DNA of 64,000 nt, taken from positions 1 through 64,000 of the forward strand of contig JAAFJX010000022.1 in assembly GCA_013299045.1 (NCBI GenBank), in the 5' to 3' direction. The notes under the pieces are model-generated. The model ran no database searches and was not told the DNA's origin. It saw nothing but the letters and a program-made list of their open reading frames with translations. The stretch is from Cytophagales bacterium (GTDB lineage: Bacteria; Bacteroidota; Bacteroidia; Cytophagales; Bernardetiaceae). Of this stretch, positions 1 through 64,000 are shown piece after piece. Numbering within the stretch: position 1 is the stretch's first letter; each line of letters begins with the position of its first letter. The position numbers and the translations under genes are program-made.

Positions 1-95
1 TGGTCTAGCAGTGTGCCAATAAAAAACTTAGCCACGCGCTCATTTTCCATCAAGCGTTTAAACACTACATCGTAAATCGGATTCGCAATTATCAT
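1..95 (-). CDS. Rpn / PD-(D/E)XK nuclease-family transposase-like protein, N-terminal part only
   Basis: The first 31 codons, read leftwards from an ATG at 95, run off the window edge. The peptide begins MIIANPIYDVVFKRLMENE, then continues with VAKFFIGTLL. The opening IANPIYDVVFK followed by a helix with LMEN is typical of the Bacteroidota proteins annotated as PD-(D/E)XK nuclease-family transposase or Rpn-like. The catalytic part would lie outside the window, so activity cannot be judged. Family members are thought to act in recombination or in defence; which applies here is unknown. The call rests on this short N-terminal match alone. Confidence 0.6.
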   Translation of the reverse strand, partial: MIIANPIYDVVFKRLMENERVAKFFIGTLLD

Positions 96-253
96 AGCCC
101 TTGTTTCTTTTCAAAGACAAAGATACAACTTTTTGTCGCTTGGGGTGGTCAGGAAATGAAGAAATATTTTGGCGGGCTACTAGTTTTTGGTCTTGGTAGA
201 TTTCTAGGTAGGCGCTAAGGCTGTCCCGTTATGCAGGTACTGATAATGGCAAC

Positions 254-670
254 TTACCGTCTCAAGCTATCTGTTGGGGCACAAACAGCCGAAAAACTTG
301 TTACAAGTCTGCCAAAACGACGAATAGTTAGATAACATTCTCCTGGCATTTTGTATGCGGAATCACCAAGTTCTATCTTATAGTCTTTGCGTCTTTCGTG
401 TATATCTATCCAAGAAAATACATAAGTGGAATCTTTATCATCTATTATCTTAACACGAATATGGTCTCGAGAATTTTTGTAGGTGTCTATCTCTTCAATC
501 ACTACACCAGCAATCAATTTGTGGTAATAGGGAAGAAGTTGTTGGCATCTTCGTGGATTTTCGCCCGTATTGATGTATTCAAATTTGAGTAGATGGTAGC
601 CGATAATATAAAAAAGAGCAAATCCAGTTATATAGAAAAATGTCTTCTTAATTCCGTCAATATCTAACAT
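254..670 (-). CDS. Small membrane-anchored hypothetical protein
   Basis: This 138-residue protein starts at the ATG at 670 (MLDIDGIKK). A longer frame exists only from a TTG 66 nt upstream and adds residues unlike a leader. Residues about 10-28 (FFYITGFALFYIIGYHLL) form one membrane segment. The remainder is a polar domain rich in charged residues (KIIDDKDSTYVFSWIDIHER) and predicted to be mostly beta. I do not recognise the family. It is isolated between the partial Rpn-like gene and the 21-bp repeat array, so its context gives no function. The 158 bases between it and the partial gene hold nothing I can identify. Confidence 0.6.
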   Translation of the reverse strand: MLDIDGIKKTFFYITGFALFYIIGYHLLKFEYINTGENPRRCQQLLPYYHKLIAGVVIEEIDTYKNSRDHIRVKIIDDKDSTYVFSWIDIHERRKDYKIELGDSAYKMPGECYLTIRRFGRLVTSFSAVCAPTDSLRR

Positions 671-861
671 AGTTATGTGTTTTTCTGCTAAATTATTCCC
701 CAAAATTAATACTAAGTTTTTGGGGCAAAGATACAAAATAATCTAAAGTAATTTATTCTTAATACTTAAAGTCATTCTTTAATTACAAAAAATAATACAA
801 AAATTTATCACTTTATCTTTTATTTATAAAATATTAGCATTTTAATAAAATATTGTATATG

Positions 862-1239
862 ATTCACTTACTCATTTACTGATTCAATTATAAAAAATTT
901 TACTAGAATTAATCAATTCTATATTTACACTCTGCAATATACTACTTACACTAGGCAATATTATTTTTACACTTAACAATACACTAATTACACAAGTTAG
1001 TTTACTGTTTACATCAATTAATTTACTCATATCACAATAAAAAATTCTGTATCATTAAGTTAATTTTACAAATACATAAATTAATACACTAATTTAATCT
1101 ATCAATATAATTTTTACACAAGTTCATACAATTTATTCATAAAACAATACGCTATTTATACTAATTAAAGTTATATTTACACACATTAATATTGTATATC
1201 AACTAGTTTATTTACTAAATAATGACATCAGTATTACAT
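862..1239. repeat. Degenerate AT-rich tandem array with 21-bp period, about 18 units
   Basis: Cutting the sequence every 21 bases in the register that starts at 925 gives about 18 consecutive related units, from 862 to 1239. The best ones start at 925, 946, 967, 988, 1009, 1114 and 1177, and each begins TTACA. At unit positions 11-14 most units carry CAAT or TAAT (for example at 935, 956, 977, 1019, 1082, 1103, 1145 and 1187). The register is kept over the whole stretch without visible indels. The block is extremely AT-rich and lies between a hypothetical gene and the terminator of the macroglobulin gene. It may be an old minisatellite, a decayed heptad-coding sequence or a protein-binding array. 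Confidence 0.75.
884..1030 (-). CDS. Possible 48-residue heptad-repeat peptide within the 21-bp array
   Basis: On the minus strand the array contains an open frame with ATG at 1030 and TGA at 884. Because 21 bp equals seven codons, the product is built of heptads: MSKLIDV, NSKLTCV, ISVLLSV, KIILPSV, SSILQSV, NIELINS. The general form is (N/S)S(V/I/K)L(L/I)(S/D)V, a hydrophobic pattern compatible with an amphipathic helix or strand. Elsewhere in the array the same register is broken by stop codons, with another open stretch, MCVNITLISINSVLFYE, near 1142-1188. It could be a decayed repeat protein, a real micropeptide, or a by-product of the tandem repeat. No ribosome binding signal decides this. 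Confidence 0.25.
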   Translation of the reverse strand: MSKLIDVNSKLTCVISVLLSVKIILPSVSSILQSVNIELINSSKIFYN

Positions 1240-1308
1240 TTTTATAAAAAAAAATACTTTTTAAATATTAAACTTTACTACATATACATGAAACTGTATT
1301 GCTTTAAT

Positions 1309-1347
1309 AAAAAAAGAGATTAGTCTATTAAACCAATCTCTTTTTTT
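1309..1347 (-). terminator. Intrinsic terminator of the alpha-2-macroglobulin gene (bidirectional form)
   Basis: A 13-bp perfect stem (1309-1321 with 1335-1347) has a GAGATT core flanked by A-runs and T-runs, with a 13-nt loop. It lies about 50 nt past the stop codon of the minus-strand macroglobulin gene. The symmetric A and T tracts would also let it work on the plus strand. Confidence 0.8.
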
Positions 1348-1399
1348 ATTAAAATGATTTACCAATTTAGTAAAATACTTTATGACTTTAATAATAGAC

Positions 1400-4300
1400 T
1401 TACTTGACTACAATACGTATGCCTTCCGAATTAGATGAAAATTCAGGCGCGTACATACACTGTATAGAAGTTATACCATTAGAAAAGTTGCCTGCATGAG
1501 TTACTTTTAACTTATACTCAAAGACATATTTGCCTTTATATAAGTGTTCGAAGAAAAAGTTAGCTGATGCGTCGCGCATAGATTCATAATAACCCAATCC
1601 ATCTTGATATTTATAAGTTGAGATGGTTGTAGTAGGTTCTAAACATGACGCTCTCATGTCTTTAAGATGCACATAGTCCATTTCACGGTCTACAGTTAGT
1701 TCTACACGTACCGTAATAAAGTCTCCAACTTTCAGAGTTTCTTTTTCAATAGGCACAATTACTTTTCCAAGTGAAGATTCACGTTCTACAAAGAGCTTTT
1801 TACTGATTGATAAAGGCGTTTTACTGGTTGTAATCTTGTCTAGTTGTTCAAAATATTGCCAATATAAAGCTCCCCAGGCCACACCTTTACTTGGTTTATT
1901 GACTTCAACTTTTGCAGATGACTCATTAAACTCTGAGGCTTTAAAAGTTTTCTTAAAATATCCCGTACCTGCTTCTTTTTGGCTCATGTCCACTTTTTCA
2001 TTGCCCAAAGTAATGGTTAAATTAGGGTCTTCTTCCAATAAATCAAAAGAAAGTTTGGGTTTACTAGATTCTGTACTGCTTGCAGACTGCAAAAACAAAG
2101 CATATACAGCCTCTGTAGTGGCTTTAGTAGTCTGCCAGTTGTTTGTTTGTTTGTTTTTAAGCAACCAACTTTGCATTTCACTCAAAACTTTATCGTCTTT
2201 ACCCGTTAAAGTAAAGGCTTCAATCATTAAAGCCATTGTTTCAATAGGTGCTTCGTTCCAAAGATAAGATGAAACAGTCATTTCTTTCCAGTAACGTCCC
2301 ATTTCAGGGTTATATAATGAGCGTTGGCGCAATGCGTCAAAGACTTTATTGGACTCACTAGCCATGTTTCTTTTTGTAAAGACGATTGCAGCCATTGCCT
2401 GTTCGGATAGACTCATTGATAGCCAGTATTTACTCAACTGACTTGTAAAATAGCTGATTGCTTCGGTCTCTATTTTACTCAAATTAACTGCTTCAACGTT
2501 TGCACGAAGGTATAGATACTGAACCACAAAGTAGTTTATGTGTTTATCGTTCAAGTTTATCTTTTTATCTTTAGAGAGTCGAAGTAAATCTTTGTAATAG
2601 TCTGTTATATTGTTGTCCAAGTAGCGAACAGCCTCTTTGAACATCATCATTTCGCTACGCTGCAAGTCAATTACACCCAAGTTTATCAGGTGCGCAAATC
2701 CCTTTGCTAGGTGCATGGTTATGTTTGATGAAGCCGGCATTTTGTTGAACCAAGGAAAGCCTCCGTTTGCATATTGCATGGCCTTTAGTTTATTAAGCGA
2801 AGCGTTCTGCTCTTTTGCAATACGATTCAGGTCAAAAAGCACAGCCAAGTTTTTCTTTCTATCGGTTTCGTTTTTTGCTTGCAGTACCCATGGTGTTTCT
2901 TCCAGAAGGGCTAGTTTAAGTTCAGGGTTACTCTCCAACTTTGACACAAGCTCTTGCGCGTTTGTATTCTTCCACTGGTCAAAAATCTCTTTAATCTTTG
3001 GACTTGCATTCATGATGTGGGCAGCTAAAGCATTGGCGTAGTAGCGACTAAAGGTTTGCTCTGCACATTCATAAGGATACTCCATCAGATACGGAAGGCT
3101 CTGCACGGCATACCAAGCAGGGTTTGATGTAAACTCAAGCGTCAGGCTGTGATGCACAAGAGACTTTGATTGATTTTTAGCCAATTTATTAAAATAGTAT
3201 GACTCTTTACTGGCTCCACTAACCGCTATAGGCAAAGATTCTGTTACAAGCATACGGTTAGTAAGAACTTGTATAGGTTTTTCTTCGCCATCACTGAATT
3301 TATTAGAGACTGCAACGATTCTATAAGAGACAGCCTGAAATTTACTATCAGGAATACTCAACTCCCAAGACACTTGCGCGCTTTGACCAGAGGCTGCTCT
3401 AAACTCTTGTAAGCCTTTACTTATTAAGAGTTGGTCTGTAATTTTCTCATTGGTTAGTGTATTATAAAATTCTAAAGACACTTGGCCTAAGGCTTCTTCT
3501 GCACTTAAATTAGTAACCTTTGCAGTGAATACAATACGGTCATTCTCTCTAAAGAATCGGGGTGCATTGGGTACAATCATCAATTCTTTTTGTGTACGTA
3601 AGGCTTTTTCAAACAAAGCAAACTCTGCCTTTTTTGTATGTGCAAGACCAAGCAATTTCCACTTCGTGAGCGACTCTGGCATACGAAATTTAATTGTTAA
3701 ACTTCCGTCTGCATTGGTTTGAAGCTGCGGTACAAAGATTGCCGTTTCGTTAAAGTTGGTTCTAATAGGCACTTTATCGGTTTCAAATGGCTGTGCTAAA
3801 TTTTCATCAAGCATAGTAGCACTTGGAGATTCCATGATAGGCATTGCGGCAGAGTCTTCAGAGTATCCGAAGGCTTGTTCAGAGGTTTTTTCACGCATTT
3901 TTGCTTTTTTATTACTGCCTCCAGAGAATCCTTTAGATTTAGTAAAACCTATATTGTTCATTCTACGGTTTACAGATGTAGATGTTTTTTCTTCATCTTC
4001 CAAATAATATCCGTCATAATAATAAGTATCGCTTATAAAGCCTAATTCTTCGTAGGCAATACTCAGTTTAGGATAATAACTAGAAAGTTTAAGGCGCGAA
4101 GATGACGTAGTTATGCCAACAGAAAGTACTTCAAAGTTTGCATAATTGGCATTCATGGTAAAAGGAGCAAATTCAAAAGAATTAGGTGTTCCAATTTTAT
4201 CTAAAGATGCGTCGTATAAAGTAGCAACAAGCTCAGCCGCCACTTTTTCATTGTCTGCACCTTTTACAAGGATTCGCCACTCTTCTTCTTGTCCTGGTTG

Positions 4301-7300
4301 TAGTTTATCGCGGAAGGTTTCGAAGTTTACATCAAGGTCTTTGTTAGAGAAAGGTAGGTTTAGATAACCTTCTTCGATAAAAAATCGGTTTTCACGGAAT
4401 GCAAGTACGCTATAATATAAGCCTCCTCTATCTTCTTCGGTCATAGTATGGTTTATACTGACCATGTTATTGTTTAAATAGAGCCACTTAGATTCTAATT
4501 TTTGCTTGTCGCGAAACAAAGTAAAGAATATACGTTGTTTATCAAAGCCAGTACTGATTTTAATAGAGGCTTTATCATTTACACTATAAACTTCTTGGTT
4601 ATTTTGTGTCAATACAGGCTGTTTAAAAGGCTGTTTGCTGTCTAAAACAATTACATATTGGATTGATTGCACGTCTTGTCCGTAAGCATCTTTGGCTTTA
4701 AGGCTTACAGAATAAACACCTGCGCTTGGAAAGTCCAATGCAAATTCATTTTGATTAGGAACACTGTACTCATTTTGAAAAATAGTGCTTTCAGTAGGCC
4801 AAGTATAGAATTTATCTTCTTCTTTATAGACTTCATAAGGAAAAAGGCTTTTAAATTCTTGTTCTTTAAGAATGAAGAGGTCTGGAACTTCAAATTTACT
4901 AGGCAAAAGTAGCGTTTCGGGGGCTTTAAGTTTAGTTACAAGAACGGCAACACGGGCTTCTTGTGGCTGTCCGCTCAAATTTTTAGCAAAAATATTAACA
5001 GTGGTAGGTTCTTCAGCTTTTTTATGCTGAAGTTCTAAGTTCGTACTTAGCTCAAGCGCGGTTACACCAACGCGTATGTTTGTTTTACTGCTTTGTGTTT
5101 CGCCGTTAAGGTCTGTAACATTGATTTCAATGCGATAGTTAAAAGTTACACCTTGCGAAAGTGCGACTGAGGGGTCTGGAGTAGCATTGAAATTAATCAT
5201 AAAGTTGCCTTCAGCATCTGTAGTACCGGTTCCACTTTTTAAAATAGTTTCGGTAGATGTAGGAACTCTGCGCCAATAAGGCCACCACCCTGATACACTA
5301 AGCGTTCTAACGACAGAGTATTTGACTGCAGCGTTGTCAATAGACGCACCAGAGAATGCTTTTGCCTTTGCACTAACCTCAAGGCTTTCATTCAATTTGA
5401 AATTAGCCTTAACAGGGTCGAAATTGACTTCAAACAAAGGTCTTTTATACTCTTCAACGTTTATACTTGTTGTAGTATAAAAATCAGGACTGTCTTTAAA
5501 GCCTACACTAAGCGTCATTCTGCCTAAAAGGCCTCCTGTAGGGGTTGTAAACTCTGCTGCAAAAGACCCAAAGGCATTAGTAGTGCCTGATTTGGTTTCA
5601 ATAATTTGTCCGTTAGGGTCTGTAAAGGTTACAATAATCTCTTTGTTGGCAATAACTTCGGCATTTTTGCCGTCTGAAGCGAGTACAATGGTTTTAAAAT
5701 ACACTTTTTGATTTGGTCTATACAAAGTACGGTCTGTATAATTGTGTGCAATGATTGCACGCGACGCTTCTCTGTTTTTATCAAAGGAAAAGTTGTAGGA
5801 AGATAAAACAGTAGTGCTTTCCTCATTGTCTTTACTGCATTCAACACCGTAACTATACTCCCATGTATTTGCAGTTAGCTTTGAGGCATCTATTTTAAGC
5901 GTTACAAAGCCCGTAGTATCGGATACTGTTTCGTAAAGTGTAATAGTTTGTCGTTTACCAGAATTGTAATCATAGCGTGAAGCAATGTATTTGACCTTTG
6001 CACCGCTAATAGGTTCGCCAGTTTTGTTGTTAAGAACAAAAAGAGTGGTTTCTTTGTTCCATTCGTCTTTTAAATGTGCTATTGCAAAATTTGTAATTCT
6101 AAAACTAGTGTGTACGAGGCTTGATTCACTCCATTTTTTTTGATGAAAGTTAGAATCAGGCGAAGCTAACAAAATATAATTGCCTAAATTTAAGGGTTTC
6201 AGATAGTAATTTACTAAATGCAGTTGGCAGTCTGCGCTATCATTGGGCATCTGCAAAGAAAAAGCAAGAGTCTGTTCTTTTTGCAGAAGCCTGTTCATGA
6301 CATGAAACTTCTTTTCATTGTATTGATAGTTACAAAAGTCTTGATACTCTTTGTTTGTTAGTTTTATCACACGAAAGAATGCGCGTTGTACGTTCTTGTA
6401 AGTAATTGCGAAGAGACTGTTTGAATTCTGCGGAAGGCTTTGCTCAATTTTCAGATGCAAATGTGGTGCTTTAATATCGCTCTGTAATTTTTTAGTCATT
6501 TCAGCTCCATAAGAATTAGGGAACTTTTCTATAGCAGTACGGCAAAGTTCTAGGCTTTTGTTATAAAAGAAGCGTTTATCTGGGTTCTGTCCTCGATTAT
6601 AAGTGCTTGCTTCACTCGCATAAAACTCTGCCAAGGCATAAATGGCACGTGTTACCTGCTCATTATTGGGGTAGGTTTGTACCAAATAAGACAAGGCATT
6701 TATATAAAGAGACTTTTTATTTTCACTATTGATGTTTCTATAAGTATAGTTAATTCGCGCAAGCTCAGCGTCTAAAAGTGCGGTTAAATTATTGTCCTTT
6801 AAGTGTATATTGACCAATGTTTGAAATAAATTAAGCGAAAAGTATTCTGCCGAAAGGGTGTCTATGGGCTGAATAAGACAATTTGCAAAATCTTTGGTAT
6901 TTGCCAGAAAAGCAGGATTAGTCATTGCAAAAGACTTATCGTTCTTTGGGATATAAGCGGTCAATGTAGGAAGTACTTCTATGATGCTGTAGGCCATCAA
7001 ATGCAATAGTGAAGGCCGCATAGCTCGGTTTACGTAAGGACTTTGCACCCTTAAGTGATACCCAAGCAAAAAGTTGAAATTATCTAGCTTATGTTCTGCT
7101 AGCGCTTGAGGTTGTGCTATTCCCATACGAAAGTGCGCCAAAGCAGCTTTAGATAAGTCAAAAAACGTATAGGTCTGTATATCTTCCAGGTCAAAGTTTG
7201 TTGTTTGCGAACGCTGTGCTATTCGGTAACTGTTCTGATTCAAATAATCTACAAACAAGTTTCCTATATACACGTGCAATATACTTTTTGAGGGTAGCGA

Positions 7301-7597
7301 TGCAGAGTCTGCTTCACGCAAAAGCATTTTGATGTGGTCAATGATAGGGTCTTCGGACTTTCTGCTATGAATTGCATAGTGCTGTACTAAACTGTGAACA
7401 TACACATCATGGTTTTGTTGTTGTTTTGCAAGCTTGTAAACGAGCCTGTTAGTCGTATCAGCATTGAGCAGTAAACCTCTAGCAAGGAGTGAGTCGGTTT
7501 TATGAACAAGTATTTTGAGGTCTTGTGCCTGAAGCAAAGAAACAGAAAAGAGTAGGCAAATTGCACAAAGCAAAAGCCCATTTGCAATGGTTTTCAT
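1400..7597 (-). CDS. Secreted alpha-2-macroglobulin family protein with thioester motif
   Basis: This giant protein has 2065 residues and a Sec signal peptide (MKTIANGLLLCAICLLFSVS, likely cut after LQA). The absence of a lipobox cysteine suggests it is secreted or periplasmic rather than lipid-anchored. An N-terminal helical region is followed by a carboxypeptidase-regulatory-like segment (about 515-565, GEPISGAKVKYIASR), the MG2-type domain (about 620-700, YRPNQKVYFKTIV), further macroglobulin domains, and a low-complexity linker rich in G, S and K (near 1190-1260). The thioester signature PYECAEQ follows, with Cys1511 and Gln1514 placed as in the CxEQ consensus. A helical thioester domain and a C-terminal receptor-binding-like domain complete it. 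Such proteins are thought to trap host or competitor proteases by covalent capture. No penicillin-binding protein 1C gene lies next to it, unlike many bacterial copies. Confidence 0.93.
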   Translation of the reverse strand: MKTIANGLLLCAICLLFSVSLLQAQDLKILVHKTDSLLARGLLLNADTTNRLVYKLAKQQQNHDVYVHSLVQHYAIHSRKSEDPIIDHIKMLLREADSASLPSKSILHVYIGNLFVDYLNQNSYRIAQRSQTTNFDLEDIQTYTFFDLSKAALAHFRMGIAQPQALAEHKLDNFNFLLGYHLRVQSPYVNRAMRPSLLHLMAYSIIEVLPTLTAYIPKNDKSFAMTNPAFLANTKDFANCLIQPIDTLSAEYFSLNLFQTLVNIHLKDNNLTALLDAELARINYTYRNINSENKKSLYINALSYLVQTYPNNEQVTRAIYALAEFYASEASTYNRGQNPDKRFFYNKSLELCRTAIEKFPNSYGAEMTKKLQSDIKAPHLHLKIEQSLPQNSNSLFAITYKNVQRAFFRVIKLTNKEYQDFCNYQYNEKKFHVMNRLLQKEQTLAFSLQMPNDSADCQLHLVNYYLKPLNLGNYILLASPDSNFHQKKWSESSLVHTSFRITNFAIAHLKDEWNKETTLFVLNNKTGEPISGAKVKYIASRYDYNSGKRQTITLYETVSDTTGFVTLKIDASKLTANTWEYSYGVECSKDNEESTTVLSSYNFSFDKNREASRAIIAHNYTDRTLYRPNQKVYFKTIVLASDGKNAEVIANKEIIVTFTDPNGQIIETKSGTTNAFGSFAAEFTTPTGGLLGRMTLSVGFKDSPDFYTTTSINVEEYKRPLFEVNFDPVKANFKLNESLEVSAKAKAFSGASIDNAAVKYSVVRTLSVSGWWPYWRRVPTSTETILKSGTGTTDAEGNFMINFNATPDPSVALSQGVTFNYRIEINVTDLNGETQSSKTNIRVGVTALELSTNLELQHKKAEEPTTVNIFAKNLSGQPQEARVAVLVTKLKAPETLLLPSKFEVPDLFILKEQEFKSLFPYEVYKEEDKFYTWPTESTIFQNEYSVPNQNEFALDFPSAGVYSVSLKAKDAYGQDVQSIQYVIVLDSKQPFKQPVLTQNNQEVYSVNDKASIKISTGFDKQRIFFTLFRDKQKLESKWLYLNNNMVSINHTMTEEDRGGLYYSVLAFRENRFFIEEGYLNLPFSNKDLDVNFETFRDKLQPGQEEEWRILVKGADNEKVAAELVATLYDASLDKIGTPNSFEFAPFTMNANYANFEVLSVGITTSSSRLKLSSYYPKLSIAYEELGFISDTYYYDGYYLEDEEKTSTSVNRRMNNIGFTKSKGFSGGSNKKAKMREKTSEQAFGYSEDSAAMPIMESPSATMLDENLAQPFETDKVPIRTNFNETAIFVPQLQTNADGSLTIKFRMPESLTKWKLLGLAHTKKAEFALFEKALRTQKELMIVPNAPRFFRENDRIVFTAKVTNLSAEEALGQVSLEFYNTLTNEKITDQLLISKGLQEFRAASGQSAQVSWELSIPDSKFQAVSYRIVAVSNKFSDGEEKPIQVLTNRMLVTESLPIAVSGASKESYYFNKLAKNQSKSLVHHSLTLEFTSNPAWYAVQSLPYLMEYPYECAEQTFSRYYANALAAHIMNASPKIKEIFDQWKNTNAQELVSKLESNPELKLALLEETPWVLQAKNETDRKKNLAVLFDLNRIAKEQNASLNKLKAMQYANGGFPWFNKMPASSNITMHLAKGFAHLINLGVIDLQRSEMMMFKEAVRYLDNNITDYYKDLLRLSKDKKINLNDKHINYFVVQYLYLRANVEAVNLSKIETEAISYFTSQLSKYWLSMSLSEQAMAAIVFTKRNMASESNKVFDALRQRSLYNPEMGRYWKEMTVSSYLWNEAPIETMALMIEAFTLTGKDDKVLSEMQSWLLKNKQTNNWQTTKATTEAVYALFLQSASSTESSKPKLSFDLLEEDPNLTITLGNEKVDMSQKEAGTGYFKKTFKASEFNESSAKVEVNKPSKGVAWGALYWQYFEQLDKITTSKTPLSISKKLFVERESSLGKVIVPIEKETLKVGDFITVRVELTVDREMDYVHLKDMRASCLEPTTTISTYKYQDGLGYYESMRDASANFFFEHLYKGKYVFEYKLKVTHAGNFSNGITSIQCMYAPEFSSNSEGIRIVVK

Positions 7598-7698
7598 AGG
7601 CGATTAAGATTATAAACTCAAAAAAACAAATGAAGGTTTATAAAAAGACGTAAAGACAATTCAGATTCCACAAAGCAAAAGAAAAAAATTAATAGGAA

Positions 7699-9192
7699 TT
7701 ATTCTGCATAGGCGTACAACTTATCGGCAATTATTCTGTCGTTTGAAAGACGGGGCACTTTGTTTTGGCCTCCTAGTTTGCCGAGTTCTTTCATATAGCT
7801 GCGGAATGCGTCTTTCTGAAGACACTTGACTTGTAGAGGTTTCAGAATTGCTCCGCGAATAAGGTCGTCGTAATAGAGATTTAGGCTTCGCAAAGTTGTA
7901 TCTAGGTGCAGCGCGAAAGCATTGAGGTCGTGCGGTTTTTCATCAAAGGCTATGAGCCATTCATGATAGGGCAGCCCTTCTTGGGGGTTTACTTGCGGTG
8001 CTACTGTAAACTCCAAGACTTTGGTTTCGGGGTATTGCGCTAGGGCGGCCTTCAAAGTTTTTTCTACTTCTTCGGCAATGACGTGTTCGCCAAAGGCGGA
8101 GGTAAAGTGCTTGATTCGGCCTGAGAAGACAATTTTGTAAGGGTCTTTGGACACGAACTTGATGGTGTCGCCAATGGAATAGCCCCAAAGCCCTGCGTTA
8201 TTGTTGATAATCAGGGCATAATTGACCCCAATTTTTACGTCTGCAATGCTCAGGCGCGTGGGGTTTGGGTTAAAGTACTCGTCGGCAGGCACAAACTCAA
8301 AGAAAATGCCCGTGTCTAATAATAAGAGCAGATTGGGGTCATCTTGCTGGTTTTGGTAGGCAAAAAAGCCTTCGGAGGCGGGAAAGGTTTCAATAGAATC
8401 AATTTTTTTGCCAATAGACTCAAAAATTTTGTCGCGGTAGGGCGTAAAATTGACTCCACCATAAACGAAGAGATTGAAGTTAGGGAAAATATCTTTGATT
8501 TTTTTGCCAGTTTTGGCGTTCAGGCGGTCAAAATACATTTGCACCCACGGCGGAATGCCCGAAATGAGGGACATATCGGCGTGCAGGGTTTCCTCTACGA
8601 CGGCCTCTAGCTTGGTTTCCCAGTCTTCAATGCAGTTGGTCTTGAAGGAAGGCTTTTGATTTCGGCGCAGTACAGACGGCACATGATGATTGACTATGCC
8701 AGAGAGTCTGCCAATATGGTAGCCGTTTTTAGTTTCCAACTCTGGGCTTCCGGACAAAAATATGAGGTTTTTGTCAAAGAAAGCGGCACTATTTTTTTCG
8801 TTAGCGTAGCAGAGAAGCGCGTCGCGGGCAGAGTTAATGTGGTTGGGGATAGAGTCTTTGGTAAGTGGAATGTACTTTGTTCCGGAGGTAGTGCCCGATG
8901 TTTTTGCAAAATAAATGGGCCGTCCTGGCCAGAGGACGTTCTCTTTGCCTTCAAGAATTTGCTGCACATAAGGCGAAAGCTGCTCGTAGTCGCGTATGGG
9001 CACAGCCCGCTTGAAGTCCTCGTAGGTTTTGATGTCCTTAAAGTGGTGGTCTTGGCCAAACTGGGTGCTGGCTGCCTTGCTCACAAGGGTCTTGAAAGTG
9101 CGTTGTTGCGCCTCTGCTGGCTGTTTGAGCCATTTTTGTTGTTGCTTAACGACCCAACGCGCCAGCAGGAGCGCCAACTTAGATTTTATCAT
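7699..9192 (-). CDS. GH3-family acyl-adenylate-forming protein
   Basis: A 497-residue member of the GH3 auxin-responsive-promoter family, the ANL-type adenylating superfamily first known from plant amido synthetases. The ATP/AMP-binding motif SGTTSGTKYIPLT lies at about residue 97. The second motif region (FVYGGVNFTPYRD) and the acidic stretch IETFPASEGFFAYQ are also visible, and the protein ends in the C-terminal lid domain. Length is normal for the bacterial type. Only 12 nt separate it from ftcD upstream, so the two are probably co-transcribed. The substrate of bacterial GH3 proteins is generally unknown; conjugation of an acyl acid to an amino acid is the family-level expectation. Confidence 0.9.
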   Translation of the reverse strand: MIKSKLALLLARWVVKQQQKWLKQPAEAQQRTFKTLVSKAASTQFGQDHHFKDIKTYEDFKRAVPIRDYEQLSPYVQQILEGKENVLWPGRPIYFAKTSGTTSGTKYIPLTKDSIPNHINSARDALLCYANEKNSAAFFDKNLIFLSGSPELETKNGYHIGRLSGIVNHHVPSVLRRNQKPSFKTNCIEDWETKLEAVVEETLHADMSLISGIPPWVQMYFDRLNAKTGKKIKDIFPNFNLFVYGGVNFTPYRDKIFESIGKKIDSIETFPASEGFFAYQNQQDDPNLLLLLDTGIFFEFVPADEYFNPNPTRLSIADVKIGVNYALIINNNAGLWGYSIGDTIKFVSKDPYKIVFSGRIKHFTSAFGEHVIAEEVEKTLKAALAQYPETKVLEFTVAPQVNPQEGLPYHEWLIAFDEKPHDLNAFALHLDTTLRSLNLYYDDLIRGAILKPLQVKCLQKDAFRSYMKELGKLGGQNKVPRLSNDRIIADKLYAYAE

Positions 9193-9204
9193 GGTCTTTT
9201 GTTT

Positions 9205-10890
9205 TTATGCCTCAATGTTTTTATCCACAGCTGCCAGAATTTCTTTTTCGGCGTTTTCGGCGCTTTGAAGCATTATTTGAGCCTCAGCGAGCAGATTTTG
9301 CACGAAGGCTTTGTCAGTATATGAGCCAGCATTGATGCGGACGTTCAAAAACGCGCCCTTTAGAGCGGCTGTGGCACAAAGCGCCCCCACACCCGCATCA
9401 GAGGCCGAGTTGGGATTGCCGTTTTTAGCCATTTCTAAGAGTAAAGGATAGGTTTTGAGGCAAGCTTTCATGACGGCCAAAGGAACTTCAATGGCATTTT
9501 TGGTAGCCTCTTGAATAGCATTTTTGCGAATTTGGGTTTCTTCGGGTGTATTTTTAGGCAATTTGAATGCTTCCATGATGCCGTTAAAAGCCAGCGTGTC
9601 TTCGTCTACCAGGCTGCATAGATGACGAACGAGGTCTTGACCAGACTCGGCCTGCTCCGAAAAAAGCTGCCACTGCTCTTCCCAGCCGCGTTTGTGGGCA
9701 GAGAGGTTTGCCACCATAGTCCCGAGTGCAGCACCTAGTGCGCCTACATAAGCAGCCACCGAGCCACCACCAGGCGCGGGCGCTTCGGAGGCGGTTGTAT
9801 CTGCAAAGTTCTCTAGGGTTTGCTTGATGAGTGGGGCATATCCCTGCTCGTCCTTCACAAGGTATTCGATGATGTTTTTGTTTGGGTCAAAAGGTTTGAG
9901 GTCGTCCAGCCCCATAGATTTGATGGCAATTTTAATCAGTTCGGCTTCTGCAATTCCTGATGAACGCTTTTGCTTATGCAGAAAATAGCGCCCTGCATCG
10001 CGCAGCACACGCAGCGGTACTAAGCCGACAATTTCAGTTCCAGTAACGCGTAGTCCTCTGCTTTGGGCACTTTTAACAATTTCTTCAAAAGCAACGTGCA
10101 GAGGCGTGGCTTTCATGTCCGTGATGTTCATGGATACTTGCGCAATGCCGTACTCGTCTATGTACCAACCAATGGCCTTTGTGCCTTTGCAAGTACCAAG
10201 AATGCGTTTAGGTTCGCCATTTTCATCGTTGATGATTTTGCCTGTAATGGGATTGCCCTCGCGCAGCACGCGGCCAGCTTCGCGCACGTCAAAGGCCACT
10301 GAATTGGCCAGGCGCGTGGAGGTGGTGTTCAGATTAAAATTAACGGCAATCAGGAAGTCTCGTGCGCCAATAGCCGTAGCGCCCGTTCTTGGCCTGAACT
10401 CGGCGGGGCCAAAGTCAGGTTGCTGCTCCTTCAGTTTCTTGGGCAAGCCTTCATATTCGCCTGCCCTAACAAAAGCTAAATTCTTACGTTCGGGCAGTTT
10501 GGCAGCAGACTCGTAGCAATAAACGGGATAGTCTAGTTCTTGGCCTACTCTCTGAGCGAGTTTGTGCGCCAGAGCGGCCACTTCTTCCATAGAAATATTG
10601 GCAAGCGGAATGAGGGGGCAAACGTCGGTAGCGCCAAAGCGTGGGTGTTCGCCTTTATGAATACTCATATCAATCAGGAGTTGAGCCTCTTGCATAGCAC
10701 GAAAAGCAGCTTCCAGGACGGCATTTGGCTCGCCTACAAAGGTTACAACAGTACGGTGTGTGGCATAGCCCATGTCCACGTCCAGCAGGCGTATCCCCTT
10801 AACAGATTGAATGCGGTCGGTAATTTTGCGTATCACTTCGGGGTCGCGGCCTTCCGAGAAATTAGGCACACATTCTATGAGTTGTTTCAT
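9205..10890 (-). CDS. ftcD: Bifunctional glutamate formimidoyltransferase / formimidoyl-THF cyclodeaminase
   Basis: The protein starts at the ATG at 10890 (MKQLIECVPNFSEGRD); the longer frame adds 11 residues before this conserved start. It has 561 residues. Residues 1-180 and 181-325 form the two halves of the formimidoyltransferase (ECVPNFSEG, HPRFGATDVCPLIPL, and the second half with VGLVPLRVLRDAG). After a linker, residues about 350-560 form the helical cyclodeaminase (APAPGGGSVAAYVGALG, ASDAGVGALCATAALKGA). It moves the formimino group of N-formimino-glutamate to tetrahydrofolate and releases ammonia, a late step of histidine breakdown. The other histidine-degradation gene in the window, hutU, is about 44 kb away, so the pathway is not clustered here. 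Confidence 0.95.
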   Translation of the reverse strand: MKQLIECVPNFSEGRDPEVIRKITDRIQSVKGIRLLDVDMGYATHRTVVTFVGEPNAVLEAAFRAMQEAQLLIDMSIHKGEHPRFGATDVCPLIPLANISMEEVAALAHKLAQRVGQELDYPVYCYESAAKLPERKNLAFVRAGEYEGLPKKLKEQQPDFGPAEFRPRTGATAIGARDFLIAVNFNLNTTSTRLANSVAFDVREAGRVLREGNPITGKIINDENGEPKRILGTCKGTKAIGWYIDEYGIAQVSMNITDMKATPLHVAFEEIVKSAQSRGLRVTGTEIVGLVPLRVLRDAGRYFLHKQKRSSGIAEAELIKIAIKSMGLDDLKPFDPNKNIIEYLVKDEQGYAPLIKQTLENFADTTASEAPAPGGGSVAAYVGALGAALGTMVANLSAHKRGWEEQWQLFSEQAESGQDLVRHLCSLVDEDTLAFNGIMEAFKLPKNTPEETQIRKNAIQEATKNAIEVPLAVMKACLKTYPLLLEMAKNGNPNSASDAGVGALCATAALKGAFLNVRINAGSYTDKAFVQNLLAEAQIMLQSAENAEKEILAAVDKNIEA

Positions 10891-11030
10891 AATACCTTGA
10901 AATAGAGATAAATATTTAGGCAAAGGGCTAAGCGAGAGCGTTAGATACCGCTCTGACTTTAGCCAAAAGTATGGCTATTTTTGTAAAAAATGCTGCTTTA
11001 AGCTAAGAATTTTGAAATTTTGTGTATGTG

Positions 11031-11732
11031 CTATTTTGCAAAGGGTTGCGTCAAAATACTCCTTGCTGTTTTCTCGGAAAAGAACATTTGCTGTTTGTCT
11101 TTGCCCAAAAGAACGGTTACGGCACCATCAAAGTCATTTTTTGCAGTAACAGTGAAGGTTGTCCCCAAACCAATTTTGAGTGTATCTAGATGCTGTAAAA
11201 ACGGTGAAGAAGAGTCTGAAACTCCCATCATAATAACAGAGTCGCCTACTTGAAGGTCTGAAACAGAACGACCGATATAAGCAGGCACTACACCCTCGGC
11301 AGACGGAATAGGGTCTCCATGTGGGTCGTATTGTGGACTACCCAAAAAAGCATCTAAGCGCTCTGTGAGCAATTTGGACTGTACGTGCTCCAACTGTTCG
11401 GCTACCTCGTGTACTTCGTCCCATTTAAAGTTAAGCGTTGTTACTAGAAAGCACTCCCAGAGGCGGTGCCGACGAATAACCTCGAGAGCAGCCTTGCGAC
11501 CACTATGCGTGAGTTTTGCGCCATAATAACGCTCATAGTCAATATAACCGCGCTGTGCAAGGCGTTTGAGCATATCAGTAACCGAGGCGGGCTTGGTGGC
11601 CAACTGGTCTGATATTTCATTGGTTGAAACAATCCCTTCGGGGTCGGTGCTTTTCTCCTCGCAGAAATAAATACCTTTGAGGTAGTTCTCTTCAGCTACG
11701 CTGAGAGGCTCGTCTTGCGTTATCTGTGCCAT
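11031..11732 (-). CDS. DtxR/MntR-family metal-dependent transcriptional repressor
   Basis: A 233-residue regulator. The start is the ATG at 11732 (MAQITQDEPLSVAEENYLK); the codon before it is a TTG. An N-terminal winged helix (about 15-75, ISDQLATKPASVTDMLKRL) is followed by a metal-binding and dimerisation domain (about 76-150, RRHRLWECFLV and HEVAEQLEHVQSKLL with the expected H, E and C ligand candidates). A C-terminal FeoA/SH3-like domain covers about 160-230. This layout is that of iron- or manganese-sensing repressors; which metal is sensed cannot be told. It is transcribed away from the DUF4249 gene. A 13-bp palindrome lies in its own leader, suggesting autoregulation. Confidence 0.92.
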   Translation of the reverse strand: MAQITQDEPLSVAEENYLKGIYFCEEKSTDPEGIVSTNEISDQLATKPASVTDMLKRLAQRGYIDYERYYGAKLTHSGRKAALEVIRRHRLWECFLVTTLNFKWDEVHEVAEQLEHVQSKLLTERLDAFLGSPQYDPHGDPIPSAEGVVPAYIGRSVSDLQVGDSVIMMGVSDSSSPFLQHLDTLKIGLGTTFTVTAKNDFDGAVTVLLGKDKQQMFFSEKTARSILTQPFAK

Positions 11733-11748
11733 CAATTTGTGTAAGATG

Positions 11749-11761
11749 CTAACTTAGTTAG
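11749..11761 (-). promoter_or_regulatory. Palindrome in the DtxR-gene leader, possible operator
   Basis: CTAACTTAGTTAG is a near-perfect dyad (CTAAC, 3 nt, GTTAG), 16 nt upstream of the regulator's ATG. It lies about 21 nt downstream of a TATATTTG minus-7 box at 11783-11790. A repressor bound here would block early transcription. Its TTAG/CTAA composition resembles DtxR-type operators, but the match is short. The role is inferred. Confidence 0.4.
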
Positions 11762-11782
11762 TCTGTTGTGCCTATTTTTTTG

Positions 11783-11790
11783 CAAATATA
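11783..11790 (-). promoter_or_regulatory. Minus-7 box (TATATTTG) of the DtxR-family gene
   Basis: Read on the minus strand the bases are TATATTTG, matching the Bacteroidota TAnnTTTG minus-7 element. It lies about 50 nt upstream of the ATG. A clear TTTG minus-33 element at the usual distance is not present. Confidence 0.4.
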
Positions 11791-11974
11791 TGCTTATTTA
11801 TATTTGTTTAAGAAATATGAAACAAAGTTTTTTTTATGGTAATGCTACTTTCAAATGCGTATGCTTAAAATTTAGAATCTATCAGAGTTTATTTGCTTAA
11901 AAAATGAGATAATCTGCTCAGATATTCATAGAATAATAATTTTTGATATAGACGCTCATCTCTTTTCTTATCGT

Positions 11975-12006
11975 TTTGAAAACATGGTATTTTCTGTTTA
12001 TTTTTG
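11975..12006 (+). promoter_or_regulatory. Bacteroidota-type promoter of the DUF4249 gene
   Basis: TTTG at 11975-11978, a 20-nt spacer and TATTTTTG at 11999-12006 fit the minus-33/minus-7 consensus of Bacteroidota sigma-ABfr promoters. The expected start of transcription leaves a leader of about 55 nt before the ATG at 12068. Confidence 0.6.
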
Positions 12007-12067
12007 TGGCATCAGCCAGAACATTTACCGCTTGTTGCATAACTAAATACCAAAAAATGATAGAGAT

Positions 12068-12928
12068 ATGACCACATTCCTTAAAAATGTATTCTTTTTA
12101 GTACTGATTTGGGCCTTCTTTGCCTGCGAAAGTGTTGTTACGAACGTTAAGTTGCCCAATATCGAGCAAAAGTTGGCCATTACCTGCTTTATCTCACCAG
12201 AAACGGACACTATTACGGCTACGGCTCATTTGAGTCAGCCTCTCTTTGGTAGCCCTGATTCAGAAAACGCTTCTCAACCTCTGCCCGATGCCAATATTTC
12301 AATAAGTGATGGTACAAAAACCGCTCGTTTTGTGTACGACCCTTTGCTGCTTAATTATTATGTAGGCGACCGAGGCTTTAAGATTGAAGCAGGCAAAACT
12401 TATGTGCTTGTGGGCCAGCGTGGGGACAAAACCGTCAAGGCAACCTGTACCGTCCCTCTTAAAAGAATAATGGACATCAGCCTTGCCATGGACTCTAGTT
12501 TTAACAGACGAGAGAACTATATGCGCTATCGTATCAAATATACTTGGAAAGACTTTTCTGAAAAAGGCAACTATTACCGTGTAGATGGGAGGCGTGTTTA
12601 CAGCGTTCGTTTGGGTACTGATTCAATAACTTATACACAAAACGTATTTCCTGAAGGTGGTTTTCCGCTTTTTACAGACGAAGAGAGCAATGATGAAAAC
12701 CTAACACGCACCATAGTAGAAGACCGTAGTCCGGGGGACGCTCCAAGCCGAGTGGACTTTTTGCTTTTGCATACAGACGTTCACTATCATCGCTATCATA
12801 GTGTTTTTATGACTTATAACGGCGATAATCCCTTTGCTGAACCCTCTATTATCTATACCAACATGGACGGTGGCCTGGGCTGTTTTGGGGCATATAGGCT
12901 GAGTGTTTTGAGTAGGGAGTTTAGGTAG
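12068..12928 (+). CDS. DUF4249-family lipoprotein
   Basis: A 286-residue lipoprotein. The signal peptide MTTFLKNVFFLVLIWAFFAC ends in a lipobox with Cys20. The body has the DUF4249 pattern: an opening strand region (KLAITCFISPETDTITATAHLS), then PDANISISDGTKTARF, YVLVGQRGDKTVKATCTVP, and the usual ending GGLGCFGAYRLSV. These proteins are common in Bacteroidota, often beside a TonB-dependent receptor; no receptor is adjacent here. It is divergent from the DtxR gene and has its own promoter. Its stop codon, TAG at 12926, is formed by the first bases of a TAGTC inverted-repeat sequence, so the last few residues may have been replaced by an insertion. The function of the family is unknown. Confidence 0.88.
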   Translation: MTTFLKNVFFLVLIWAFFACESVVTNVKLPNIEQKLAITCFISPETDTITATAHLSQPLFGSPDSENASQPLPDANISISDGTKTARFVYDPLLLNYYVGDRGFKIEAGKTYVLVGQRGDKTVKATCTVPLKRIMDISLAMDSSFNRRENYMRYRIKYTWKDFSEKGNYYRVDGRRVYSVRLGTDSITYTQNVFPEGGFPLFTDEESNDENLTRTIVEDRSPGDAPSRVDFLLLHTDVHYHRYHSVFMTYNGDNPFAEPSIIYTNMDGGLGCFGAYRLSVLSREFR

Positions 12929-13140
12929 TCGTTCCTTAAAAAGTATGCATATTATCTGTTCTGGGAACACCTTAACGGCCTTTGATAGACTTCTCTACTT
13001 TTTGCCTTGATGCAGAACTGAAGCGCGAGCTGAAAGCTCCGCCCCTGCCCCTAGGGCATAGCAAAAAAAAATCAAGCCCCGCAAAAGGCCAATTTTGATA
13101 AACAAATAAGCCTTTTCTGTCCTTAAAATGTATGCTATTA
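12926..13140. repeat. TAGTC-family repeat ends (partial element)
   Basis: TAGTCGTTCCTTAAAAAGTA at 12926-12945 matches the left end of the TAGTC elements seen at 25969 and 36972. A second weaker copy of the CCTTAAAA-TATGC part lies at about 13117-13136 in the same orientation. No inverted right end is visible, so this is a remnant. Nothing coding is seen in this gap. Confidence 0.5.
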
Positions 13141-13158
13141 TTTTGAATTGTTACTTTT

Positions 13159-13515
13159 ATGAAACCAGAAATATCCTTTTACAGCCAGCACAAGGAAGAG
13201 ATAAATGCTTGCTTGCTTGCGCTCAGACAGGTTATTTTGAAACAAGATGAGGCTATTTCACCAGTTTGGAAGTATGGTATGCCATTCTTTTGTTACAAGA
13301 ACAAAATGTTTTGTTATTTATGGGTACATAAAAAGTATAAATTGCCTTACATTGGTCTTGTAGAGGGCTTGCGTTTTGACGAGCCATTTTTAATACAAGA
13401 AGCACGTGCACGTATGAAAATTATGCTTATCAATCCTAACGAAGACTTACCCTTAAAAAGAATTGAAGACATTTTGCAGAAAGGTATTGGCTTTTACAAA
13501 AGCGGCCTTACCTAA
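13159..13515 (+). CDS. DUF1801-family protein
   Basis: 118 residues, starting with ATG at 13159. The pattern ISFYSQHKEEINACLLALRQ, then SPVWKYGMPFFCYKNKMFCYL, KLPYIGLVEGLRF and a terminal MLINPNEDLP segment is that of the DUF1801 (YdhG-like) fold. These are small cytosolic proteins with an alpha/beta sandwich and no established reaction. No signal or membrane segment is present. It is a single gene facing a convergent membrane-protein gene. Confidence 0.8.
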   Translation: MKPEISFYSQHKEEINACLLALRQVILKQDEAISPVWKYGMPFFCYKNKMFCYLWVHKKYKLPYIGLVEGLRFDEPFLIQEARARMKIMLINPNEDLPLKRIEDILQKGIGFYKSGLT

Positions 13516-13543
13516 TTGAACGCCAATTATTGGTGTATAAAAA

Positions 13544-14299
13544 CTAACCCTTTTTAAAGAAACGCACCAGTTCTCTGATGCTGTCCAGGACGGCGCTATC
13601 TTGGGCTATTTTTTTCATGCCTTCGTGGTGCTGGTCGTCCAGAGATTTAATTCTAAACTCGGTATCGTCTTCAATCTTTTTAAGTTTTTCGTTAAGCTCT
13701 TCAAAGTGGGCATCTACGTCTTGCCGCCATGACGACTTGTCGTGGTCAGTAGTGAGTGTAGCTTCTACCTGCTCCATTCTTACTTTGAAGTCTTCTAGCA
13801 TATTTCGGACTTCGTAAAGGTCTTCGCGTGGATACCTAAACTCTGTACGAATACCCTCAAGTCTGCGTTGCAGATATTCATAGTAGCGTATTGAAGGGCG
13901 CAAACCAGCGAACAAGGCTGTTAGTGCTGCCGCATAATAACCCACCACGGTAAAACCTGTAAGCGCAATAATGAGAAGTGCAAGGGCTGATACAACGTGC
14001 AAGCCAAGTGCAACATAAAGGGAATTTTTAGCCACTTTTTGGGCATAAGCCAGTGTTTCCTCCACAACCAAGATGTCTTTTCTCTTGGAAATGGCCGCAT
14101 CGTCAAGTACTTCACGTGCTTTAAAGTGGGCGTTCCAAGGAACAGTAACAACAATCATTAGCCAAACAAAAGCCGCAATACCTACGACCCAGTCTTGCCA
14201 AGTGCCCACCAGTACTGCATCTGTAAAAAACACAAAAGCCATGTAGCTAGTACCGCCAATAAAAGCAAGCCCCAACCAAAAATTTAAAAAACCCTTCAT
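13544..14299 (-). CDS. Four-helix membrane protein with C-terminal coiled coil
   Basis: 251 residues. Two N-terminal membrane segments (about 5-25 and 36-56) are followed by a cytosolic loop (KAREVLDDAAISKRKDILVVEE), two further segments (about 91-112 and 115-135) and a long charged C-terminal helix (about 140-240). The latter includes VRMEQVEATLTT and ELNEKLKKIEDD and is likely a coiled coil. I do not recognise the family. Only 45 nt separate it from the upstream membrane-protein gene, so they are probably co-transcribed. Confidence 0.75.
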   Translation of the reverse strand: MKGFLNFWLGLAFIGGTSYMAFVFFTDAVLVGTWQDWVVGIAAFVWLMIVVTVPWNAHFKAREVLDDAAISKRKDILVVEETLAYAQKVAKNSLYVALGLHVVSALALLIIALTGFTVVGYYAAALTALFAGLRPSIRYYEYLQRRLEGIRTEFRYPREDLYEVRNMLEDFKVRMEQVEATLTTDHDKSSWRQDVDAHFEELNEKLKKIEDDTEFRIKSLDDQHHEGMKKIAQDSAVLDSIRELVRFFKKG

Positions 14300-14344
14300 T
14301 CTCTAATTATTTAAAGTGATGTTAATCATTTATTGTAAGCATTA

Positions 14345-14845
14345 TTAGGCCTCCAGAAACTGTATCAAGGAATCATGAATTCGTTTTTTTTGTCTTTTTA
14401 GGGCATAAATAATCGGTAAATAGCTGCCCAAAGCCGCCACCAAGCCCAATGGAATCATAAAAGCCAGTTTTGTGGTTGCTAGCAATACCAATATTGCTGC
14501 CCACAAAAAACCTAGCAGATAGAATAAGCCTTTTTGAATTTTTGAGAGACGGTAATGTAAAAAAACAATGCTGCCCGTCCGAGTTGCTTCTATGCTGCCT
14601 TCTACCCGTGTGCCCAGTTTTTTGAGCCCCATAAGCGGAAATTTGATACAAAATTTTTGGCCTGTGCTGTTGCAAAAAGCATAATTGTTATTTTTTTTTA
14701 GCACGAATTTATGCACTTCATTAGCTGAGATAGCCGTAATAAGCGTTCGGTCTTCTTCGGGCACAAGTGTAAAGGCATTGTAATGCGCACCGAGCAAATA
14801 CTTGGCCGTAGTCCACTTTTTTTGTATAAAATTTGGTGTAGTCAT
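14345..14845 (-). CDS. Hypothetical protein with C-terminal membrane hairpin
   Basis: 166 residues from the ATG at 14845. The first 100 residues look beta-rich and soluble (HKFVLKKNNNYAFCNSTGQK, TRVEGSIEATRTGSIVFLHY). Two membrane segments follow at about 103-122 and 124-145, then a short basic tail. The family is not recognised; the N-terminal half faintly resembles proteins that sense or scramble lipids, but that is only an impression. It lies first in a two-gene minus-strand unit. Confidence 0.7.
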   Translation of the reverse strand: MTTPNFIQKKWTTAKYLLGAHYNAFTLVPEEDRTLITAISANEVHKFVLKKNNNYAFCNSTGQKFCIKFPLMGLKKLGTRVEGSIEATRTGSIVFLHYRLSKIQKGLFYLLGFLWAAILVLLATTKLAFMIPLGLVAALGSYLPIIYALKRQKKRIHDSLIQFLEA

Positions 14846-15138
14846 GCTCTAAAAGTTCTTGTTTTTTGAGTCCCTAAAGCAGAGTGGTGTATGATTGTTT
14901 TTGATGAACGCGCCCAATATTATTCAACATCAAAAAAAATTACACTGCAATTAACATTACTTTTTTCTTACTTCAAAACAGAAAGGGACAAAGCTCATCA
15001 AAAATTATCTGTTTGCGGTTATTTGAATTTTGTGTGGAGTGAAAAATCTATTGTAAAAGCGCCTATCTGCTTTCGGCAAGCAGGATTTTCTGCTAGCAAA
15101 CGCTCACAAACTAGTATGATTTGATGCGTTTCCATGCC
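14846..15138. other. Gap without a supported gene
   Basis: These 293 bases hold a short plus-strand open frame (14891-15124) with no recognisable features. I saw no hairpin, repeat or promoter match. Confidence 0.5.
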
Positions 15139-18100
15139 TTATGCTTTTTCTACTATTGCCATTTCCTCGTCAGTTAAGCCGTAAAGCTGGTAAACCAAGT
15201 GGTCTATTTGTGCTTCTAGCGCGGTTGTGTCGGTGGTGGGCGATTCCTTTTTAAGGGATAGGATTTTATTAACAGCGTGTTCTATTTGAGCAAAAATAGC
15301 TAAATGAAGCTGTGGCAGAGTTAGGCTTTTGATATTTTCAATCAAAATTCTTGGAAATTGTTGTTTTTCTGCAAAAACACGCTCATAAATAAAATGTATC
15401 AGTTTTGAATTAAGAATAGCTAAAATTAATATATTACTGTAGTCTTTGTTGGTAGAATATAGGCAATAAACAGATTGCGTAGAAACAACTTTGCCCTCCG
15501 CTACAGAGGCATTAATTCTTGCACCTAACTGCCTGATAACTAATTTATCTTTGCTATAATGCGTCATTTCTTTGAGAACACTTTTTTGAACTATATGCTT
15601 TATCTCGCCTTTAAAAGCATAACGCTCAATGTTTTCTCCTGTAATTATAGGAAAAGTATTCTTATTATTCTGTTTGTCAATGATTAAGTTGCTCTTTTTG
15701 CCTATTTCTTCACCCCGCCAAATATACACGTGGTCTTGTAGTGAAGTATTCTGAAATAGCTTGACGAGAAGACTAAGCTCCTTGTCATCAATGAATAAAA
15801 GCCTGAAGGAATTTGTTTTTTCATCGGTTAGATACTGGATATGCTTTGTGGTTAGTTCGCCAGTTACAAAGGTATCCATGTTCTTTGTTTTGGTACATTC
15901 TATCTGTTGCGTTTGCATAGAGAGTGAATTTTCAAGAAAATAAACGCAAGAACTTACATTGGCTTCGTCAAAAATATTATCAATATGTAAAATTTTATAG
16001 AGATTTGTAACTTTGTATAGATACTCTCTAATATTTTTAAAGTTGCTCCTTGCCAAAAATGAGTCAGGAATAATAAGGCTGTTTAAACCATTTTTTTTGG
16101 TGAGCGTGGTGGACTTTTCAATGAACAAGGAGTATAAATCATATTGATAGACAGCGGTTCGGAAACTGGTCTCTAAAATGGTCTTTAGTTCAGCCGCTAT
16201 CATTCTATTTGAAATATACGGTGGATTTCCTATTACCACATCAAAGCCCATAAAATCTCCGTTTTCGTTCAAGACCTCCGGAAACTCAAAGCGCCATTCA
16301 AACGCGTTGTCATAAATTTGATTCGTTTCTTGGTCTTGGATAGTCGCTTCAAGTTGCTCTATTTCAGCGGCTAACCATTCAACTTTTTTGTCTTGCTCTT
16401 TTTTTTGTTTTGCTGAAAGTTCAAAAGCGGATATTTGGGTATGGAAAACCCTCAACTCGCCCTCTAACTTGCGCTTGCGTACCAGTTTTGGGTCGTTTTT
16501 GCTGATTTCTGTATGGCAATCCGCTTTGATGTCCGCCATAAGGCGCATCATTTCGCGTTTCTGCTCCCTATTCTCTGCGTTGCGGTAGGTAGCCACAGCC
16601 CGGCGATAACCCTCTACAGTCCATTGGTTTTTCTTTAACGCTCTTTTGAGGTCTGAGTCCAGAGCAAAACGGCTCACGAGCGAGTTCCCGCATTTGATGT
16701 TTATGTCAATGTTTGGTAGGGTTTCTAATGTACTAAAGTTGCTTTCTACGGTATAGTAGGCATTTTTTAGCAGTTCAATCCACAAACGCAAACGGCATAT
16801 CTTAACTGAATTAGGGTTAATGTCCACACCAAATAGGCAGCTTTCTATAATAACTTGCTTTTCTTTGAATATGGACTGCTGAATCACCTGCCTTTCCGGC
16901 AATTGATTCGCCTTATAGACAGAAAGATTCTCCCCAAAAGTATGTCTGATTGACTTTTCTGTTCGTGGCGCTGGCGCTAGGTAATAAAACTCTTCTGCCG
17001 ATTCTTTTTCAGTGATAAAAAGTTCATCATTAACAACTTGCACAGTGCAGTTGAGCGGTCTTTTTCCTTCAAAATCCAGCAATATGCCTAAGTCATTCTT
17101 GATGGCAATAATTTCGTTGAGTGCCGAGACCAGAAAGTGCCCCGAACCTACGGCGGGGTCGCAAACTCTGAGGCTATTGACGATTTGATTGGCCTCAAGT
17201 CGGTCTTCTATCTTGGCGCAAAGTTCCTCAATGCTTGTGCAATTCCATTTTTTTGTTTCATTGAACTTTTGCACAAGGGCCTTGCGAATGGTCTCGCGGC
17301 ACATATACATGGTTATAAAGCCAGGTGTAAAAAATGAGCCATCTTTGTAGCCATTTATTTTTTCAAAGATTAAACCGAGTACAGAGGCGTTTATGAGGGT
17401 TTTATTGTCTTCTTGAATTTCTTCATTGCCTTCCGTCCCAAAGTCATAAGCATCTAGAAACGCCAATAAATAGGTGAGAGTACTTAAAGTTCCTGTTTGT
17501 TTTTTGCCATGTTGGTCTTTCAGGACGGTATGTGGAAAAATAGGAATGGTTTTATCGTCCTTCAAGTTACTGATAAACAGGGTAACCTGCTCCATTTCTG
17601 TAGGTTCAAAAAGCGAGGAGTTGAGGTAAGGCACTTTCTGATAGGCTTCCTTTACGTCCTTGTTACGGTTTTCATGCTCTCGCGCCAGTACCTGAAAGAA
17701 AAGACTGTTCAAAGCATTATAGTCTGGCAATTTATTCAAGTTAAGGAAAAAATAAGATTTATCCCCTTTATGATAACTAACAAGCTGAGCCTCTAATAGT
17801 TTCAAAAACAAAATTCTATTTATCCAGGTAATGCTCAGCTCTAGGCCAATCGTAAACAACTGCTCTTCCGTATTGCTGCCATATTGGCTTGGTCTTTTGA
17901 GCCTGCTTAGTTTGTCTAAACTATCAAGTTCTAGGATAGTATTCTCAAGTATGCTCCCTGAGTGCCTGTCTTGTGCTTTCTTTCTTTCAATGAGTTTTTT
18001 TGCTCCGTCTTGCACTTCATTAAGCCCCAAAATGTGCAATAACTCGCCATAAAAACCTCTGTCTAGGCTGTTGCTATCGTTTGCGAAGGGGAGTTTTAAG

Positions 18101-18804
18101 AGGTGTTCTGGCGAAAAAATTTTGTACAGAGGTATCAGCAGCGCATCATTTTCGTTTTCATCAGCACGCAACTGGGCGGCATAGTCCTGCAAATTGAAAT
18201 ATACAAATTCAATTTCTTCGGCAATTTTATTGATAAAAGGTTCAGCAATTTGCTTGTAGAAAAAATCGGTTTTGTTATCAGCCAATCGCCCATCTTCAAA
18301 ATCAGTAAACTGCTTCACTAGACTTTTATTTTGAGCAAACAGACGGTCAAAAAGATGGGCATCAAAAACAAACCATTCGTTGATATTAGTGGCCATCAAG
18401 TGCTTTATTTCTAGGTTTTTGTGCGTAATTCTTTCGCGGAGATAATACAACACCAGTTCTTGAAACGCCTTACTATTAAGCCTGTTATTCCTTAGCATTT
18501 CCGCCTTGTTGGTCGGCTTTTTTGCCTCAATAATTACGCCAACCGAGCTGCTCGCCACAGGACTGTTATGAACAACAAGGTCGTTGCGGCCTTTGGTATT
18601 GATAAAATGATTTTGTTTGTAGTAAGTGTCTTTAAGAAAGTCAGAAACTATATTTTTATGAAACTCCTCACTCTCTGTATTGTTTATCCTATCTAGCAAG
18701 GTTAGCAAATTGGTTTTGAAACGGTTCATGTCTATCCTGCCTGGTTTCAGTTTCAGAAAGGCCTTATTGAGCGCGTGTCTTGGTTTTAATTCCTTTAAAA
18801 TCAT
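15139..18804 (-). CDS. Type IIG restriction enzyme / N6-adenine DNA methyltransferase (Eco57I-like)
   Basis: One 1221-residue polypeptide combines cleavage, methylation and recognition. The N-terminal PD-(D/E)XK nuclease is seen as GRNDLVVHN followed by GVIIEAKKP (about 68-95). A long helical region precedes methyltransferase motif I (CDPAVGSGHFLVS, about 546) and motif IV (VVIGNPPYISNRM, about 860), which together mark an N6-adenine enzyme. A coiled segment rich in K and E lies between them. The C-terminus (PIITGENIERYAFKG, QLGARINASVAEG) looks like a TaqI-type target-recognition domain. No separate restriction or specificity gene is nearby, as expected for type IIG. It sits beside a repeat- and IS-rich patch, consistent with acquisition as a defence gene. 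The recognition site cannot be read from sequence. Confidence 0.92.
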   Translation of the reverse strand: MILKELKPRHALNKAFLKLKPGRIDMNRFKTNLLTLLDRINNTESEEFHKNIVSDFLKDTYYKQNHFINTKGRNDLVVHNSPVASSSVGVIIEAKKPTNKAEMLRNNRLNSKAFQELVLYYLRERITHKNLEIKHLMATNINEWFVFDAHLFDRLFAQNKSLVKQFTDFEDGRLADNKTDFFYKQIAEPFINKIAEEIEFVYFNLQDYAAQLRADENENDALLIPLYKIFSPEHLLKLPFANDSNSLDRGFYGELLHILGLNEVQDGAKKLIERKKAQDRHSGSILENTILELDSLDKLSRLKRPSQYGSNTEEQLFTIGLELSITWINRILFLKLLEAQLVSYHKGDKSYFFLNLNKLPDYNALNSLFFQVLAREHENRNKDVKEAYQKVPYLNSSLFEPTEMEQVTLFISNLKDDKTIPIFPHTVLKDQHGKKQTGTLSTLTYLLAFLDAYDFGTEGNEEIQEDNKTLINASVLGLIFEKINGYKDGSFFTPGFITMYMCRETIRKALVQKFNETKKWNCTSIEELCAKIEDRLEANQIVNSLRVCDPAVGSGHFLVSALNEIIAIKNDLGILLDFEGKRPLNCTVQVVNDELFITEKESAEEFYYLAPAPRTEKSIRHTFGENLSVYKANQLPERQVIQQSIFKEKQVIIESCLFGVDINPNSVKICRLRLWIELLKNAYYTVESNFSTLETLPNIDINIKCGNSLVSRFALDSDLKRALKKNQWTVEGYRRAVATYRNAENREQKREMMRLMADIKADCHTEISKNDPKLVRKRKLEGELRVFHTQISAFELSAKQKKEQDKKVEWLAAEIEQLEATIQDQETNQIYDNAFEWRFEFPEVLNENGDFMGFDVVIGNPPYISNRMIAAELKTILETSFRTAVYQYDLYSLFIEKSTTLTKKNGLNSLIIPDSFLARSNFKNIREYLYKVTNLYKILHIDNIFDEANVSSCVYFLENSLSMQTQQIECTKTKNMDTFVTGELTTKHIQYLTDEKTNSFRLLFIDDKELSLLVKLFQNTSLQDHVYIWRGEEIGKKSNLIIDKQNNKNTFPIITGENIERYAFKGEIKHIVQKSVLKEMTHYSKDKLVIRQLGARINASVAEGKVVSTQSVYCLYSTNKDYSNILILAILNSKLIHFIYERVFAEKQQFPRILIENIKSLTLPQLHLAIFAQIEHAVNKILSLKKESPTTDTTALEAQIDHLVYQLYGLTDEEMAIVEKA

Positions 18805-19086
18805 ATAGTTATAGGATTAGCCTCCAGTCTATTGCACTTATCTTGATACAGATGCGGCCTTGTTTCTAAACACAAGACGTTTATTCTGTGCTGCATTTTC
18901 CATACGCACAAATATAGCTACAAAGCACAAATGTTCAAAATGGGTTGTTTATTAAAACCGTTCTTTCCGCAGAGTTGCGGGGGTTTTTGAACGAAAGCAA
19001 GCTCTTAAATTAACCTCTCTTGAGTCGTCAAAAAGCCCTTTTTGAGTTTTTTAAGTTCTAATTGCCCTCTTTTGTCCCTTGTAGAG

Positions 19087-19279
19087 GCCATCTTCTCGCG
19101 TTTTCAAATAACTTTTTGCCAAATTCCTTACATCTAACTTTTTGACTAATGATTGTTTTTCTACAATTTATTGGGCGTTCCCGCTTCGCGGTCGTTCGTC
19201 TTTGGGCTTCGCTTCGCTTCGGTGCTACGCACTAAACCCGCCGACTCTCTAACGCAAATACAGGCCAATAGACGTACTC
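19087..19279 (+). repeat. GC-rich dispersed repeat, copy A
   Basis: The core (19173-19256) runs from GGGCGTTCCCGCTTCGCGG to CTCTCTAACGC and contains a run of short GAAGC/GCTTC palindromes. The upstream flank (TCGCGTTTTCAAATAACTTT, 19097 onward) is shared with copy B at 43884-44090. The near flank (TTTTTCTACAATTTATTGGG) is shared with copy C at 50690-50866. The outer GGGCGTT/AACGC frame is itself an inverted repeat, so a large hairpin can form. Confidence 0.7.
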
Positions 19280-19358
19280 AATAACAAAAAAAAAGATAAA
19301 GCCGCAAACCCGCTTGATGCCTAAAAATTGCTTTTGTCCTATTTTGCCTTAGCCATAG

Positions 19359-19402
19359 GATAGCCGTATGATAGCCGTATGATAGCCGTATGATAGCCGT
19401 AG
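19359..19402. repeat. 11-bp tandem repeat, four units
   Basis: Four head-to-tail copies of GATAGCCGTAT (19359, 19370, 19381, 19392; the last ends in G), followed by a decayed fifth (TTGGCCGTAG). The repeat lies inside the 510-bp inverted-repeat element in non-coding DNA. Confidence 0.85.
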
Positions 19403-19523
19403 TTGGCCGTAGTTTAAAAGTAAAGCCCCTATCTTAGAAAAGTACAATTATTCGCTTCCTAAAACTTACATCTCTTAGAGAGGTTAATTAAGAGCTTGTT
19501 TTTAAGCAAGCGCCTGGTTACAG

Positions 19524-19714
19524 AAATGGCCACCAATGCTGAATAGCAAGGGTTTCCGAAAATACAAACATTAGGCAAAAATCTTATTCTTGAGCTGCGT
19601 AGAAGAGTTAAACTGCTTGCAAAGGCAAACGTCAGTTACTAAAAACATAGCTGGTCTGTTTGCCTTCCTGTTTCCATGAGTTTAGTGCATTTGCCAAGGT
19701 GCTTTGTTCCTCTA
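19524..19714 (-). pseudogene. Fragment of a TPR-SpoIIE phosphatase gene (3' end only)
   Basis: Read leftwards this stretch gives STLANALNSWKQEGKQT, then after a one-base frameshift LVTDVCLCKQF and LKNKIFA-stop. The intact gene at 51225-53177 ends STLADALDSWKQEGKQT, DDILVIGVRLCEQF, KNKIFA-stop. The similarity continues about 45 bases past the stop codon (GGCCACCAATGCTGAAT in both). It is therefore a degenerate duplicate of the 3' end and downstream flank of that gene, with no start and no catalytic core. Confidence 0.85.
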
Positions 19715-19717
19715 GTA

Positions 19718-19832
19718 ACTAATCGCTTCTCAAAACGTACATAAAGCATTTATTATCAGAAATTTAAACAAGAACTTCATCTTCAAATTTTCTGATAATC
19801 AATATTTTGAATACATTTTATGGGAAGACTAG
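19718..19832. repeat. TAGTC-family inverted-repeat element, degenerate copy
   Basis: The left end TAATCGCTTCTCAAAACGTA and the right end GGGAAGACTAG match the ends of the cleaner copy at 25969-26067. The interior shares TTATCAGAAATTTAAACAAG with the copies at 25969 and 50871. It directly abuts the IS30 remnant. Confidence 0.55.
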
Positions 19833-20051
19833 CTCCTAATTCATTCTTGCCGACAGCCTCTGTAATAGAAGTTATTGTGTGCTTTTTTACAATAAGTTGC
19901 GCAATCATTTGCTTTTGCGCGTGTGTTAAATGCGCCATACGTTTTTTTTGAGTAGGTAAAACCCAAAGTTGCAAAGAATATATTGAAATACACAAGCAAA
20001 CGCCTCTTTATTCCCTTATTCAAAATATTGCATTTATCTGTTGAATCTAAG
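19833..20051 (-). mobile_element. IS30-family insertion sequence remnant
   Basis: The element end is at 20029-20051, where the minus strand carries GATTCAACAGATAAATGCA, an IS30-type terminal repeat. The transposase start is at 19938: MAHLTHAQKQMIAQLIVKKH, then ITSITEAVGKN, the N-terminal helix-turn-helix typical of IS30 transposases. The frame then runs into unrelated sequence, so nearly all of the transposase (including the DDE domain) is missing. A second remnant at 28290-28515 has the same 23-bp end and the same peptide start. Confidence 0.75.
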
Positions 20052-20120
20052 TTAGAATACCGCCCAAAATATAAGAGGACTATATTTTTCACGAAGGAAA
20101 TGAATAGGAAAAAAAAGTCA

Positions 20121-20732
20121 TTAGGATTCCCCTTGCTGTATATGATTAAAAACCCTGATGATTTGTGGAAGAAGCATCTCGCTATGGTCGTTCCGAATGA
20201 GATGTGTTGCGTGCTGTATTTTAGCGCTGTCGGACAGTTGTTTTTTGAATATCAGCTCTACGTCAGCCTGCGTTCTGTGCGGGTCTCGCTCTAGTACCCG
20301 CCTAAGGCGAACGCTCTCGTCGGCTAGCACTACAATAAGAGCATCTAAGCCTTTTGTGGCGTTTGCTTCTATCATTAGAGCAGCCTCACGCAACAAAAAA
20401 GGGACATTTGTGGGCTGTGAAGATGCCCAAACCTCAAAATCTTTGGCTACCGCAGGGTGTACTATAGCCTCAATACTTTGGGCTGTTTCTGGCTCATTAA
20501 GAATTTTTTTAGCAAAGAATGCTCGATTCCAATGCCCTTCTGAGTTGTAGGCCTCCGTACCTAACAGGTTTCTTAGAGCACTTATAAGTGCGGCATCGGT
20601 GGCCATAAGATGCTTGGCGCGTGCATCAGAGTCGTAGATAGGAATACCCAATAAGCGAAAAACAGCGCAAACAGTACTCTTTCCGCTACCTATACCGCCC
20701 GTTATGCCGACCCGCTTTTTTCTTTTTGTCAT
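20121..20732 (-). CDS. coaE: Dephospho-CoA kinase
   Basis: 203 residues. The P-loop GITGGIGSGKST is at about 8-20, followed by the CoA-binding DSDARAKHLM and the lid region (ERDPHRTQADVELIFKKQ). It phosphorylates dephospho-CoA at the ribose 3'-hydroxyl, the last step of coenzyme A synthesis. The start ATG at 20732 lies 47 nt inside the end of the upstream ybbR-like gene. No later start leaves the P-loop with a normal lead-in, so the overlap is real and implies translational coupling. Confidence 0.96.
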   Translation of the reverse strand: MTKRKKRVGITGGIGSGKSTVCAVFRLLGIPIYDSDARAKHLMATDAALISALRNLLGTEAYNSEGHWNRAFFAKKILNEPETAQSIEAIVHPAVAKDFEVWASSQPTNVPFLLREAALMIEANATKGLDALIVVLADESVRLRRVLERDPHRTQADVELIFKKQLSDSAKIQHATHLIRNDHSEMLLPQIIRVFNHIQQGES

Positions 20733-21681
20733 AGTCTATTCGTAGGGAATCCGTTAATAAATGAGGATAATAGCAGCCAACAAAGATATTTTGAACATTC
20801 TCAATTGAAGTTGTTAGGTTTGTTGCGCCTTCTTTTACTGCACCCAAATCCAGTCTATAATAGAGTTTCGCGAGCGAGTCTGTAGAAGCTAAGCCTTTTT
20901 TAACAAAACATTGCAGCTTTATGCTTTCTAAGGCCAGCCTTACATTTTGAGGGAGTTGCCCTTCAGCGCGTATAGGCAAATCGACGATGCGCGTTTCGCA
21001 AGCAGCTACTTCAAAAGAAACACTGACACTTTGGGCGTTTCGTCGTTCCAAAGGGCTTTTGGTGGCCATAGGTAAAGATAGGTCTGCCTGAAAGCTCGCT
21101 TGCAAATTATCATTGGGCTGCGTTGGTGCTACAGTCAGCATACTGGGTGCATTTTTCCATGCAGACTGTGGGGCAGTTACGCGCACAAAACTCGGATTAA
21201 TCAAAACACGTGAAACTTTTAGATAACCGTTGTCTGGTTGCACTGAAGAAGAGTCAAAAGAGATGGGTAAAAGCCTTGTTTCTAGTTTGTCGTAGCGAAA
21301 ACGGATTGAATCTTCGCGTATGCCCAAAAACTTCAGGCGTTTTGTTTTGAGTAAATCTGATAGCAATAAGTGGTAGGACAGTGTAGATAGGGGACGGCTT
21401 TCCAATGGATTTTGTATGCGTATGGTAAGCGGTTGTAAACTGAATGAAAAACTACTGCGCAACAATTGCCAGCCAGAACCACTCACCAGAACACTCAAAA
21501 ATTCGGGTGGTGGCTGAAGGGCTACAATGCTGTCGTTTTGCTTGATTTCTACACTCACGGGGTAGTTGATAAGCGTACTATAATTGCTTTCATTCAAGGC
21601 ATTGAGCACCCAAACCACCAGTGAAGTTAGCAAGCAGACCACAATGGCCTTCCAGTCCCATGTTTTAATAATTTGCCACAT
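20686..21681 (-). CDS. YbbR-domain membrane-anchored protein
   Basis: 331 residues with one N-terminal membrane segment (about 13-30, IVVCLLTSLVVWVLNAL), followed by YbbR-like beta modules outside the membrane (EFLSVLVSGSGWQLLRS, PSFVRVTAPQSAWKN). The basic C-terminus (DYDKKKKAGRHNGRYR) is encoded over the start of coaE. YbbR proteins regulate diadenylate cyclase in Firmicutes, but no cyclase gene is adjacent here. The pairing with coaE is a usual Bacteroidota arrangement. The exact role is unknown. Confidence 0.85.
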   Translation of the reverse strand: MWQIIKTWDWKAIVVCLLTSLVVWVLNALNESNYSTLINYPVSVEIKQNDSIVALQPPPEFLSVLVSGSGWQLLRSSFSFSLQPLTIRIQNPLESRPLSTLSYHLLLSDLLKTKRLKFLGIREDSIRFRYDKLETRLLPISFDSSSVQPDNGYLKVSRVLINPSFVRVTAPQSAWKNAPSMLTVAPTQPNDNLQASFQADLSLPMATKSPLERRNAQSVSVSFEVAACETRIVDLPIRAEGQLPQNVRLALESIKLQCFVKKGLASTDSLAKLYYRLDLGAVKEGATNLTTSIENVQNIFVGCYYPHLLTDSLRIDYDKKKKAGRHNGRYR

Positions 21682-21956
21682 TTTGCTCTTTAACTAATTG
21701 ATTGGCTAGGCTTTTAGGCTTTTCAAAGATGCAATATAGAGTTTGCTCTGCAATTAGACAAGTCGCTAATAAAATTCTACTAGTTTTGCCCTGTAACTTT
21801 TGCAAGTTGTCTGTTATGTTTGATTGTTACGGCATCTAGCCCTTCCCAAAGTGGCGTTAAAACAGATATTTTGTATGGTTCTCTAAACTTTTAATAAGCC
21901 GGTTATAAGCCTGGTATGCTTTGCATTGCAGACGTTATTGGGTTTGAATAGACAAA

Positions 21957-21989
21957 AAAAAATCCGACAAAAGATTTGACGGATTTTTT
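21957..21989 (-). terminator. Intrinsic terminator of tsf
   Basis: A 10-bp stem (AAAAAATCCG at 21957-21966, CGGATTTTTT at 21980-21989) with a 13-nt loop lies about 50 nt past the tsf stop codon. The rest of the 358-base gap up to the ybbR-like gene shows nothing else I can name. Confidence 0.8.
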
Positions 21990-22039
21990 AATGCAAAAAC
22001 TATGAAAACGATTAAAATAAACAATAAAAACTCTGACCC

Positions 22040-22885
22040 TTACTCTGCTACAAGCGATACACGCTTAAATACAGAAACAGTCATGCCTTTGTTGAGGCTA
22101 TCCAAGTATTGGCGCACAGTAAGTTTAGGGTCTTTTACAAATTGCTGATTAAGGAGTGTACTGTCTTTGTAGAATTTTTCTACAAAACCTTGTGCAATTT
22201 TTTCAATGATATTTTCTGGTTTGCCTTCCTCGCGGGCTTTGGCCTTACCAATTTCTAACTCACGAGCCAAAATGGTAGCGTCCACGTCGCCCTTATCCAC
22301 CGCAACCGGATTCATAGCAGCAGCCTGCATACCAACATCTTTACCTGCAGCGTTGTAGTCTGCACCACCCACATTAGAAAGAGACACCAAAACGCCCACT
22401 TTAAGGTTAGAGTGTACATAATAGGCCAACTTTTCGCCATGAACGAGGGAATAGTTAGACACTTCTATTTTCTCACCAATTTTGCCGATGAGGTCTGTAA
22501 TGTGGTCGCTAAAAGGACGACCATCGTGCATAATAGCTAAGAGCGCCTCAGCAGAAGCAGCATCTTTGGCAGTAGCAGCCTCTAAAAGCGCTTTGCCAAT
22601 AGCTACAAACTCTTCGTTACGCGCTACGAAGTCTGTTTCGCAACCCAAAGAGAATATAACACCTTTGGTGTCATTTTCGTAAGTTTTTACAAACACAACG
22701 CCTTCAGTGGTTTCACGGTCTGCGCGTTTGGACGATACTTTTTGGCCTCTTTTGCGCAAAATATCAACGGCAGCCTCAAAGTCGCCATTAGCCTCAGAAA
22801 GGGCTTTTTTGCAATCCATCATACCCGCGCCAGTTACTTGGCGGAGTTTATTTACATCTTGAGCAGAAATAACAACAGCAGACAT
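22040..22885 (-). CDS. tsf: Elongation factor Ts
   Basis: 281 residues with the conserved N-terminal UBA-like domain (VNKLRQVTGAGMMDCKKALS) and the core signature FSLGCETDFVARNEEF. Two subdomains of the dimerisation type follow. It is the GDP/GTP exchange factor for EF-Tu. It is the last gene of the rplM-rpsI-rpsB cluster but is separated from rpsB by a small extra gene and a terminator-like hairpin, so its expression may be set differently from that of the ribosomal proteins. Confidence 0.97.
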   Translation of the reverse strand: MSAVVISAQDVNKLRQVTGAGMMDCKKALSEANGDFEAAVDILRKRGQKVSSKRADRETTEGVVFVKTYENDTKGVIFSLGCETDFVARNEEFVAIGKALLEAATAKDAASAEALLAIMHDGRPFSDHITDLIGKIGEKIEVSNYSLVHGEKLAYYVHSNLKVGVLVSLSNVGGADYNAAGKDVGMQAAAMNPVAVDKGDVDATILARELEIGKAKAREEGKPENIIEKIAQGFVEKFYKDSTLLNQQFVKDPKLTVRQYLDSLNKGMTVSVFKRVSLVAE

Positions 22886-22949
22886 ATTTTTTTGAATAGC
22901 TTTAGTTTAAAACGAACTAAACTGAATAAAAAACGCATTAAAAGATTAG

Positions 22950-22981
22950 AAAAAGAGGGCGAGGTCAATCGCCCCCTTTTT
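22950..22981 (-). terminator. Hairpin between the small gene and tsf: terminator or attenuator
   Basis: A GC-rich stem (22950-22962 with 22969-22981; one A:C mismatch, 6-nt loop) is followed on the minus strand by a U-run. It lies about 40 nt past the stop of the small gene and about 65 nt before the tsf start. It looks like an intrinsic terminator in the middle of the cluster, perhaps leaky. Confidence 0.7.
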
Positions 22982-23018
22982 GGGTTAGGTTTATTAGAAA
23001 ACCCACTGACTAAGACAC

Positions 23019-23243
23019 TTAGCCTTTTATAAAGTCTAGGTCTTCTTGCGAAATAGCCAAACCTCTGTTAGCACTTTTCATAATGCTTTTCAAACGGTTC
23101 ATTGTTTCGCGGGCGGTTTTAAGCGCCTCTTCTTTGCCAGCTCTGTCGCTCTTTTTGAGCTTGAAGAAATCCGCTTGTTGGCCTTTAAGCGCCAAGAGGC
23201 GTTTTTCTAAGTTGGCTTTTTCTTCTTTGCTAATTTTAGACAT
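23019..23243 (-). CDS. Small charged helical protein encoded between rpsB and tsf
   Basis: 74 residues starting MSKISKEEKANLEKRLLAL, with about 40% charged residues and no hydrophobic segment. It is almost surely all-helical, with heptad-like spacing. It lies 61 nt downstream of rpsB and about 130 nt upstream of tsf, in the same orientation. In most bacteria rpsB and tsf are direct neighbours, so this is an inserted small gene. I do not recognise a family. The position suggests a link to translation, which is inference only. Confidence 0.7.
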   Translation of the reverse strand: MSKISKEEKANLEKRLLALKGQQADFFKLKKSDRAGKEEALKTARETMNRLKSIMKSANRGLAISQEDLDFIKG

Positions 23244-23304
23244 GATTGCGTAAGGAAAATGAGTAAGAAATTTAGACGAGTAACTCTAAAATACAATTTT
23301 AAAA

Positions 23305-24069
23305 CTAGTCTTCGTCTTCGTCTTCATCAACCGCACGCTTAGCCGCTTCGTCTTCTGAACGCTTGGCATCATCGCGGTCTTTTTTGCGCTCTGAAGCACC
23401 AACTTCAATGCACTTAGAAATGAAAGACGTAATGATTTCAATAGACTTGAAAGCGTCATCGTTGGCCGGGATTGGGAAGTCCACAATCGTAGGGTCAGAG
23501 TTCGTATCTACAATACCAAAAACAGGTATATTCAAACGACGTGCTTCTTGAATAGCGATGTGCTCGCGCTTAACGTCCACAACAAAAAGAGCTGATGGGA
23601 GGCGTGCTTGGTCGGCAATGCCGCCTAACACCTTTTCCAACTTCTCTTTTTCGCGTGCTACCATTGAGCGCTCACGCTTAGCCAAGTTACTGAAAGTTTC
23701 GCTGCGCATCATTCTGTCAATAGAAGACAGTTTTTTGATAGAGCGGCGAATAGTCGCAAAGTTTGTGAGCATACCACCGAGCCAACGCTCTGTAACATAA
23801 GGCATTTTGAGCTTTTGAGCTTCTTGTGCCACAATGTCCTTGGCTTGCTTTTTAGTAGCCACAAACAATACTTTTTTGCCTTTACGGCTGATGTCCTGAA
23901 GGGCCGCTGCTGCGCTTTGAAGGCAAGCGAGGGTCTTGTTCAAGTCAATAATGTGGATGCCATTGCGCTCCATGAAAATGTACGGTGCCATTTTCGGGTT
24001 CCATTTGCGCTTGAGGTGGCCAAAATGCACACCAGCATCTAAGAGTTCTTTATATCCGATTTCAACCAT
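23305..24069 (-). CDS. rpsB: 30S ribosomal protein S2
   Basis: The start is the ATG at 24069 (MVEIGYKELLDAGVHFGHLK). The longer open frame reaches back into rpsI territory and is not used. The 254-residue protein shows all S2 blocks (RKWNPKMAPYIFMERNGIHI, LPSALFVVDVKREHIAIQEA, PVFGIVDTNSDP). The C-terminus is an unusually acidic and charged tail (KRAVDEDEDED). S2 binds late to the 30S head and body junction. It is the third gene of the rplM-rpsI-rpsB cluster. Confidence 0.97.
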   Translation of the reverse strand: MVEIGYKELLDAGVHFGHLKRKWNPKMAPYIFMERNGIHIIDLNKTLACLQSAAAALQDISRKGKKVLFVATKKQAKDIVAQEAQKLKMPYVTERWLGGMLTNFATIRRSIKKLSSIDRMMRSETFSNLAKRERSMVAREKEKLEKVLGGIADQARLPSALFVVDVKREHIAIQEARRLNIPVFGIVDTNSDPTIVDFPIPANDDAFKSIEIITSFISKCIEVGASERKKDRDDAKRSEDEAAKRAVDEDEDED

Positions 24070-24115
24070 AAAATTGGAGACCTTAAAGGGATTTGTGATG
24101 AGTGTGAATTGAGGA

Positions 24116-24502
24116 TTAGCGTTTACTAAACTGGAATCTTCTACGCGCCTTACGACGACCATACTTTTTACGTTCTACCATACGTGGGTCACGTGTGAGT
24201 AAGCCTTCGGCTTTGAGCGCACTGCGAAGTTCTGGGTCAGCAGTAATAAGCGCACGAGCAATACCGAGTCTGAGCGCTTCGGCTTGCCCTTTAACACCAC
24301 CACCATCTACATTTACGGTCAGGTCAAAAGCGGCCTCTTTTTTGGCGAGGGCGAAAGGCTGCATAACAATGAGCCTCAGAACATCAGTGCAAAAGTAGTT
24401 TTCAAACGTCCTTTTGTTCACTGTGATTTTGCCGCTACCCGGCTGCATATACACGCGAGCCACAGCGGTCTTTCTTCTACCGATGGTTTGAATTCTTTCC
24501 AT
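24116..24502 (-). CDS. rpsI: 30S ribosomal protein S9
   Basis: 128 residues with the S9 signature ([19 protein letters not shown]) and the conserved basic C-terminus ([19 protein letters not shown]) that reaches the P-site tRNA. The start codon overlaps the rplM stop by one base (TAATG arrangement), showing translational coupling. The adjacent rplM-rpsI order is near-universal in bacteria. Confidence 0.98.
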
Positions 24503-24951
24503 TATGCGAATTTAATTTCCTTGGGTTGTTGTGCTTCGTGTTCGTGCTTATCACCAGCAAAAACATGAAGGTTGGTGTACATCTGACGGCCAATTCTGTT
24601 CTTTGGCAACATACGACGTATTGCGAGTTCTACGAGTTTTTCAGGGCGTTTGCCTGCAAGTACTTCTTTAGGCGACTCTATGCGCTGCCCGCCTGGGTAG
24701 CCAGTGTGCCTAATAATTTTTTTGTCAGTCATCTTTTTGCCTGTTAGGCGAACCTTACTGGCGTTAATAATGACCACCTTGTCGCCACAATCCATGCTAG
24801 GCGTATAGTAAGTTTTGTGTTTGCCCATAAGCAAACGCGCCACTTGGCTAGCCATACGACCTAATACCATGGACTCAGCATCCACCAATAACCACGCCTT
24901 CTTGATAGAAGCTTTAGTGGCAACTTGGGTTTTGTAGCTCAGACTGTCCAT
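24502..24951 (-). CDS. rplM: 50S ribosomal protein L13
   Basis: 149 residues. Conserved blocks are [36 protein letters not shown] and [20 protein letters not shown]. It is an early 50S assembly protein and the first gene of the cluster rplM-rpsI-rpsB-(small gene)-tsf. A strong Bacteroidota-type promoter and a leader hairpin lie directly upstream. Confidence 0.98.
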
Positions 24952-24975
24952 TTTGTTGATTAAGTTAATGAAAAT

Positions 24976-24997
24976 CGTTTGAGTCCTCTCTCAAACG
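24976..24997 (-). promoter_or_regulatory. Leader hairpin of the rplM transcript
   Basis: A perfect 8-bp stem (CGTTTGAG at 24976-24983, CTCAAACG at 24990-24997) with a 6-nt loop sits at or very near the predicted 5' end of the rplM mRNA, 25 nt before the start codon. It could be a binding site for ribosomal-protein autoregulation or a 5' stabiliser. Function is inferred. Confidence 0.5.
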
Positions 24998-25002
24998 AAG
25001 CG

Positions 25003-25033
25003 CAAAAGTACAACAACAAAAATGATTATCAAA
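25003..25033 (-). promoter_or_regulatory. Promoter of the rplM-rpsI-rpsB cluster
   Basis: On the minus strand TTTG (25033-25030), a spacer of exactly 19 nt and TACTTTTG (25010-25003) match the Bacteroidota minus-33/minus-7 consensus. This is the best promoter match in the window. Transcription should start near 24997. Confidence 0.75.
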
Positions 25034-25165
25034 TATTTAATACAAAAAAAACAAACCTGACCAAACTATATTTTTGGTATTGCTTTCATTTCTCTAAATT
25101 TGGTGGTAAATTTTGGCTTTAAAAGTGCCTCTTTGCTTAAATCTAACCTGACAAAAGATAAAGAT

Positions 25166-25381
25166 ATGAAGAAACCTTCCACTCGTCGAGTTATTCTTGC
25201 AGTACTGCTTGTCGCGGTGTCTTGCTATGTAGTTCCTAATTTATGGGCATTTATTGCAGGTGAAGAGGAAGTAAACTATGGTTCTTATTTTTCTGCCGCT
25301 TTTGGTATGCTTGCGGCGACCATTGCCGTTCATTATGCCATGTATGAGCCTGAAAAAAAGGAAGAAGAAAAAGACCACTAA
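25166..25381 (+). CDS. Small two-helix membrane protein, paralogue 1
   Basis: The start at 25166 gives MKKPSTRRVILAVLLVAVSC and a 71-residue protein; the upstream extension has no such basic lead. One N-terminal membrane segment is followed by GEEEVNYGSYFSAAFGML, whose hydrophobic part forms a second segment, and by a charged tail. The next gene, 25 nt downstream, encodes a related protein with the same layout and the same G(E/D)E...YGS motif. The pair is a tandem duplication of unknown function. Confidence 0.7.
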   Translation: MKKPSTRRVILAVLLVAVSCYVVPNLWAFIAGEEEVNYGSYFSAAFGMLAATIAVHYAMYEPEKKEEEKDH

Positions 25382-25406
25382 AATTTTATAGTAAAGAACC
25401 CAGCAG

Positions 25407-25610
25407 ATGAAAAAAGCCACTCTCAAACAAATTATCATTTCGTTACTTATTGTATTGATAGTCAGCACTTTCGTTCCTTTTGTTTATGGCCAGATAACAG
25501 GCGATGAGCCAGACTATGGTTCGTTTTTGGCGCGTGCTATTGTTTATGGAATAGGGGCTTATGTTGTACAAGTTTATTTTCTATCGGATAAGAGCAAGCC
25601 TCTGAAATGA
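25407..25610 (+). CDS. Small two-helix membrane protein, paralogue 2
   Basis: 67 residues, beginning MKKATLKQIIISLLIVLIVS. It has a first membrane segment, then TGDEPDYGSFLARAIVYGIG forming a loop and second segment, and a short basic tail. The MKK start, segment spacing and (G)(D/E)E-x-x-YGS motif match the preceding gene. They are very probably one transcript. The family is not recognised. Confidence 0.7.
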   Translation: MKKATLKQIIISLLIVLIVSTFVPFVYGQITGDEPDYGSFLARAIVYGIGAYVVQVYFLSDKSKPLK

Positions 25611-25616
25611 ATCTGG

Positions 25617-25757
25617 TTATTTTCTGCCTGTATCCTCGCCCGTAACAAGAACACTGAAGACCACCTCTAAAGACTGCAAGCCATTTGAATAGATTTTTGT
25701 TTGAGCACCTTTAACTTTTTTTATGCCCACAGGTTTAGCTTGGACTAGGTGGTTAAT
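25617..25757 (-). pseudogene. C-terminal gene fragment
   Basis: Read leftwards, 46 codons without a start give INHLVQAKPVGIKKVKGAQT, then KIYSNGLQSLEVVFSVLVTG, ending EDTGRK-stop. A stop lies just upstream in frame. The composition looks protein-like, so this is probably the decayed 3' end of a lost gene. The parent family is not recognised. Confidence 0.35.
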
Positions 25758-25968
25758 CTATAATTTCAATCATACGATAGCCTCTTAAGATTGTTAATGA
25801 AATATAGATAATTTGTTATTTCATTTGAACATCAAGCGTTTGATAGAATAAACAAGCATATAAACAGTCTTGGAATAACATTAAGTTTTCTATTTTGAAT
25901 TGAACGTATGTATGCTCTGGAACAATATCTTCGTATGTTTTCCAGTAAGCAGGACAAACTTTTCTATT

Positions 25969-26067
25969 TAGTCGTCCCTTAAAATACATATAAGATGCTT
26001 ACTATCAGAAAATTAAACAAGCATTTCTACTTTAAAATATCTTAGATACTTTTTAAGGGAAGACTAG
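25969..26067. repeat. TAGTC-family inverted-repeat element, compact complete copy (99 bp)
   Basis: The left end reads TAGTCGTCCCTTAAAATACA. The reverse complement of the right end reads TAGTCTTCCCTTAAAAAGTA. The two ends pair over about 25 of 28 positions. The interior contains ACTATCAGAAAATTAAAC, also seen in the copies at 19718 and 50871. No coding capacity exists, so it is MITE-like. The rest of the gap up to 26170 is AT-rich and otherwise blank. Confidence 0.65.
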
Positions 26068-26169
26068 CTAGTTTGGGGTGTTCATTTGGCAAATGTACAA
26101 ATCTATATTTGATTAACAATATCAAAAAATCAAATAGCCCCAAATGAAATCCTTAGATTCAAATGACGC

Positions 26170-26595
26170 TCAACTCAACAAAAAATTATCTGTTCGTCCT
26201 TCAAAGCGCTGCTTGTCAATTGTGTCATTATAAGGGCCTTGTTTGATTTCTATGAGTTCGGTATCCTCCAACATCTCAAACCCGTGCCCGCCTGCTGCCA
26301 GCAGAATGATGTCGTTATGATACAGTATTCGGCTGCTATGATAGGCGTTCTGCTGAGAGTAGAAATCTACGCGGGCGCTGCCAGACCGTATAATAATTAC
26401 CTCTTGTGTATTGTGCACTGCCCTGTTTTGTTGTAAATGGTTGTGTGGCTCCACAATATACCCCTTCGCCCTGTTCATATAACCGAGCTGCTGCGAAAAA
26501 TTATTGGGCGTAAAAAAACTAACGCTTTCGTGTTTATAAGTTGCTCGGACTATGATAGCGAGTATGGTATCGCCATCTTTGATATACTCTAACAT
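26170..26595 (-). CDS. Cupin-fold protein
   Basis: 141 residues from the ATG at 26595 (MLEYIKDGDTILAIIVRA). The jelly-roll core includes the motif EPHNHLQQNRAVHNTQEVII with candidate metal-ligand histidines, then SGSARVDFYSQQ and HNDIILLAAGGHGFEM. Cupins of this type occur as sugar-modifying or metal-binding proteins near polysaccharide genes, but none is nearby here. The reaction is unknown. Confidence 0.65.
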   Translation of the reverse strand: MLEYIKDGDTILAIIVRATYKHESVSFFTPNNFSQQLGYMNRAKGYIVEPHNHLQQNRAVHNTQEVIIIRSGSARVDFYSQQNAYHSSRILYHNDIILLAAGGHGFEMLEDTELIEIKQGPYNDTIDKQRFEGRTDNFLLS

Positions 26596-26673
26596 TGCGC
26601 TTTGATTTATATGCAACAAAGGCTCTCAGAAGTTACTCCGAAAGCCTTTGTTAATATTATGATTGACTTCCAA

Positions 26674-27516
26674 TTAGTTGACCGCTTTCTTGCGAATACC
26701 AGCAATGACGCTGATAATGGTGTTAAGGTCGCTGTCTGAAACAGTTACCACCGTTTCGGCAGTAGAACTGATGACCAACTCACCATTTTTCTCTTCTACT
26801 TTGGGTTTGCCACCCGTCTTAGTGGTTATAGTAACCTTATTGTAAGCTACTTGCAACGCCTTGAAGTCAGCGAGCAGACCTGCTACACCTTGTTGGGCGG
26901 TGTGTGGCTGTAGGCCAGCCATAATGGTTTCAAGAATTAACTTTTGCTCACCAATTTTTTCTTTGAGACGTACGTCTTTGCTTTGGTTGTACACGAGTGT
27001 GGTCAGGTACGTAGCTTCTAACCAGCCACCTGTTATGAGAAGAGCGCTCTGATAGCCTCTTTTCGTTTCGTTGAGGTGGTCATTGATTTCAGAAAAATTT
27101 TTGGTAGTTTCTTGAAGGAGCTTTTCTATGTTGCTGCCATTGGCGAGTTCGCTAAGAGCCTTTATGTCAAAGAAACGGCTCAGGCTCAATCCGTCCGAGA
27201 GAGACTTGACGGCATCAAGGTAATTGAGAACATCTTGATTTTTTTTGTAGAGACTAGCCATTCCCAAGTCTGTGCTATAAATTCCTAGATTAATGGCCTT
27301 TTTATAGTTTGTGGAATAATTACTCACATAGGATATATTGTTCAAATTATCCTTTTTGTAGTAACTGTCGCCCAGGGACTTTACAATTTGAGAAATTTCC
27401 AGCGACGAAGGAATGGAGTTCATCACATTCTCACCGTCCTGTGCGTTTGCGCTAAAAAATGATAGGCTACCGAGCGCAATCAAAAACGCGGCTATTGACT
27501 TGCGTAAATCTTTCAT
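26674..27516 (-). CDS. Secreted helical protein of unknown function
   Basis: 280 residues from the ATG at 27516. A Sec signal peptide (KSIAAFLIALGSLSFFSANA) is followed by a mature part that is mostly helical (SLEISQIVKSLGDSYYKK, LLQETTKNFSEINDHLNETK) and ends in a short beta-like segment. It resembles Bacteroidota secreted proteins annotated only as hypothetical. The cupin gene lies downstream on the same strand, about 80 nt away. No function is inferred. Confidence 0.7.
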   Translation of the reverse strand: MKDLRKSIAAFLIALGSLSFFSANAQDGENVMNSIPSSLEISQIVKSLGDSYYKKDNLNNISYVSNYSTNYKKAINLGIYSTDLGMASLYKKNQDVLNYLDAVKSLSDGLSLSRFFDIKALSELANGSNIEKLLQETTKNFSEINDHLNETKRGYQSALLITGGWLEATYLTTLVYNQSKDVRLKEKIGEQKLILETIMAGLQPHTAQQGVAGLLADFKALQVAYNKVTITTKTGGKPKVEEKNGELVISSTAETVVTVSDSDLNTIISVIAGIRKKAVN

Positions 27517-28289
27517 AAGGTCAAAACTCAGGTGGTTATTCACGAATTTTTATTGTTAAACGTTGATATTCTTTGTTTGGTGCATTTCAAAATTTAATTT
27601 TTTCAAATGCGTAGGACTCGTTATCTTACGAGTAGCAGTTAATTTACTATAACATCGTTATTTGCAAATACCACCAAAGCGTAAAGTTACAAATTTGCAG
27701 CCAATAATAACTGGCTTTAGAATTTGTTTAAGATAAACGCATTCTTAATAACTTTGTTTAGAAAGCCTTAACAAAATTTACTTTTTTTTTACTTTTATGC
27801 CCAAATACAAATGCAAGTTAGGCTTTAGCAGTGCCAAAGATAGAATGTTTTTTTATAATTTTATTGATAAATAATTTTCTTTTTTTTATAAAAAACAATA
27901 ATCAAAGAAAAAAAATACTCTTAATATATTGATTTTAAGTTGTTTATTGAAAAGAAAAAACAAACACTTCCGCCTTACTTTTTTTAATCAAAACTCTTTT
28001 TTTTATTACATACCAAAAACACTCTTTTTTTACTTTTTGTGTTCGTGCTTAAGGTTTTTGACAAACCTCAAGACTTGGTGCAGCCACAGTTTATGCGATA
28101 CCAATACAAAGGGAGATATTTCTGCACAAAAAGTTCTGTAGTCATCAGTCTTGCACCTACATTGAATTTTTTTAACGGAAGACTATTTATACTTTTTTCT
28201 ATTATTTACTTTTCGCAAAAATGAAATCTCTATTAACAGAGATGCGTCTCTTGTTGTAGTCTTATTTTTGAGTGTTGTCTATTGATTGG

Positions 28290-28515
28290 TCAGCCTTCTA
28301 AAATAGTATAGCTAGTTACGTGTTTTTTTTTTGCAGTCATATACCCTTGCGCGTGTGTGAGATGTGCCATCTGTCTTTTTGAGTAGAGAAAGCCTAAAGA
28401 TATAAAGGATATGCTGAAACACACAGGCCAAATCGCCTCTTTGGCTCTTTCGGACAGAGGTATCTGCCTCTTTATTCACTTATGCAAGCTGCTGCATTTA
28501 TCTGTTGAATCTAAG
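28290..28515 (-). mobile_element. IS30-family insertion sequence remnant, second copy
   Basis: The terminal repeat at 28493-28515 is identical over 23 bp to that at 20029-20051. The transposase start at 28370 reads MAHLTHAQGYMTAKKKHVTS and stops at 28290. It is shorter than the first remnant and has lost codons, and its leader carries an extra stretch (about 28437-28467). Only the first few dozen bases of the gene survive. Confidence 0.7.
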
Positions 28516-28542
28516 AAACCAACGCGCAAAAAAAGGGTACAG

Positions 28543-28576
28543 TTTGCAAAAAAATGTTTTGTTTGGCATATATTTG
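28543..28576 (+). promoter_or_regulatory. Probable promoter of the tricorn protease gene
   Basis: TATATTTG at 28569-28576 fits the minus-7 consensus. TTTG at 28543-28546 lies 22 nt upstream, slightly further than ideal. The leader to the ATG is about 100 nt. Confidence 0.45.
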
Positions 28577-28682
28577 GTACTTGAACGAAAACCCAACAGT
28601 TTTGACTTGCCTAGCTGCTTTTTTAACCAATAAAAATTTCGGCTAGTCAGAATTATTTACAGCTTACTTTCCTTAAAAACAG

Positions 28683-31600
28683 ATGAGAGTATTTTCTTTT
28701 GTATTGCTGCTAATATGTATTGGCAGTATACCAGTTTTTGCGCAAGCCGATGACGCACCGCTCTGGCTACGTTATTCCGCTATTTCGCCCGACGGCAAAA
28801 CTATTGCTTTTTGTTATAAGGGTGATATCTATACAGTCCCTACACAAGGCGGAAAAGCTACAGCGCTTACGCTCCACGAAGCTCGCGATTTCAAGCCCGT
28901 TTGGTCGCCAGACAGCAAGAGCATTGCCTTTGCGTCTAATCGCTACGGTAACTATGACGTGTTTACTATTCCTGCTGAAGGCGGAAAGCCTACACGCCTT
29001 ACTTTTCATTCGGACAGTGACCATCCAAGCGCTTTTACCTCTGACGGTAAGCGTATTTTGTTTCAAAGCAGTCGTTTTGTTGATGCTAAAAACATGGCAC
29101 ATCCAAACGATGTTTATAGCCAAATTTTTAGCGTGGCTACAACGGGTGGACTTGAAAAGTTTGAAAACACCAACTCTTTAGAGCGCGTAACACCCGATAA
29201 AAGTGGTAATCGTTGGCTTTACTACGACCGTAAAGGCTATGAAGACGAGTGGCGCAAGCATCATACTTCATCTGTAACACGCGATTTGTGGCTTTTCTCA
29301 CGGAACGATAACAAATACAGTAAGATAACCAGCTTTGAGGGCGAAGACCGTGACCCTGTTTGGAGTCCAGACGAAAAAGATGTTTATTATTTGAGCGAAA
29401 AAGGTGGCACTTTCAATGTTTGGAAGTTTCCACTGGCACAACCAGATAAAACAGAGCAAGTTACAAAACACAGCAAGCATCCAGTACGCTTTTTGAGCAT
29501 GGCTACAGACGGAACAATTTGCTACAGTTTTAATGGTGAAATTTATACCAAAACAGCCAGCGGCGAATCTCAAAAGGTGCGTATAAGCATTGCTACTGAT
29601 GAGCGAAACAATGCTTACAGCAATGAAAACAATCCCATGTTGGCTTCCGAAATGGCTATTTCTGCTAATGGTAAAGAGGTTGCTTTTATTGTTCGTGGCG
29701 AAGTTTTTGTAGCTTCTGCCGAGTTCAGTACTACTAAACGGATTACGAATACACCAGAACAAGAGCGCTCTGTGAGCTTTAGCCCTGATGGCCGTAGCCT
29801 GGTTTATGCTGCCGAACGCAATGGAAGTTGGAATATCTACGAGTCCAAGATTCTGAACAAAACAGAGCCGTATATGTATGCTGCCACCCAAATTGAGGAA
29901 AAAGCACTACTTGAGGGGCCTGAAGAAACCTTCCAACCGAAGTATTCGCCTGACGGCAAAGAAGTAGCCTATCTGGAAGAACGCACTACCCTGAAAGTTT
30001 TGAATCTTGAGTCCAAGAAAACACGTGAGGTTATGGCAGGAACGCATAATTATTCTTATGCCGACGGCGACCAGTGGTACGACTGGGCACCAGACAGCAA
30101 ATGGTTTTTGGTTACCTTCTTAGACAAAAGTCGTTGGCGCTCAGAGGTAGGTTTGGTTGAAGCAGTTGGGGGCAAGAAGCCCATTAACCTCACTGTCAGC
30201 GGTTATAATGACGACTACGCACGCTTTATGATGAACGGCAAAATGATGATTTGGTTTACAGACCGCCGCGGTATGCGTTCGCATGGTAGCTGGGGTTCAC
30301 AAGGCGACGTTTATGGTATGTTCTTTACGCAAGCAGCTATGGATACCTTCTCCATGAATAAAGCCGAAGCAGATTTGGTAACTGAAACTCAAAAACTGAT
30401 AGACGAGCAGAAAGCCAAAGACGCAAAGCCGGACGATGCAAAAAAAGATGAAAAAAAGGACGACAAGAAAGAAGAAAAAAAAGAGGCTGAACCGCTCAAA
30501 ATTGAAATGGACGGCCTACAAGACCGCATTAAGCGCCTCACAATACATTCTTCAAACCTTGGCGATGCCATATTGACTCCTTCCGGCGACAAGCTCTACT
30601 ATCTTAGCGCATTTGAAAAAGGCTACGACCTTTGGGTACATGAGTTTAAAGAGCAGCGCACCAAAATTGTGGCAAAGCTAGAAGCCTACGGCGGCCAACT
30701 CGCCATGGACAAAGAGGGCAAATACCTTTTTATGCTAAGCGGTGGCAATATCACACGCATAGATGTTGCCTCTGGCGAGCAGAAGCCTGTGATGTATAAT
30801 GCTCAGATGCAGCTCAAGACTGAAGAGGAGCGCGCTTACTTCTTTGAGCACATCTGGCGACAAGTAGATAAAAAATTCTATGTCAAAGACTTACACGGCG
30901 TTGATTGGCCTTTTATGAAAAAAGAGTATGCACGCTTTCTGCCACACATCAATAACTATCATGACTTTTCCGAAATGACAAGTGAGCTACTTGGCGAATT
31001 AAATGCCTCGCATACTGGTTGTTTCTACTTTGGTGGTGGTTCGCCTAATGGCGACCAGACAGCCTCTTTGGGCGCGTTTTACGACCATAGTTTCAATGGA
31101 AATGGTATCAGAATTGAAGAAATTATGGAAAAAGGCCCTCTACATAAAGCAGGTTTGGGGGTGAGTGCTGGCTGTATTATTGAAAAAATTGACGGTCAGG
31201 ACATCAACGCGAATACCAACTTCTATCAGTTTTTGAACCAAAAAGCAGGCAAATATGTACTTTTGAGCATTCTTGACCCTAAAACGAGCAGCCGCAAGGA
31301 CGTTCGCGTAAAGGCTATTTACAACTGGCAAGAAGGCGGCTTGCTTTACCAACGCTGGCTCAAAAAAATGCGCGAAATGGTGGACAAGCGCTCTAACGGA
31401 CGCTTGGCTTACGTGCACGTGGAAGGTATGGACGAGAGCAGCTTCCGTCATGTGTATTCAGAAGTTTTGGGGCGCTATGCGGATAAAGAAGGACTTATTG
31501 TGGATACACGCTTTAATGGTGGTGGATGGTTACACGACGACCTCGCCACTTTTTTGAGCGGAAAGCGTTATGCAGAACTCGTACCACGTGGTCAAAAAAT

Positions 31601-31946
31601 TGGTAGCGAGCCCGAAGACAAATGGTGTAAGCCATCGTTGGTTCTTATGGGTGAAGGCAATTACTCTGATGCGCATCTTTTCCCTTGGGTTTACAAAGAA
31701 CTCAAAATTGGCAAATTGGTTGGTATGCCCGTACCTGGCACAGGAACGGCCGTATGGTGGGAAACGCTCATGAATGGTGAACTCGTTTTCGGGATTCCAC
31801 AGGTAGGCGTTCGTGGCAGTGATGGCAAATTTGCCGAAAATGCGCAACTTGAACCAGATGTAAAAGTAGCTCAAAGCCCTGATAAAATAGGGCAGGGTAT
31901 TGACGAGCAAATAGATAAGGCCGTTGATGTATTGTTAGGAAAGTAG
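28683..31946 (+). CDS. Tricorn protease homologue (S41 family) with signal peptide
   Basis: 1087 residues with a Sec signal peptide (MRVFSFVLLLICIGSIPVFA). Two N-terminal beta-propellers made of PD40-type repeats (YSPDGKEVAYLEE, FSPDGRSLVYAAE) cover about 25-720, interrupted at about 575-605 by a K/D/E-rich linker. A helical C1 domain follows, then a PDZ domain (about 805-855, AGLGVSAGCIIEKIDGQ) and the S41 catalytic domain (VDTRFNGGG, then GEGNYSDAHLFPW with nucleophile Ser995). It should degrade peptides in the periplasm. It has its own promoter and a strong terminator, so it is monocistronic. A complete gene of normal length. Confidence 0.95.
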   Translation: MRVFSFVLLLICIGSIPVFAQADDAPLWLRYSAISPDGKTIAFCYKGDIYTVPTQGGKATALTLHEARDFKPVWSPDSKSIAFASNRYGNYDVFTIPAEGGKPTRLTFHSDSDHPSAFTSDGKRILFQSSRFVDAKNMAHPNDVYSQIFSVATTGGLEKFENTNSLERVTPDKSGNRWLYYDRKGYEDEWRKHHTSSVTRDLWLFSRNDNKYSKITSFEGEDRDPVWSPDEKDVYYLSEKGGTFNVWKFPLAQPDKTEQVTKHSKHPVRFLSMATDGTICYSFNGEIYTKTASGESQKVRISIATDERNNAYSNENNPMLASEMAISANGKEVAFIVRGEVFVASAEFSTTKRITNTPEQERSVSFSPDGRSLVYAAERNGSWNIYESKILNKTEPYMYAATQIEEKALLEGPEETFQPKYSPDGKEVAYLEERTTLKVLNLESKKTREVMAGTHNYSYADGDQWYDWAPDSKWFLVTFLDKSRWRSEVGLVEAVGGKKPINLTVSGYNDDYARFMMNGKMMIWFTDRRGMRSHGSWGSQGDVYGMFFTQAAMDTFSMNKAEADLVTETQKLIDEQKAKDAKPDDAKKDEKKDDKKEEKKEAEPLKIEMDGLQDRIKRLTIHSSNLGDAILTPSGDKLYYLSAFEKGYDLWVHEFKEQRTKIVAKLEAYGGQLAMDKEGKYLFMLSGGNITRIDVASGEQKPVMYNAQMQLKTEEERAYFFEHIWRQVDKKFYVKDLHGVDWPFMKKEYARFLPHINNYHDFSEMTSELLGELNASHTGCFYFGGGSPNGDQTASLGAFYDHSFNGNGIRIEEIMEKGPLHKAGLGVSAGCIIEKIDGQDINANTNFYQFLNQKAGKYVLLSILDPKTSSRKDVRVKAIYNWQEGGLLYQRWLKKMREMVDKRSNGRLAYVHVEGMDESSFRHVYSEVLGRYADKEGLIVDTRFNGGGWLHDDLATFLSGKRYAELVPRGQKIGSEPEDKWCKPSLVLMGEGNYSDAHLFPWVYKELKIGKLVGMPVPGTGTAVWWETLMNGELVFGIPQVGVRGSDGKFAENAQLEPDVKVAQSPDKIGQGIDEQIDKAVDVLLGK

Positions 31947-32013
31947 TATGGCCAAATCTAAAGCTGTTTTGGTTTAACCTTCTGCTTTTTTAGCGCCTGT
32001 TGTTCTTAAAATC

Positions 32014-32060
32014 ATACAAAAAGCAGGAAAATCTTTGCGGGTTCTTCCTGCTTTTTGTAT
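32014..32060 (+). terminator. Intrinsic terminator of the tricorn gene
   Basis: A perfect 16-bp stem (ATACAAAAAGCAGGAA at 32014-32029, its complement at 32045-32060) with a 15-nt loop, about 70 nt past the stop codon. The T-run lies inside the stem's right arm. Confidence 0.8.
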
Positions 32061-32238
32061 TGTAGTGTAAAATTGTACAGAACACTGCGAAGTAGGCAAG
32101 TAATGGATTAAGTAATGGATTAAGGAATAGATACAATAAAACGACAATAACTGCCTCTAAACGCAACCTAGCGTTCCTATTTTTCGTTTTTGAAGCACAT
32201 TATATTTTATTTTAGTAAGGGCTTTTAATCATTACTTT

Positions 32239-32976
32239 ATGCTGAATCAAAACTGGCTTACTGAAGGAATATTGGATTTTGAATACAAAAAGTATTTATT
32301 ATTGGCTTATTTTCAGGGTGTTGAAAAACACTTTAAGGCTCTTCAGCTCTATCCGGCTTTTGGCGAACTCGTTGCGCATACGCGGCATTTACAGACCCTT
32401 CAAAAGCAGCAACAGAGCTTAGAAATGCGCTTCCCTCAGCAACTAAGTGGCATCAAAGCGAATGAACTGAGCTATAAACCTCTTTTTGAGGCAGATAGCG
32501 CTATGCAAGAACTTAACAAAATTATGGACTTTGCGCTGCCAAAATTTCTGCAAGCCACCCAGGCTGGCCAAAATATTTATGAAGATGTCGCTCAAAAAAT
32601 ACAACTGCATACGGTGGGTTTGCTACCTACAAGCTTCAGAAGTGGTATTTTACTGCTTAGTGCCTTCAAAAACCGTTGTGTGGAAGTCTATGAATATCAA
32701 GTTACAGTTTTTACAGAGGCCAATGAGCGCTACCGAAGTTTGTATTTGAAGTGGCTGGAGCGCGTCCCCAAAGGCTTGTTACAAACATATGAGTCCTTGA
32801 AGGTACAGCTCAATAAGCGCCATCAAATTGCGGGCAATCCTGCTACCTTCTTGGCTGAGTCTGCCTTATTGTGCCCTCTTTCCGAAACGGTTTTGCCTAT
32901 TACGAAGCGCTGCCTCATGCAGAAAATTGCCCAGCTAGAAAACGAAAACGAGGATAATGCGCTTTTCTTAAAATGA
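32239..32976 (+). CDS. Hypothetical cytosolic protein
   Basis: 245 residues beginning MLNQNWLTEGILDFEYKKYL. It is predicted largely helical, with no signal or membrane segment. It is rich in Q and L (HLQTLQKQQQSLEMRF) and has a conserved-looking block PLFEADSAMQELNKIMDFAL. The N-terminal LTEGLIDFEYKKYLLLAY pattern recurs in Bacteroidota hypothetical proteins; no function is known to me. It stands alone after the tricorn terminator. Confidence 0.65.
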   Translation: MLNQNWLTEGILDFEYKKYLLLAYFQGVEKHFKALQLYPAFGELVAHTRHLQTLQKQQQSLEMRFPQQLSGIKANELSYKPLFEADSAMQELNKIMDFALPKFLQATQAGQNIYEDVAQKIQLHTVGLLPTSFRSGILLLSAFKNRCVEVYEYQVTVFTEANERYRSLYLKWLERVPKGLLQTYESLKVQLNKRHQIAGNPATFLAESALLCPLSETVLPITKRCLMQKIAQLENENEDNALFLK

Positions 32977-33142
32977 CAATGTTTAGGGGCAGTGAACCAA
33001 ATCCAAATATTTTTTTTGATGAGTGGAACTCAAACCATTATAAGTCATTATCCCAAAACTAAAGAATAAAAAAAGAATAAAAAAGAATAAAAAAAAGTAA
33101 CTTTTTTTATAAAATTGTACTAAATTGCAGCCGCTAAGCAGC

Positions 33143-33164
33143 TTACGTCAAGAAATTGACGTAA
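33143..33164 (+). promoter_or_regulatory. Perfect hairpin/palindrome upstream of the CoA-transferase operon
   Basis: TTACGTCAA (33143-33151), GAAA, TTGACGTAA (33156-33164): a perfect 9-bp dyad with a GAAA spacer, which as RNA would be a GNRA tetraloop. It lies 66 nt before the ATG at 33231 and has no T-run, so it is not a terminator. It may be an operator or a leader hairpin. A run of three GAATAAAAAA-like units sits just upstream (33064-33095). Confidence 0.5.
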
Positions 33165-33230
33165 CGGACTTGGCTTGGGGGCGTTTGGTACTATTTTGGT
33201 TAATAACACCGTTAAAAGCAGAGTAAAATT

Positions 33231-33839
33231 ATGCACGTCAATCCGCTCTATCAAAAACTGCTATCGTCTGCACTGATGGACACTAATCATACAGTTCGCC
33301 TGACGACTGAGGTACACATTCCTCTGCATAAGCGCAAGCTGGGGCTTCGTGCTTTGGGCTTTGCGCTCTTGTCGTTTTCATTACTAGCCCTTTGGTCTTA
33401 CTATGATACCACCGCCCTGCAATGGGTTTGGGGTACTGTGGCGCTTGTTTTGTTCGTAGGCTGCCTGATTGCAAGTGTCATTTATGCCTTTGGTTTTGTT
33501 TTTAAATTGTTGGAGCAAGCACCTGGGCTTTCTGTATCAAGAATGGGCTTGCGTGATAACTCCACGTTTTACTCATGTGGCTTTATGCCTTGGGAGAATA
33601 TTCAAAGTGTTCATGTTGTTCGTCAAGGCAGTAAACATTTGCTGGCCGTTAAAATAAAACATCCTCAAAAATACATAGCGCGTTTGAATGGACGAGCCCA
33701 AAAAGTAGCCGATAAACGCATGGAGTTGTATCAAACGCCTTATTTGGTCCGTATGGATTATTTGGACTGTAACATAGACGAGGTGTATACCCTTATTCAT
33801 CATCAAATTAACCAACATTCACATTTATTCAATGATTAA
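33231..33839 (+). CDS. STM3941-like membrane protein
   Basis: 202 residues. A short polar start ([16 protein letters not shown]) precedes two membrane segments (about 39-58 and 64-88), and a C-terminal PH-like domain includes [20 protein letters not shown]. This order (strand, two helices, G-(L/I)-x-D-N-S then W-E-x-I) matches the STM3941 family of inner-membrane proteins of unknown role. It overlaps the start of the CoA-transferase gene by 8 nt, so the two are translationally coupled. Confidence 0.65.
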
Positions 33840-34530
33840 GAAGACTGTTTCGGGTGCGAAAGAAGCGATTGCAGATATAAAAAGTGGTGTAACTATCATG
33901 TTTGGTGGCTTTGGCCTTTCAGGGATTCCTGAAAATTGTATTGCTGCCCTTTCCAATAGCGGTATTAATAATCTCACTTGTATTTCAAATAACGCTGGTG
34001 TAGATGGGTTCGGGCTAGGCTTGCTCTTAGAAAAACGCCAAATAAAAAAAATGATGGCCTCCTATGTGGGCGAAAACAAAGAGTTTGAAAGACAACTGTT
34101 ATCAGGCGAACTTGAAGTGGATTTGATTCCGCAAGGCACTCTTGCTGAGCGAATTAGAGCTGGTGGCGCTGGCATTCCTGCTTTTTTTACCCCTGCTGGC
34201 TATGGCACTGAAATTGCTAACGGGAAAGAATTTAGAGAGTTTGACGGCAAAATGTACCTCATGGAGCAATGGCTGCGTGCCGACTTTGCTATCGTCAAGG
34301 CATGGAAAGGCGACGAGTCCGGAAACTTGGTTTTTAGAGGCACGTCTCGTAATTTTAATCCCATGATGGCGACTGCTGGCAGAATTACGATTGCTGAAGT
34401 AGAAGAACTCGTACCTATTGGCGCGCTAGACCCTAACCACATTCATACACCGGGTATCTATGTGCAGCGTATCTTTCAGGGACAGAACTACGAAAAACGC
34501 ATAGAACAACGCACAGTCCGCACGGCATAG
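33832..34530 (+). CDS. scoA: 3-oxoacid CoA-transferase subunit A
   Basis: 232 residues with the family-I CoA-transferase alpha signature: [36 protein letters not shown] and the [20 protein letters not shown] block. It should bind the acyl-CoA/acid pair for CoA exchange between succinyl-CoA and a 3-oxoacid. The catalytic glutamate resides in subunit B, and no B-subunit gene follows; the next gene is lgt, 8 nt downstream. The B subunit must be encoded elsewhere. Confidence 0.93.
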
Positions 34531-34538
34531 TCTTAGCC

Positions 34539-35342
34539 ATGAACTTAGCTTACTTTGTTTGGCATTTAACACCCGCTATTTTTAGTATTGGGTCTCTGCA
34601 TATCCGTTGGTACAGTGTGTTCTTTATGGGCGCTTTTATGGTAGGCTACTATATCGGCATTGTCATTTACCGAATAGAAAAAAAACCTCAGCCCCAGCTA
34701 GACATTCTTGTTTTATACTTGTTCTTTAGCATGATAGGCGGAGCGCGTTTGGGGCACTGCCTTTTCTATGATTTAGATTTTTACATACAAAATCCACTCG
34801 CCTTCTTCAGAATATGGGAAGGAGGCTTGGCTAGTCATGGTGCGCTGATTATGATGCCATTAGCCATTGCGCATTTTGGCAAAAGCCGTCCTACACAAAG
34901 TTTTTATTGGGTTATTGATAGGCTGGTATTTATTATTGCGATGGTAGCGTTTTTTATACGTTTAGGTAACTTTTTCAATAGTGAGGCCGTCGGTACACCA
35001 TCAGATTTGCCATGGGCTGTACAGTTCATTCACTACGACGGACAGCCTCGCCACCCTAGCCAGCTCTACGAAGCATTTTTCTATCTTACTGTTTTTATCG
35101 TTATGGGCTATAACTATATACAGCAAAATTATTGGCTAAATAAAGGCGCAAATTTAGGCACGTTTTTGGTTCTTGTATTTGGCTTTCGTTTTTTTGTAGA
35201 ATTTCTGAAAGAGGCTGATATCTGGTATAACTTTTACTTTTTTTCTTTGAATCAAGGGCAGGTTCTGAGCGTCCCTGCTGTTCTTGTTGGTTTTTGGCTC
35301 ATAAAGCGCTCCAAAAAAATAGGTAAAACAGGTCCATCATAA
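34539..35342 (+). CDS. lgt: Prolipoprotein diacylglyceryl transferase
   Basis: 267 residues, seven membrane segments. Diagnostic blocks are GARLGHCLFYD, IWEGGLASHGAL and the Lgt signature RLGNFFNSEAVGTPSDLPWA, plus RHPSQLYEA near the C-terminal half. It attaches diacylglycerol to the lipobox cysteine of prolipoproteins in the inner membrane. It follows scoA by 8 nt, an unusual partnership. The lipoproteins at 12068 and 35602 would be among its substrates. Confidence 0.95.
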   Translation: MNLAYFVWHLTPAIFSIGSLHIRWYSVFFMGAFMVGYYIGIVIYRIEKKPQPQLDILVLYLFFSMIGGARLGHCLFYDLDFYIQNPLAFFRIWEGGLASHGALIMMPLAIAHFGKSRPTQSFYWVIDRLVFIIAMVAFFIRLGNFFNSEAVGTPSDLPWAVQFIHYDGQPRHPSQLYEAFFYLTVFIVMGYNYIQQNYWLNKGANLGTFLVLVFGFRFFVEFLKEADIWYNFYFFSLNQGQVLSVPAVLVGFWLIKRSKKIGKTGPS

Positions 35343-35601
35343 ATTTTCCTTTGTTCTGTTTACTCGCGCACGGGGTGGCCTAAAAACAAAATTGCACTCA
35401 TCAAGGAATTTTTAACTCAAAAAATAGCTTGAGGCTCTCTAAATAAAGACTTCATGTAACTATTAAAAAAAATTTACTTTTTCTATTTCTTTTACCATAC
35501 TTTTTGGGTCTATGTATTAGGCAAGGTTTTGTCTTTGCAAACTGAAACGCTCTTGTTTCGGCTTTTTCTTTTAAATTTTAACCCAAAAACAAACAAAATT
35601 C

Positions 35602-36165
35602 ATGTTAAAAACCATGAAAATTTTGCTGGCAGCGGCCTTTCTGCTCGCTGGCCTCAGCTTGGCTGGCTGCAAAAAAACTTCCGTTGATGCACCGATTGAG
35701 CCAGCAGAAGACCTTGGTTTCTGCCAGGAAGCAGAGGCAGCGGACTTTAAAACAGCAGAAGAATTTAAAACTGCCCTACTCGGAAAATGGCAGTTAGTAG
35801 GCGAGTATAGCAGAGAGATTTCTAAAAAACCTTCCTACAAGCTACGTATGTATGAAATCAGGGAATGCGAATACCGCGCTGATGATAGCCTCTATATTTA
35901 TAATTGGTACAGCATTGAGTTGGGTGATACGATACCATTAAAACCAGCAGTGATAAAATACAATATTGGTCTTACACCTTTAGGAAAAATAGGCTTGTAC
36001 ATGGATGTGATGGTGATGACAGACCGTAAGAAACGTGTTTATTACTATTTGTGTAAAGATGGGCAGACATTGGTGCAAGATTTCACTTATAGTGGAAATA
36101 ATTATACCGATTATCGTGGGATTGAGTATTACATTTACTATCTGGTCTATAAACGAAAGTCCTGA
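35602..36165 (+). CDS. Lipocalin-like-sized hypothetical lipoprotein
   Basis: 187 residues. The signal peptide ends in a lipobox LSLAGC (Cys about 23) followed by KK. The mature part has a helix (ADFKTAEEFKTALLGKW) leading into a beta-rich region (GKWQLVGEYSREISKK, YYYLCKDGQTLVQDFTYS). The GxW motif after the helix resembles lipocalin-like Bacteroidota lipoproteins, but homology is not certain. ATG at 35614 is an alternative start. It is a single gene; the M43 pseudogene follows. Confidence 0.65.
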   Translation: MLKTMKILLAAAFLLAGLSLAGCKKTSVDAPIEPAEDLGFCQEAEAADFKTAEEFKTALLGKWQLVGEYSREISKKPSYKLRMYEIRECEYRADDSLYIYNWYSIELGDTIPLKPAVIKYNIGLTPLGKIGLYMDVMVMTDRKKRVYYYLCKDGQTLVQDFTYSGNNYTDYRGIEYYIYYLVYKRKS

Positions 36166-36232
36166 TACCTAAATTCTGTATGTTTAAACTCTCTGTTAAA
36201 CTGTATCTTAAACCATTAAATCTACCTCTACA

Positions 36233-36856
36233 ATGCACATACTTAAATTTTGGGTTGGCATTATTGTGCTTATAAGCACAACCTGATTCGCACAAACGCA
36301 CTAGCACAAAGTTTTTGTGGTTACGATGAGCCTAACCCTATGTTCATCAAAGAAAAGGAGGCCATAAAGAAAAAAAATGGATGCATGGCCTACTGCGAAA
36401 GTCCCTACGCAGACTGCCCAAACGAACCCTTCACCATTCCTGTTGTGTTTCATATTGTTTATAATCCTGACGAGGATACTTTTCTTGATGATAATATGAT
36501 AAAGGCAGCACTGGCTGAGTTAAATCAATATTTTGCAGGTACTCACTCTTTGCAGGATAGTATCAATCCTATATTTTTGCCTAGTTTTTCGGGCGACACC
36601 AACCTCAAATTTGTTCTGGCAGCTGTGGATCCTTGGGGTAATCCACACAGTGGTATCAATCGTAGAGTAACCCAAGCCCCCTATTTTCGGGGCAACAATC
36701 CCGTCAAGAATCTATACTCCAATTTTTGGCCATCTAGTTCCTTCTTTAAAGCGTGATTTTGAGGGTGGCTTTGCAGCATGGCCGCGCGACAAGTACTTGA
36801 ATACTTGGATAGGAGATCTTATCGGTACACTTGGTTTTGCTCCGCGCCCTTATTAG
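36233..36856 (+). pseudogene. Broken M43 (cytophagalysin-like) metalloprotease gene
   Basis: The original start at 36233 gives a signal peptide MHILKFWVGIIVLISTT that hits an in-frame TGA. The frame then changes: CGYDEPNPMFIKEKEAIKKK and FTIPVVFHIVYNPDEDTFLD lie in the frame of 36250. Near 36746 another frameshift is needed to read KRDFEGGFAAWPRDKYLNTW, the segment that in M43 proteases precedes the zinc site. A TAG then ends it at 36856. The HExxH zinc motif is absent. At least two shifts, one or more stops and a 3' truncation make it non-functional. Confidence 0.8.
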
Positions 36857-36971
36857 GCATTATCTGGTACGTTTCCATAGAAAAACTAATTGCTATTTTA
36901 AAAAAATTAAACTGATTGAGCTAAGCGTTCATTTGCTTATTGAACAATAGGAATAAAACAAAACTATTGTT

Positions 36972-37302
36972 TAATTAGTCGTCGCTTAAAAAGTCTGCAT
37001 AAGAACAAGCACATCAATTGATTGATATGATTTATCTGCTTTAGGAACACCCTCATGATTTTGGGTGGCTTTTTCTTTGATTGGGTGCTTTTACAAAACA
37101 TAGTTGCACAGAAAATCTCACCCTCTGACCTTTGAGCCATTCGCTTTTGTCTGATGCGAGGCATGGCAGGCCGCAAGAAGCCTTGAGATTTTGCCAGTTA
37201 TTTGACAAAATAGACTAAAAACTAGTAGATTTTAAAGATAAAAATATTGGTTAATTTACTGATAATAAATAATTTATGTACTTTTTAAGGAAAGACTAAT
37301 TA
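36972..37302. mobile_element. TAGTC-family inverted-repeat element, 331-bp copy (MITE-like)
   Basis: Perfect 9-bp ends TAATTAGTC (36972-36980) and GACTAATTA (37294-37302) continue inward as imperfect inverted repeats containing (C)CTTAAAAAGT. The interior, including CATTCGCTTTTGTC, is repeated in inverted orientation at 50871-51153. There is no credible reading frame, so the element is non-autonomous. It lies just after the M43 pseudogene. Confidence 0.7.
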
Positions 37303-37514
37303 GCAACCCCAAAGTTCTTCTGTGGTGCAATGCGCCAACAATGTAATTGCTACTTATAAACTTGCCTAGCCTACCTCTTTGATGACAGTTTTCGTGTGTT
37401 ATCCCCACGTTACACATGGGGTTATTCGTGTTCAAATCCTTTGGGGTTGTTTTGTATTTTTGCTTTTTCTTTTGCGCGTTTTCTCCATAATCCGTTTGTT
37501 TATGTCAAAAGAAA

Positions 37515-38645
37515 CTATTTAAACCACCCATTTTCATACCATTCCGCAAACATTTTGCTTGTTTTTTTAGGATTAAGTGGTTTTACCACAAAAAGCCAAC
37601 CTTCGCCAAAAGGGTCTTTTTCCAACAATTCGCAAGGTTCATTCATTTGTGCTTCATTCCAAATATGCGTGTTTATCTCAACCACTTCCATATCAAAAAG
37701 CACATCTAAGCACACCATCATAGGTCCAGCAACGTCAAACTCTGCCAATGGCGAATATTCTGTATTTTGGTCTTTCAAAACCTTGCCCACAGGGGCAAAC
37801 ATGAGCGGATAACAAGGCAAATGCCCACGAATATACTCTTGTTTGGTATTCAAACCTACACGAATCAAATCCTCTTCCAATTTGTACCAATGCCATCCCT
37901 CTACATAATAATTGACTTTTCGCTCCACTTTTATGATAAAATCCTTTTTGATATTCATCAAAATCCAACCGTTTGGTTGTGGATTATATTGGGCTTCAGC
38001 CAATAAATTTTCATTGAAAGTTACCGTTTCGATGTCGTAAGGGGCATACAGGTAGGCAAGGTTTTTATACTTTTCCGCGAGTTGCCAAGCATCTTTGTTA
38101 TCCCAATTATGGTATTTTGGGTAATACTCAAAACTGATAATAGGCTCTTTTTTCTTGATATTTTCGCCTAAAACTTGAAAATTGCGCACATAACATTCCA
38201 AAGGCAAATATTTATTGAAAAAGCCCAACTCGCATGGATAGGGCTTGAGATAATTTTGCCAAGTGTTGGCTAAAATTGTAGTTGGGTGGGTTTCATACAA
38301 ACGTATTTCTCTAAAATACCCATGTAAATTTTCCTTATAATCTACTTTTTGCACCCTGCAAATCCAATCCGTTTGAGAAAAGCCTTTGTATTCAAAATCC
38401 TTGCCTCCCACCTCGCGCAAACAATCTACAAAAGGCTGATTGATTTCTACGATTTTACAAGTAAAATCTACCGAAAGGCTTAATGTTTGACATTCTGTAC
38501 TGCAACTTGCTATTTCATATCCACCACCCACTACCTCGCCTACAGGCAAGATTTCCTCTACCTGAAACATGATGTAAAAAGCACACGAGCAACTCAATTC
38601 ATACAAATCATTGCCCAAATCTTTGATGTCTGCGTTTGTGGACAT
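37515..38645 (-). CDS. Protein with three tandem glycine-cleavage-H-like (lipoyl-fold) domains
   Basis: 376 residues, no signal peptide. Three segments align with the H-protein fold. Domain 1 (about 5-95) includes KIVEINQPFVDCL. Domain 2 (about 130-245) has EKYKNLAYLYAPYD and VTFNENLLAEAQYNPQPNGW, matching the H-protein ESVKAxSxLYAPVSG and NExL regions. Domain 3 (about 250-370) has EGWHWYKLEEDLIRVGLN and EVVEINTHIWNEA, and closes with EKDPFGEGWLFVVKP, the typical H-protein ending. The lipoyl-lysine position is a Cys in domain 1, possibly a Lys in domain 2 and a Pro in domain 3, so ordinary H-protein function is unlikely. Role unknown. Confidence 0.7.
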   Translation of the reverse strand: MSTNADIKDLGNDLYELSCSCAFYIMFQVEEILPVGEVVGGGYEIASCSTECQTLSLSVDFTCKIVEINQPFVDCLREVGGKDFEYKGFSQTDWICRVQKVDYKENLHGYFREIRLYETHPTTILANTWQNYLKPYPCELGFFNKYLPLECYVRNFQVLGENIKKKEPIISFEYYPKYHNWDNKDAWQLAEKYKNLAYLYAPYDIETVTFNENLLAEAQYNPQPNGWILMNIKKDFIIKVERKVNYYVEGWHWYKLEEDLIRVGLNTKQEYIRGHLPCYPLMFAPVGKVLKDQNTEYSPLAEFDVAGPMMVCLDVLFDMEVVEINTHIWNEAQMNEPCELLEKDPFGEGWLFVVKPLNPKKTSKMFAEWYENGWFK

Positions 38646-38679
38646 AATAACGCATTTTTCTATGATGCGGTTTAAAAAG

Positions 38680-38717
38680 AATGCCTTGCAATATTGTTTG
38701 TTTTCTCACAAGGCATT
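38680..38717 (-). terminator. Intrinsic terminator of the Agenet/Tudor-domain gene
   Basis: A 9-bp stem (AATGCCTTG at 38680-38688, CAAGGCATT at 38709-38717) is followed on the minus strand by CTTTTT. It lies about 20 nt past the stop codon of the gene at 38737-39918. Confidence 0.7.
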
Positions 38718-38736
38718 TTTTGAAGTACTTGCCAGA

Positions 38737-39918
38737 CTATTTTATATCTATTTTCAGCTCATAGTCGCCTGATGTAAAGCCTTTTGCGCCCACTACCCCC
38801 ACAAAGACTTTCATCCTTGAGCTAATCGCATTAAACTCTATGCTTTGCTCGCCAGCACTTTTCGTGAAATCTGGCGGGTTATTGGCTACCCATTGCTCAA
38901 AACCAGCCTCACAGCTAATGCAACGCGGTAAATCTGGCGGGATAAACTTGAAGTCAAAGCTCACAAAGCCATAAACATTTACTCTTGGTTTATTCCCTTT
39001 AGGAACAACCGTAATTTTTACCGTGGATTTTTTTGGCAAATCAAACCAATAAAAGACGTGGTTGCCCTGAAATTCTACATTTCTGATACCTACCCAGCAC
39101 GCATTTGAGCTATTCTCTGCCCATTCTAGGTCTTCCATAATATTGCCTTGCGAAAGATTACCATTAACCGTAACTGTTTGGCCTCTCAAAGCAGGAATGA
39201 ATTGTACTTTTCCTTGAATATTCAAATTCATTGGGCGTATGTTTTTTATTTCTACGGCCTCATCATAGCTTTCAGCATAGGCATCATAATTCACGAAGTA
39301 CTTACCATCTGGTTGTACTTTCAAAACCATGGCGGGCAGCCAAGAATCGCCCCGTACAGGGTCTTTATAAAAGACTTCTACCCTGTCTCCCACCGTAAAA
39401 GAAGATTTTACACCCGTACTTTCATCAACAGGTGCAGCAGTAATGACCAAGCTATTAAAAAACTTATCGCTATTGCTAAAGGTGTTAGCGCTAGAGATAA
39501 CAAGCATTTGTATATTTATCTTTGAATGCGCCACGTATTGGGCATTCAAAAAACTGCCATTATTCATTTCGCCTTGTGCTTTATAAGCCTCATAGCCTTG
39601 ATAAGTGCTTGCCTCTTGCTTTTGTATTTTTTTGATATTCTTGGAGGAATTATCAAAGGATTGCTTGGCATTTCCTTTTGGAAAAACACCTGTAGAAGTA
39701 CTTGCTACCACCATATAAACTTCTGTGGTGGTGGTACTTTTATAGGTATAGTTAATGACGTTTCCGTTTTGACTGACTGTTTTGGTGGGTGGTGCAGGCA
39801 GACTGACCTTCGCGCCAACGCCGTCAGCCGAAAAATCATAGGTTTGCCAGTCTTGAGCGCATATCTTTGAGGCTATTAAGACCCAAAACACACTAAGAGA
39901 AATACTTATCTTCATCAT
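38737..39918 (-). CDS. Secreted protein with PsbP-like and Agenet/Tudor-like domains
   Basis: The start at 39918 gives a signal peptide (MMKISISLSVFWVLIASKIC, cut after A-Q); the longer frame adds only lysine-rich sequence. The 393-residue protein has a PsbP/DcrB-like N-terminal domain (about 24-165, DWQTYDFSADGVGAKVSLPA). An Agenet/Tudor-type module follows at about 172-235 (VGDRVEVFYKDPVRGDSWLP, then DGKYFVNYDAYAESYDE). The C-terminal beta domain has an SCEAGFEQW segment. Tudor-like modules of this kind occur in secreted Bacteroidota proteins, but ligands are unknown. It lies between two other unusual minus-strand genes. Confidence 0.72.
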   Translation of the reverse strand: MMKISISLSVFWVLIASKICAQDWQTYDFSADGVGAKVSLPAPPTKTVSQNGNVINYTYKSTTTTEVYMVVASTSTGVFPKGNAKQSFDNSSKNIKKIQKQEASTYQGYEAYKAQGEMNNGSFLNAQYVAHSKINIQMLVISSANTFSNSDKFFNSLVITAAPVDESTGVKSSFTVGDRVEVFYKDPVRGDSWLPAMVLKVQPDGKYFVNYDAYAESYDEAVEIKNIRPMNLNIQGKVQFIPALRGQTVTVNGNLSQGNIMEDLEWAENSSNACWVGIRNVEFQGNHVFYWFDLPKKSTVKITVVPKGNKPRVNVYGFVSFDFKFIPPDLPRCISCEAGFEQWVANNPPDFTKSAGEQSIEFNAISSRMKVFVGVVGAKGFTSGDYELKIDIK

Positions 39919-39998
39919 TTTTGTTTTTAATTTGATTCGTTTACGCTTTTTTTCTAAAAAAGGTTTTGTTTTTTCTTTTTTAAGTACCAAAGAATGGC

Positions 39999-40556
39999 TT
40001 ACCCAAGATGCTTTTTCACCCACTCGGGGTTCTGCCTGCCGTTATAATGGTCGTCAGCGCTCAGGTACTCAGGAATACCCTCAGGGTCGTAATTAATGCC
40101 TTTTTGTGCCACGTTTTGGTTTGCTTGCACCTTTTGTTTTTTCAAGAGCAATTTGTCTTGCGCTTTTCTGTAAACATCGTAACCTTTGGGCTTTATGGGT
40201 TCTTCTATAACATGCCGTTCATAGGCATCTTTGGCCTCGTTAAAGCACTTCGAGTGATAATCGTAGTAAATAAATTTGGCAATTTGGTGGGCTTCTATGA
40301 GGGTTTGGTGTGCGGCATAGCCGTCTGGTTCTTTGGGTTCGCCTACCTCGCGCCTTGCGTGGTCGTCCGCGCCGTAGTCTATGAACATTTGTAAATGAAG
40401 TTCATATTCCTGAAAGATTTTTCTTTGTTCTTGTTTAAAGTCCTCATAGCCTTCAGGTTTTTCTGGCTCATACTGCTGCTGTGCGGCAATGGCTTCCACA
40501 CTTCGCGTCAAGTACGCAATCAATAATTTTTCATAGTTTTCAAATGTTGTTTCCAT
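39999..40556 (-). CDS. Hypothetical protein with three EP-x-KP-x-GY repeats
   Basis: 185 residues from the ATG at 40556 (METTFENYEKLLIAYL). It is soluble and mostly helical. Three internal repeats share the form (E/G)(E)P-x-x-P-x-GY followed by a helix with Y/H and Q: EPEKPEGYEDFKQEQRKIF, GEPKEPDGYAAHQTLIEA, EEPIKPKGYDVYRKAQDKL. The C-terminus is polar (GINYDPEGIPEYLSADDHYN). The family is not recognised. It is upstream of, and co-directional with, the Tudor-domain gene (80-nt gap). Confidence 0.65.
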   Translation of the reverse strand: METTFENYEKLLIAYLTRSVEAIAAQQQYEPEKPEGYEDFKQEQRKIFQEYELHLQMFIDYGADDHARREVGEPKEPDGYAAHQTLIEAHQIAKFIYYDYHSKCFNEAKDAYERHVIEEPIKPKGYDVYRKAQDKLLLKKQKVQANQNVAQKGINYDPEGIPEYLSADDHYNGRQNPEWVKKHLG

Positions 40557-40871
40557 GCTCAAAAAAATTACGTTTTCGCAATGAGAGGACTTATTGTTAT
40601 AAACGGCTTTTCAGTCGTTGTCCGCACAGCCAAACCGTCAGACTCCTCAAAGCCTCATTGAGTCACTTTTTTTGAGTTATCAAGAGAATCTACAAGCTGT
40701 GCTGTATGTATTCTTCTGTAATGATTTTTGTTTTGGGTGTTCTATTCTGTATGAGTTGGTTCTTTGAACGCTCTAATGTACGATTTTTTTTTGAATAAAA
40801 GTTTCTATTCTGGATAAAATCATATTGCTTTGCAACAAACCTGTTCATTTTAATACCAAGCGTATTTGGCC

Positions 40872-42587
40872 ATGAGCAACAAAGATATTCTAAAAGCCAT
40901 GAAGCTCCTGGTCGCGCTCATGGAGTTACACGATGCAGACCCCACGCTCATCAAGCCTTTTAGTAACGCCATTTATAGGCTAGACCAGCTTAGCGAGGAG
41001 CTACCCACACAAGACGTGGTGGGTATTCAGAGAGCTGGCTTTTCAAAAAGCATGGCGGCCAAAATTTTTGATTTGGCAAACAGCCAAACTTTTGAAGAGC
41101 ACAAAAGCTACATAGAAAAAACACCCTCTGGCCTGCTAGACGTATTGGAGATTAAGGGTATTGGTGCCAAAAAAGTGCGAACGCTATGGTTAGAACTCCA
41201 AATAGAAGACCTAGAAGCCTTGCGCGATGCTTGCGAAGCGGGTATGGTGGCCAAACTCAAAGGTTTTGGCGAAAAAACACAAAAGCTAATTCTGGAGAAT
41301 ATCTCCTTTATGAATGTAAGTAGTGGGAAGTTCTTGCTCAGCGAAGCCGAACCTTATCAGGCTTTTCTGGAAGCTTATCTGCAAACAGCCGTGGGGGTAG
41401 AGCGTTGGTCTGCGAGCGGCCAGTGGCGCAGGCGCACCGAAACCATAGACACACTCTCCTTTGTGGTGCAAGTAGTTTCAAGAGCAGATTTTTTTGCGTC
41501 ATTAAACAGTTCCGAGCGCTTTTCATGTACGCACCAAAGCCCTTTTATTTGGGAGGGGCATTTTGACGAAACACCCGCACTCAAAATTATTATACATTGC
41601 GCTGACTCAGAATCGTTTGAAAAGACTCTCTTTTTGGAAACAGCCACCGAAGCACACTTATTCTTGAATGCAGCCGCCGAGGGTTCATCAAAGAATCTCT
41701 ATCAAATTGTTAAAGCAAAAAAGACTTGGGAGTCAGAAGAAGCTATTTATGAGGCAGCCAACTGGCCTCATTTTTTGCCCGAACAGCGCGAAGGTTTGTT
41801 TGAAGAGGACTGGATAAAGGCGGGTTCTGTGCCTGTAGCCTTGCAAAAAGAGGATATAAAAGGGGTTTTGCACTTGCATAGCACCTACAGCGACGGTGCA
41901 GATTCCTTAGAGCAAATGGCCCTTCATGCCAAAAATATGGGTTTTGAGTACATCGGGATTACTGACCACTCTCAATCGTCATTTTATGCCAATGGTATGA
42001 GTGAAGGCCGCGTCCGACAGCAGCAGCAAGAGATTGACCTACTCAATGCTAAACTAGCGCCTTTTAGAATTTTCAAAGGGATAGAAGTAGATATCCTGAA
42101 TGATGGAAGCCTCGACTACGACATGACTATCCTCAATACCTTTGACTTTACGATTGCTTCCATACACCAAAACCTCCGTATGCCCATAGAAAAGGCCACT
42201 GAGCGCCTGCTTGGTGCCATCGAGAACCCGCATACAACAATTATGGGGCATTTAACTGGCCGTTTGTTGCTCAGACGAGAGGGCTACCCTGTAGACTACA
42301 AGCGCATCATTGATGCCTGTGCGGCTCATCAGGTGGGTATAGAAATTAATGCGAATGCTTATCGCCTTGACTTGGACTGGCGCTGGCTGCCTTATGCTAT
42401 TAAAAAAGGAATTTGGATTAGTATTAATCCAGACGCACATACTACAAAAGGCTATCAGGACATCAAATACGGTGTGGCTATGGCACGAAAAGCAGCTCTC
42501 CAATCTCAACAGACCCTCAACGCCCTCTCCTGCACGGACATCGCCCGTTATTTTGAAACTAGAAAAAGCCCCTTAGTTAATTTATAA
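40872..42587 (+). CDS. PolX-like protein: helix-hairpin-helix plus PHP nuclease, polymerase site lost
   Basis: 571 residues from the ATG at 40872. The N-terminal 8-kDa-like and helix-hairpin-helix regions (GLLDVLEIKGIGAKKVRTLW) are followed by the polymerase palm. There the expected GSxRR...ETVGDxDxL reads SGQWRRRTETIDTLSFVV, with Thr194 and Ser196 replacing the catalytic aspartates. The C-terminal PHP domain (about 330-570) keeps its metal ligands (LHLHSTYSDG, GITDHSQSSF, EVDILNDGSLDYD, MGHLTGR, INPDAHTT). It is therefore probably a 3'-5' exonuclease or phosphoesterase in base-excision repair without polymerase activity. The GNAT gene follows after 9 nt. Confidence 0.9.
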   Translation: MSNKDILKAMKLLVALMELHDADPTLIKPFSNAIYRLDQLSEELPTQDVVGIQRAGFSKSMAAKIFDLANSQTFEEHKSYIEKTPSGLLDVLEIKGIGAKKVRTLWLELQIEDLEALRDACEAGMVAKLKGFGEKTQKLILENISFMNVSSGKFLLSEAEPYQAFLEAYLQTAVGVERWSASGQWRRRTETIDTLSFVVQVVSRADFFASLNSSERFSCTHQSPFIWEGHFDETPALKIIIHCADSESFEKTLFLETATEAHLFLNAAAEGSSKNLYQIVKAKKTWESEEAIYEAANWPHFLPEQREGLFEEDWIKAGSVPVALQKEDIKGVLHLHSTYSDGADSLEQMALHAKNMGFEYIGITDHSQSSFYANGMSEGRVRQQQQEIDLLNAKLAPFRIFKGIEVDILNDGSLDYDMTILNTFDFTIASIHQNLRMPIEKATERLLGAIENPHTTIMGHLTGRLLLRREGYPVDYKRIIDACAAHQVGIEINANAYRLDLDWRWLPYAIKKGIWISINPDAHTTKGYQDIKYGVAMARKAALQSQQTLNALSCTDIARYFETRKSPLVNL

Positions 42588-42596
42588 CAGAGTTTT

Positions 42597-43454
42597 ATGC
42601 CTCTTGCGTGCCCGCAATCGCTCAAGAACACAAGCCTTGCTCATATCTGTATGCTCATAAACAGAGCTTTCCAAGGCTATGCGGTGTCTATTCAAATGAC
42701 CATTGATGTACTGCTTCGCAAAATCCAAGCAGAAAGCATTGACCTAGAGCGGTCAGTTGGGCTTTATGATGAGGACGAGCTGGTGGGCGTTCTCTTACTG
42801 GGCTATCGCGGAACGGCCTCTTATAATGCCTGTACTGGGCTTCTGCCTGCTTACAGAGGCCAGGGTTATGCAGATACTATGTATGATTATGCCAAAACAC
42901 ACTTTTTGAATGATGGAATACTAGAAACCCATATATTAGAAGTTTTGGAAGCTAATACTTCAGGCATTAGGCTTTATGAGCGCTTGGGTATGCAGAAAAC
43001 AGATTTTCTTTACACTTTTTTCCTGACACTGCCCCAGCAGTCTAAAACTGATTTTTTAGGTATCAGGCCGCTCAGCTATACAGATTTTTTTGAGTTCTAT
43101 AACAATGAGAAAATTTTTGGGGCAGAATGCGCCTGGCAAAATGCACCACTTCCTGGCTTGCAGTCCGGCTTTAGCAAGGCTTATGGTTGGTATGCACCAG
43201 ATACAGGCGAACTCTCTGCACTGGTTGTTTTCAGAGCAGATACCAATACCGTCCAATATCTAAATGTTCTGACTGAACAACGTTTGCACGGTTTAGGGAG
43301 ACTCATGCTGGCCTTTGTACAGCAACAATTAGGCAAAGCCCCTCTGCGTTTATTGAATGTATCCGCACGAAATTCCTCTGTCATATACTTGGCCAAAGCG
43401 CTAGGTGCAGAGCTTAAATTCAAGCAATGGGAAATGCAAACACGCCTCAAATAA
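42597..43454 (+). CDS. Tandem-GNAT acetyltransferase
   Basis: 285 residues with two GNAT folds. The first (about 1-145) has the acetyl-CoA motif PAYRGQGYADTMYDYAK, and LEVLEANTSGIRLYERLGM at the following helix and strand. The second (about 150-285) is more diverged, with LTEQRLHGLGRLMLAFVQQQ and NVSARNSSVIYLAKALGA. It probably transfers an acetyl group to a small molecule or protein; the acceptor is unknown. It sits 9 nt after the PolX-like gene, likely in one transcript. Confidence 0.85.
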   Translation: MPLACPQSLKNTSLAHICMLINRAFQGYAVSIQMTIDVLLRKIQAESIDLERSVGLYDEDELVGVLLLGYRGTASYNACTGLLPAYRGQGYADTMYDYAKTHFLNDGILETHILEVLEANTSGIRLYERLGMQKTDFLYTFFLTLPQQSKTDFLGIRPLSYTDFFEFYNNEKIFGAECAWQNAPLPGLQSGFSKAYGWYAPDTGELSALVVFRADTNTVQYLNVLTEQRLHGLGRLMLAFVQQQLGKAPLRLLNVSARNSSVIYLAKALGAELKFKQWEMQTRLK

Positions 43455-43512
43455 ATCGATAGGTATTCCGATAGGTCTTTTATTGTTCGGACTATTGTTC
43501 TGATACACTGCG

Positions 43513-43882
43513 TAGTCGTTTCTTAAAAACGCGGCTTTGCGAGAGATAAAATGATTGTGAAGATGTTTGAGCATCAGCCAACCCGCCATCAAGCGAATGG
43601 GTTTAGCCAGCCTACCCATTTGGACGATACAAAGTGGTAAATTACCTCTCAAAAACCGTCCAATCTATCTTGTTGCCAACATATAGAGGGGCTTTTTTGA
43701 TTGAGCGTATCCGAAAAACGAAAGGCCAAACCGAGCTGGTTTTCTGCTTTTTTGCTTGGAATCATCATGATTATTGGCAAGGTTTACAAGGCAAATATCC
43801 TAAAACTGGCAGTCTTTTGCAAATAAATTTAATAATAATTCATTGATAAAGAATAACTTAGCGCCTTTTTAAGGGGCAACTA
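43513..43882. mobile_element. TAGTC-family inverted-repeat element, about 370 bp
   Basis: The left end reads TAGTCGTTTCTTAAAAACGC (43513). The reverse complement of the right end reads TAGTTGCCCCTTAAAAAGGC (43882). The ends pair with a few mismatches. The interior has short open frames on both strands but none with a recognisable family, and no similarity to the 331-bp copy that I can see. It is immediately followed by copy B of the GC-rich repeat. Confidence 0.5.
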
Positions 43883-43883
43883 G

Positions 43884-44090
43884 ATACGTCTTTTGGTCTG
43901 TATCTGCGTTAGTGAGGCGGCGGGTTTAGTGCGTAGCACCGAAGCGAAGCGAAGCCCAAAGACGAACGACCGCGAAGCGGGAACGCCCGAATAGAATTGT
44001 AGAAAAAGAAGAAATATTGAAAAGACCAGATGTAAGGCATTTGGCAAAAAGTTATTTGAAAACGCGAGAAAAGGTTATCTTGTCGTCCAA
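43884..44090 (-). repeat. GC-rich dispersed repeat, copy B (inverted)
   Basis: The reverse complement of copy A: core 43906-43988 between GCGTT and AACGCCC, with the GAAGCGAAGCGAAGC palindromic run and the shared flank AAGTTATTTGAAAACGCGAG (44051-44070). It fills the space between a TAGTC element and the 3' end of nuoN. Confidence 0.7.
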
Positions 44091-44148
44091 CAAGGGCATA
44101 AGTTTTTTAAAGTCTTATGGTATTTGTAAACTAAATGCTATCTGGCTG

Positions 44149-45579
44149 CTAGGAGTTAAGAAGCATCAAAAAAGCGTCAGCAATCATAAACAAGCATAAA
44201 GATAAAACAATGAATAAGAAACTTAAAACTGTCCAAGACCATGAAAGTTTAGTTTCCCAACCGAAATCATGAGACGCAGACGGTTTAAAAAATAATAAAA
44301 TGGGCTTCAGATACATATAAACACCGACCAGAAGCGACATCAAAAGTAATAAAACTGGCCATAAACCCAAAGCGGTGGGCATAGCCTCAATAAAAGCCAA
44401 CACAAGCAATAGTTTGGCTATAAAAGTGCCCATTGGCGGCAAGCCAGATAAGCCCAGAAGCGCTAAAAAGGCCATAACAAGTAACCATTTAGGGCATTTT
44501 TGCTTGGGCCAATCTTCGAAATTTTGACCTAGAAGTACCTCTACACTTAAAAATGCCAAGACGCTTAATCCATAAGAAGTCATTAGTAACCATAGTGTAC
44601 TTTCTTGGAAAAGTCCTATAGGAATAGACAAAAGCATAAGTCCCGAGTGCGAAATAGCAGAATAAGCCAAAAGGTCGCGTGTGGTTTCAGCCTTGATTCC
44701 TAAGCTGTTGGCAATAAAAACTGAAGCTAAGCCTAATGCAAAAAGTACTCCAAAAGGCAATTCTAAATGCGTTTGAAAGGGTTTAAACAAAGGCAATAAC
44801 ACGCCTATAATGGCTATTTTGGGTACAAGAATCAAAAATGCCAGCGCACCCACCCCCGTTTGCGCATACACAGGGCGCACCCACGCATGAAAGGGCATTA
44901 AACCAATTTTGAGCCAAGCCAACGCCAGAACCAGAAACCATAAAATAGGCGACCAGTGCGCTACTTCGCCATTAAAGGGGCTATTTGCTAAAAGGCTTTT
45001 AGTGCCCAAAATCCAGAAGCTCAAGGCAAATAGTCCTAAACCTAAAGCAATAAGCCCTTGCAAAATATAGGACTGCATCGTTTTAGCCATTTCTTTTGCG
45101 CTTGCCCACGCAAAAACACCATAGGACAGCAAAGATAAAGCCCCCAGTAAGAAAAAAATCAGTAGCCAATGCCTGCTGCCAAGCAACAACAAAGCGCAAA
45201 GCGATAGTAAACACAAAACTGCCTGCAAACCACAAAAACTGCGATAGTTTTGGCGCTCGGCACCCAGCAAAAGGCTAGAAAAAAAAGCCATAACACAGAG
45301 TAAACGTTTCCAAGCAATTTGCGAGTAATCTAAAACAAAAAGGCCGTCCAAACAAGGAACAAATGCCTTGCCTACAACATTTGAACGGGAAACAAAAGAA
45401 ATACAAAATATTGAAAACCAAAACAATAGAGAAACTACTGCCAATACAGAATTATTTTGCTGGCGCGGAAAAATTGCTTCTAAGCCCACGAAAAAAATGA
45501 AACCCGACAAAAGCCCAATTTCTGTACTCAAAAAAAAACCATGTTCTCCCAAAAAAGCAGTAAATTGAGATAAATTCAT
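44149..45579 (-). CDS. nuoN: NADH-quinone oxidoreductase subunit N-like protein
   Basis: 476 residues, about 14 membrane segments, in the antiporter-like (NuoN/MrpD) family. Conserved pieces include WLKIGLMPFHAWVRPVYAQT, the TTRDLLAYSAISHSGLMLLS helix and LLGLSGLPPMGTFIAKLLL. NuoN is a proton-pumping membrane subunit of complex I and is usually the last gene of a nuo operon. Here it stands alone, 11 nt downstream of an mscS gene, with no other nuo gene in the window. It could be a relocated true NuoN or an extra antiporter-like paralogue. Confidence 0.85.
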   Translation of the reverse strand: MNLSQFTAFLGEHGFFLSTEIGLLSGFIFFVGLEAIFPRQQNNSVLAVVSLLFWFSIFCISFVSRSNVVGKAFVPCLDGLFVLDYSQIAWKRLLCVMAFFSSLLLGAERQNYRSFCGLQAVLCLLSLCALLLLGSRHWLLIFFLLGALSLLSYGVFAWASAKEMAKTMQSYILQGLIALGLGLFALSFWILGTKSLLANSPFNGEVAHWSPILWFLVLALAWLKIGLMPFHAWVRPVYAQTGVGALAFLILVPKIAIIGVLLPLFKPFQTHLELPFGVLFALGLASVFIANSLGIKAETTRDLLAYSAISHSGLMLLSIPIGLFQESTLWLLMTSYGLSVLAFLSVEVLLGQNFEDWPKQKCPKWLLVMAFLALLGLSGLPPMGTFIAKLLLVLAFIEAMPTALGLWPVLLLLMSLLVGVYMYLKPILLFFKPSASHDFGWETKLSWSWTVLSFLFIVLSLCLFMIADAFLMLLNS

Positions 45580-45590
45580 GTTTCTGGGCT

Positions 45591-46487
45591 TTACTGAGCG
45601 TTAGGAGTAGTGGAAACTGAAAACGCCTGCGGTAACTGCGGCAAATGCAGGGTGCGAATGGGATAGGGAATATGAATATTTTGTGCCTCAAGGTGCTTCT
45701 TTAGGCTCATAATCAAGTAACTAATAGCTTGCAAACAAAAGATGGGGTCTGAACTACGTACCCACACACGCAACTCTAAGGTAATAGAACTTTCGCAAAA
45801 AGCCGTGTAATTGGCCATGGGCGGAAAACGCTCATCAAGCGTATTTTCTAGAGCCAGAGCTGCTTCAAGGCTAGTTTTATGCGCTAAGTCTAAATCAGCA
45901 CTGTAAGGAATGCCTACTGCCAAGTTCAGGCATCGCAGGGCATTCACGTTATAATTTTTGAGCGCCTTCTGAAAAACATCTTTGGAGGGCACTATCACGT
46001 GTAACTCCTCTAGTGTTCTGATAGTTATGGAGCGTAAATCAATTTTCTCTACATAACCCAAAAACTCTCCTGTTTCTATAAAATCGCCTATTTTAAGCGG
46101 TTTTTGAATGATAATGATAACACTAGAAATGAAGTTGGTGGCCAAATCCTGAAAAGCAAAACTCAGCGCCAAACCTACTATGCCAGCCCCTGCCAGCAAG
46201 GAACTAACCGTACCGTCCAAATTCAATACTTTGAGGGCGCTGAAGAAGCCAAAGAATAAAAAGAGGTAGTATAAAACCGTTACAAATACTTTGATAACCA
46301 AGCTATTATCAAAGGTTTTCCGCATAGTTTGGTCAGCCAGACGTTTGAAAAAACCCCCTACTTTAAAAAAGATAATCAGCACCAAAAGAGAAACAATAAC
46401 ATTGGGCAGATGTGTAACAAAAGAGGTCGTCCACCATTCCAATTTATTGAATATCAAATCTTTAATTTGCTGAAAGAATTTTTCCAT
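45591..46487 (-). CDS. mscS: MscS-family mechanosensitive channel
   Basis: 298 residues. Three membrane segments are present; the third, pore-lining helix is AGAGIVGLALSFAFQDLATN, running into the MscS beta-domain start IIQKPLKIGDFIETGEFLGY, then IRTLEELHVIVPSKDVFQ. The cytoplasmic cage domain completes it. It releases solutes on sudden hypo-osmotic shock. Only 11 nt separate it from nuoN and 53 nt from fbp upstream, so a fbp-mscS-nuoN transcript is likely. Confidence 0.94.
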   Translation of the reverse strand: MEKFFQQIKDLIFNKLEWWTTSFVTHLPNVIVSLLVLIIFFKVGGFFKRLADQTMRKTFDNSLVIKVFVTVLYYLFLFFGFFSALKVLNLDGTVSSLLAGAGIVGLALSFAFQDLATNFISSVIIIIQKPLKIGDFIETGEFLGYVEKIDLRSITIRTLEELHVIVPSKDVFQKALKNYNVNALRCLNLAVGIPYSADLDLAHKTSLEAALALENTLDERFPPMANYTAFCESSITLELRVWVRSSDPIFCLQAISYLIMSLKKHLEAQNIHIPYPIRTLHLPQLPQAFSVSTTPNAQ

Positions 46488-46540
46488 ACTAAATCATTCA
46501 TATCAAACTGCGTGGCTACACAGGTGTTGTTTTCTGCAAC

Positions 46541-47491
46541 TCAAATTGAAAGCGCCTCTTGTACCATATTTTTAGAGCCGATAAAAAATGGGATTCTTTG
46601 GTGTAGTTTTTCAGGCTGTACGTCCAAAACAGCCATTTCGGGGGTTTTGGCACTACCTCCCGCCTGCTCGGCTATCCAAGCCAAGGGGTTGCACTCATAA
46701 AGCAAACGCAACTTACCATTTTTATCCTTTTCAGTACTCGGATACATAAAGAGGCCACCTTTGAGCATATTGCGGTGAAAATCAGCAACCAATGACCCAA
46801 TATAACGGGCAGAGTATTTGCGGCTTTTGCATAGGCTCAAATAGCCTCTCACTTGAGCAGAATAAGTGAGCATATTGCCTTCATTACAAGAATATATTTT
46901 GCCATTTTCAGGAATTTGCACACCTTCTTGAACCATTATAAAAGATTCTTTATCAGTATCATAGCCCAACACATATACGCCTGCACCCGTCGTGAAAACC
47001 AAAACAGTGGCAGTGCTGTAAAGTATATAACCTGCCAATACCTGTGCCCGTCCTTTTTGGAGGACATCGCTCAACTGAGGCTGCTCATTCGCTGGGCTAA
47101 GGCGCTCAAAAACACAAAAAATAGTGCCTATTGAAATGTTCACGTCTATATTGGAAGAGCCGTCGAGCGGGTCCATGCAAAAGACGTAGGGGCTTTGTGG
47201 GTGTGTTGTGAGGAGTATGTCTTCATCTTCTTCAGACGCAATAACACACACTGAACCTGTACCATTCATCGCTTCTATGAGATAATCATTCGCGATAATG
47301 TCTAGTTTTTGTTGAGCCTCACCTTGCACATTTTCAGAGCCAGCTGCCCCATAAATATTGGCCAAACCACCACGATTTACGTCCTTATGAATGCGCTTAG
47401 CTCCTTCTGTAAGGGCTTCCATAATGCTTTTTAAGTCTGTTCGGTTGCCTTTAAAAGGACAGGTTTCAAGAAGCTGAGCGAGAGTTTTCAT
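46541..47491 (-). CDS. fbp: Class I fructose-1,6-bisphosphatase
   Basis: 316 residues. Metal and substrate motifs are present: VIASEEDEDIL, the signature FCMDPLDGSSNIDVNISIGT, RYIGSLVADFHRNMLKGGLF and the final ECNPLAWIAEQAGGSA. It hydrolyses fructose 1,6-bisphosphate to fructose 6-phosphate in gluconeogenesis. Length is normal. A minus-7-like box (TAGCTTTG on the minus strand, 47554-47547) lies about 56 nt upstream. Confidence 0.97.
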   Translation of the reverse strand: MKTLAQLLETCPFKGNRTDLKSIMEALTEGAKRIHKDVNRGGLANIYGAAGSENVQGEAQQKLDIIANDYLIEAMNGTGSVCVIASEEDEDILLTTHPQSPYVFCMDPLDGSSNIDVNISIGTIFCVFERLSPANEQPQLSDVLQKGRAQVLAGYILYSTATVLVFTTGAGVYVLGYDTDKESFIMVQEGVQIPENGKIYSCNEGNMLTYSAQVRGYLSLCKSRKYSARYIGSLVADFHRNMLKGGLFMYPSTEKDKNGKLRLLYECNPLAWIAEQAGGSAKTPEMAVLDVQPEKLHQRIPFFIGSKNMVQEALSI

Positions 47492-47814
47492 AAAAAACGG
47501 TGGTTCAGATAAAGCGCTTCGTATACTCCTTTGAGCAAAAGCAGCGCAAAGCTAAGAATTTTTTTAAAAAAATGAGCCTTTTAGATTAAAATTTGTTGGC
47601 GTTTGTGCATCAAAAAAAATCTTACAATGTTTTTGAAGTTCTGTGAGGTTATCTTTACAGGACAAAAAAATCAGATTGTTTTCTATTCCATTGATAAATG
47701 CTGATGTTCTACGTAGTCCCCGTTTTTGATGGAAATGACATAATCGCCCCTGAATACTTGAGATACATTTTTAGGGAGGGCCGTTCGGCAGTAAGGATTT
47801 TGGTTTTCAAGGTG
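47492..47814. other. Intergenic gap upstream of fbp
   Basis: These 323 bases contain the minus-7-like box TAGCTTTG for fbp at 47547-47554 (minus strand), preceded by an A/T-run dyad. No gene or repeat is seen in the rest. Confidence 0.5.
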
Positions 47815-49284
47815 TCAATATTTCTTCTGGTCTATCTTTAACGCATTTTCTTTTAGGCTAATATGCCAGACTAAGCCAAACATCAGTTGGGTAACGGCTT
47901 GCACACGGCTTATATCTATTTTGTCTGGGGTGTCGGTCAGTTTGTGGTAGTCGGGGTGGTCGGGGCTTGTAAAGAAAATAACAGGAATCATGTATTTGGC
48001 GAAATTATATTGGTCAGACCTGAAGAAAAATTGCTCAGGGTGTTGCACGTCGTTGTAGGTGAGGTCTAATCGTAACTTTGTAAGTGCCGCATTTATGCCT
48101 ATAAGTGCTGCGTGCAGTTCAGAAGAGAGCCAGTCCGAACCTACTGTAGAAACATAGCGCATATCACGCGGACTGGCAGGGTCTTCGCGGCCTATCATAT
48201 CTGTATTGATGTTCAGCATCGTTTCTTTGAGAGGGAAACGCGGCGCGTAGTCAGTATAATAGGCAGAACCTATCAGACCGATTTCTTCGGCAGAAACAGC
48301 CAAAAAAAGTATATTTTTATGCCACCTCTGCCCATTTTTGTAACATTTGCCAAAGTTATGAGCCATTTCTAGAAGCCCCGCCACACCCGAGCCGTTGTCG
48401 TCTGCACCGTAATAGATTTTGCCATTTTTGTGCTTTCCCAGGTGGTCGTAATGAGCCGTGATGACTACAGTCTGTGTGGTATCTTGGCCAGGTAACCATG
48501 CGCCTACGTTCTCGGTTTGGTAGTGTTTACTAATTTGTGTTTTGGTTTTAAAGTTTGCAGAAGCTCCCTTGAACAGAATTTGGGTGCTTTTTTGAGGCGA
48601 AATTAGTACAATAGCGCATGTATCTGCCCAAATCTTATCAAACTTTCTGCCTAGTGTATTTTTGGCGCTCAAACGCTGAAAAAGCGCCTCGCTACTCGGT
48701 ACAATCAAAACCAGTTTAGAACCTGACCGCATGGCCTTGCTTAACACCTCCTGAAAATAATCAGCTGCTGTGTAAGCATTTAAAACCGCTTCAGAAGGGC
48801 GCAGAACCATAGTTGTTGGATTATCCTGTTGCGTAAATGCGCTTTCCAATGGTTCGTTATTGTCTTGAACCACAGCTTCAAGATGCGCTGGCGGTAGCGC
48901 CAAAGTTACCATACAAAAATCTTGACTATATTGGAGTGTTTTATCGCCAATCCTCAGTTCGGCGGCGCTTAGTCTGCCAGAAACTAGGGAAAAGCGCTGA
49001 AAAAAAGGTGAGGGCGCACCAGTTTCATGGAATGCGGGGAGAAGGCCAGAGGCTTCAAAATTATTGGCAATGTAATGTGCCGCTTTTTTTTGCCCAGCCG
49101 CGCCCGTCATACGGCCTTCCAGAGAATCTGAAGCCATTACGAAAACGTGTTGTTTAAGTCGCTCATAATCAATGTCTTTTGACGCTAATATCAATTGAGG
49201 GTCTATGTCTTGTGCACTGACTTCTGCGGTCATAAAAAGCGCTATCAACACTCCGAAAGTGCGTCTTGAAAATAATAACTGCAT
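47815..49284 (-). CDS. Secreted M28-family metallopeptidase
   Basis: 489 residues with a signal peptide (MQLLFSRRTFGVLIALFMTA, cut near VSA). The first third carries DSLEGRMTGAAGQKKAAHYI, the usual M28 lead-in. A protease-associated-like insert (about 120-250) precedes the catalytic domain with all zinc ligands: VITAHYDHLG, YGADDNGSGVAGLLE, AVSAEEIGLIGS, NTDMIGRED and a late His in FFTSPDHPDYHKLTDT. It is expected to be a periplasmic or secreted aminopeptidase. It lies 18 nt downstream of the esterase gene, in one transcript. Confidence 0.94.
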   Translation of the reverse strand: MQLLFSRRTFGVLIALFMTAEVSAQDIDPQLILASKDIDYERLKQHVFVMASDSLEGRMTGAAGQKKAAHYIANNFEASGLLPAFHETGAPSPFFQRFSLVSGRLSAAELRIGDKTLQYSQDFCMVTLALPPAHLEAVVQDNNEPLESAFTQQDNPTTMVLRPSEAVLNAYTAADYFQEVLSKAMRSGSKLVLIVPSSEALFQRLSAKNTLGRKFDKIWADTCAIVLISPQKSTQILFKGASANFKTKTQISKHYQTENVGAWLPGQDTTQTVVITAHYDHLGKHKNGKIYYGADDNGSGVAGLLEMAHNFGKCYKNGQRWHKNILFLAVSAEEIGLIGSAYYTDYAPRFPLKETMLNINTDMIGREDPASPRDMRYVSTVGSDWLSSELHAALIGINAALTKLRLDLTYNDVQHPEQFFFRSDQYNFAKYMIPVIFFTSPDHPDYHKLTDTPDKIDISRVQAVTQLMFGLVWHISLKENALKIDQKKY

Positions 49285-49302
49285 TGGATTAAATGTATTT
49301 TT

Positions 49303-50067
49303 TTATGTCAAAAAATCTAAAACTGCTTCTAATAAGCGCTGGGGCTGCTCTGCATGAATCCAATGCCCTGCATCAGGAATGATTTGGATACTTGCATTGC
49401 TAAACTGTGCGTGTATATCGGCGTGGTCGGTAGCCTGTATGTAGTCCGAGCGCTCGCCTGCCAAAAAAAGCGTAGGAACACTTAAAGGCCAATTATTCTT
49501 CAATGCTTCGCCTATTTGAGCAATTTGCTCACTAATAACCGCTAAATTCATGCGCCATGCAAAACTTTCGGGTGTTGGTCTATAAAGATTTTTTAGGAGA
49601 AAAAGGCGGGTATCTGCTCCTTGAATATGAGCGGCGAGCAGGCGTTCGGCTTCTTCGCGGCTAGTAAGCGTTTGGAGCGGCACAGCGTTGAGCGCTTGCA
49701 AAATAGTCTGGTGGTGAATGGGATAAAAACGCGGTGCAATGTCCACAACTATTAATTTTTCAACCGCCTGCGGATTATCTGCAGCAAACTGCATAGCGGC
49801 TTTGCCACCCATAGAATGGCCGAGCAGGTAGGCCGAATCCAAGCCTTGTATCCGCATAAAAGCCTCTATATCAGCAGACATATCGGCGTAAGTATGTGTT
49901 GAGAGGTGTGGTGAGCGCCCATGATTGCGAAGGTCTATTAAAAAAACCTGATAAACCTCCGCAAGGCGCTTGCTGACGGTTTGCCAATTATCGGCAGACC
50001 CAAAAAGGCCATGAAGAATCAGTAAAGGCTTGCCAGCGCCAAGTGCGCGGAAGTGTAAGTTGCTCAT
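49303..50067 (-). CDS. Alpha/beta-hydrolase (YbfF-type esterase)
   Basis: 254 residues. The oxyanion region is LLILHGLFGSADNWQ, the nucleophile elbow AYLLGHSMGGKAAM and the catalytic His lies in IIPDAGHWIHAEQP. LIDLRNHGRSP is the strand-4 motif typical of the YbfF esterase group. No signal peptide, so it acts in the cytosol on a small ester; the substrate is unknown. Confidence 0.9.
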   Translation of the reverse strand: MSNLHFRALGAGKPLLILHGLFGSADNWQTVSKRLAEVYQVFLIDLRNHGRSPHLSTHTYADMSADIEAFMRIQGLDSAYLLGHSMGGKAAMQFAADNPQAVEKLIVVDIAPRFYPIHHQTILQALNAVPLQTLTSREEAERLLAAHIQGADTRLFLLKNLYRPTPESFAWRMNLAVISEQIAQIGEALKNNWPLSVPTLFLAGERSDYIQATDHADIHAQFSNASIQIIPDAGHWIHAEQPQRLLEAVLDFLT

Positions 50068-50104
50068 AGGTTGTAGCTTTATTGATAGCTGCTTCGCTAA
50101 CTTA

Positions 50105-50587
50105 TCAAACGCGCTTGACGTATTTTATAGAATTAAGAACGTGCTCAAAAATTGGCTGATGCGTTTCCTGAAGTGGCTTGACAGTCAGGCATTTAATGTC
50201 ATAAATAAGACTTGGACTATTCCAATAAAAGCCGTGAAGCGCGCAAAATGCCACCTCCATTTCAGGGTCTTGCCACTCAAATGTATGCCAGTATGCTGGC
50301 TTTTCTAAATGCAAAAAATGCTTTTCGCCAATTTCTGCATAACGATAATGCTCACGTTTGAGTTTTTCTTTATTTTTCTCGGTGTAGTCGTGTAAGGCTT
50401 TTTCGTTTTCTATGCGAATGCTGAGTTTGTTAAAGCCTATATTAGAGCGATAATTCTTTTCGGGCTTGGCATAAAAAATAACGTAATAGCTGTCGTTAGA
50501 ATCGTCTGCCCAAGTAGTTGGTATCTCCATAGAAAGACCAAAGTCTTTGTCTGTACAGCGTTCCATGCGAATATTTGTCAGTAGCAT
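50105..50587 (-). CDS. Hypothetical PsbP/DcrB-like protein
   Basis: I place the start at the ATG at 50587 (MLLTNIRMERCTDKDFGLSM). The open frame extends 52 codons further, but into repeat-flanking sequence with no protein-like character. The 160-residue product has a GLSMEIPTTWADDSNDSYYV opening, then KPEKNYRSNIGFNKLSIRIE and a final HQPIFEHVLNSIKYVKRV helix, a layout like PsbP/DcrB-fold proteins. Unlike most of these it lacks a signal peptide. Function unknown. Confidence 0.6.
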   Translation of the reverse strand: MLLTNIRMERCTDKDFGLSMEIPTTWADDSNDSYYVIFYAKPEKNYRSNIGFNKLSIRIENEKALHDYTEKNKEKLKREHYRYAEIGEKHFLHLEKPAYWHTFEWQDPEMEVAFCALHGFYWNSPSLIYDIKCLTVKPLQETHQPIFEHVLNSIKYVKRV

Positions 50588-50689
50588 TGCGTTGTGAGGT
50601 TTAACTATGTTAGGCCGACTTACCAACGTAATGAGGAGCATACGCCGAGCAGCAAAAAGATATTTAGCACCTGGGCGCAAAGTTAAAGA

Positions 50690-50866
50690 ATAAAATGATA
50701 CATTCGTGACGACCAATGCCTTATATCTGATTTTTTGACGCATTATTGTTTTTCTACAATTTATTGGGCGTTCCCGCTTCGCGGTCGTTCATCTTTGGGC
50801 TTCGCTTCGGTGCTACGCACTAAACCCGCCGCCTCTCTAACGCCAATACAGGCCAAAAGACGTACT
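50690..50866 (+). repeat. GC-rich dispersed repeat, copy C
   Basis: The core at 50765-50842 (GGGCGTTCCCGCTTCGCGG to CTCTCTAACGCC) is nearly identical to copy A, lacking one GCTTC unit. The flank TTGTTTTTCTACAATTTATT matches copy A exactly. It is directly followed by a TAGTC element. Confidence 0.7.
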
Positions 50867-50870
50867 AAAG

Positions 50871-51153
50871 AGTCGTCCCTTAAAATACATCTAAAGTGCT
50901 TGTTATCAGAAAATTAAACAAGTACTTTATTGTTAAAATCTCTTAGTTTTTAGCCTATTTTGTCAAATAACTAGCAAAATTGTAAGGACTACTCACGGCC
51001 TGCCATGCCTCACATCGGACAAAAGCGAATGGCTCAAATATCAGAGAGTGAGATTTTCTGTGCAATCATGTTTTATAAAAGCACCCAATCAAAAAAAAGC
51101 CCAAAAAAATCATATCAATCAATTGATGTGCTTGTTCTTGTGCAGACGACGAC
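50871..51153. mobile_element. TAGTC-family element, inverted and end-deleted copy
   Basis: The left end AGTCGTCCCTTAAAATACAT is intact. The interior is the reverse complement of the 331-bp element at 36972. At the right end TGCAGAC is joined directly to GACGAC, lacking the nine bases TTTTTAAGC found in the 36972 copy. Short open frames here are shadows of the repeat. Confidence 0.65.
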
Positions 51154-51224
51154 CAACGATAAAGCGCATACCTACCAAAATGGCCACCAATGCTGAATGA
51201 GCATCATCTCTGAAAACACGAAAA

Positions 51225-53177
51225 TCAGGCAAAAATTTTATTCTTGGGCTGCTTAGAGGGATTAAACTGCTCGCAAAGACGAACGCCAATCACTAAGATA
51301 TCGTCGGTCTGTTTGCCTTCCTGTTTCCATGAGTCTAGCGCATCTGCCAGTGTGCTTTCTTGTTCTTTGATAGCCTCTGCATGAATCTCTCTATAAAGGC
51401 TGGTGAGCCTGCGCGACTTGAATTTTTCCTTTGTGGTGCCATGGAACTGGTCAGGGTAGCCATCAGAGTTTAAATAAATAACATCATTCAATTCGTACTT
51501 AAATTGATGTTCTTCAAAGTCTTTTTCTTGATTGTGTTGGTCTCCACCCACATGGAATTTACTCCCTCTTATTTTGAGCAATTCGCTTTTGTGGAAGAAG
51601 TGCATAGATTGGCGCGCACCTGCGTAGGCTATGCTTCTTTGGTTTTTATCAATCGCTACAATGCTGATGTCTATAGTATCGTGCATGGCAGAATCGGCGC
51701 TATTTTGCTTGAGCGTTTCACGAAGACGGCGGTCTAGTAGAGCCAGAATCTGAGCTGGGGAAAAAACATTTCGCTCTACTATGATGTCATTAAGCATATC
51801 GTTGCCCATCATGGTCATAAAAGCACCCGGTACACCGTGCCCAGTGCAGTCCGCCAGCGCCACAATAACTTGTTCTCCTTCCTCGTAGAACCAATAAAAA
51901 TCGCCTGAAACAATGTCTTTGGGTCTAAAAAATATGAATCCTTCAGGGATAATTTGGTTAAAATCTTCTCTGGGTGGCAAAACGGCTGTCTGAATACGCT
52001 TGGCGTAAGTAATACTGGCTGTAATATCACGGTTTTTCTGTTCTATTTCGTCGTAGGCGGCCTTGAGTTCAATATTTCGTAATCTATAAATTTCAGTTTC
52101 TTGTTTGGAGCGTTCGGATTCATGCAAAATCTTAAAGTTATTGATTTTCATGGTGTTCTCGTCGCCCATTACCTCTTCGCGCATGGTTTCAAAAATATCA
52201 TAATGCTTGAGAGCTGTCCATGGGTCATTCGCTTGCTTGTAAACTGCAACAAATAACCGATGTATGGCAATCAGTTTTGCCTTAGCTTTGGCTGGTACTG
52301 CAAGTTCTTCGGCGCGTTTGAGGGAGCTGATGGCAATGTCTATCTGCCCCATATCCATATAAAGCTCACTAATTTCGCTGTAGGTCGTAATAAGCCCTTG
52401 CACATAGTTCATTTCAGTACGAATTTCGAGGCTTTTTTGATAATAGTTCAGCGCTTCTTGCTGCTGGCCTAAGTTTCTATAAATGCGCCCAAAATCATTA
52501 TAAACCCGCGATAAGCTGGTAACGTTGCGTTCATCGTCTTTGATGAGTTCATAAGCCTTGAAGTTATATTCTAAAGCATTGTCGTGGTCGCCTGTTTTGA
52601 GAAAAACATCTGCCAAACCATTTATACACCGCGCTACGCCCGTAACTTCATCATATTTTGTAAAAATATCAAGACCATCTGCAAAATATTTTTGTGCACT
52701 CTGATATTCTTTAAGGTCAAAATAATAACCAGCCAATAAGTAACAAGACCAACCTTTGGCCAGATAAATGCCTTGCTCTTCGCAAATTTCTATGGACTTT
52801 AACGTATAGTCAAATGCTTTCTGGTGGTCTCCGAAAGACCAATAGGCAGAGCCTAAACGACCGTAAGTAATGCCTAAACCATAGCGGTCATTGGTAGTCT
52901 CAAAAATTACTAAGGCTTCTTTGAAGAGATTGAAACCAGACTGAACATCGCCAATAAAAATATAAGATAAACCCTCTTGCACCAAACTAAGGCCAATTCC
53001 GTGCTGATTGTGTTGCCTGTAAGCATAGGCTTTAAACTCATCAAGGGTTGATTTAAAGCCGCCCATTTCGCCTCCCGTCAGCAAGTACCAGGTTAGCCAA
53101 AAATAAGCACTTACTTTATCATCAACAGTTTGCGCACTAGCCAACTTTTCTCTTAGGTCTTTTTCGCGTGTTTTCAT
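51225..53177 (-). CDS. TPR-containing SpoIIE-type (PP2C) serine phosphatase
   Basis: 650 residues without signal or membrane segment. Residues about 30-330 form a run of TPR units (YGLGITYGRLGSAYWSFGDH, ALEYNFKAYELIKD, EALNYYQKSLEI). A helical linker or coiled coil follows (about 340-400, ELKAAYDEIEQKNRDITASI). The C-terminal SpoIIE domain has SGDFYWFYEEGEQVIVALAD, CTGHGVPGAFMTMMGNDML, YLNSDGYPDQFHG and KQTDDILVIGV with the metal-binding aspartates. It should dephosphorylate partner proteins, typically anti-sigma antagonists, upon TPR-sensed contacts. No partner gene is adjacent. Its 3' end is duplicated as a fragment at 19524-19714. Confidence 0.92.
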   Translation of the reverse strand: MKTREKDLREKLASAQTVDDKVSAYFWLTWYLLTGGEMGGFKSTLDEFKAYAYRQHNQHGIGLSLVQEGLSYIFIGDVQSGFNLFKEALVIFETTNDRYGLGITYGRLGSAYWSFGDHQKAFDYTLKSIEICEEQGIYLAKGWSCYLLAGYYFDLKEYQSAQKYFADGLDIFTKYDEVTGVARCINGLADVFLKTGDHDNALEYNFKAYELIKDDERNVTSLSRVYNDFGRIYRNLGQQQEALNYYQKSLEIRTEMNYVQGLITTYSEISELYMDMGQIDIAISSLKRAEELAVPAKAKAKLIAIHRLFVAVYKQANDPWTALKHYDIFETMREEVMGDENTMKINNFKILHESERSKQETEIYRLRNIELKAAYDEIEQKNRDITASITYAKRIQTAVLPPREDFNQIIPEGFIFFRPKDIVSGDFYWFYEEGEQVIVALADCTGHGVPGAFMTMMGNDMLNDIIVERNVFSPAQILALLDRRLRETLKQNSADSAMHDTIDISIVAIDKNQRSIAYAGARQSMHFFHKSELLKIRGSKFHVGGDQHNQEKDFEEHQFKYELNDVIYLNSDGYPDQFHGTTKEKFKSRRLTSLYREIHAEAIKEQESTLADALDSWKQEGKQTDDILVIGVRLCEQFNPSKQPKNKIFA

Positions 53178-53290
53178 GCCGGCATTTTACTAAAAAATAT
53201 GTATTTTCTCTTGTCAAATTCTGTTCCGAAAATTCAGATTGAAAGGTTATAAATTAACGGGTCAGAATGGTTATGGTTTTCAGCAACGCG

Positions 53291-54451
53291 CTATAACCAA
53301 CTAAAAGGATAGTTTTTATCCAAATAAAGCAAGCCTTTTTCTGTAATTTTTAGAGGTTTAAAAGTATCCAGCATAACGGCGTATTCTTTGGTTTCTTTTG
53401 CGCCTAGGCTTTTTTCCATAGTTCCGGGGTGAGGGCCATGCGGCAAACCGCCTGGGTGCAGCGTAAATGAGCCTCTATCTATACCCTTGCGGCTCATAAA
53501 CTCGCCTTCTGCATAAAATAACACCTCGTCAGAATCTATGTTAGAGTGATTGTAGGGGGCTGGTACTGAAAGCGGATGGTAGTCAAACATACGCGGTACG
53601 AAAGAACATATCACGAAGCAACCACGCGACTGGAAGGTCTGGTGAACAGGTGGTGGCTGATGCAAGCGCCCCGTAATTGGCTCAAAATCGTAGATAGAAA
53701 ACGTGTAGGGAAATAAAAAGCCGTCCCAGCCCACTACGTCTAGAACGCTCGTTTCATACACAAAACGATGATAAGCATTTTGCTTTTTAACGTAAACAGT
53801 ACACTCTTTCGGTTCTTTTTCTATCACCAACTCAGTAGGGCAGTGCATATCCCGCTCGCAATAGGGCGAATGCTCCAAAAGCTGCCCAAGCTCGTTGCGG
53901 TAGCGGCCTACGGTTTCTATGGGCATTCTGGACTCAATAATCAACATTCGTGGACTGACCATGCGGTCAAATTCCAACTTATAAATTGTTGTTCGTGGAA
54001 TAACCACATAATCTCCTTTACGAATACGCAGTTTCCCAAAGGGCGAGATAAGCCAGCCGTCGCCGTCGTGTAAATAAATAACCTCATCTGCCTCCCCGTT
54101 TTTATAGAAGTAGTCTGTACTAAACTGCTCAGGATTACAAATGGCCATTTTGCAGTCTGAATTCATCAAAAGCACCTGTCGTGCGTCCAAGAAGTCCTTG
54201 CCTGTAAAGCCTGAAACAGATGTTTTGAGATGTATCGGCTGTAAACCCAATTCAGCTTCCTTGTCCACGCACGGAACGCTTGGCAAAATCTGCTTGATGC
54301 GCGTGGGTGGATAAATGTGGTACATGGTAGAAAAAATGCCGTCAAAGCCAATAGAGCTAACAAGCTCCTCGTGATAGAGCTTGCCATCAGGCTGGCGAAA
54401 CTGTATATGCCGCTTGTGCGGAATTTGTCCTAATTTATAGTAAAATGACAT
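53291..54451 (-). CDS. hmgA: Homogentisate 1,2-dioxygenase
   Basis: 386 residues, the short bacterial type of the family. The N-terminal block is LGQIPHKRHIQFRQPDGKLY. The cupin part contains EVIYLHDGDGWLISPFGKLR, VVGWDGFLFPYTFSIYDFEP and the iron-site region FTLHPGGLPHGPHPG-TMEKS with the expected histidine and glutamate ligands. It opens the ring of homogentisate to maleylacetoacetate in tyrosine and phenylalanine breakdown. It is divergent from hutU, with a 255-nt shared upstream region. No other genes of the tyrosine pathway are in the window. Confidence 0.92.
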   Translation of the reverse strand: MSFYYKLGQIPHKRHIQFRQPDGKLYHEELVSSIGFDGIFSTMYHIYPPTRIKQILPSVPCVDKEAELGLQPIHLKTSVSGFTGKDFLDARQVLLMNSDCKMAICNPEQFSTDYFYKNGEADEVIYLHDGDGWLISPFGKLRIRKGDYVVIPRTTIYKLEFDRMVSPRMLIIESRMPIETVGRYRNELGQLLEHSPYCERDMHCPTELVIEKEPKECTVYVKKQNAYHRFVYETSVLDVVGWDGFLFPYTFSIYDFEPITGRLHQPPPVHQTFQSRGCFVICSFVPRMFDYHPLSVPAPYNHSNIDSDEVLFYAEGEFMSRKGIDRGSFTLHPGGLPHGPHPGTMEKSLGAKETKEYAVMLDTFKPLKITEKGLLYLDKNYPFSWL

Positions 54452-54651
54452 GGCTTCTGATGCTTTACTAGAGCGCCTAAACGCAGGTGAAACTTATTGC
54501 ATCAAAATAAGGACGCTTTAATGAAAAAAGCAAGTTTTGCAGAAAAAGAAAATAAATGAAAAATCTTCATTCTGAATACCCAAGAGAGCGCCTCGCATGG
54601 CTTTTTGTACAAAAATGCCATACAAAACACTTTAAAATTTGTAATTTTGAT

Positions 54652-54659
54652 TACCTTTG
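54652..54659 (+). promoter_or_regulatory. Minus-7 box (TACCTTTG) of hutU
   Basis: TACCTTTG fits TAnnTTTG and lies 47 nt before the hutU start chosen here. No good minus-33 TTTG is present at the usual distance (one lies only 10 nt upstream). Its position inside the longer open frame supports the downstream ATG. Confidence 0.4.
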
Positions 54660-54706
54660 TAGGTGTTAAGTTATTCATTTGCTACAAACAAACACTCAGA
54701 ATTTAT

Positions 54707-56383
54707 ATGCAAACGCTATCCGAGCGCGGGCTTTACATCAAAGCTCCTACAGGCAGTAGCCTCAACACCAAAGGCTGGCAGCAAGAAGCCGCACTGCGTA
54801 TGTTTTTTAATAACCTAGATGCAGAAGTTGCTGAAAGACCACAGGATTTGATTGTCTATGGCGGCACAGGTAAAGCGGCTCGCAACTGGGCTGCTTTTGA
54901 CTTGATTGTGCAAGCCCTCAAAGACCTTGAAGATGATGAAACCCTGCTCATTCAGTCTGGCAAGCCTGTTGGAATCGTCAAGACCCACAAAAAAGCGCCG
55001 CGTGTCCTTTTTTCAAACTCTATGCTGGTGCCTAAGTGGGCAAACTGGGAACACTTTAGAGAATTAGAGCGTAAAGATTTGATTATGTACGGCCAAATGA
55101 CGGCTGGTTCTTGGATTTATATTGGCTCGCAAGGCATCGTGCAAGGTACTTACGAAACCTTTGCCGAAGTAGCCAAGCAGCATTTTGGCGGCACACTCGA
55201 GGGGCAGCTCTGCGTTACGGCAGGCTTAGGAGGTATGGGCGGCGCTCAGCCACTCTCTATAACTATGAATGAAGGTGTGTGCTTGGCTGCCGAAATGGAA
55301 GAATGGCGAATAGATAAGCGTTTGGATACAAGATATTTAGATATCAAATATAAAAATATTGACGAAGCCATAGACGCTGCCCTAGACGCAAAAAAACACA
55401 AAAATTCAGTTTCAATAGGTGTCGTTTGTAATGTTGTGGACTTACTCAAACGCCTGAATGAAAGAAACATAGTGCCTGATGTACTAACCGACCAGACCTC
55501 AGCACACGACCCACTTGTTGGTTATTTCCCTAGCGGTTTGAGTGTGGAAGAGGCTAAAGTACTGCGTGAAACTCAGCCCGAAGAGTACATCAAACGTTCT
55601 TTGGACACTATGGCCGAGCATATCAATTTGATGTTGCAAATGCAAAAAAGCGGCGCTATTGTGTTTGATTATGGTAACAATCTGCGCGGACAAGCACACG
55701 ACCAACGGCATATCAAAGACGCATTTAGCTTTCCTGGTTTTGTACCAGCCTATATACGCCCGCTTTTCTGCGAAGGCAAAGGCCCGTTCAGGTTTGTGGC
55801 GCTTTCAGGAGACCCACAAGATATTTTTGAATGCGATAAGGCGCTTCTAGAAATGTTTCCAGACGACAAGGGCTTGTCGCGTTGGCTCAAAATGGCACAA
55901 CAACGTATTGCTTTTCAGGGGCTTCCCGCCCGTATATGCTGGCTGGGGCAAGGCGACCGTCTCAAAGCAGGATTGATGTTTAACAAAATGGTAAAAAAAG
56001 GGATTCTTAAAGCTCCCATCGTTATTGGCAGAGACCACCTTGATACAGGTTCTGTGGCTTCGCCAAACCGCGAAACAGAAGCCATGAAAGACGGCTCTGA
56101 TGCCATTGCAGACTGGCCAATTTTGAACGCTTTGATGAATACTGCTGGGGGGGCTACCTGGGTCTCCTTGCATCACGGGGGCGGTGTAGGTATTGGTTAT
56201 TCCATTCATGCTGGCATGGTTATTCTGGCAGACGGCACCAAACGCGCCAAAAAATGCCTGACAAACGTTCTGACAAATGACCCAGGTATTGGAGTTATAC
56301 GCCATGCGGACGCTGGCTATGATATTGCACAGCGCGTAGCCAAAAAGCATGGACTTGATTTAGAGTCCCGTTTGCAAAAATAA
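54707..56383 (+). CDS. hutU: Urocanate hydratase
   Basis: The start at 54707 gives [20 protein letters not shown] and 558 residues, the normal length; the open frame extends 34 codons further into promoter sequence. Diagnostic blocks are [35 protein letters not shown], the NAD-binding [13 protein letters not shown], and [11 protein letters not shown] with [20 protein letters not shown]. It converts urocanate to imidazolonepropionate, step two of histidine breakdown. hutH and hutI are not in the window; ftcD is about 44 kb away. Confidence 0.97.
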
Positions 56384-56391
56384 ACCGCAAA

Positions 56392-56427
56392 GCCGAGTTT
56401 TGAGCTAAAAACAAGGCTCGGCCTTTT
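56392..56427 (+). terminator. Intrinsic terminator of hutU
   Basis: The stem GCCGAG (56392-56397) with CTCGGC (56417-56422) encloses a 19-nt loop that contains a smaller TTTTGAGC/AAAAACAAGG-type pairing. It is followed by CTTTT. It begins 8 nt after the stop codon. Confidence 0.65.
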
Positions 56428-56531
56428 AACTGGTGGGTGAATTAAACTGATGAGTAAACCAGAACGTATTTTTGCTTATTGTATCTACAACAGACTTTCT
56501 TTAATGACTCTCTTAATACAGTATTAAAACA

Positions 56532-57434
56532 ATGTTTAAAAAAATTATGTACAGTGGTTCAATCGCTGCTCTGACAGTTTTTACCACTCTTTTTTATGGT
56601 TTTGCGGCCAAGGCGCAGTCTGCTATGCACAGTTCAAGCGACGAAAAGTCCTTGCTATGGGAAATCCGCGGCAATGGCCTCAGCAAACCTTCCTATCTTT
56701 ATGGTACCATACACCTCATTTGCAGCAAAGACATGGTTATCAGCGAAGCCATGAAAGAGGCTTTTGCTAGTAGTGATGCCATTTGTTTAGAAATTGATAT
56801 GGACGACCCCAATTTAGCGAGCGCCATGCTCAAAGATATGGCTATGCCAGCAGGCCAAAGCCTTAGCATGCTTTTAAGCAAAAAGCAACATAGAATATTA
56901 AGCGACTATTTTGCCAAGGAGATAAAAATGGATTTATCTTTGTTCGAGAAACAAAAACCATTTTTTATACAATCGCTCATCATGAAAGACTTGCTGGGCT
57001 GTGATGTGGGCGGTTACGAAATGACCTTTATGCAAATGGCCAAAGAACAGCAAAAAGAGATTATGGGCGTAGAAAAAGTGGAAGACCAGATGAAAGCAGT
57101 GAATACTATGCCGCTCAAGGAACAAGCCGAATCTGTGGTAACCATGATAAAAGAAGAGAAAAAATATGCCGAAATGTTCGAAAAAATGGTTACTATGTAT
57201 AAAACCGGCGACATGGAGGGTCTTTACAACTTCACACAAAACCCAACCGTAGGAAAAAAAATGGACGGTACTACCTTTTTAAAAGACCGCAACGTGCGCT
57301 GGATTCCCGAAATTGAAAAAATGTCTAAAGAAAAGTCAATCTTTTATGGCGTAGGGGCAGCTCATTTAGGTGGCGAATTTGGGGTTATAAACCTACTCCG
57401 CAAACAAGGCTACACCCTTACTGCCGTTAGATAA
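56532..57434 (+). CDS. TraB/GumN-family protein
   Basis: 300 residues with a signal peptide (SGSIAALTVFTTLFYGFAAK, cut near A-Q). The first TraB motif is PSYLYGTIHLICSKD, followed by helical middle segments and the closing motif FYGVGAAHLGGEFGVINLLR with KQGY. The two GxxH motifs are the likely metal or active site; members have been proposed to be metalloproteases, but this is not settled. A minus-7-like box (TATTTTTG, 56467-56474) lies about 57 nt upstream. Confidence 0.9.
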   Translation: MFKKIMYSGSIAALTVFTTLFYGFAAKAQSAMHSSSDEKSLLWEIRGNGLSKPSYLYGTIHLICSKDMVISEAMKEAFASSDAICLEIDMDDPNLASAMLKDMAMPAGQSLSMLLSKKQHRILSDYFAKEIKMDLSLFEKQKPFFIQSLIMKDLLGCDVGGYEMTFMQMAKEQQKEIMGVEKVEDQMKAVNTMPLKEQAESVVTMIKEEKKYAEMFEKMVTMYKTGDMEGLYNFTQNPTVGKKMDGTTFLKDRNVRWIPEIEKMSKEKSIFYGVGAAHLGGEFGVINLLRKQGYTLTAVR

Positions 57435-57512
57435 AGTTCTCTTTTAAAGTTTATTAAAAACTAAGTTCTGTTCTGGTATTTGCCATAGCAGAGCTTAGCT
57501 CTAAAGCTAGCT

Positions 57513-58481
57513 ATGTCTTTTTATGTAACCTTTTTGGGTATAGGCGCTGCTATTCCGCGACCGCGCCGCTCCCATACAGCTCAGCTCATAAGTGTAGAGG
57601 GGCGCAGTTTACTCGTGGATTGTGGCGAAGGGACGCAAACGCGCCTTATGCACTACGCGGGTGCTAGATTAGCGCAGATAGAGGCTATTTTTATTTCGCA
57701 TTTGCACGGCGACCATTTTTTGGGCTTGTATGGTCTTTTGGACAGCATGAGCATGATGGGACGAACAGCAAATTTGCGCCTTTTTGGGCCACCCGCCTTA
57801 GCGAATATGCTAGAAACGCACAAGCACTTTACACAATCCAAATGGGACTTTTTGCTCTTATTTGAGCCTACAGACCCTGCACGAGCCGCCAAAATTTATG
57901 AAACGCCACTTTTTGTTGTGCATAGTTTTCCGCTTTCGCATGGAGTGCCTTGCACGGGCTTTCGGGTGGAAGCAAAGCCTAACAAGTTTCGCCTCAAAAA
58001 AGAGGCACTACCACAAGATTTGCCTATTGCAGAGCGCATAGCACTGACACTTGGCCAAGACATTACGTATAAGAACGAACATTTTGCAAACGCTGTGTTT
58101 GCAGAGCCGCCGTATCCGCACGCATCGTATAGTTTTTGCTCGGATACGGCTTATTATGAGGAGATTGTACCGCATATCAAAGGGGTTAATCTGCTTTATC
58201 ATGAAGCTACATTTTTGGCTCGCGATTTGGCCGAAGGCGAAACTCACGGGCATAGTTCTGCTGCTGATGCTGCTCGAATTGCGACTATGGCTCATGCTAA
58301 GCAGCTTTTTATAGGCCATTTATCGGGGAGATACAACGATTCTAGGGCGCATTTGGAAGAAGCAAGAGCCATTTTTCCAAATACAATAAGCCCACACGAG
58401 GGTCAGACCTATCTCTATAACCCCAAAAAAGATGAGTGGGAGCTGCAAGTACCCAATAATGATTCCAATCTTATCATCTAA
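57513..58481 (+). CDS. rnz: Ribonuclease Z
   Basis: 322 residues of the metallo-beta-lactamase fold. The metal site HLHGDHFLGLYGLL is present, with FPLSHGVPCTGFRVEAKPNK (the exosite-following part), SFCSDTAYYEE, LYHEATF, HGHSSAADAARIA and FIGHLSGRYND. It removes 3' trailers from tRNA precursors. Full length; 78 nt after the TraB-type gene. Confidence 0.96.
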   Translation: MSFYVTFLGIGAAIPRPRRSHTAQLISVEGRSLLVDCGEGTQTRLMHYAGARLAQIEAIFISHLHGDHFLGLYGLLDSMSMMGRTANLRLFGPPALANMLETHKHFTQSKWDFLLLFEPTDPARAAKIYETPLFVVHSFPLSHGVPCTGFRVEAKPNKFRLKKEALPQDLPIAERIALTLGQDITYKNEHFANAVFAEPPYPHASYSFCSDTAYYEEIVPHIKGVNLLYHEATFLARDLAEGETHGHSSAADAARIATMAHAKQLFIGHLSGRYNDSRAHLEEARAIFPNTISPHEGQTYLYNPKKDEWELQVPNNDSNLII

Positions 58482-58609
58482 AAAACTGTAGTTTTGAACA
58501 TCAGAATAGTTTTTTTGCTTTCTTTGTTTCAGCAAAAGTTCTCTCTACAGAAAGTATTGAATGGATTGCTTAAAACTCGCCAGATTTTTATTCTCTTTTT
58601 TTAAAAAAA

Positions 58610-59587
58610 ATGTCCAGAAATCGCCGAAAATCTAGTTTTTGCAGAAATTGTAAGTTGGAACTAGATAATTTTTTTAATTATTGCCCTGAATGCGGTCAAG
58701 AAAATACCGACAAGCGGCTGCCAGCTAACTTGCTGCTAAAAGACTTTCTTCATAACTACTTGAATCTGGATACACGCTTTGCGCGGAGTATATTGCCCAT
58801 GCTTTTTAAACCAGGTTTTCTGACCAAAGCCTACTCTGACGGGCAGAGAACACGTTACGTAGACCCCTTGCGTTTTTATGTAGTGGTGAGCGTTGTTTTC
58901 TTTTTTGTGTTGAATATTGCTATTGCTCCTGAGTTAGACAAAATACAAACAGAAAACATTGGAAAAGGTCTCTTTGACTATAGGGCTGCAGAGGATAGCA
59001 CAACACAAGATTCCAGCATAACCAAGCTGAGCTTGGGAGGCAACAATAGCATTAGCTTTAATATGACCGAAATGAGCCGTTTGATGCGCAAACACAAGAA
59101 TCTGCCACCAGATGCGCTCTCCGATAGCTTGAATATCAGCAAAGATCGCTTTTGGGCACGGCTTCTGGTCAAACAAACACAGAAGTTTATGCGAAACGAT
59201 GCCAGCTTTTTTATTGGCGATACGATTAAAAATATTCCAACCGCTTTCACCGTTTTTATCCCAATCATGGCGCTCCTGTTGCATTTGCTTTATATCCGAA
59301 AGCGCTTCTTTTATGTAGAGCACTTGGTCGCCCTTATCAACTACCAAACCTTTGTATTTCTGCTTTTTATGTTCTTTATCCCACTTGTCGTCTTTTGGGG
59401 TGCAGAATCATTAATTGCCTTGTTCTGTCTCCTGATGTATGTTTATTTGGCTTTTATGCTAAGACGTGTTTATCAAGATAGCTGGTTTTGGTGTCTTTTG
59501 AAGGCTTTTATATTTTTGATGTGTTACGCCGTGTTTGAGTCTTTTCTATCTGTTCTGGTTCTTTTGGTTAGTTATATGCTGTTTTGA
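58610..59587 (+). CDS. DUF3667 zinc-ribbon membrane protein
   Basis: 325 residues. An N-terminal zinc ribbon (FCRNCKLELDNFFNYCPECG) is followed by the family hallmark FLHNYLNLDTRFARSILPML and PGFLTKAYSDGQRTRYVDPL. Membrane segments start with VVSVVFFFVLNIAI; a cytosolic insert (about 110-205) and several C-terminal membrane helices complete it. The role of DUF3667 proteins is unknown. Convergent with holB, with 7 nt between the stops. Confidence 0.88.
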   Translation: MSRNRRKSSFCRNCKLELDNFFNYCPECGQENTDKRLPANLLLKDFLHNYLNLDTRFARSILPMLFKPGFLTKAYSDGQRTRYVDPLRFYVVVSVVFFFVLNIAIAPELDKIQTENIGKGLFDYRAAEDSTTQDSSITKLSLGGNNSISFNMTEMSRLMRKHKNLPPDALSDSLNISKDRFWARLLVKQTQKFMRNDASFFIGDTIKNIPTAFTVFIPIMALLLHLLYIRKRFFYVEHLVALINYQTFVFLLFMFFIPLVVFWGAESLIALFCLLMYVYLAFMLRRVYQDSWFWCLLKAFIFLMCYAVFESFLSVLVLLVSYMLF

Positions 59588-59594
59588 ATCTTTT

Positions 59595-60785
59595 TTAGAC
59601 TCGCTGTGAGATTGGTGGGGGAAAAGCATTCGTAAAAACAGGTTTAATCAGGTTAGCTATTTCTAGCGACAAGTCCAGAAAGACAATCTTTGGATTGGCA
59701 TTCCGCTCGGTGTAATGATAGGCTTCACTAACTGCCATAGAGAGACGCTCCATGTTCTGTGGTGCAATGGCCTTAGAAAAATTTAGAATAAACTGCTTTT
59801 GGCTTTCTGAGGCCTTGATAAGCTCAACTGCTCCTAAATGTGCCACAAAGGCATCTCTAAAAATATTCAACGCAAATTGCAAGAAGTTTTTTTGGCCTTC
59901 GCGAGAAAGTTCATCAAACTCAGCAGCTCGGCCTAGCAGCGTACTGTAATCGTGTTTGAAGCAGTCGCGCATCCACTGAGCAAAAAGCTCTTGACTATTG
60001 TCTTTTATATCAGACACATACTTGATTGCATGGCTAACATTTCCATCTGCGAGTTGTGCCGCATAGAGGGCGCTTTCGGACTTAAAGCCTTTGCCAACCA
60101 AAATGTTCTGAACATCTTCCTCGCTGAACTTAGGAATGTGTAATATCTGGCAGCGAGATAAAATAGTAGGCAAAACGTGGTCTAACTGATTAGCAACCAA
60201 CAAAAAAATAGTGCCCGCTGGCGGCTCTTCCAGAACTTTCAGGAGGGCGTTAGCTGCGGCGGGGTGCAAGAGTTCGGGTAGCCAGAGAATCAAGACTTTA
60301 AAAGAGGCTTCATAGGCTTTGAGAGAAAGTGTTTTGATAACAAACCGGCTCTCTGACACCGAAATGTTCAGTTGTTTGTTATCACCGCCCAAGTGGTTTG
60401 CCCAGTCCGATACCGTAAAAAAAGGGGTTTCTGCCATCATTTCGCGCCATTCGGGCATAAGAGACGCGCTCGTGAAGTCCTCTCGCTTTTTGAGTTTTCG
60501 TGCGTCAGCATTCTTAACTTTGGTGGCTATAGCGGTAGGAAAGACAAAATGCAAATCGGGATAAATGAGCTTTTTGAAGCGCAAACATGAAGCACAACGC
60601 CCGCAGGAGTCTTGTGGAAGAGGGTTCTGGCAGCACAAGTAAGCCGCATAAGCCAAAGCCATTTGTAACTGACCGCCACCCATGCTCCCAAAGAAACATT
60701 GCGCGTGTGCCACATGATTGTTATGACGCGCTTGCACCAAAACATCTTTGCTCTGTTGCAGGCCAATAATGTCCGAAAACCTCAT
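59595..60785 (-). CDS. holB: DNA polymerase III delta-prime subunit
   Basis: The start at 60785 gives MRFSDIIGLQQSKDVLVQA. The longer frame reaches back over a likely promoter (minus-7 TACTTTTG at 60822-60815). 396 residues. The clamp-loader fold has a degenerate P-loop (FGSMGGGQLQMALAYAAYL, no Lys), as is normal for delta-prime, then a zinc module (CCQNPLPQDSCGRCASC). The sensor region has LPELLHPAAANALLKVLEEP and ILSRCQILHIP. It is a stator of the beta-clamp loader. Confidence 0.92.
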   Translation of the reverse strand: MRFSDIIGLQQSKDVLVQARHNNHVAHAQCFFGSMGGGQLQMALAYAAYLCCQNPLPQDSCGRCASCLRFKKLIYPDLHFVFPTAIATKVKNADARKLKKREDFTSASLMPEWREMMAETPFFTVSDWANHLGGDNKQLNISVSESRFVIKTLSLKAYEASFKVLILWLPELLHPAAANALLKVLEEPPAGTIFLLVANQLDHVLPTILSRCQILHIPKFSEEDVQNILVGKGFKSESALYAAQLADGNVSHAIKYVSDIKDNSQELFAQWMRDCFKHDYSTLLGRAAEFDELSREGQKNFLQFALNIFRDAFVAHLGAVELIKASESQKQFILNFSKAIAPQNMERLSMAVSEAYHYTERNANPKIVFLDLSLEIANLIKPVFTNAFPPPISQRV

Positions 60786-60814
60786 ATCTTTATCATTGGA
60801 TAAGCATTCAGCAA

Positions 60815-60822
60815 CAAAAGTA
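60815..60822 (-). promoter_or_regulatory. Minus-7 box (TACTTTTG) of holB
   Basis: On the minus strand TACTTTTG matches TAnnTTTG, 30 nt upstream of the holB ATG at 60785. The minus-33 position is occupied by a T-run (TTTT) 19 nt away. It supports the shorter start. Confidence 0.45.
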
Positions 60823-60905
60823 CCACTTTTATAGCGAATAAAAAAAATCATCTTCCTGTAAAACTATGCAGTTCTGGTTGGCTATGTATTCAAGCGCATC
60901 TCACT

Positions 60906-60926
60906 TGCATTTATTTGTTGAATTCA
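60906..60926. repeat. Solitary IS30-type terminal repeat
   Basis: TGCATTTATTTGTTGAATTC differs at two or three positions from the identical 23-bp ends at 20029 and 28493. No transposase sequence accompanies it. Confidence 0.4.
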
Positions 60927-60994
60927 CCAGTTGAGATTGAATAAAAATCTAGAGCAAAATCCGGGTTATTGATTTTGTTTAAGATGAATGTTCT

Positions 60995-61030
60995 AAAAGA
61001 GGCTGCTAGAATTGTGTAATCGCCTCTTTT
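60995..61030 (+). terminator. Terminator-like hairpin upstream of susC
   Basis: AAAAGAGGC (60995-61003) pairs with GCCTCTTTT (61022-61030) around an 18-nt loop, followed by more T. No plus-strand gene precedes it, so it may end an unannotated short RNA or a long-leader transcript. It lies about 300 nt before the SusC start. Confidence 0.5.
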
Positions 61031-61326
61031 TTTGTAAGTTAGGCTTTTTTGAACTCGTGCTTTTTGAGGCGTGTTTCCAAAAATTTCACAATACCAAGAA
61101 TTTTTAAAAAAAGTTAAAAAAATTAAATATTTGAAAAACAGCTATTTAACGAATATTATTTGGAAAAAATATGGTATTATTTATAGAAATTTGGTATAAT
61201 TATGAATAAACCAAAGGCTACTTGTTGTTTATATAGAAAAGTATCTGTTAAATTTGGAGATTGGTTTGTGTAACTACTTAACTAACTAACTGTTTTTAAG
61301 CGTTTTATTTAAAAAGTGCTAACATT

Positions 61327-64000
61327 ATGAACAAATTAAAACACATTTTACTGTTTTTACTGATGCTCGGGCTGGGTGTCGCTCAGGCATGGGCGCAATC
61401 CACCATTACGGGTACAGTCAAAGACACTGACGGCGAAATGCTCATTGGTGCTACCGTGGCTATTAAAGGCACACAAAAAGGTACACAAACCGATGTGGAT
61501 GGCAAGTTCTCACTAGAGATACCTGTTGGTGCAACAAATATCTTGGTAAGCTATGCTGGTCATGTTACGCAAGATATTGAAATTGGCAATCGTTCTACCA
61601 TTGATGTAGTGCTTTCTTTAACCGAAACAGAAGAGGTTGTAGTTGTGGGCTATGGCTCTCAGCTCAAAAAGAACTTCGTGGGTGCGGCAGCGATAGTAGA
61701 TGCTGAAGCTATGGAGAAACTTCCTGTTCTGACTATCAACCAAGCTATGCAAGGCCAAGCAGCTGGTGTGCAGGTGATATCCTCTTCTGGTATGCCGGGT
61801 GGTGGTATATCAGTCCGTGTACGTGGTCAGACCTCACTCTCTGCAGGTAACAATCCTCTTTACATTATCGATGGTGTGCCCATGGTTAATGGAAGCTTAG
61901 GACAAGTAGGCTTTGGTGGACAGAATACCTCCAGCTTGGCTGGCTTAAACCCTGATGACATTGAGTCTATGCAAGTATTGAAAGATGCCTCTGCAACTGC
62001 TATTTATGGTGCTCGTGCAGCAAACGGTGTAATTGTTATTACTACTAAACGTGGTAAAGCAGGTAAGCCAGTTATATCATTTACTATGAATAGGTCTTGG
62101 GGCAAAGAAACAAATAGAATTACTATGCTCAACTCTTCGCAGTATAGAAACCTGATAAATGAAGCAAAAGAGAATGATGGAGTTAGTATTACACCTATTG
62201 ATACCACTATCAATACGGATTGGCTCAATGAGGTATTTCGTGTGGCAGATATTGCAGACTACCAAGCTAATATCTCTGGTGGAGAAGGTAAGACGCGTTA
62301 TTTTGCAAGTTTTTCGCACCGTGACGAGAAAGCTATCATCATTGGCTCCCAATTTAACCGTTATACTTTTAGGGCTAATGTTACGAATGAAGCAAGTAGT
62401 CGTATTTCTTTTGGAACGAATATCGCAGCAAGTTATGACCTTAACAACCGTGTGAATGGTGATAATAATATTTATGGTGTTCTGAGTACAGCCATTCTTT
62501 GCCCCCCCAATGTACCCGTTTACACAAAAGATGGCGAATACGGGACTTGGCAGTTTGCTAACCCTGTAGCCACTGCCTTAGAGCCGCGTTATGCGAATAC
62601 AAACCTAAAGTTTACTGGTAGTGCATGGTTCAAATACAAGTTACTAAAAGGAAAGACCGAGGGCGAAGGATTGAGTTTAAGGACAGATGCATCAACTGAC
62701 TATAATGGCTATATTGAAGACCATTTTGAGCCATCAACCACTACGCAGGGCCGTCCTAAGGGGTATGGAGTTTATACAAGTCGCACCATAATACGCTGGG
62801 TGGTTGAACCTGTGATGACTTATTCTAAAGTATCTGATAACTACAATATTGATGCAGTTGTTGGTATGACCCTTCAAAAGACAACAGACCAACAAGCCAA
62901 TGCTACTGCATCAGTCTTTCCCGAAGATTTCAAGAACTTGACTTATATGCGGTCTGCATCTATTAAAGACGGTGCCTTCTCGACGATAGATTTTCGGACA
63001 TTGAAATCTTACTTTGGGCGTGTCAATTACACACTCAAAGAGCGCTATACTTTGTCCCTCAGTGGACGTGCTGACGGCTCTAGTGCATTCGGACCGAATA
63101 GGCGTTATGGCTTTTTTTGGGCTGCTGCCGCAGGCTGGGTGATTAGTGACGAAGCCTTTTTCGAGCCTTTGAGAGATAAAATTAATCTATTAAAGTTGCG
63201 CACATCTTATGGACTTGTAGGTAATGACCAAATAGGAAATAATATTTGGCAGAGAGCATGGGGCGTGGCAGCATATTTGGGAAATCCAGCATTAACTACG
63301 GTGCGAAGAGGTAATGACGATTTAAGCTGGGAATCTAGTCATAAGTTTGACATAGGCGTAGAAGCATCTTTTTACAACAACAGGCTGAATGTCAATTTGG
63401 GCTTTTTTAACACTAATACGTCTGACCTACTTTTTGCTAAGCAACTTCCGTCTACTACAGGCTTTGTTAATCAGGCATTCAATATTGGCAAAAGTAATAA
63501 TCGCGGCTTAGAACTAGAAGTACGTGGAACTATCATTGACAAATCAGCTATTCAGAAAGGTGGCTTCAAATGGGACATTAATGTGAACATGGCTTATGCA
63601 AGCAACAAAGTAGTTTCTTTGGTAGACAATAACCCTATTTTTTCAGGGTTTAGCAGCGCCATCTTAATAGGACAACCATTTAACGCATTTTATGCATTAA
63701 AGTCTCTCGGAGTTGATCCTGAAACAGGATTGATGATGTATGAAGACGTTAATGGTGACGGTATCTACAGTCAAAATGATTTCCAATATTTGGGATCAGC
63801 GTTTGCTCCGCTTTATGGTGGCATCACCAATACTTTCTCATGGAAATTTATTACGTTGGATATGTTCTGGCAACTCAACTATGGCAATGAGATTTACAAT
63901 AACAACTGGGAGTTTATTCAGACTATGGGTACTGACGCATGGAATCAAGACGCGAGTGTGCTTAATCGTTGGAGACAGGCAGGGGATAAAACCAGCCTGC
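61327..64000 (+). CDS. SusC/RagA-family TonB-linked outer-membrane receptor, 3' end outside the window
   Basis: 891 codons are visible and the frame is open to the edge. The signal peptide is MNKLKHILLFLLMLGLGVAQ with cleavage near AWA-Q. A carboxypeptidase-D-like regulatory domain follows (about 25-105, ITGTVKDTDGEMLIGATVAI), then a TonB-box-like EEVVVVGYGSQ and the plug (AMQGQAAGVQVISSSGMPGG, NPLYIIDGVPM, KDASATAIYGARAANGVIVI). The beta barrel continues through NRRYGFFWAAAAGWVISDEA to LNRWRQAGDKT. It imports a glycan- or peptide-derived ligand with a SusD-like partner, expected just beyond the window. A weak promoter match (TAAATTTG, 61249-61256) lies 71 nt upstream. Confidence 0.96.
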   Translation, partial: MNKLKHILLFLLMLGLGVAQAWAQSTITGTVKDTDGEMLIGATVAIKGTQKGTQTDVDGKFSLEIPVGATNILVSYAGHVTQDIEIGNRSTIDVVLSLTETEEVVVVGYGSQLKKNFVGAAAIVDAEAMEKLPVLTINQAMQGQAAGVQVISSSGMPGGGISVRVRGQTSLSAGNNPLYIIDGVPMVNGSLGQVGFGGQNTSSLAGLNPDDIESMQVLKDASATAIYGARAANGVIVITTKRGKAGKPVISFTMNRSWGKETNRITMLNSSQYRNLINEAKENDGVSITPIDTTINTDWLNEVFRVADIADYQANISGGEGKTRYFASFSHRDEKAIIIGSQFNRYTFRANVTNEASSRISFGTNIAASYDLNNRVNGDNNIYGVLSTAILCPPNVPVYTKDGEYGTWQFANPVATALEPRYANTNLKFTGSAWFKYKLLKGKTEGEGLSLRTDASTDYNGYIEDHFEPSTTTQGRPKGYGVYTSRTIIRWVVEPVMTYSKVSDNYNIDAVVGMTLQKTTDQQANATASVFPEDFKNLTYMRSASIKDGAFSTIDFRTLKSYFGRVNYTLKERYTLSLSGRADGSSAFGPNRRYGFFWAAAAGWVISDEAFFEPLRDKINLLKLRTSYGLVGNDQIGNNIWQRAWGVAAYLGNPALTTVRRGNDDLSWESSHKFDIGVEASFYNNRLNVNLGFFNTNTSDLLFAKQLPSTTGFVNQAFNIGKSNNRGLELEVRGTIIDKSAIQKGGFKWDINVNMAYASNKVVSLVDNNPIFSGFSSAILIGQPFNAFYALKSLGVDPETGLMMYEDVNGDGIYSQNDFQYLGSAFAPLYGGITNTFSWKFITLDMFWQLNYGNEIYNNNWEFIQTMGTDAWNQDASVLNRWRQAGDKTSL

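Follow-up and report, generated by a model that had tools for sequence, protein, structure and literature searches.

What does an intergenic array of drifted 21-bp units, held in one register, represent? The array in question (862-1239, 20% GC) belongs to a 64,000-nucleotide stretch of a Cytophagales genome (contig JAAFJX010000022.1, assembly GCA_013299045.1), hereafter the window, and is placed between the stop of an alpha-2-macroglobulin-like (A2M-like) gene at 1400-7597 and a small ORF at 254-664. An earlier note had described it as an in-register 21-bp array and had proposed a nucleoid-protein or partition-type array, a phased-bend element, or a decayed coding repeat. Autocorrelation bears out the periodicity. 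Identity at lags 21, 42, and 63 is 0.51, 0.56, and 0.54, with z of 6.8, 8.5, and 7.7 against 1000 dinucleotide shuffles, and no shuffle exceeds 0.42 at lag 21. The TTACA start and the (C/T)AAT at positions 11-14, also described earlier, are both present in the unit profile. TRF reports only 925-993 and 988-1027, the best-kept part, because it needs similar copies.

Extent and register of the domain

The extent given in the earlier note proved far too small. Lag 21 is equally strong in the segment 1240-1400 (z 6.0), and register-locked signal runs on to about 7709, a continuation through the A2M-like gene that the note had missed. The array is the visible tip of a larger register-locked stretch, from 768 to about 7709. 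The features of this region are as follows.

768..7709, + strand: domain of 6942 bp (about 331 units) locked in one 21-bp register, with the motif reading forward on the + strand; maximal LLR segment
768..1399, + strand: core array in AT-rich intergenic DNA, with about 30 drifted units; the arrays have the consensus TTACACAAATCAATATACTAT; unit position 1 at 925
925..1029, + strand: best-preserved units (TTACAC...AAT..ACT), containing the two TRF rows
1303..1353, - strand: AT-rich inverted repeat with T/A runs at its end, from a self-match on the opposite strand and sequence reading
1400..7597, - strand: A2M-like gene, 2065 aa, 6.2 kb, with MG2, A2M, and bMG10 domains (Pfam); pattern on synonymous sites
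2621..3125, + strand: local excursion in which the signal disappears and then reappears in register -1 (mod 7), with register 0 again after 3125
6153..6650, + strand: local excursion; register -1, then back at 0
6909..7244, + strand: weaker excursion; register +6/-1 (same mod 7), then back at 0
254..664, - strand: flanking small ORF, pattern-free and outside the domain; shuffle z -0.6; no Pfam or NCBIfam family
7699..9192, - strand: flanking GH3-family gene (Pfam GH3), outside the domain; shuffle z 2.7; the LLR segment ends at 7709

A fit over the 6942 bp puts the period at 21.001 bp (half-height 20.993-21.009), and sliding windows show the array's own register held across nearly the whole A2M-like gene. 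When base is tested against position mod 21 by a G-statistic that controls for codon position, z reaches 49.6 in the gene and 23.5 in the intergenic DNA; none of the other window genes tested goes above 2.2. The gene also shows Fourier peaks at 7.0 and 10.5 bp along its length, with T phases that match those of the array, and its third codon positions carry the strongest bias. The one-base register shifts listed above lie inside an open frame, so indels are impossible as their cause. Within the domain, the inverted repeat at 1303..1353 is the probable terminator of the A2M-like gene; the terminator scan gave it no score. Elsewhere in the window there are three short direct or tandem repeats, an 11-bp unit in 4.7 near-identical copies at 19350-19401 (TAGCCGTATGA), GATGAAAAAAAA repeated 4.2 times at 30435-30484, and AAAGAATAAAA repeated 3.3 times at 33061-33095.

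The pattern is written in DNA, not protein

To separate DNA from protein as the carrier of the period, synonymous codons were shuffled within each gene, which preserves the protein and its codon usage. The A2M-like gene gives a shuffle z of 48 at seven codons and nil at five, six, eight, and nine. The other genes inside domains of this kind (there are four in the genome, as described below) behave similarly, with z of 36 for recG and 24, 20, 17, 14, and so on for the rest, other periods again being nil; all control genes outside the domains stay below 3. Summed over the domains, the chi2 z is 165 at codon position 3, compared with 25 at position 1 and 13 at position 2, and GC3 is 0.27-0.33 inside versus 0.45-0.49 outside. 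The synonymous shuffles, together with the codons shared with the congener (below), rule out a protein heptad or TPR repeat as the origin. A decayed coding repeat was likewise rejected, since no ORF of at least 50 aa crosses the array and the genes whose synonymous sites carry the pattern are unrelated and differ in frame. TPR/CHAT and SMC genes are the false positives of the method, with 21-bp signals of protein origin (L104, L020, L107, L235, L242), and the remaining period-21 hits were TPR, SMC, or coiled-coil genes. The genome encodes many paralogous TPR proteins with a CHAT-like C-terminal part, some of them adjacent (L104 356-8853; L235 12337-18566; L242 7447-10336; L090 2064-5924).

The arrays share the consensus TTACACAAATCAATATACTAT, with A or T at position 3, C or T at 6, and any base at 10. 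At fourfold sites the preferences differ in kind from position to position and are largely independent of the neighbouring base. In the first half of the unit they are A/T at 1 (G 0.01), T 0.74 at 2, A+C 0.92 at 4, A 0.66 at 5, and A+G 0.86 at 7; in the second half, A+T 0.96 at 14, T 0.80 against A 0.02 at 16, A 0.58 at 17, and G 0.48 at 20. Such preferences resemble the groove contacts of a protein rather than one type of mutation. Coding sites and arrays differ in motif at positions 13, 14, and 20, which makes simple base pairing with a fixed guide unlikely. A hairpin lattice built on self-complementarity of the motif was rejected, the match of the motif to its own reverse complement being at most 0.32.

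Four domains in one genome, and the relatives

A 63-bp profile of three units (model R1), searched across the 4.06-Mb genome, places array clusters at exactly four loci: the window, C5 near 25.0 kb, C58 near 62.7 kb (minus), and C48 near 99.4 kb (minus). The three further domains contain the following genes.

C5, 5066 bp, both strands: part of a sucD-like gene (our own ORF reading), O-methyltransferase, lpxK, M16 peptidase, LolA-like
C58, 4103 bp, both strands: WG-repeat gene (our own ORF reading), pdxJ, glycosyltransferase
C48, 6563 bp, both strands: HEAT/peptidyl-prolyl isomerase gene, recG, alaDH

Each domain comprises 195-331 units built around an intergenic AT-rich array, and a single register with a period of 21.00 +/- 0.01 holds across its genes, whichever strand they are on. 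When 315-bp windows were scored with a profile trained on the rest of their domain, register 0 of 21 was picked in 69 of 72; the three exceptions fall in the A2M-like gene. In the flanking 2 kb on the main side, z in register is 16-27, against about 0 for true minisatellites. Signal amplitude is constant along a domain and then stops, with no gradual decay, and two domains (C16 and C58) have sharp left edges. Twelve of the 12 domain genes checked have their wobble base at unit positions 1 or 2 mod 3 and never at 3 mod 3, an outcome with a chance of 0.8% were frames free to vary; at C58 and C48 the sharp edges adjoin genes in the excluded frame. The pattern thus looks able to spread only where coding permits. 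The C5 array contains 42- and 84-bp super-repeats, marking recent unit duplication; the coding parts of domains are not duplicated. Sampling of about 980 kb, one quarter of the genome, found no window above the permuted-motif maximum among 17,472 outside the domains, compared with 103 inside; domains that lack an array may lie elsewhere in the genome. No usable ori/ter or strand signal emerged from GC skew, an Rfam search gave nothing convincing, and no match to the array was found in plasmid and phage collections.

The earlier note had regarded absence of the array from this locus in close relatives as a refutation. It is indeed absent there, which counts against conservation only, and the unit recurs at the three other loci of the same genome. 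The recG gene of the congener is 72% identical and has no signal. Across the 202 fourfold sites at which the two recG genes encode the same amino acid, testing base against unit position yields a chi2 (df 18) of 137 here versus 13.7 in the congener, and position 16 is T in 25 of 27 cases here versus 5 of 27. Codon-position-2 changes in recG that alter amino acids also go toward the motif (gain 0.36; best of 20 wrong registers 0.19). For the isomerase gene the gain is 0.25, against 0.23 for the best wrong register, and the O-methyltransferase shows no such movement. In the congener, the O-methyltransferase gene, which lies in the C5 domain here, adjoins the formiminotransferase gene, whose counterpart here borders the C16 domain (L194, 3015-5424), an adjacency that suggests a past rearrangement joining two domain loci.

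The pattern is also absent from recG in 14 other relatives. A2M orthologues of other families have no array or domain, nor does the sampled DNA of five relatives including the congener (G001, G005, G013, G037, G018), and only chance matches came from the order (118 genomes) and the class (395 genomes). The few period-21 windows in relatives (L200 and L220, for example) are taken for repeat proteins, some having been checked. Among 84,980 species genomes scanned for the pattern, one true array came up, in the Flavobacteriaceae MAG CANCJZ01, where 24 of the 47 TRF arrays in 280 kb are intergenic minisatellites of 21 bp with many unrelated units. In none of them does the register carry over into the flanking genes. 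The loci inspected there (L135, L168-L187) hold about one intergenic minisatellite of exactly 21 bp every 10-20 kb, with units that differ from array to array; several units are common to multiple loci, and period-14 arrays and one period-31 array also occur. We regard the arrays of this MAG as a separate, ordinary phenomenon; the coincidence of period is intriguing, and the likeness of motif was chosen by the query. A literature search on 21-bp periodicity or arrays found nothing relevant. Existence of the pattern, its exact register, its DNA-level nature, its four-fold recurrence in one genome, and its restriction to this lineage are what the analysis shows.

A putative protein lattice, its rivals, and known systems

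Among the readings in the earlier note, protein sites repeated on the same DNA face, as in a nucleoid-protein or partition-type array, fit best, the protein itself being putative. We propose that a sequence-specific DNA-binding protein may assemble cooperatively as a regular lattice, with one 21-bp repeat per two helical turns and perhaps three sub-contacts of about 7 bp in each repeat. The AT-rich intergenic arrays would be high-affinity sites that nucleate the lattice, from which it would grow in register over adjacent genes, and selection for total binding would push silent sites, and some amino acids, toward the motif. By our own estimate, scaled selection of about 4 per site suffices for the 0.80 versus 0.02 seen at position 16, a strength comparable with codon bias. 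A protein polymerising in a fixed 21-bp step, combined with selection on total affinity, is to us the most economical account, and we judge an array-nucleated lattice kept by synonymous-site selection about evenly poised between right and wrong. Several observations sit uneasily with it. The exact return to register 0 after the faults in the A2M-like gene is odd for growth by neighbour contacts alone, and the disagreement of arrays and coding sites at positions 13, 14, and 20 is awkward as well. The domains cover housekeeping genes, which a silencing filament would harm. The congener, also lacking ParB, shows no such array.

The pattern could instead be imprinted by mutation, binding or processing in 21-bp steps altering damage or repair at each base until a mutational equilibrium is reached with no selection for the pattern. 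The near saturation of synonymous sites (recG position 16), the fall of GC3 inside domains, and the shift of codon positions 1 and 2 as well agree with this. However, position-specific asymmetries of about 40-fold would be required, transversions included (T versus A at 16; A+C versus G+T at 4), and avoidance of one reading-frame register would go unexplained; we consider such an imprint unlikely. Guided rewriting or drive, by which neighbouring DNA is converted in register, wherever coding tolerates it, through an array copy made of RNA or ssDNA or through a nuclease or repair process, could account for a single motif at four loci, for recent unit duplication in the arrays (the super-repeats of C5), and for the register going back to zero after faults. 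It appears improbable, since the coding consensus is unlike the array's at 13, 14, and 20, contrary to copying, no such enzyme or donor was found, and the genes are without tandem duplications.

We give very little credence to phased processing, in which cleavage of the domain's transcripts or DNA would proceed from a fixed start in 21-nt steps, as in plant phased small RNAs, with the base preferences reflecting cutting or loading. The exact 21-nt register and the sharp left edges in C16 and C58 recall such a process, but the register runs across intergenic DNA and a terminator as well as genes of either strand, and two arrays sit in the middle of their domain. Intrinsically bent DNA, with phased A-tracts serving curvature or nucleoid packing, is hardly credible. 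The region is AT-rich, its period equals two turns, and parts of the A2M-like gene have a 10.5-bp component. In the array, however, that harmonic is the weakest of all (0.8, versus 7.8 at 21 bp, 6.0 at 7 bp, and 16.6 at 4.2 bp), which leaves the phased-bend element of the earlier note unsupported; specific bases are preferred, C, G, and strand-specific T among them, and curvature does not need one register over 7 kb. We think just as poorly of the chances of an ordinary minisatellite, a heptad repeat at the protein level, or an assembly artefact. A Flavobacteriaceae MAG rich in intergenic 21-bp minisatellites and TPR and SMC genes with 21-bp signals of protein origin lend the first two some footing. 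Those minisatellites stay out of genes, though, synonymous shuffles and shared codons exclude a protein-level repeat, and four contigs with coherent, intact ORFs speak against an artefact. A bend element, a decayed coding repeat, and an ordinary minisatellite are thus contradicted.

For the putative protein lattice, the likely use would be nucleoid anchoring or chromosome segregation, as a centromere-like track. Such a use was considered because the family is without ParB and canonical parS. No match within two mismatches to the 16-bp parS palindrome was found in this genome, and the family genomes gave only poor matches; a loss of parS specific to the source genome was dismissed, the whole family being parS-poor. 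ParB (TIGR00180; cut-off E 0.001 in the source genome) is found above cut-off in none of ten family genomes (G000-G009), which include the source genome and the congener, and three other families of the order have it at E below 1e-51. From these searches, ParABS looks lost at the family level, which deserves separate study. Since the congener is ParB-less and yet array-less in its sampled part, the domains are not a general replacement of ParABS in the family. We infer the protein, its cooperativity, the selection, and the role in segregation. That a bacterium of a ParB-less family evolved its own lattice, four tracks of 4-7 kb with a 21-bp code over ordinary genes and a filament in one register, as an alternative centromere or scaffold, is a tentative proposal, and we lean slightly against it.

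The pattern implies one of two things, a repeating nucleoprotein structure that extends over kilobases or a new process of sequence imprinting. The code sets most silent sites and shifts some amino acids over several unrelated genes. Synonymous sites of housekeeping genes can bear a structural constraint in a 21-bp register, and analyses of codon usage and molecular clocks would be misled by it. The pattern may also indicate a strategy of chromosome segregation in bacteria without ParABS, and the arrays are ready bait for finding the factor.

Other long-range patterns offer partial likenesses. Periodic An/Tn Clusters are noncoding A/T clusters at about 10 bp. In C. elegans they form a long-range helical-phased pattern over 6-10% of the genome (PMC7725773); here, in contrast, a full 21-bp base-specific motif is present and synonymous codons are rewritten. 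Prokaryotic A-tract periodicity of 10-11 bp is presented as a DNA-level, helical-pitch-related, weak genome-wide signal of curvature (PMC3431218, PMC4132750), unlike the specific, register-locked motif in few domains; the dominant 10-11 bp A/T-run component of a curvature element is not seen here. The tandem repeats of Borgs are described as many recent direct repeats across one genome (PMC9879509). They are true tandem duplications, whereas here the pattern runs across unrelated coding sequence. The minisatellites of MAG CANCJZ01 share the exact 21-bp unit, and one family resembles the motif (TTCCACACATTAATTTGCTAT), but they comprise many different units, are intergenic, and have no in-register signal in genes. 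As with H-NS-like silencing filaments, the target is AT-rich (by the GC3 values above); unlike their foreign-gene targets, the domains hold recG, lpxK, pdxJ, and alaDH.

Likenesses are also found in segregation and replication. Iteron origins and partition centromeres (R6K/RK2-type iterons; ParR-parC, TubR-type) consist of AT-rich direct repeats of about 20-22 bp that present the same helical face for cooperative binding; known arrays lie in noncoding DNA and number from a few sites to some tens. The directly repeated sites and fixed helical spacing are found here too, but the domains have 195-331 units each and run through protein genes rather than being confined to a noncoding origin or centromere. 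In ParABS, parS is a single 16-bp palindrome from which ParB spreads as a clamp, with no sequence register. The domains resemble parS regions in their few chromosomal loci and in a putative protein occupancy on the kilobase scale to both sides of a nucleation site; they differ in that canonical parS and ParB were not found here. To our knowledge, no system of this kind has been described, and no bacterial system predicts such a code. If the reading is true, it would be the first known motif code to rewrite the silent sites of housekeeping genes over kilobases.
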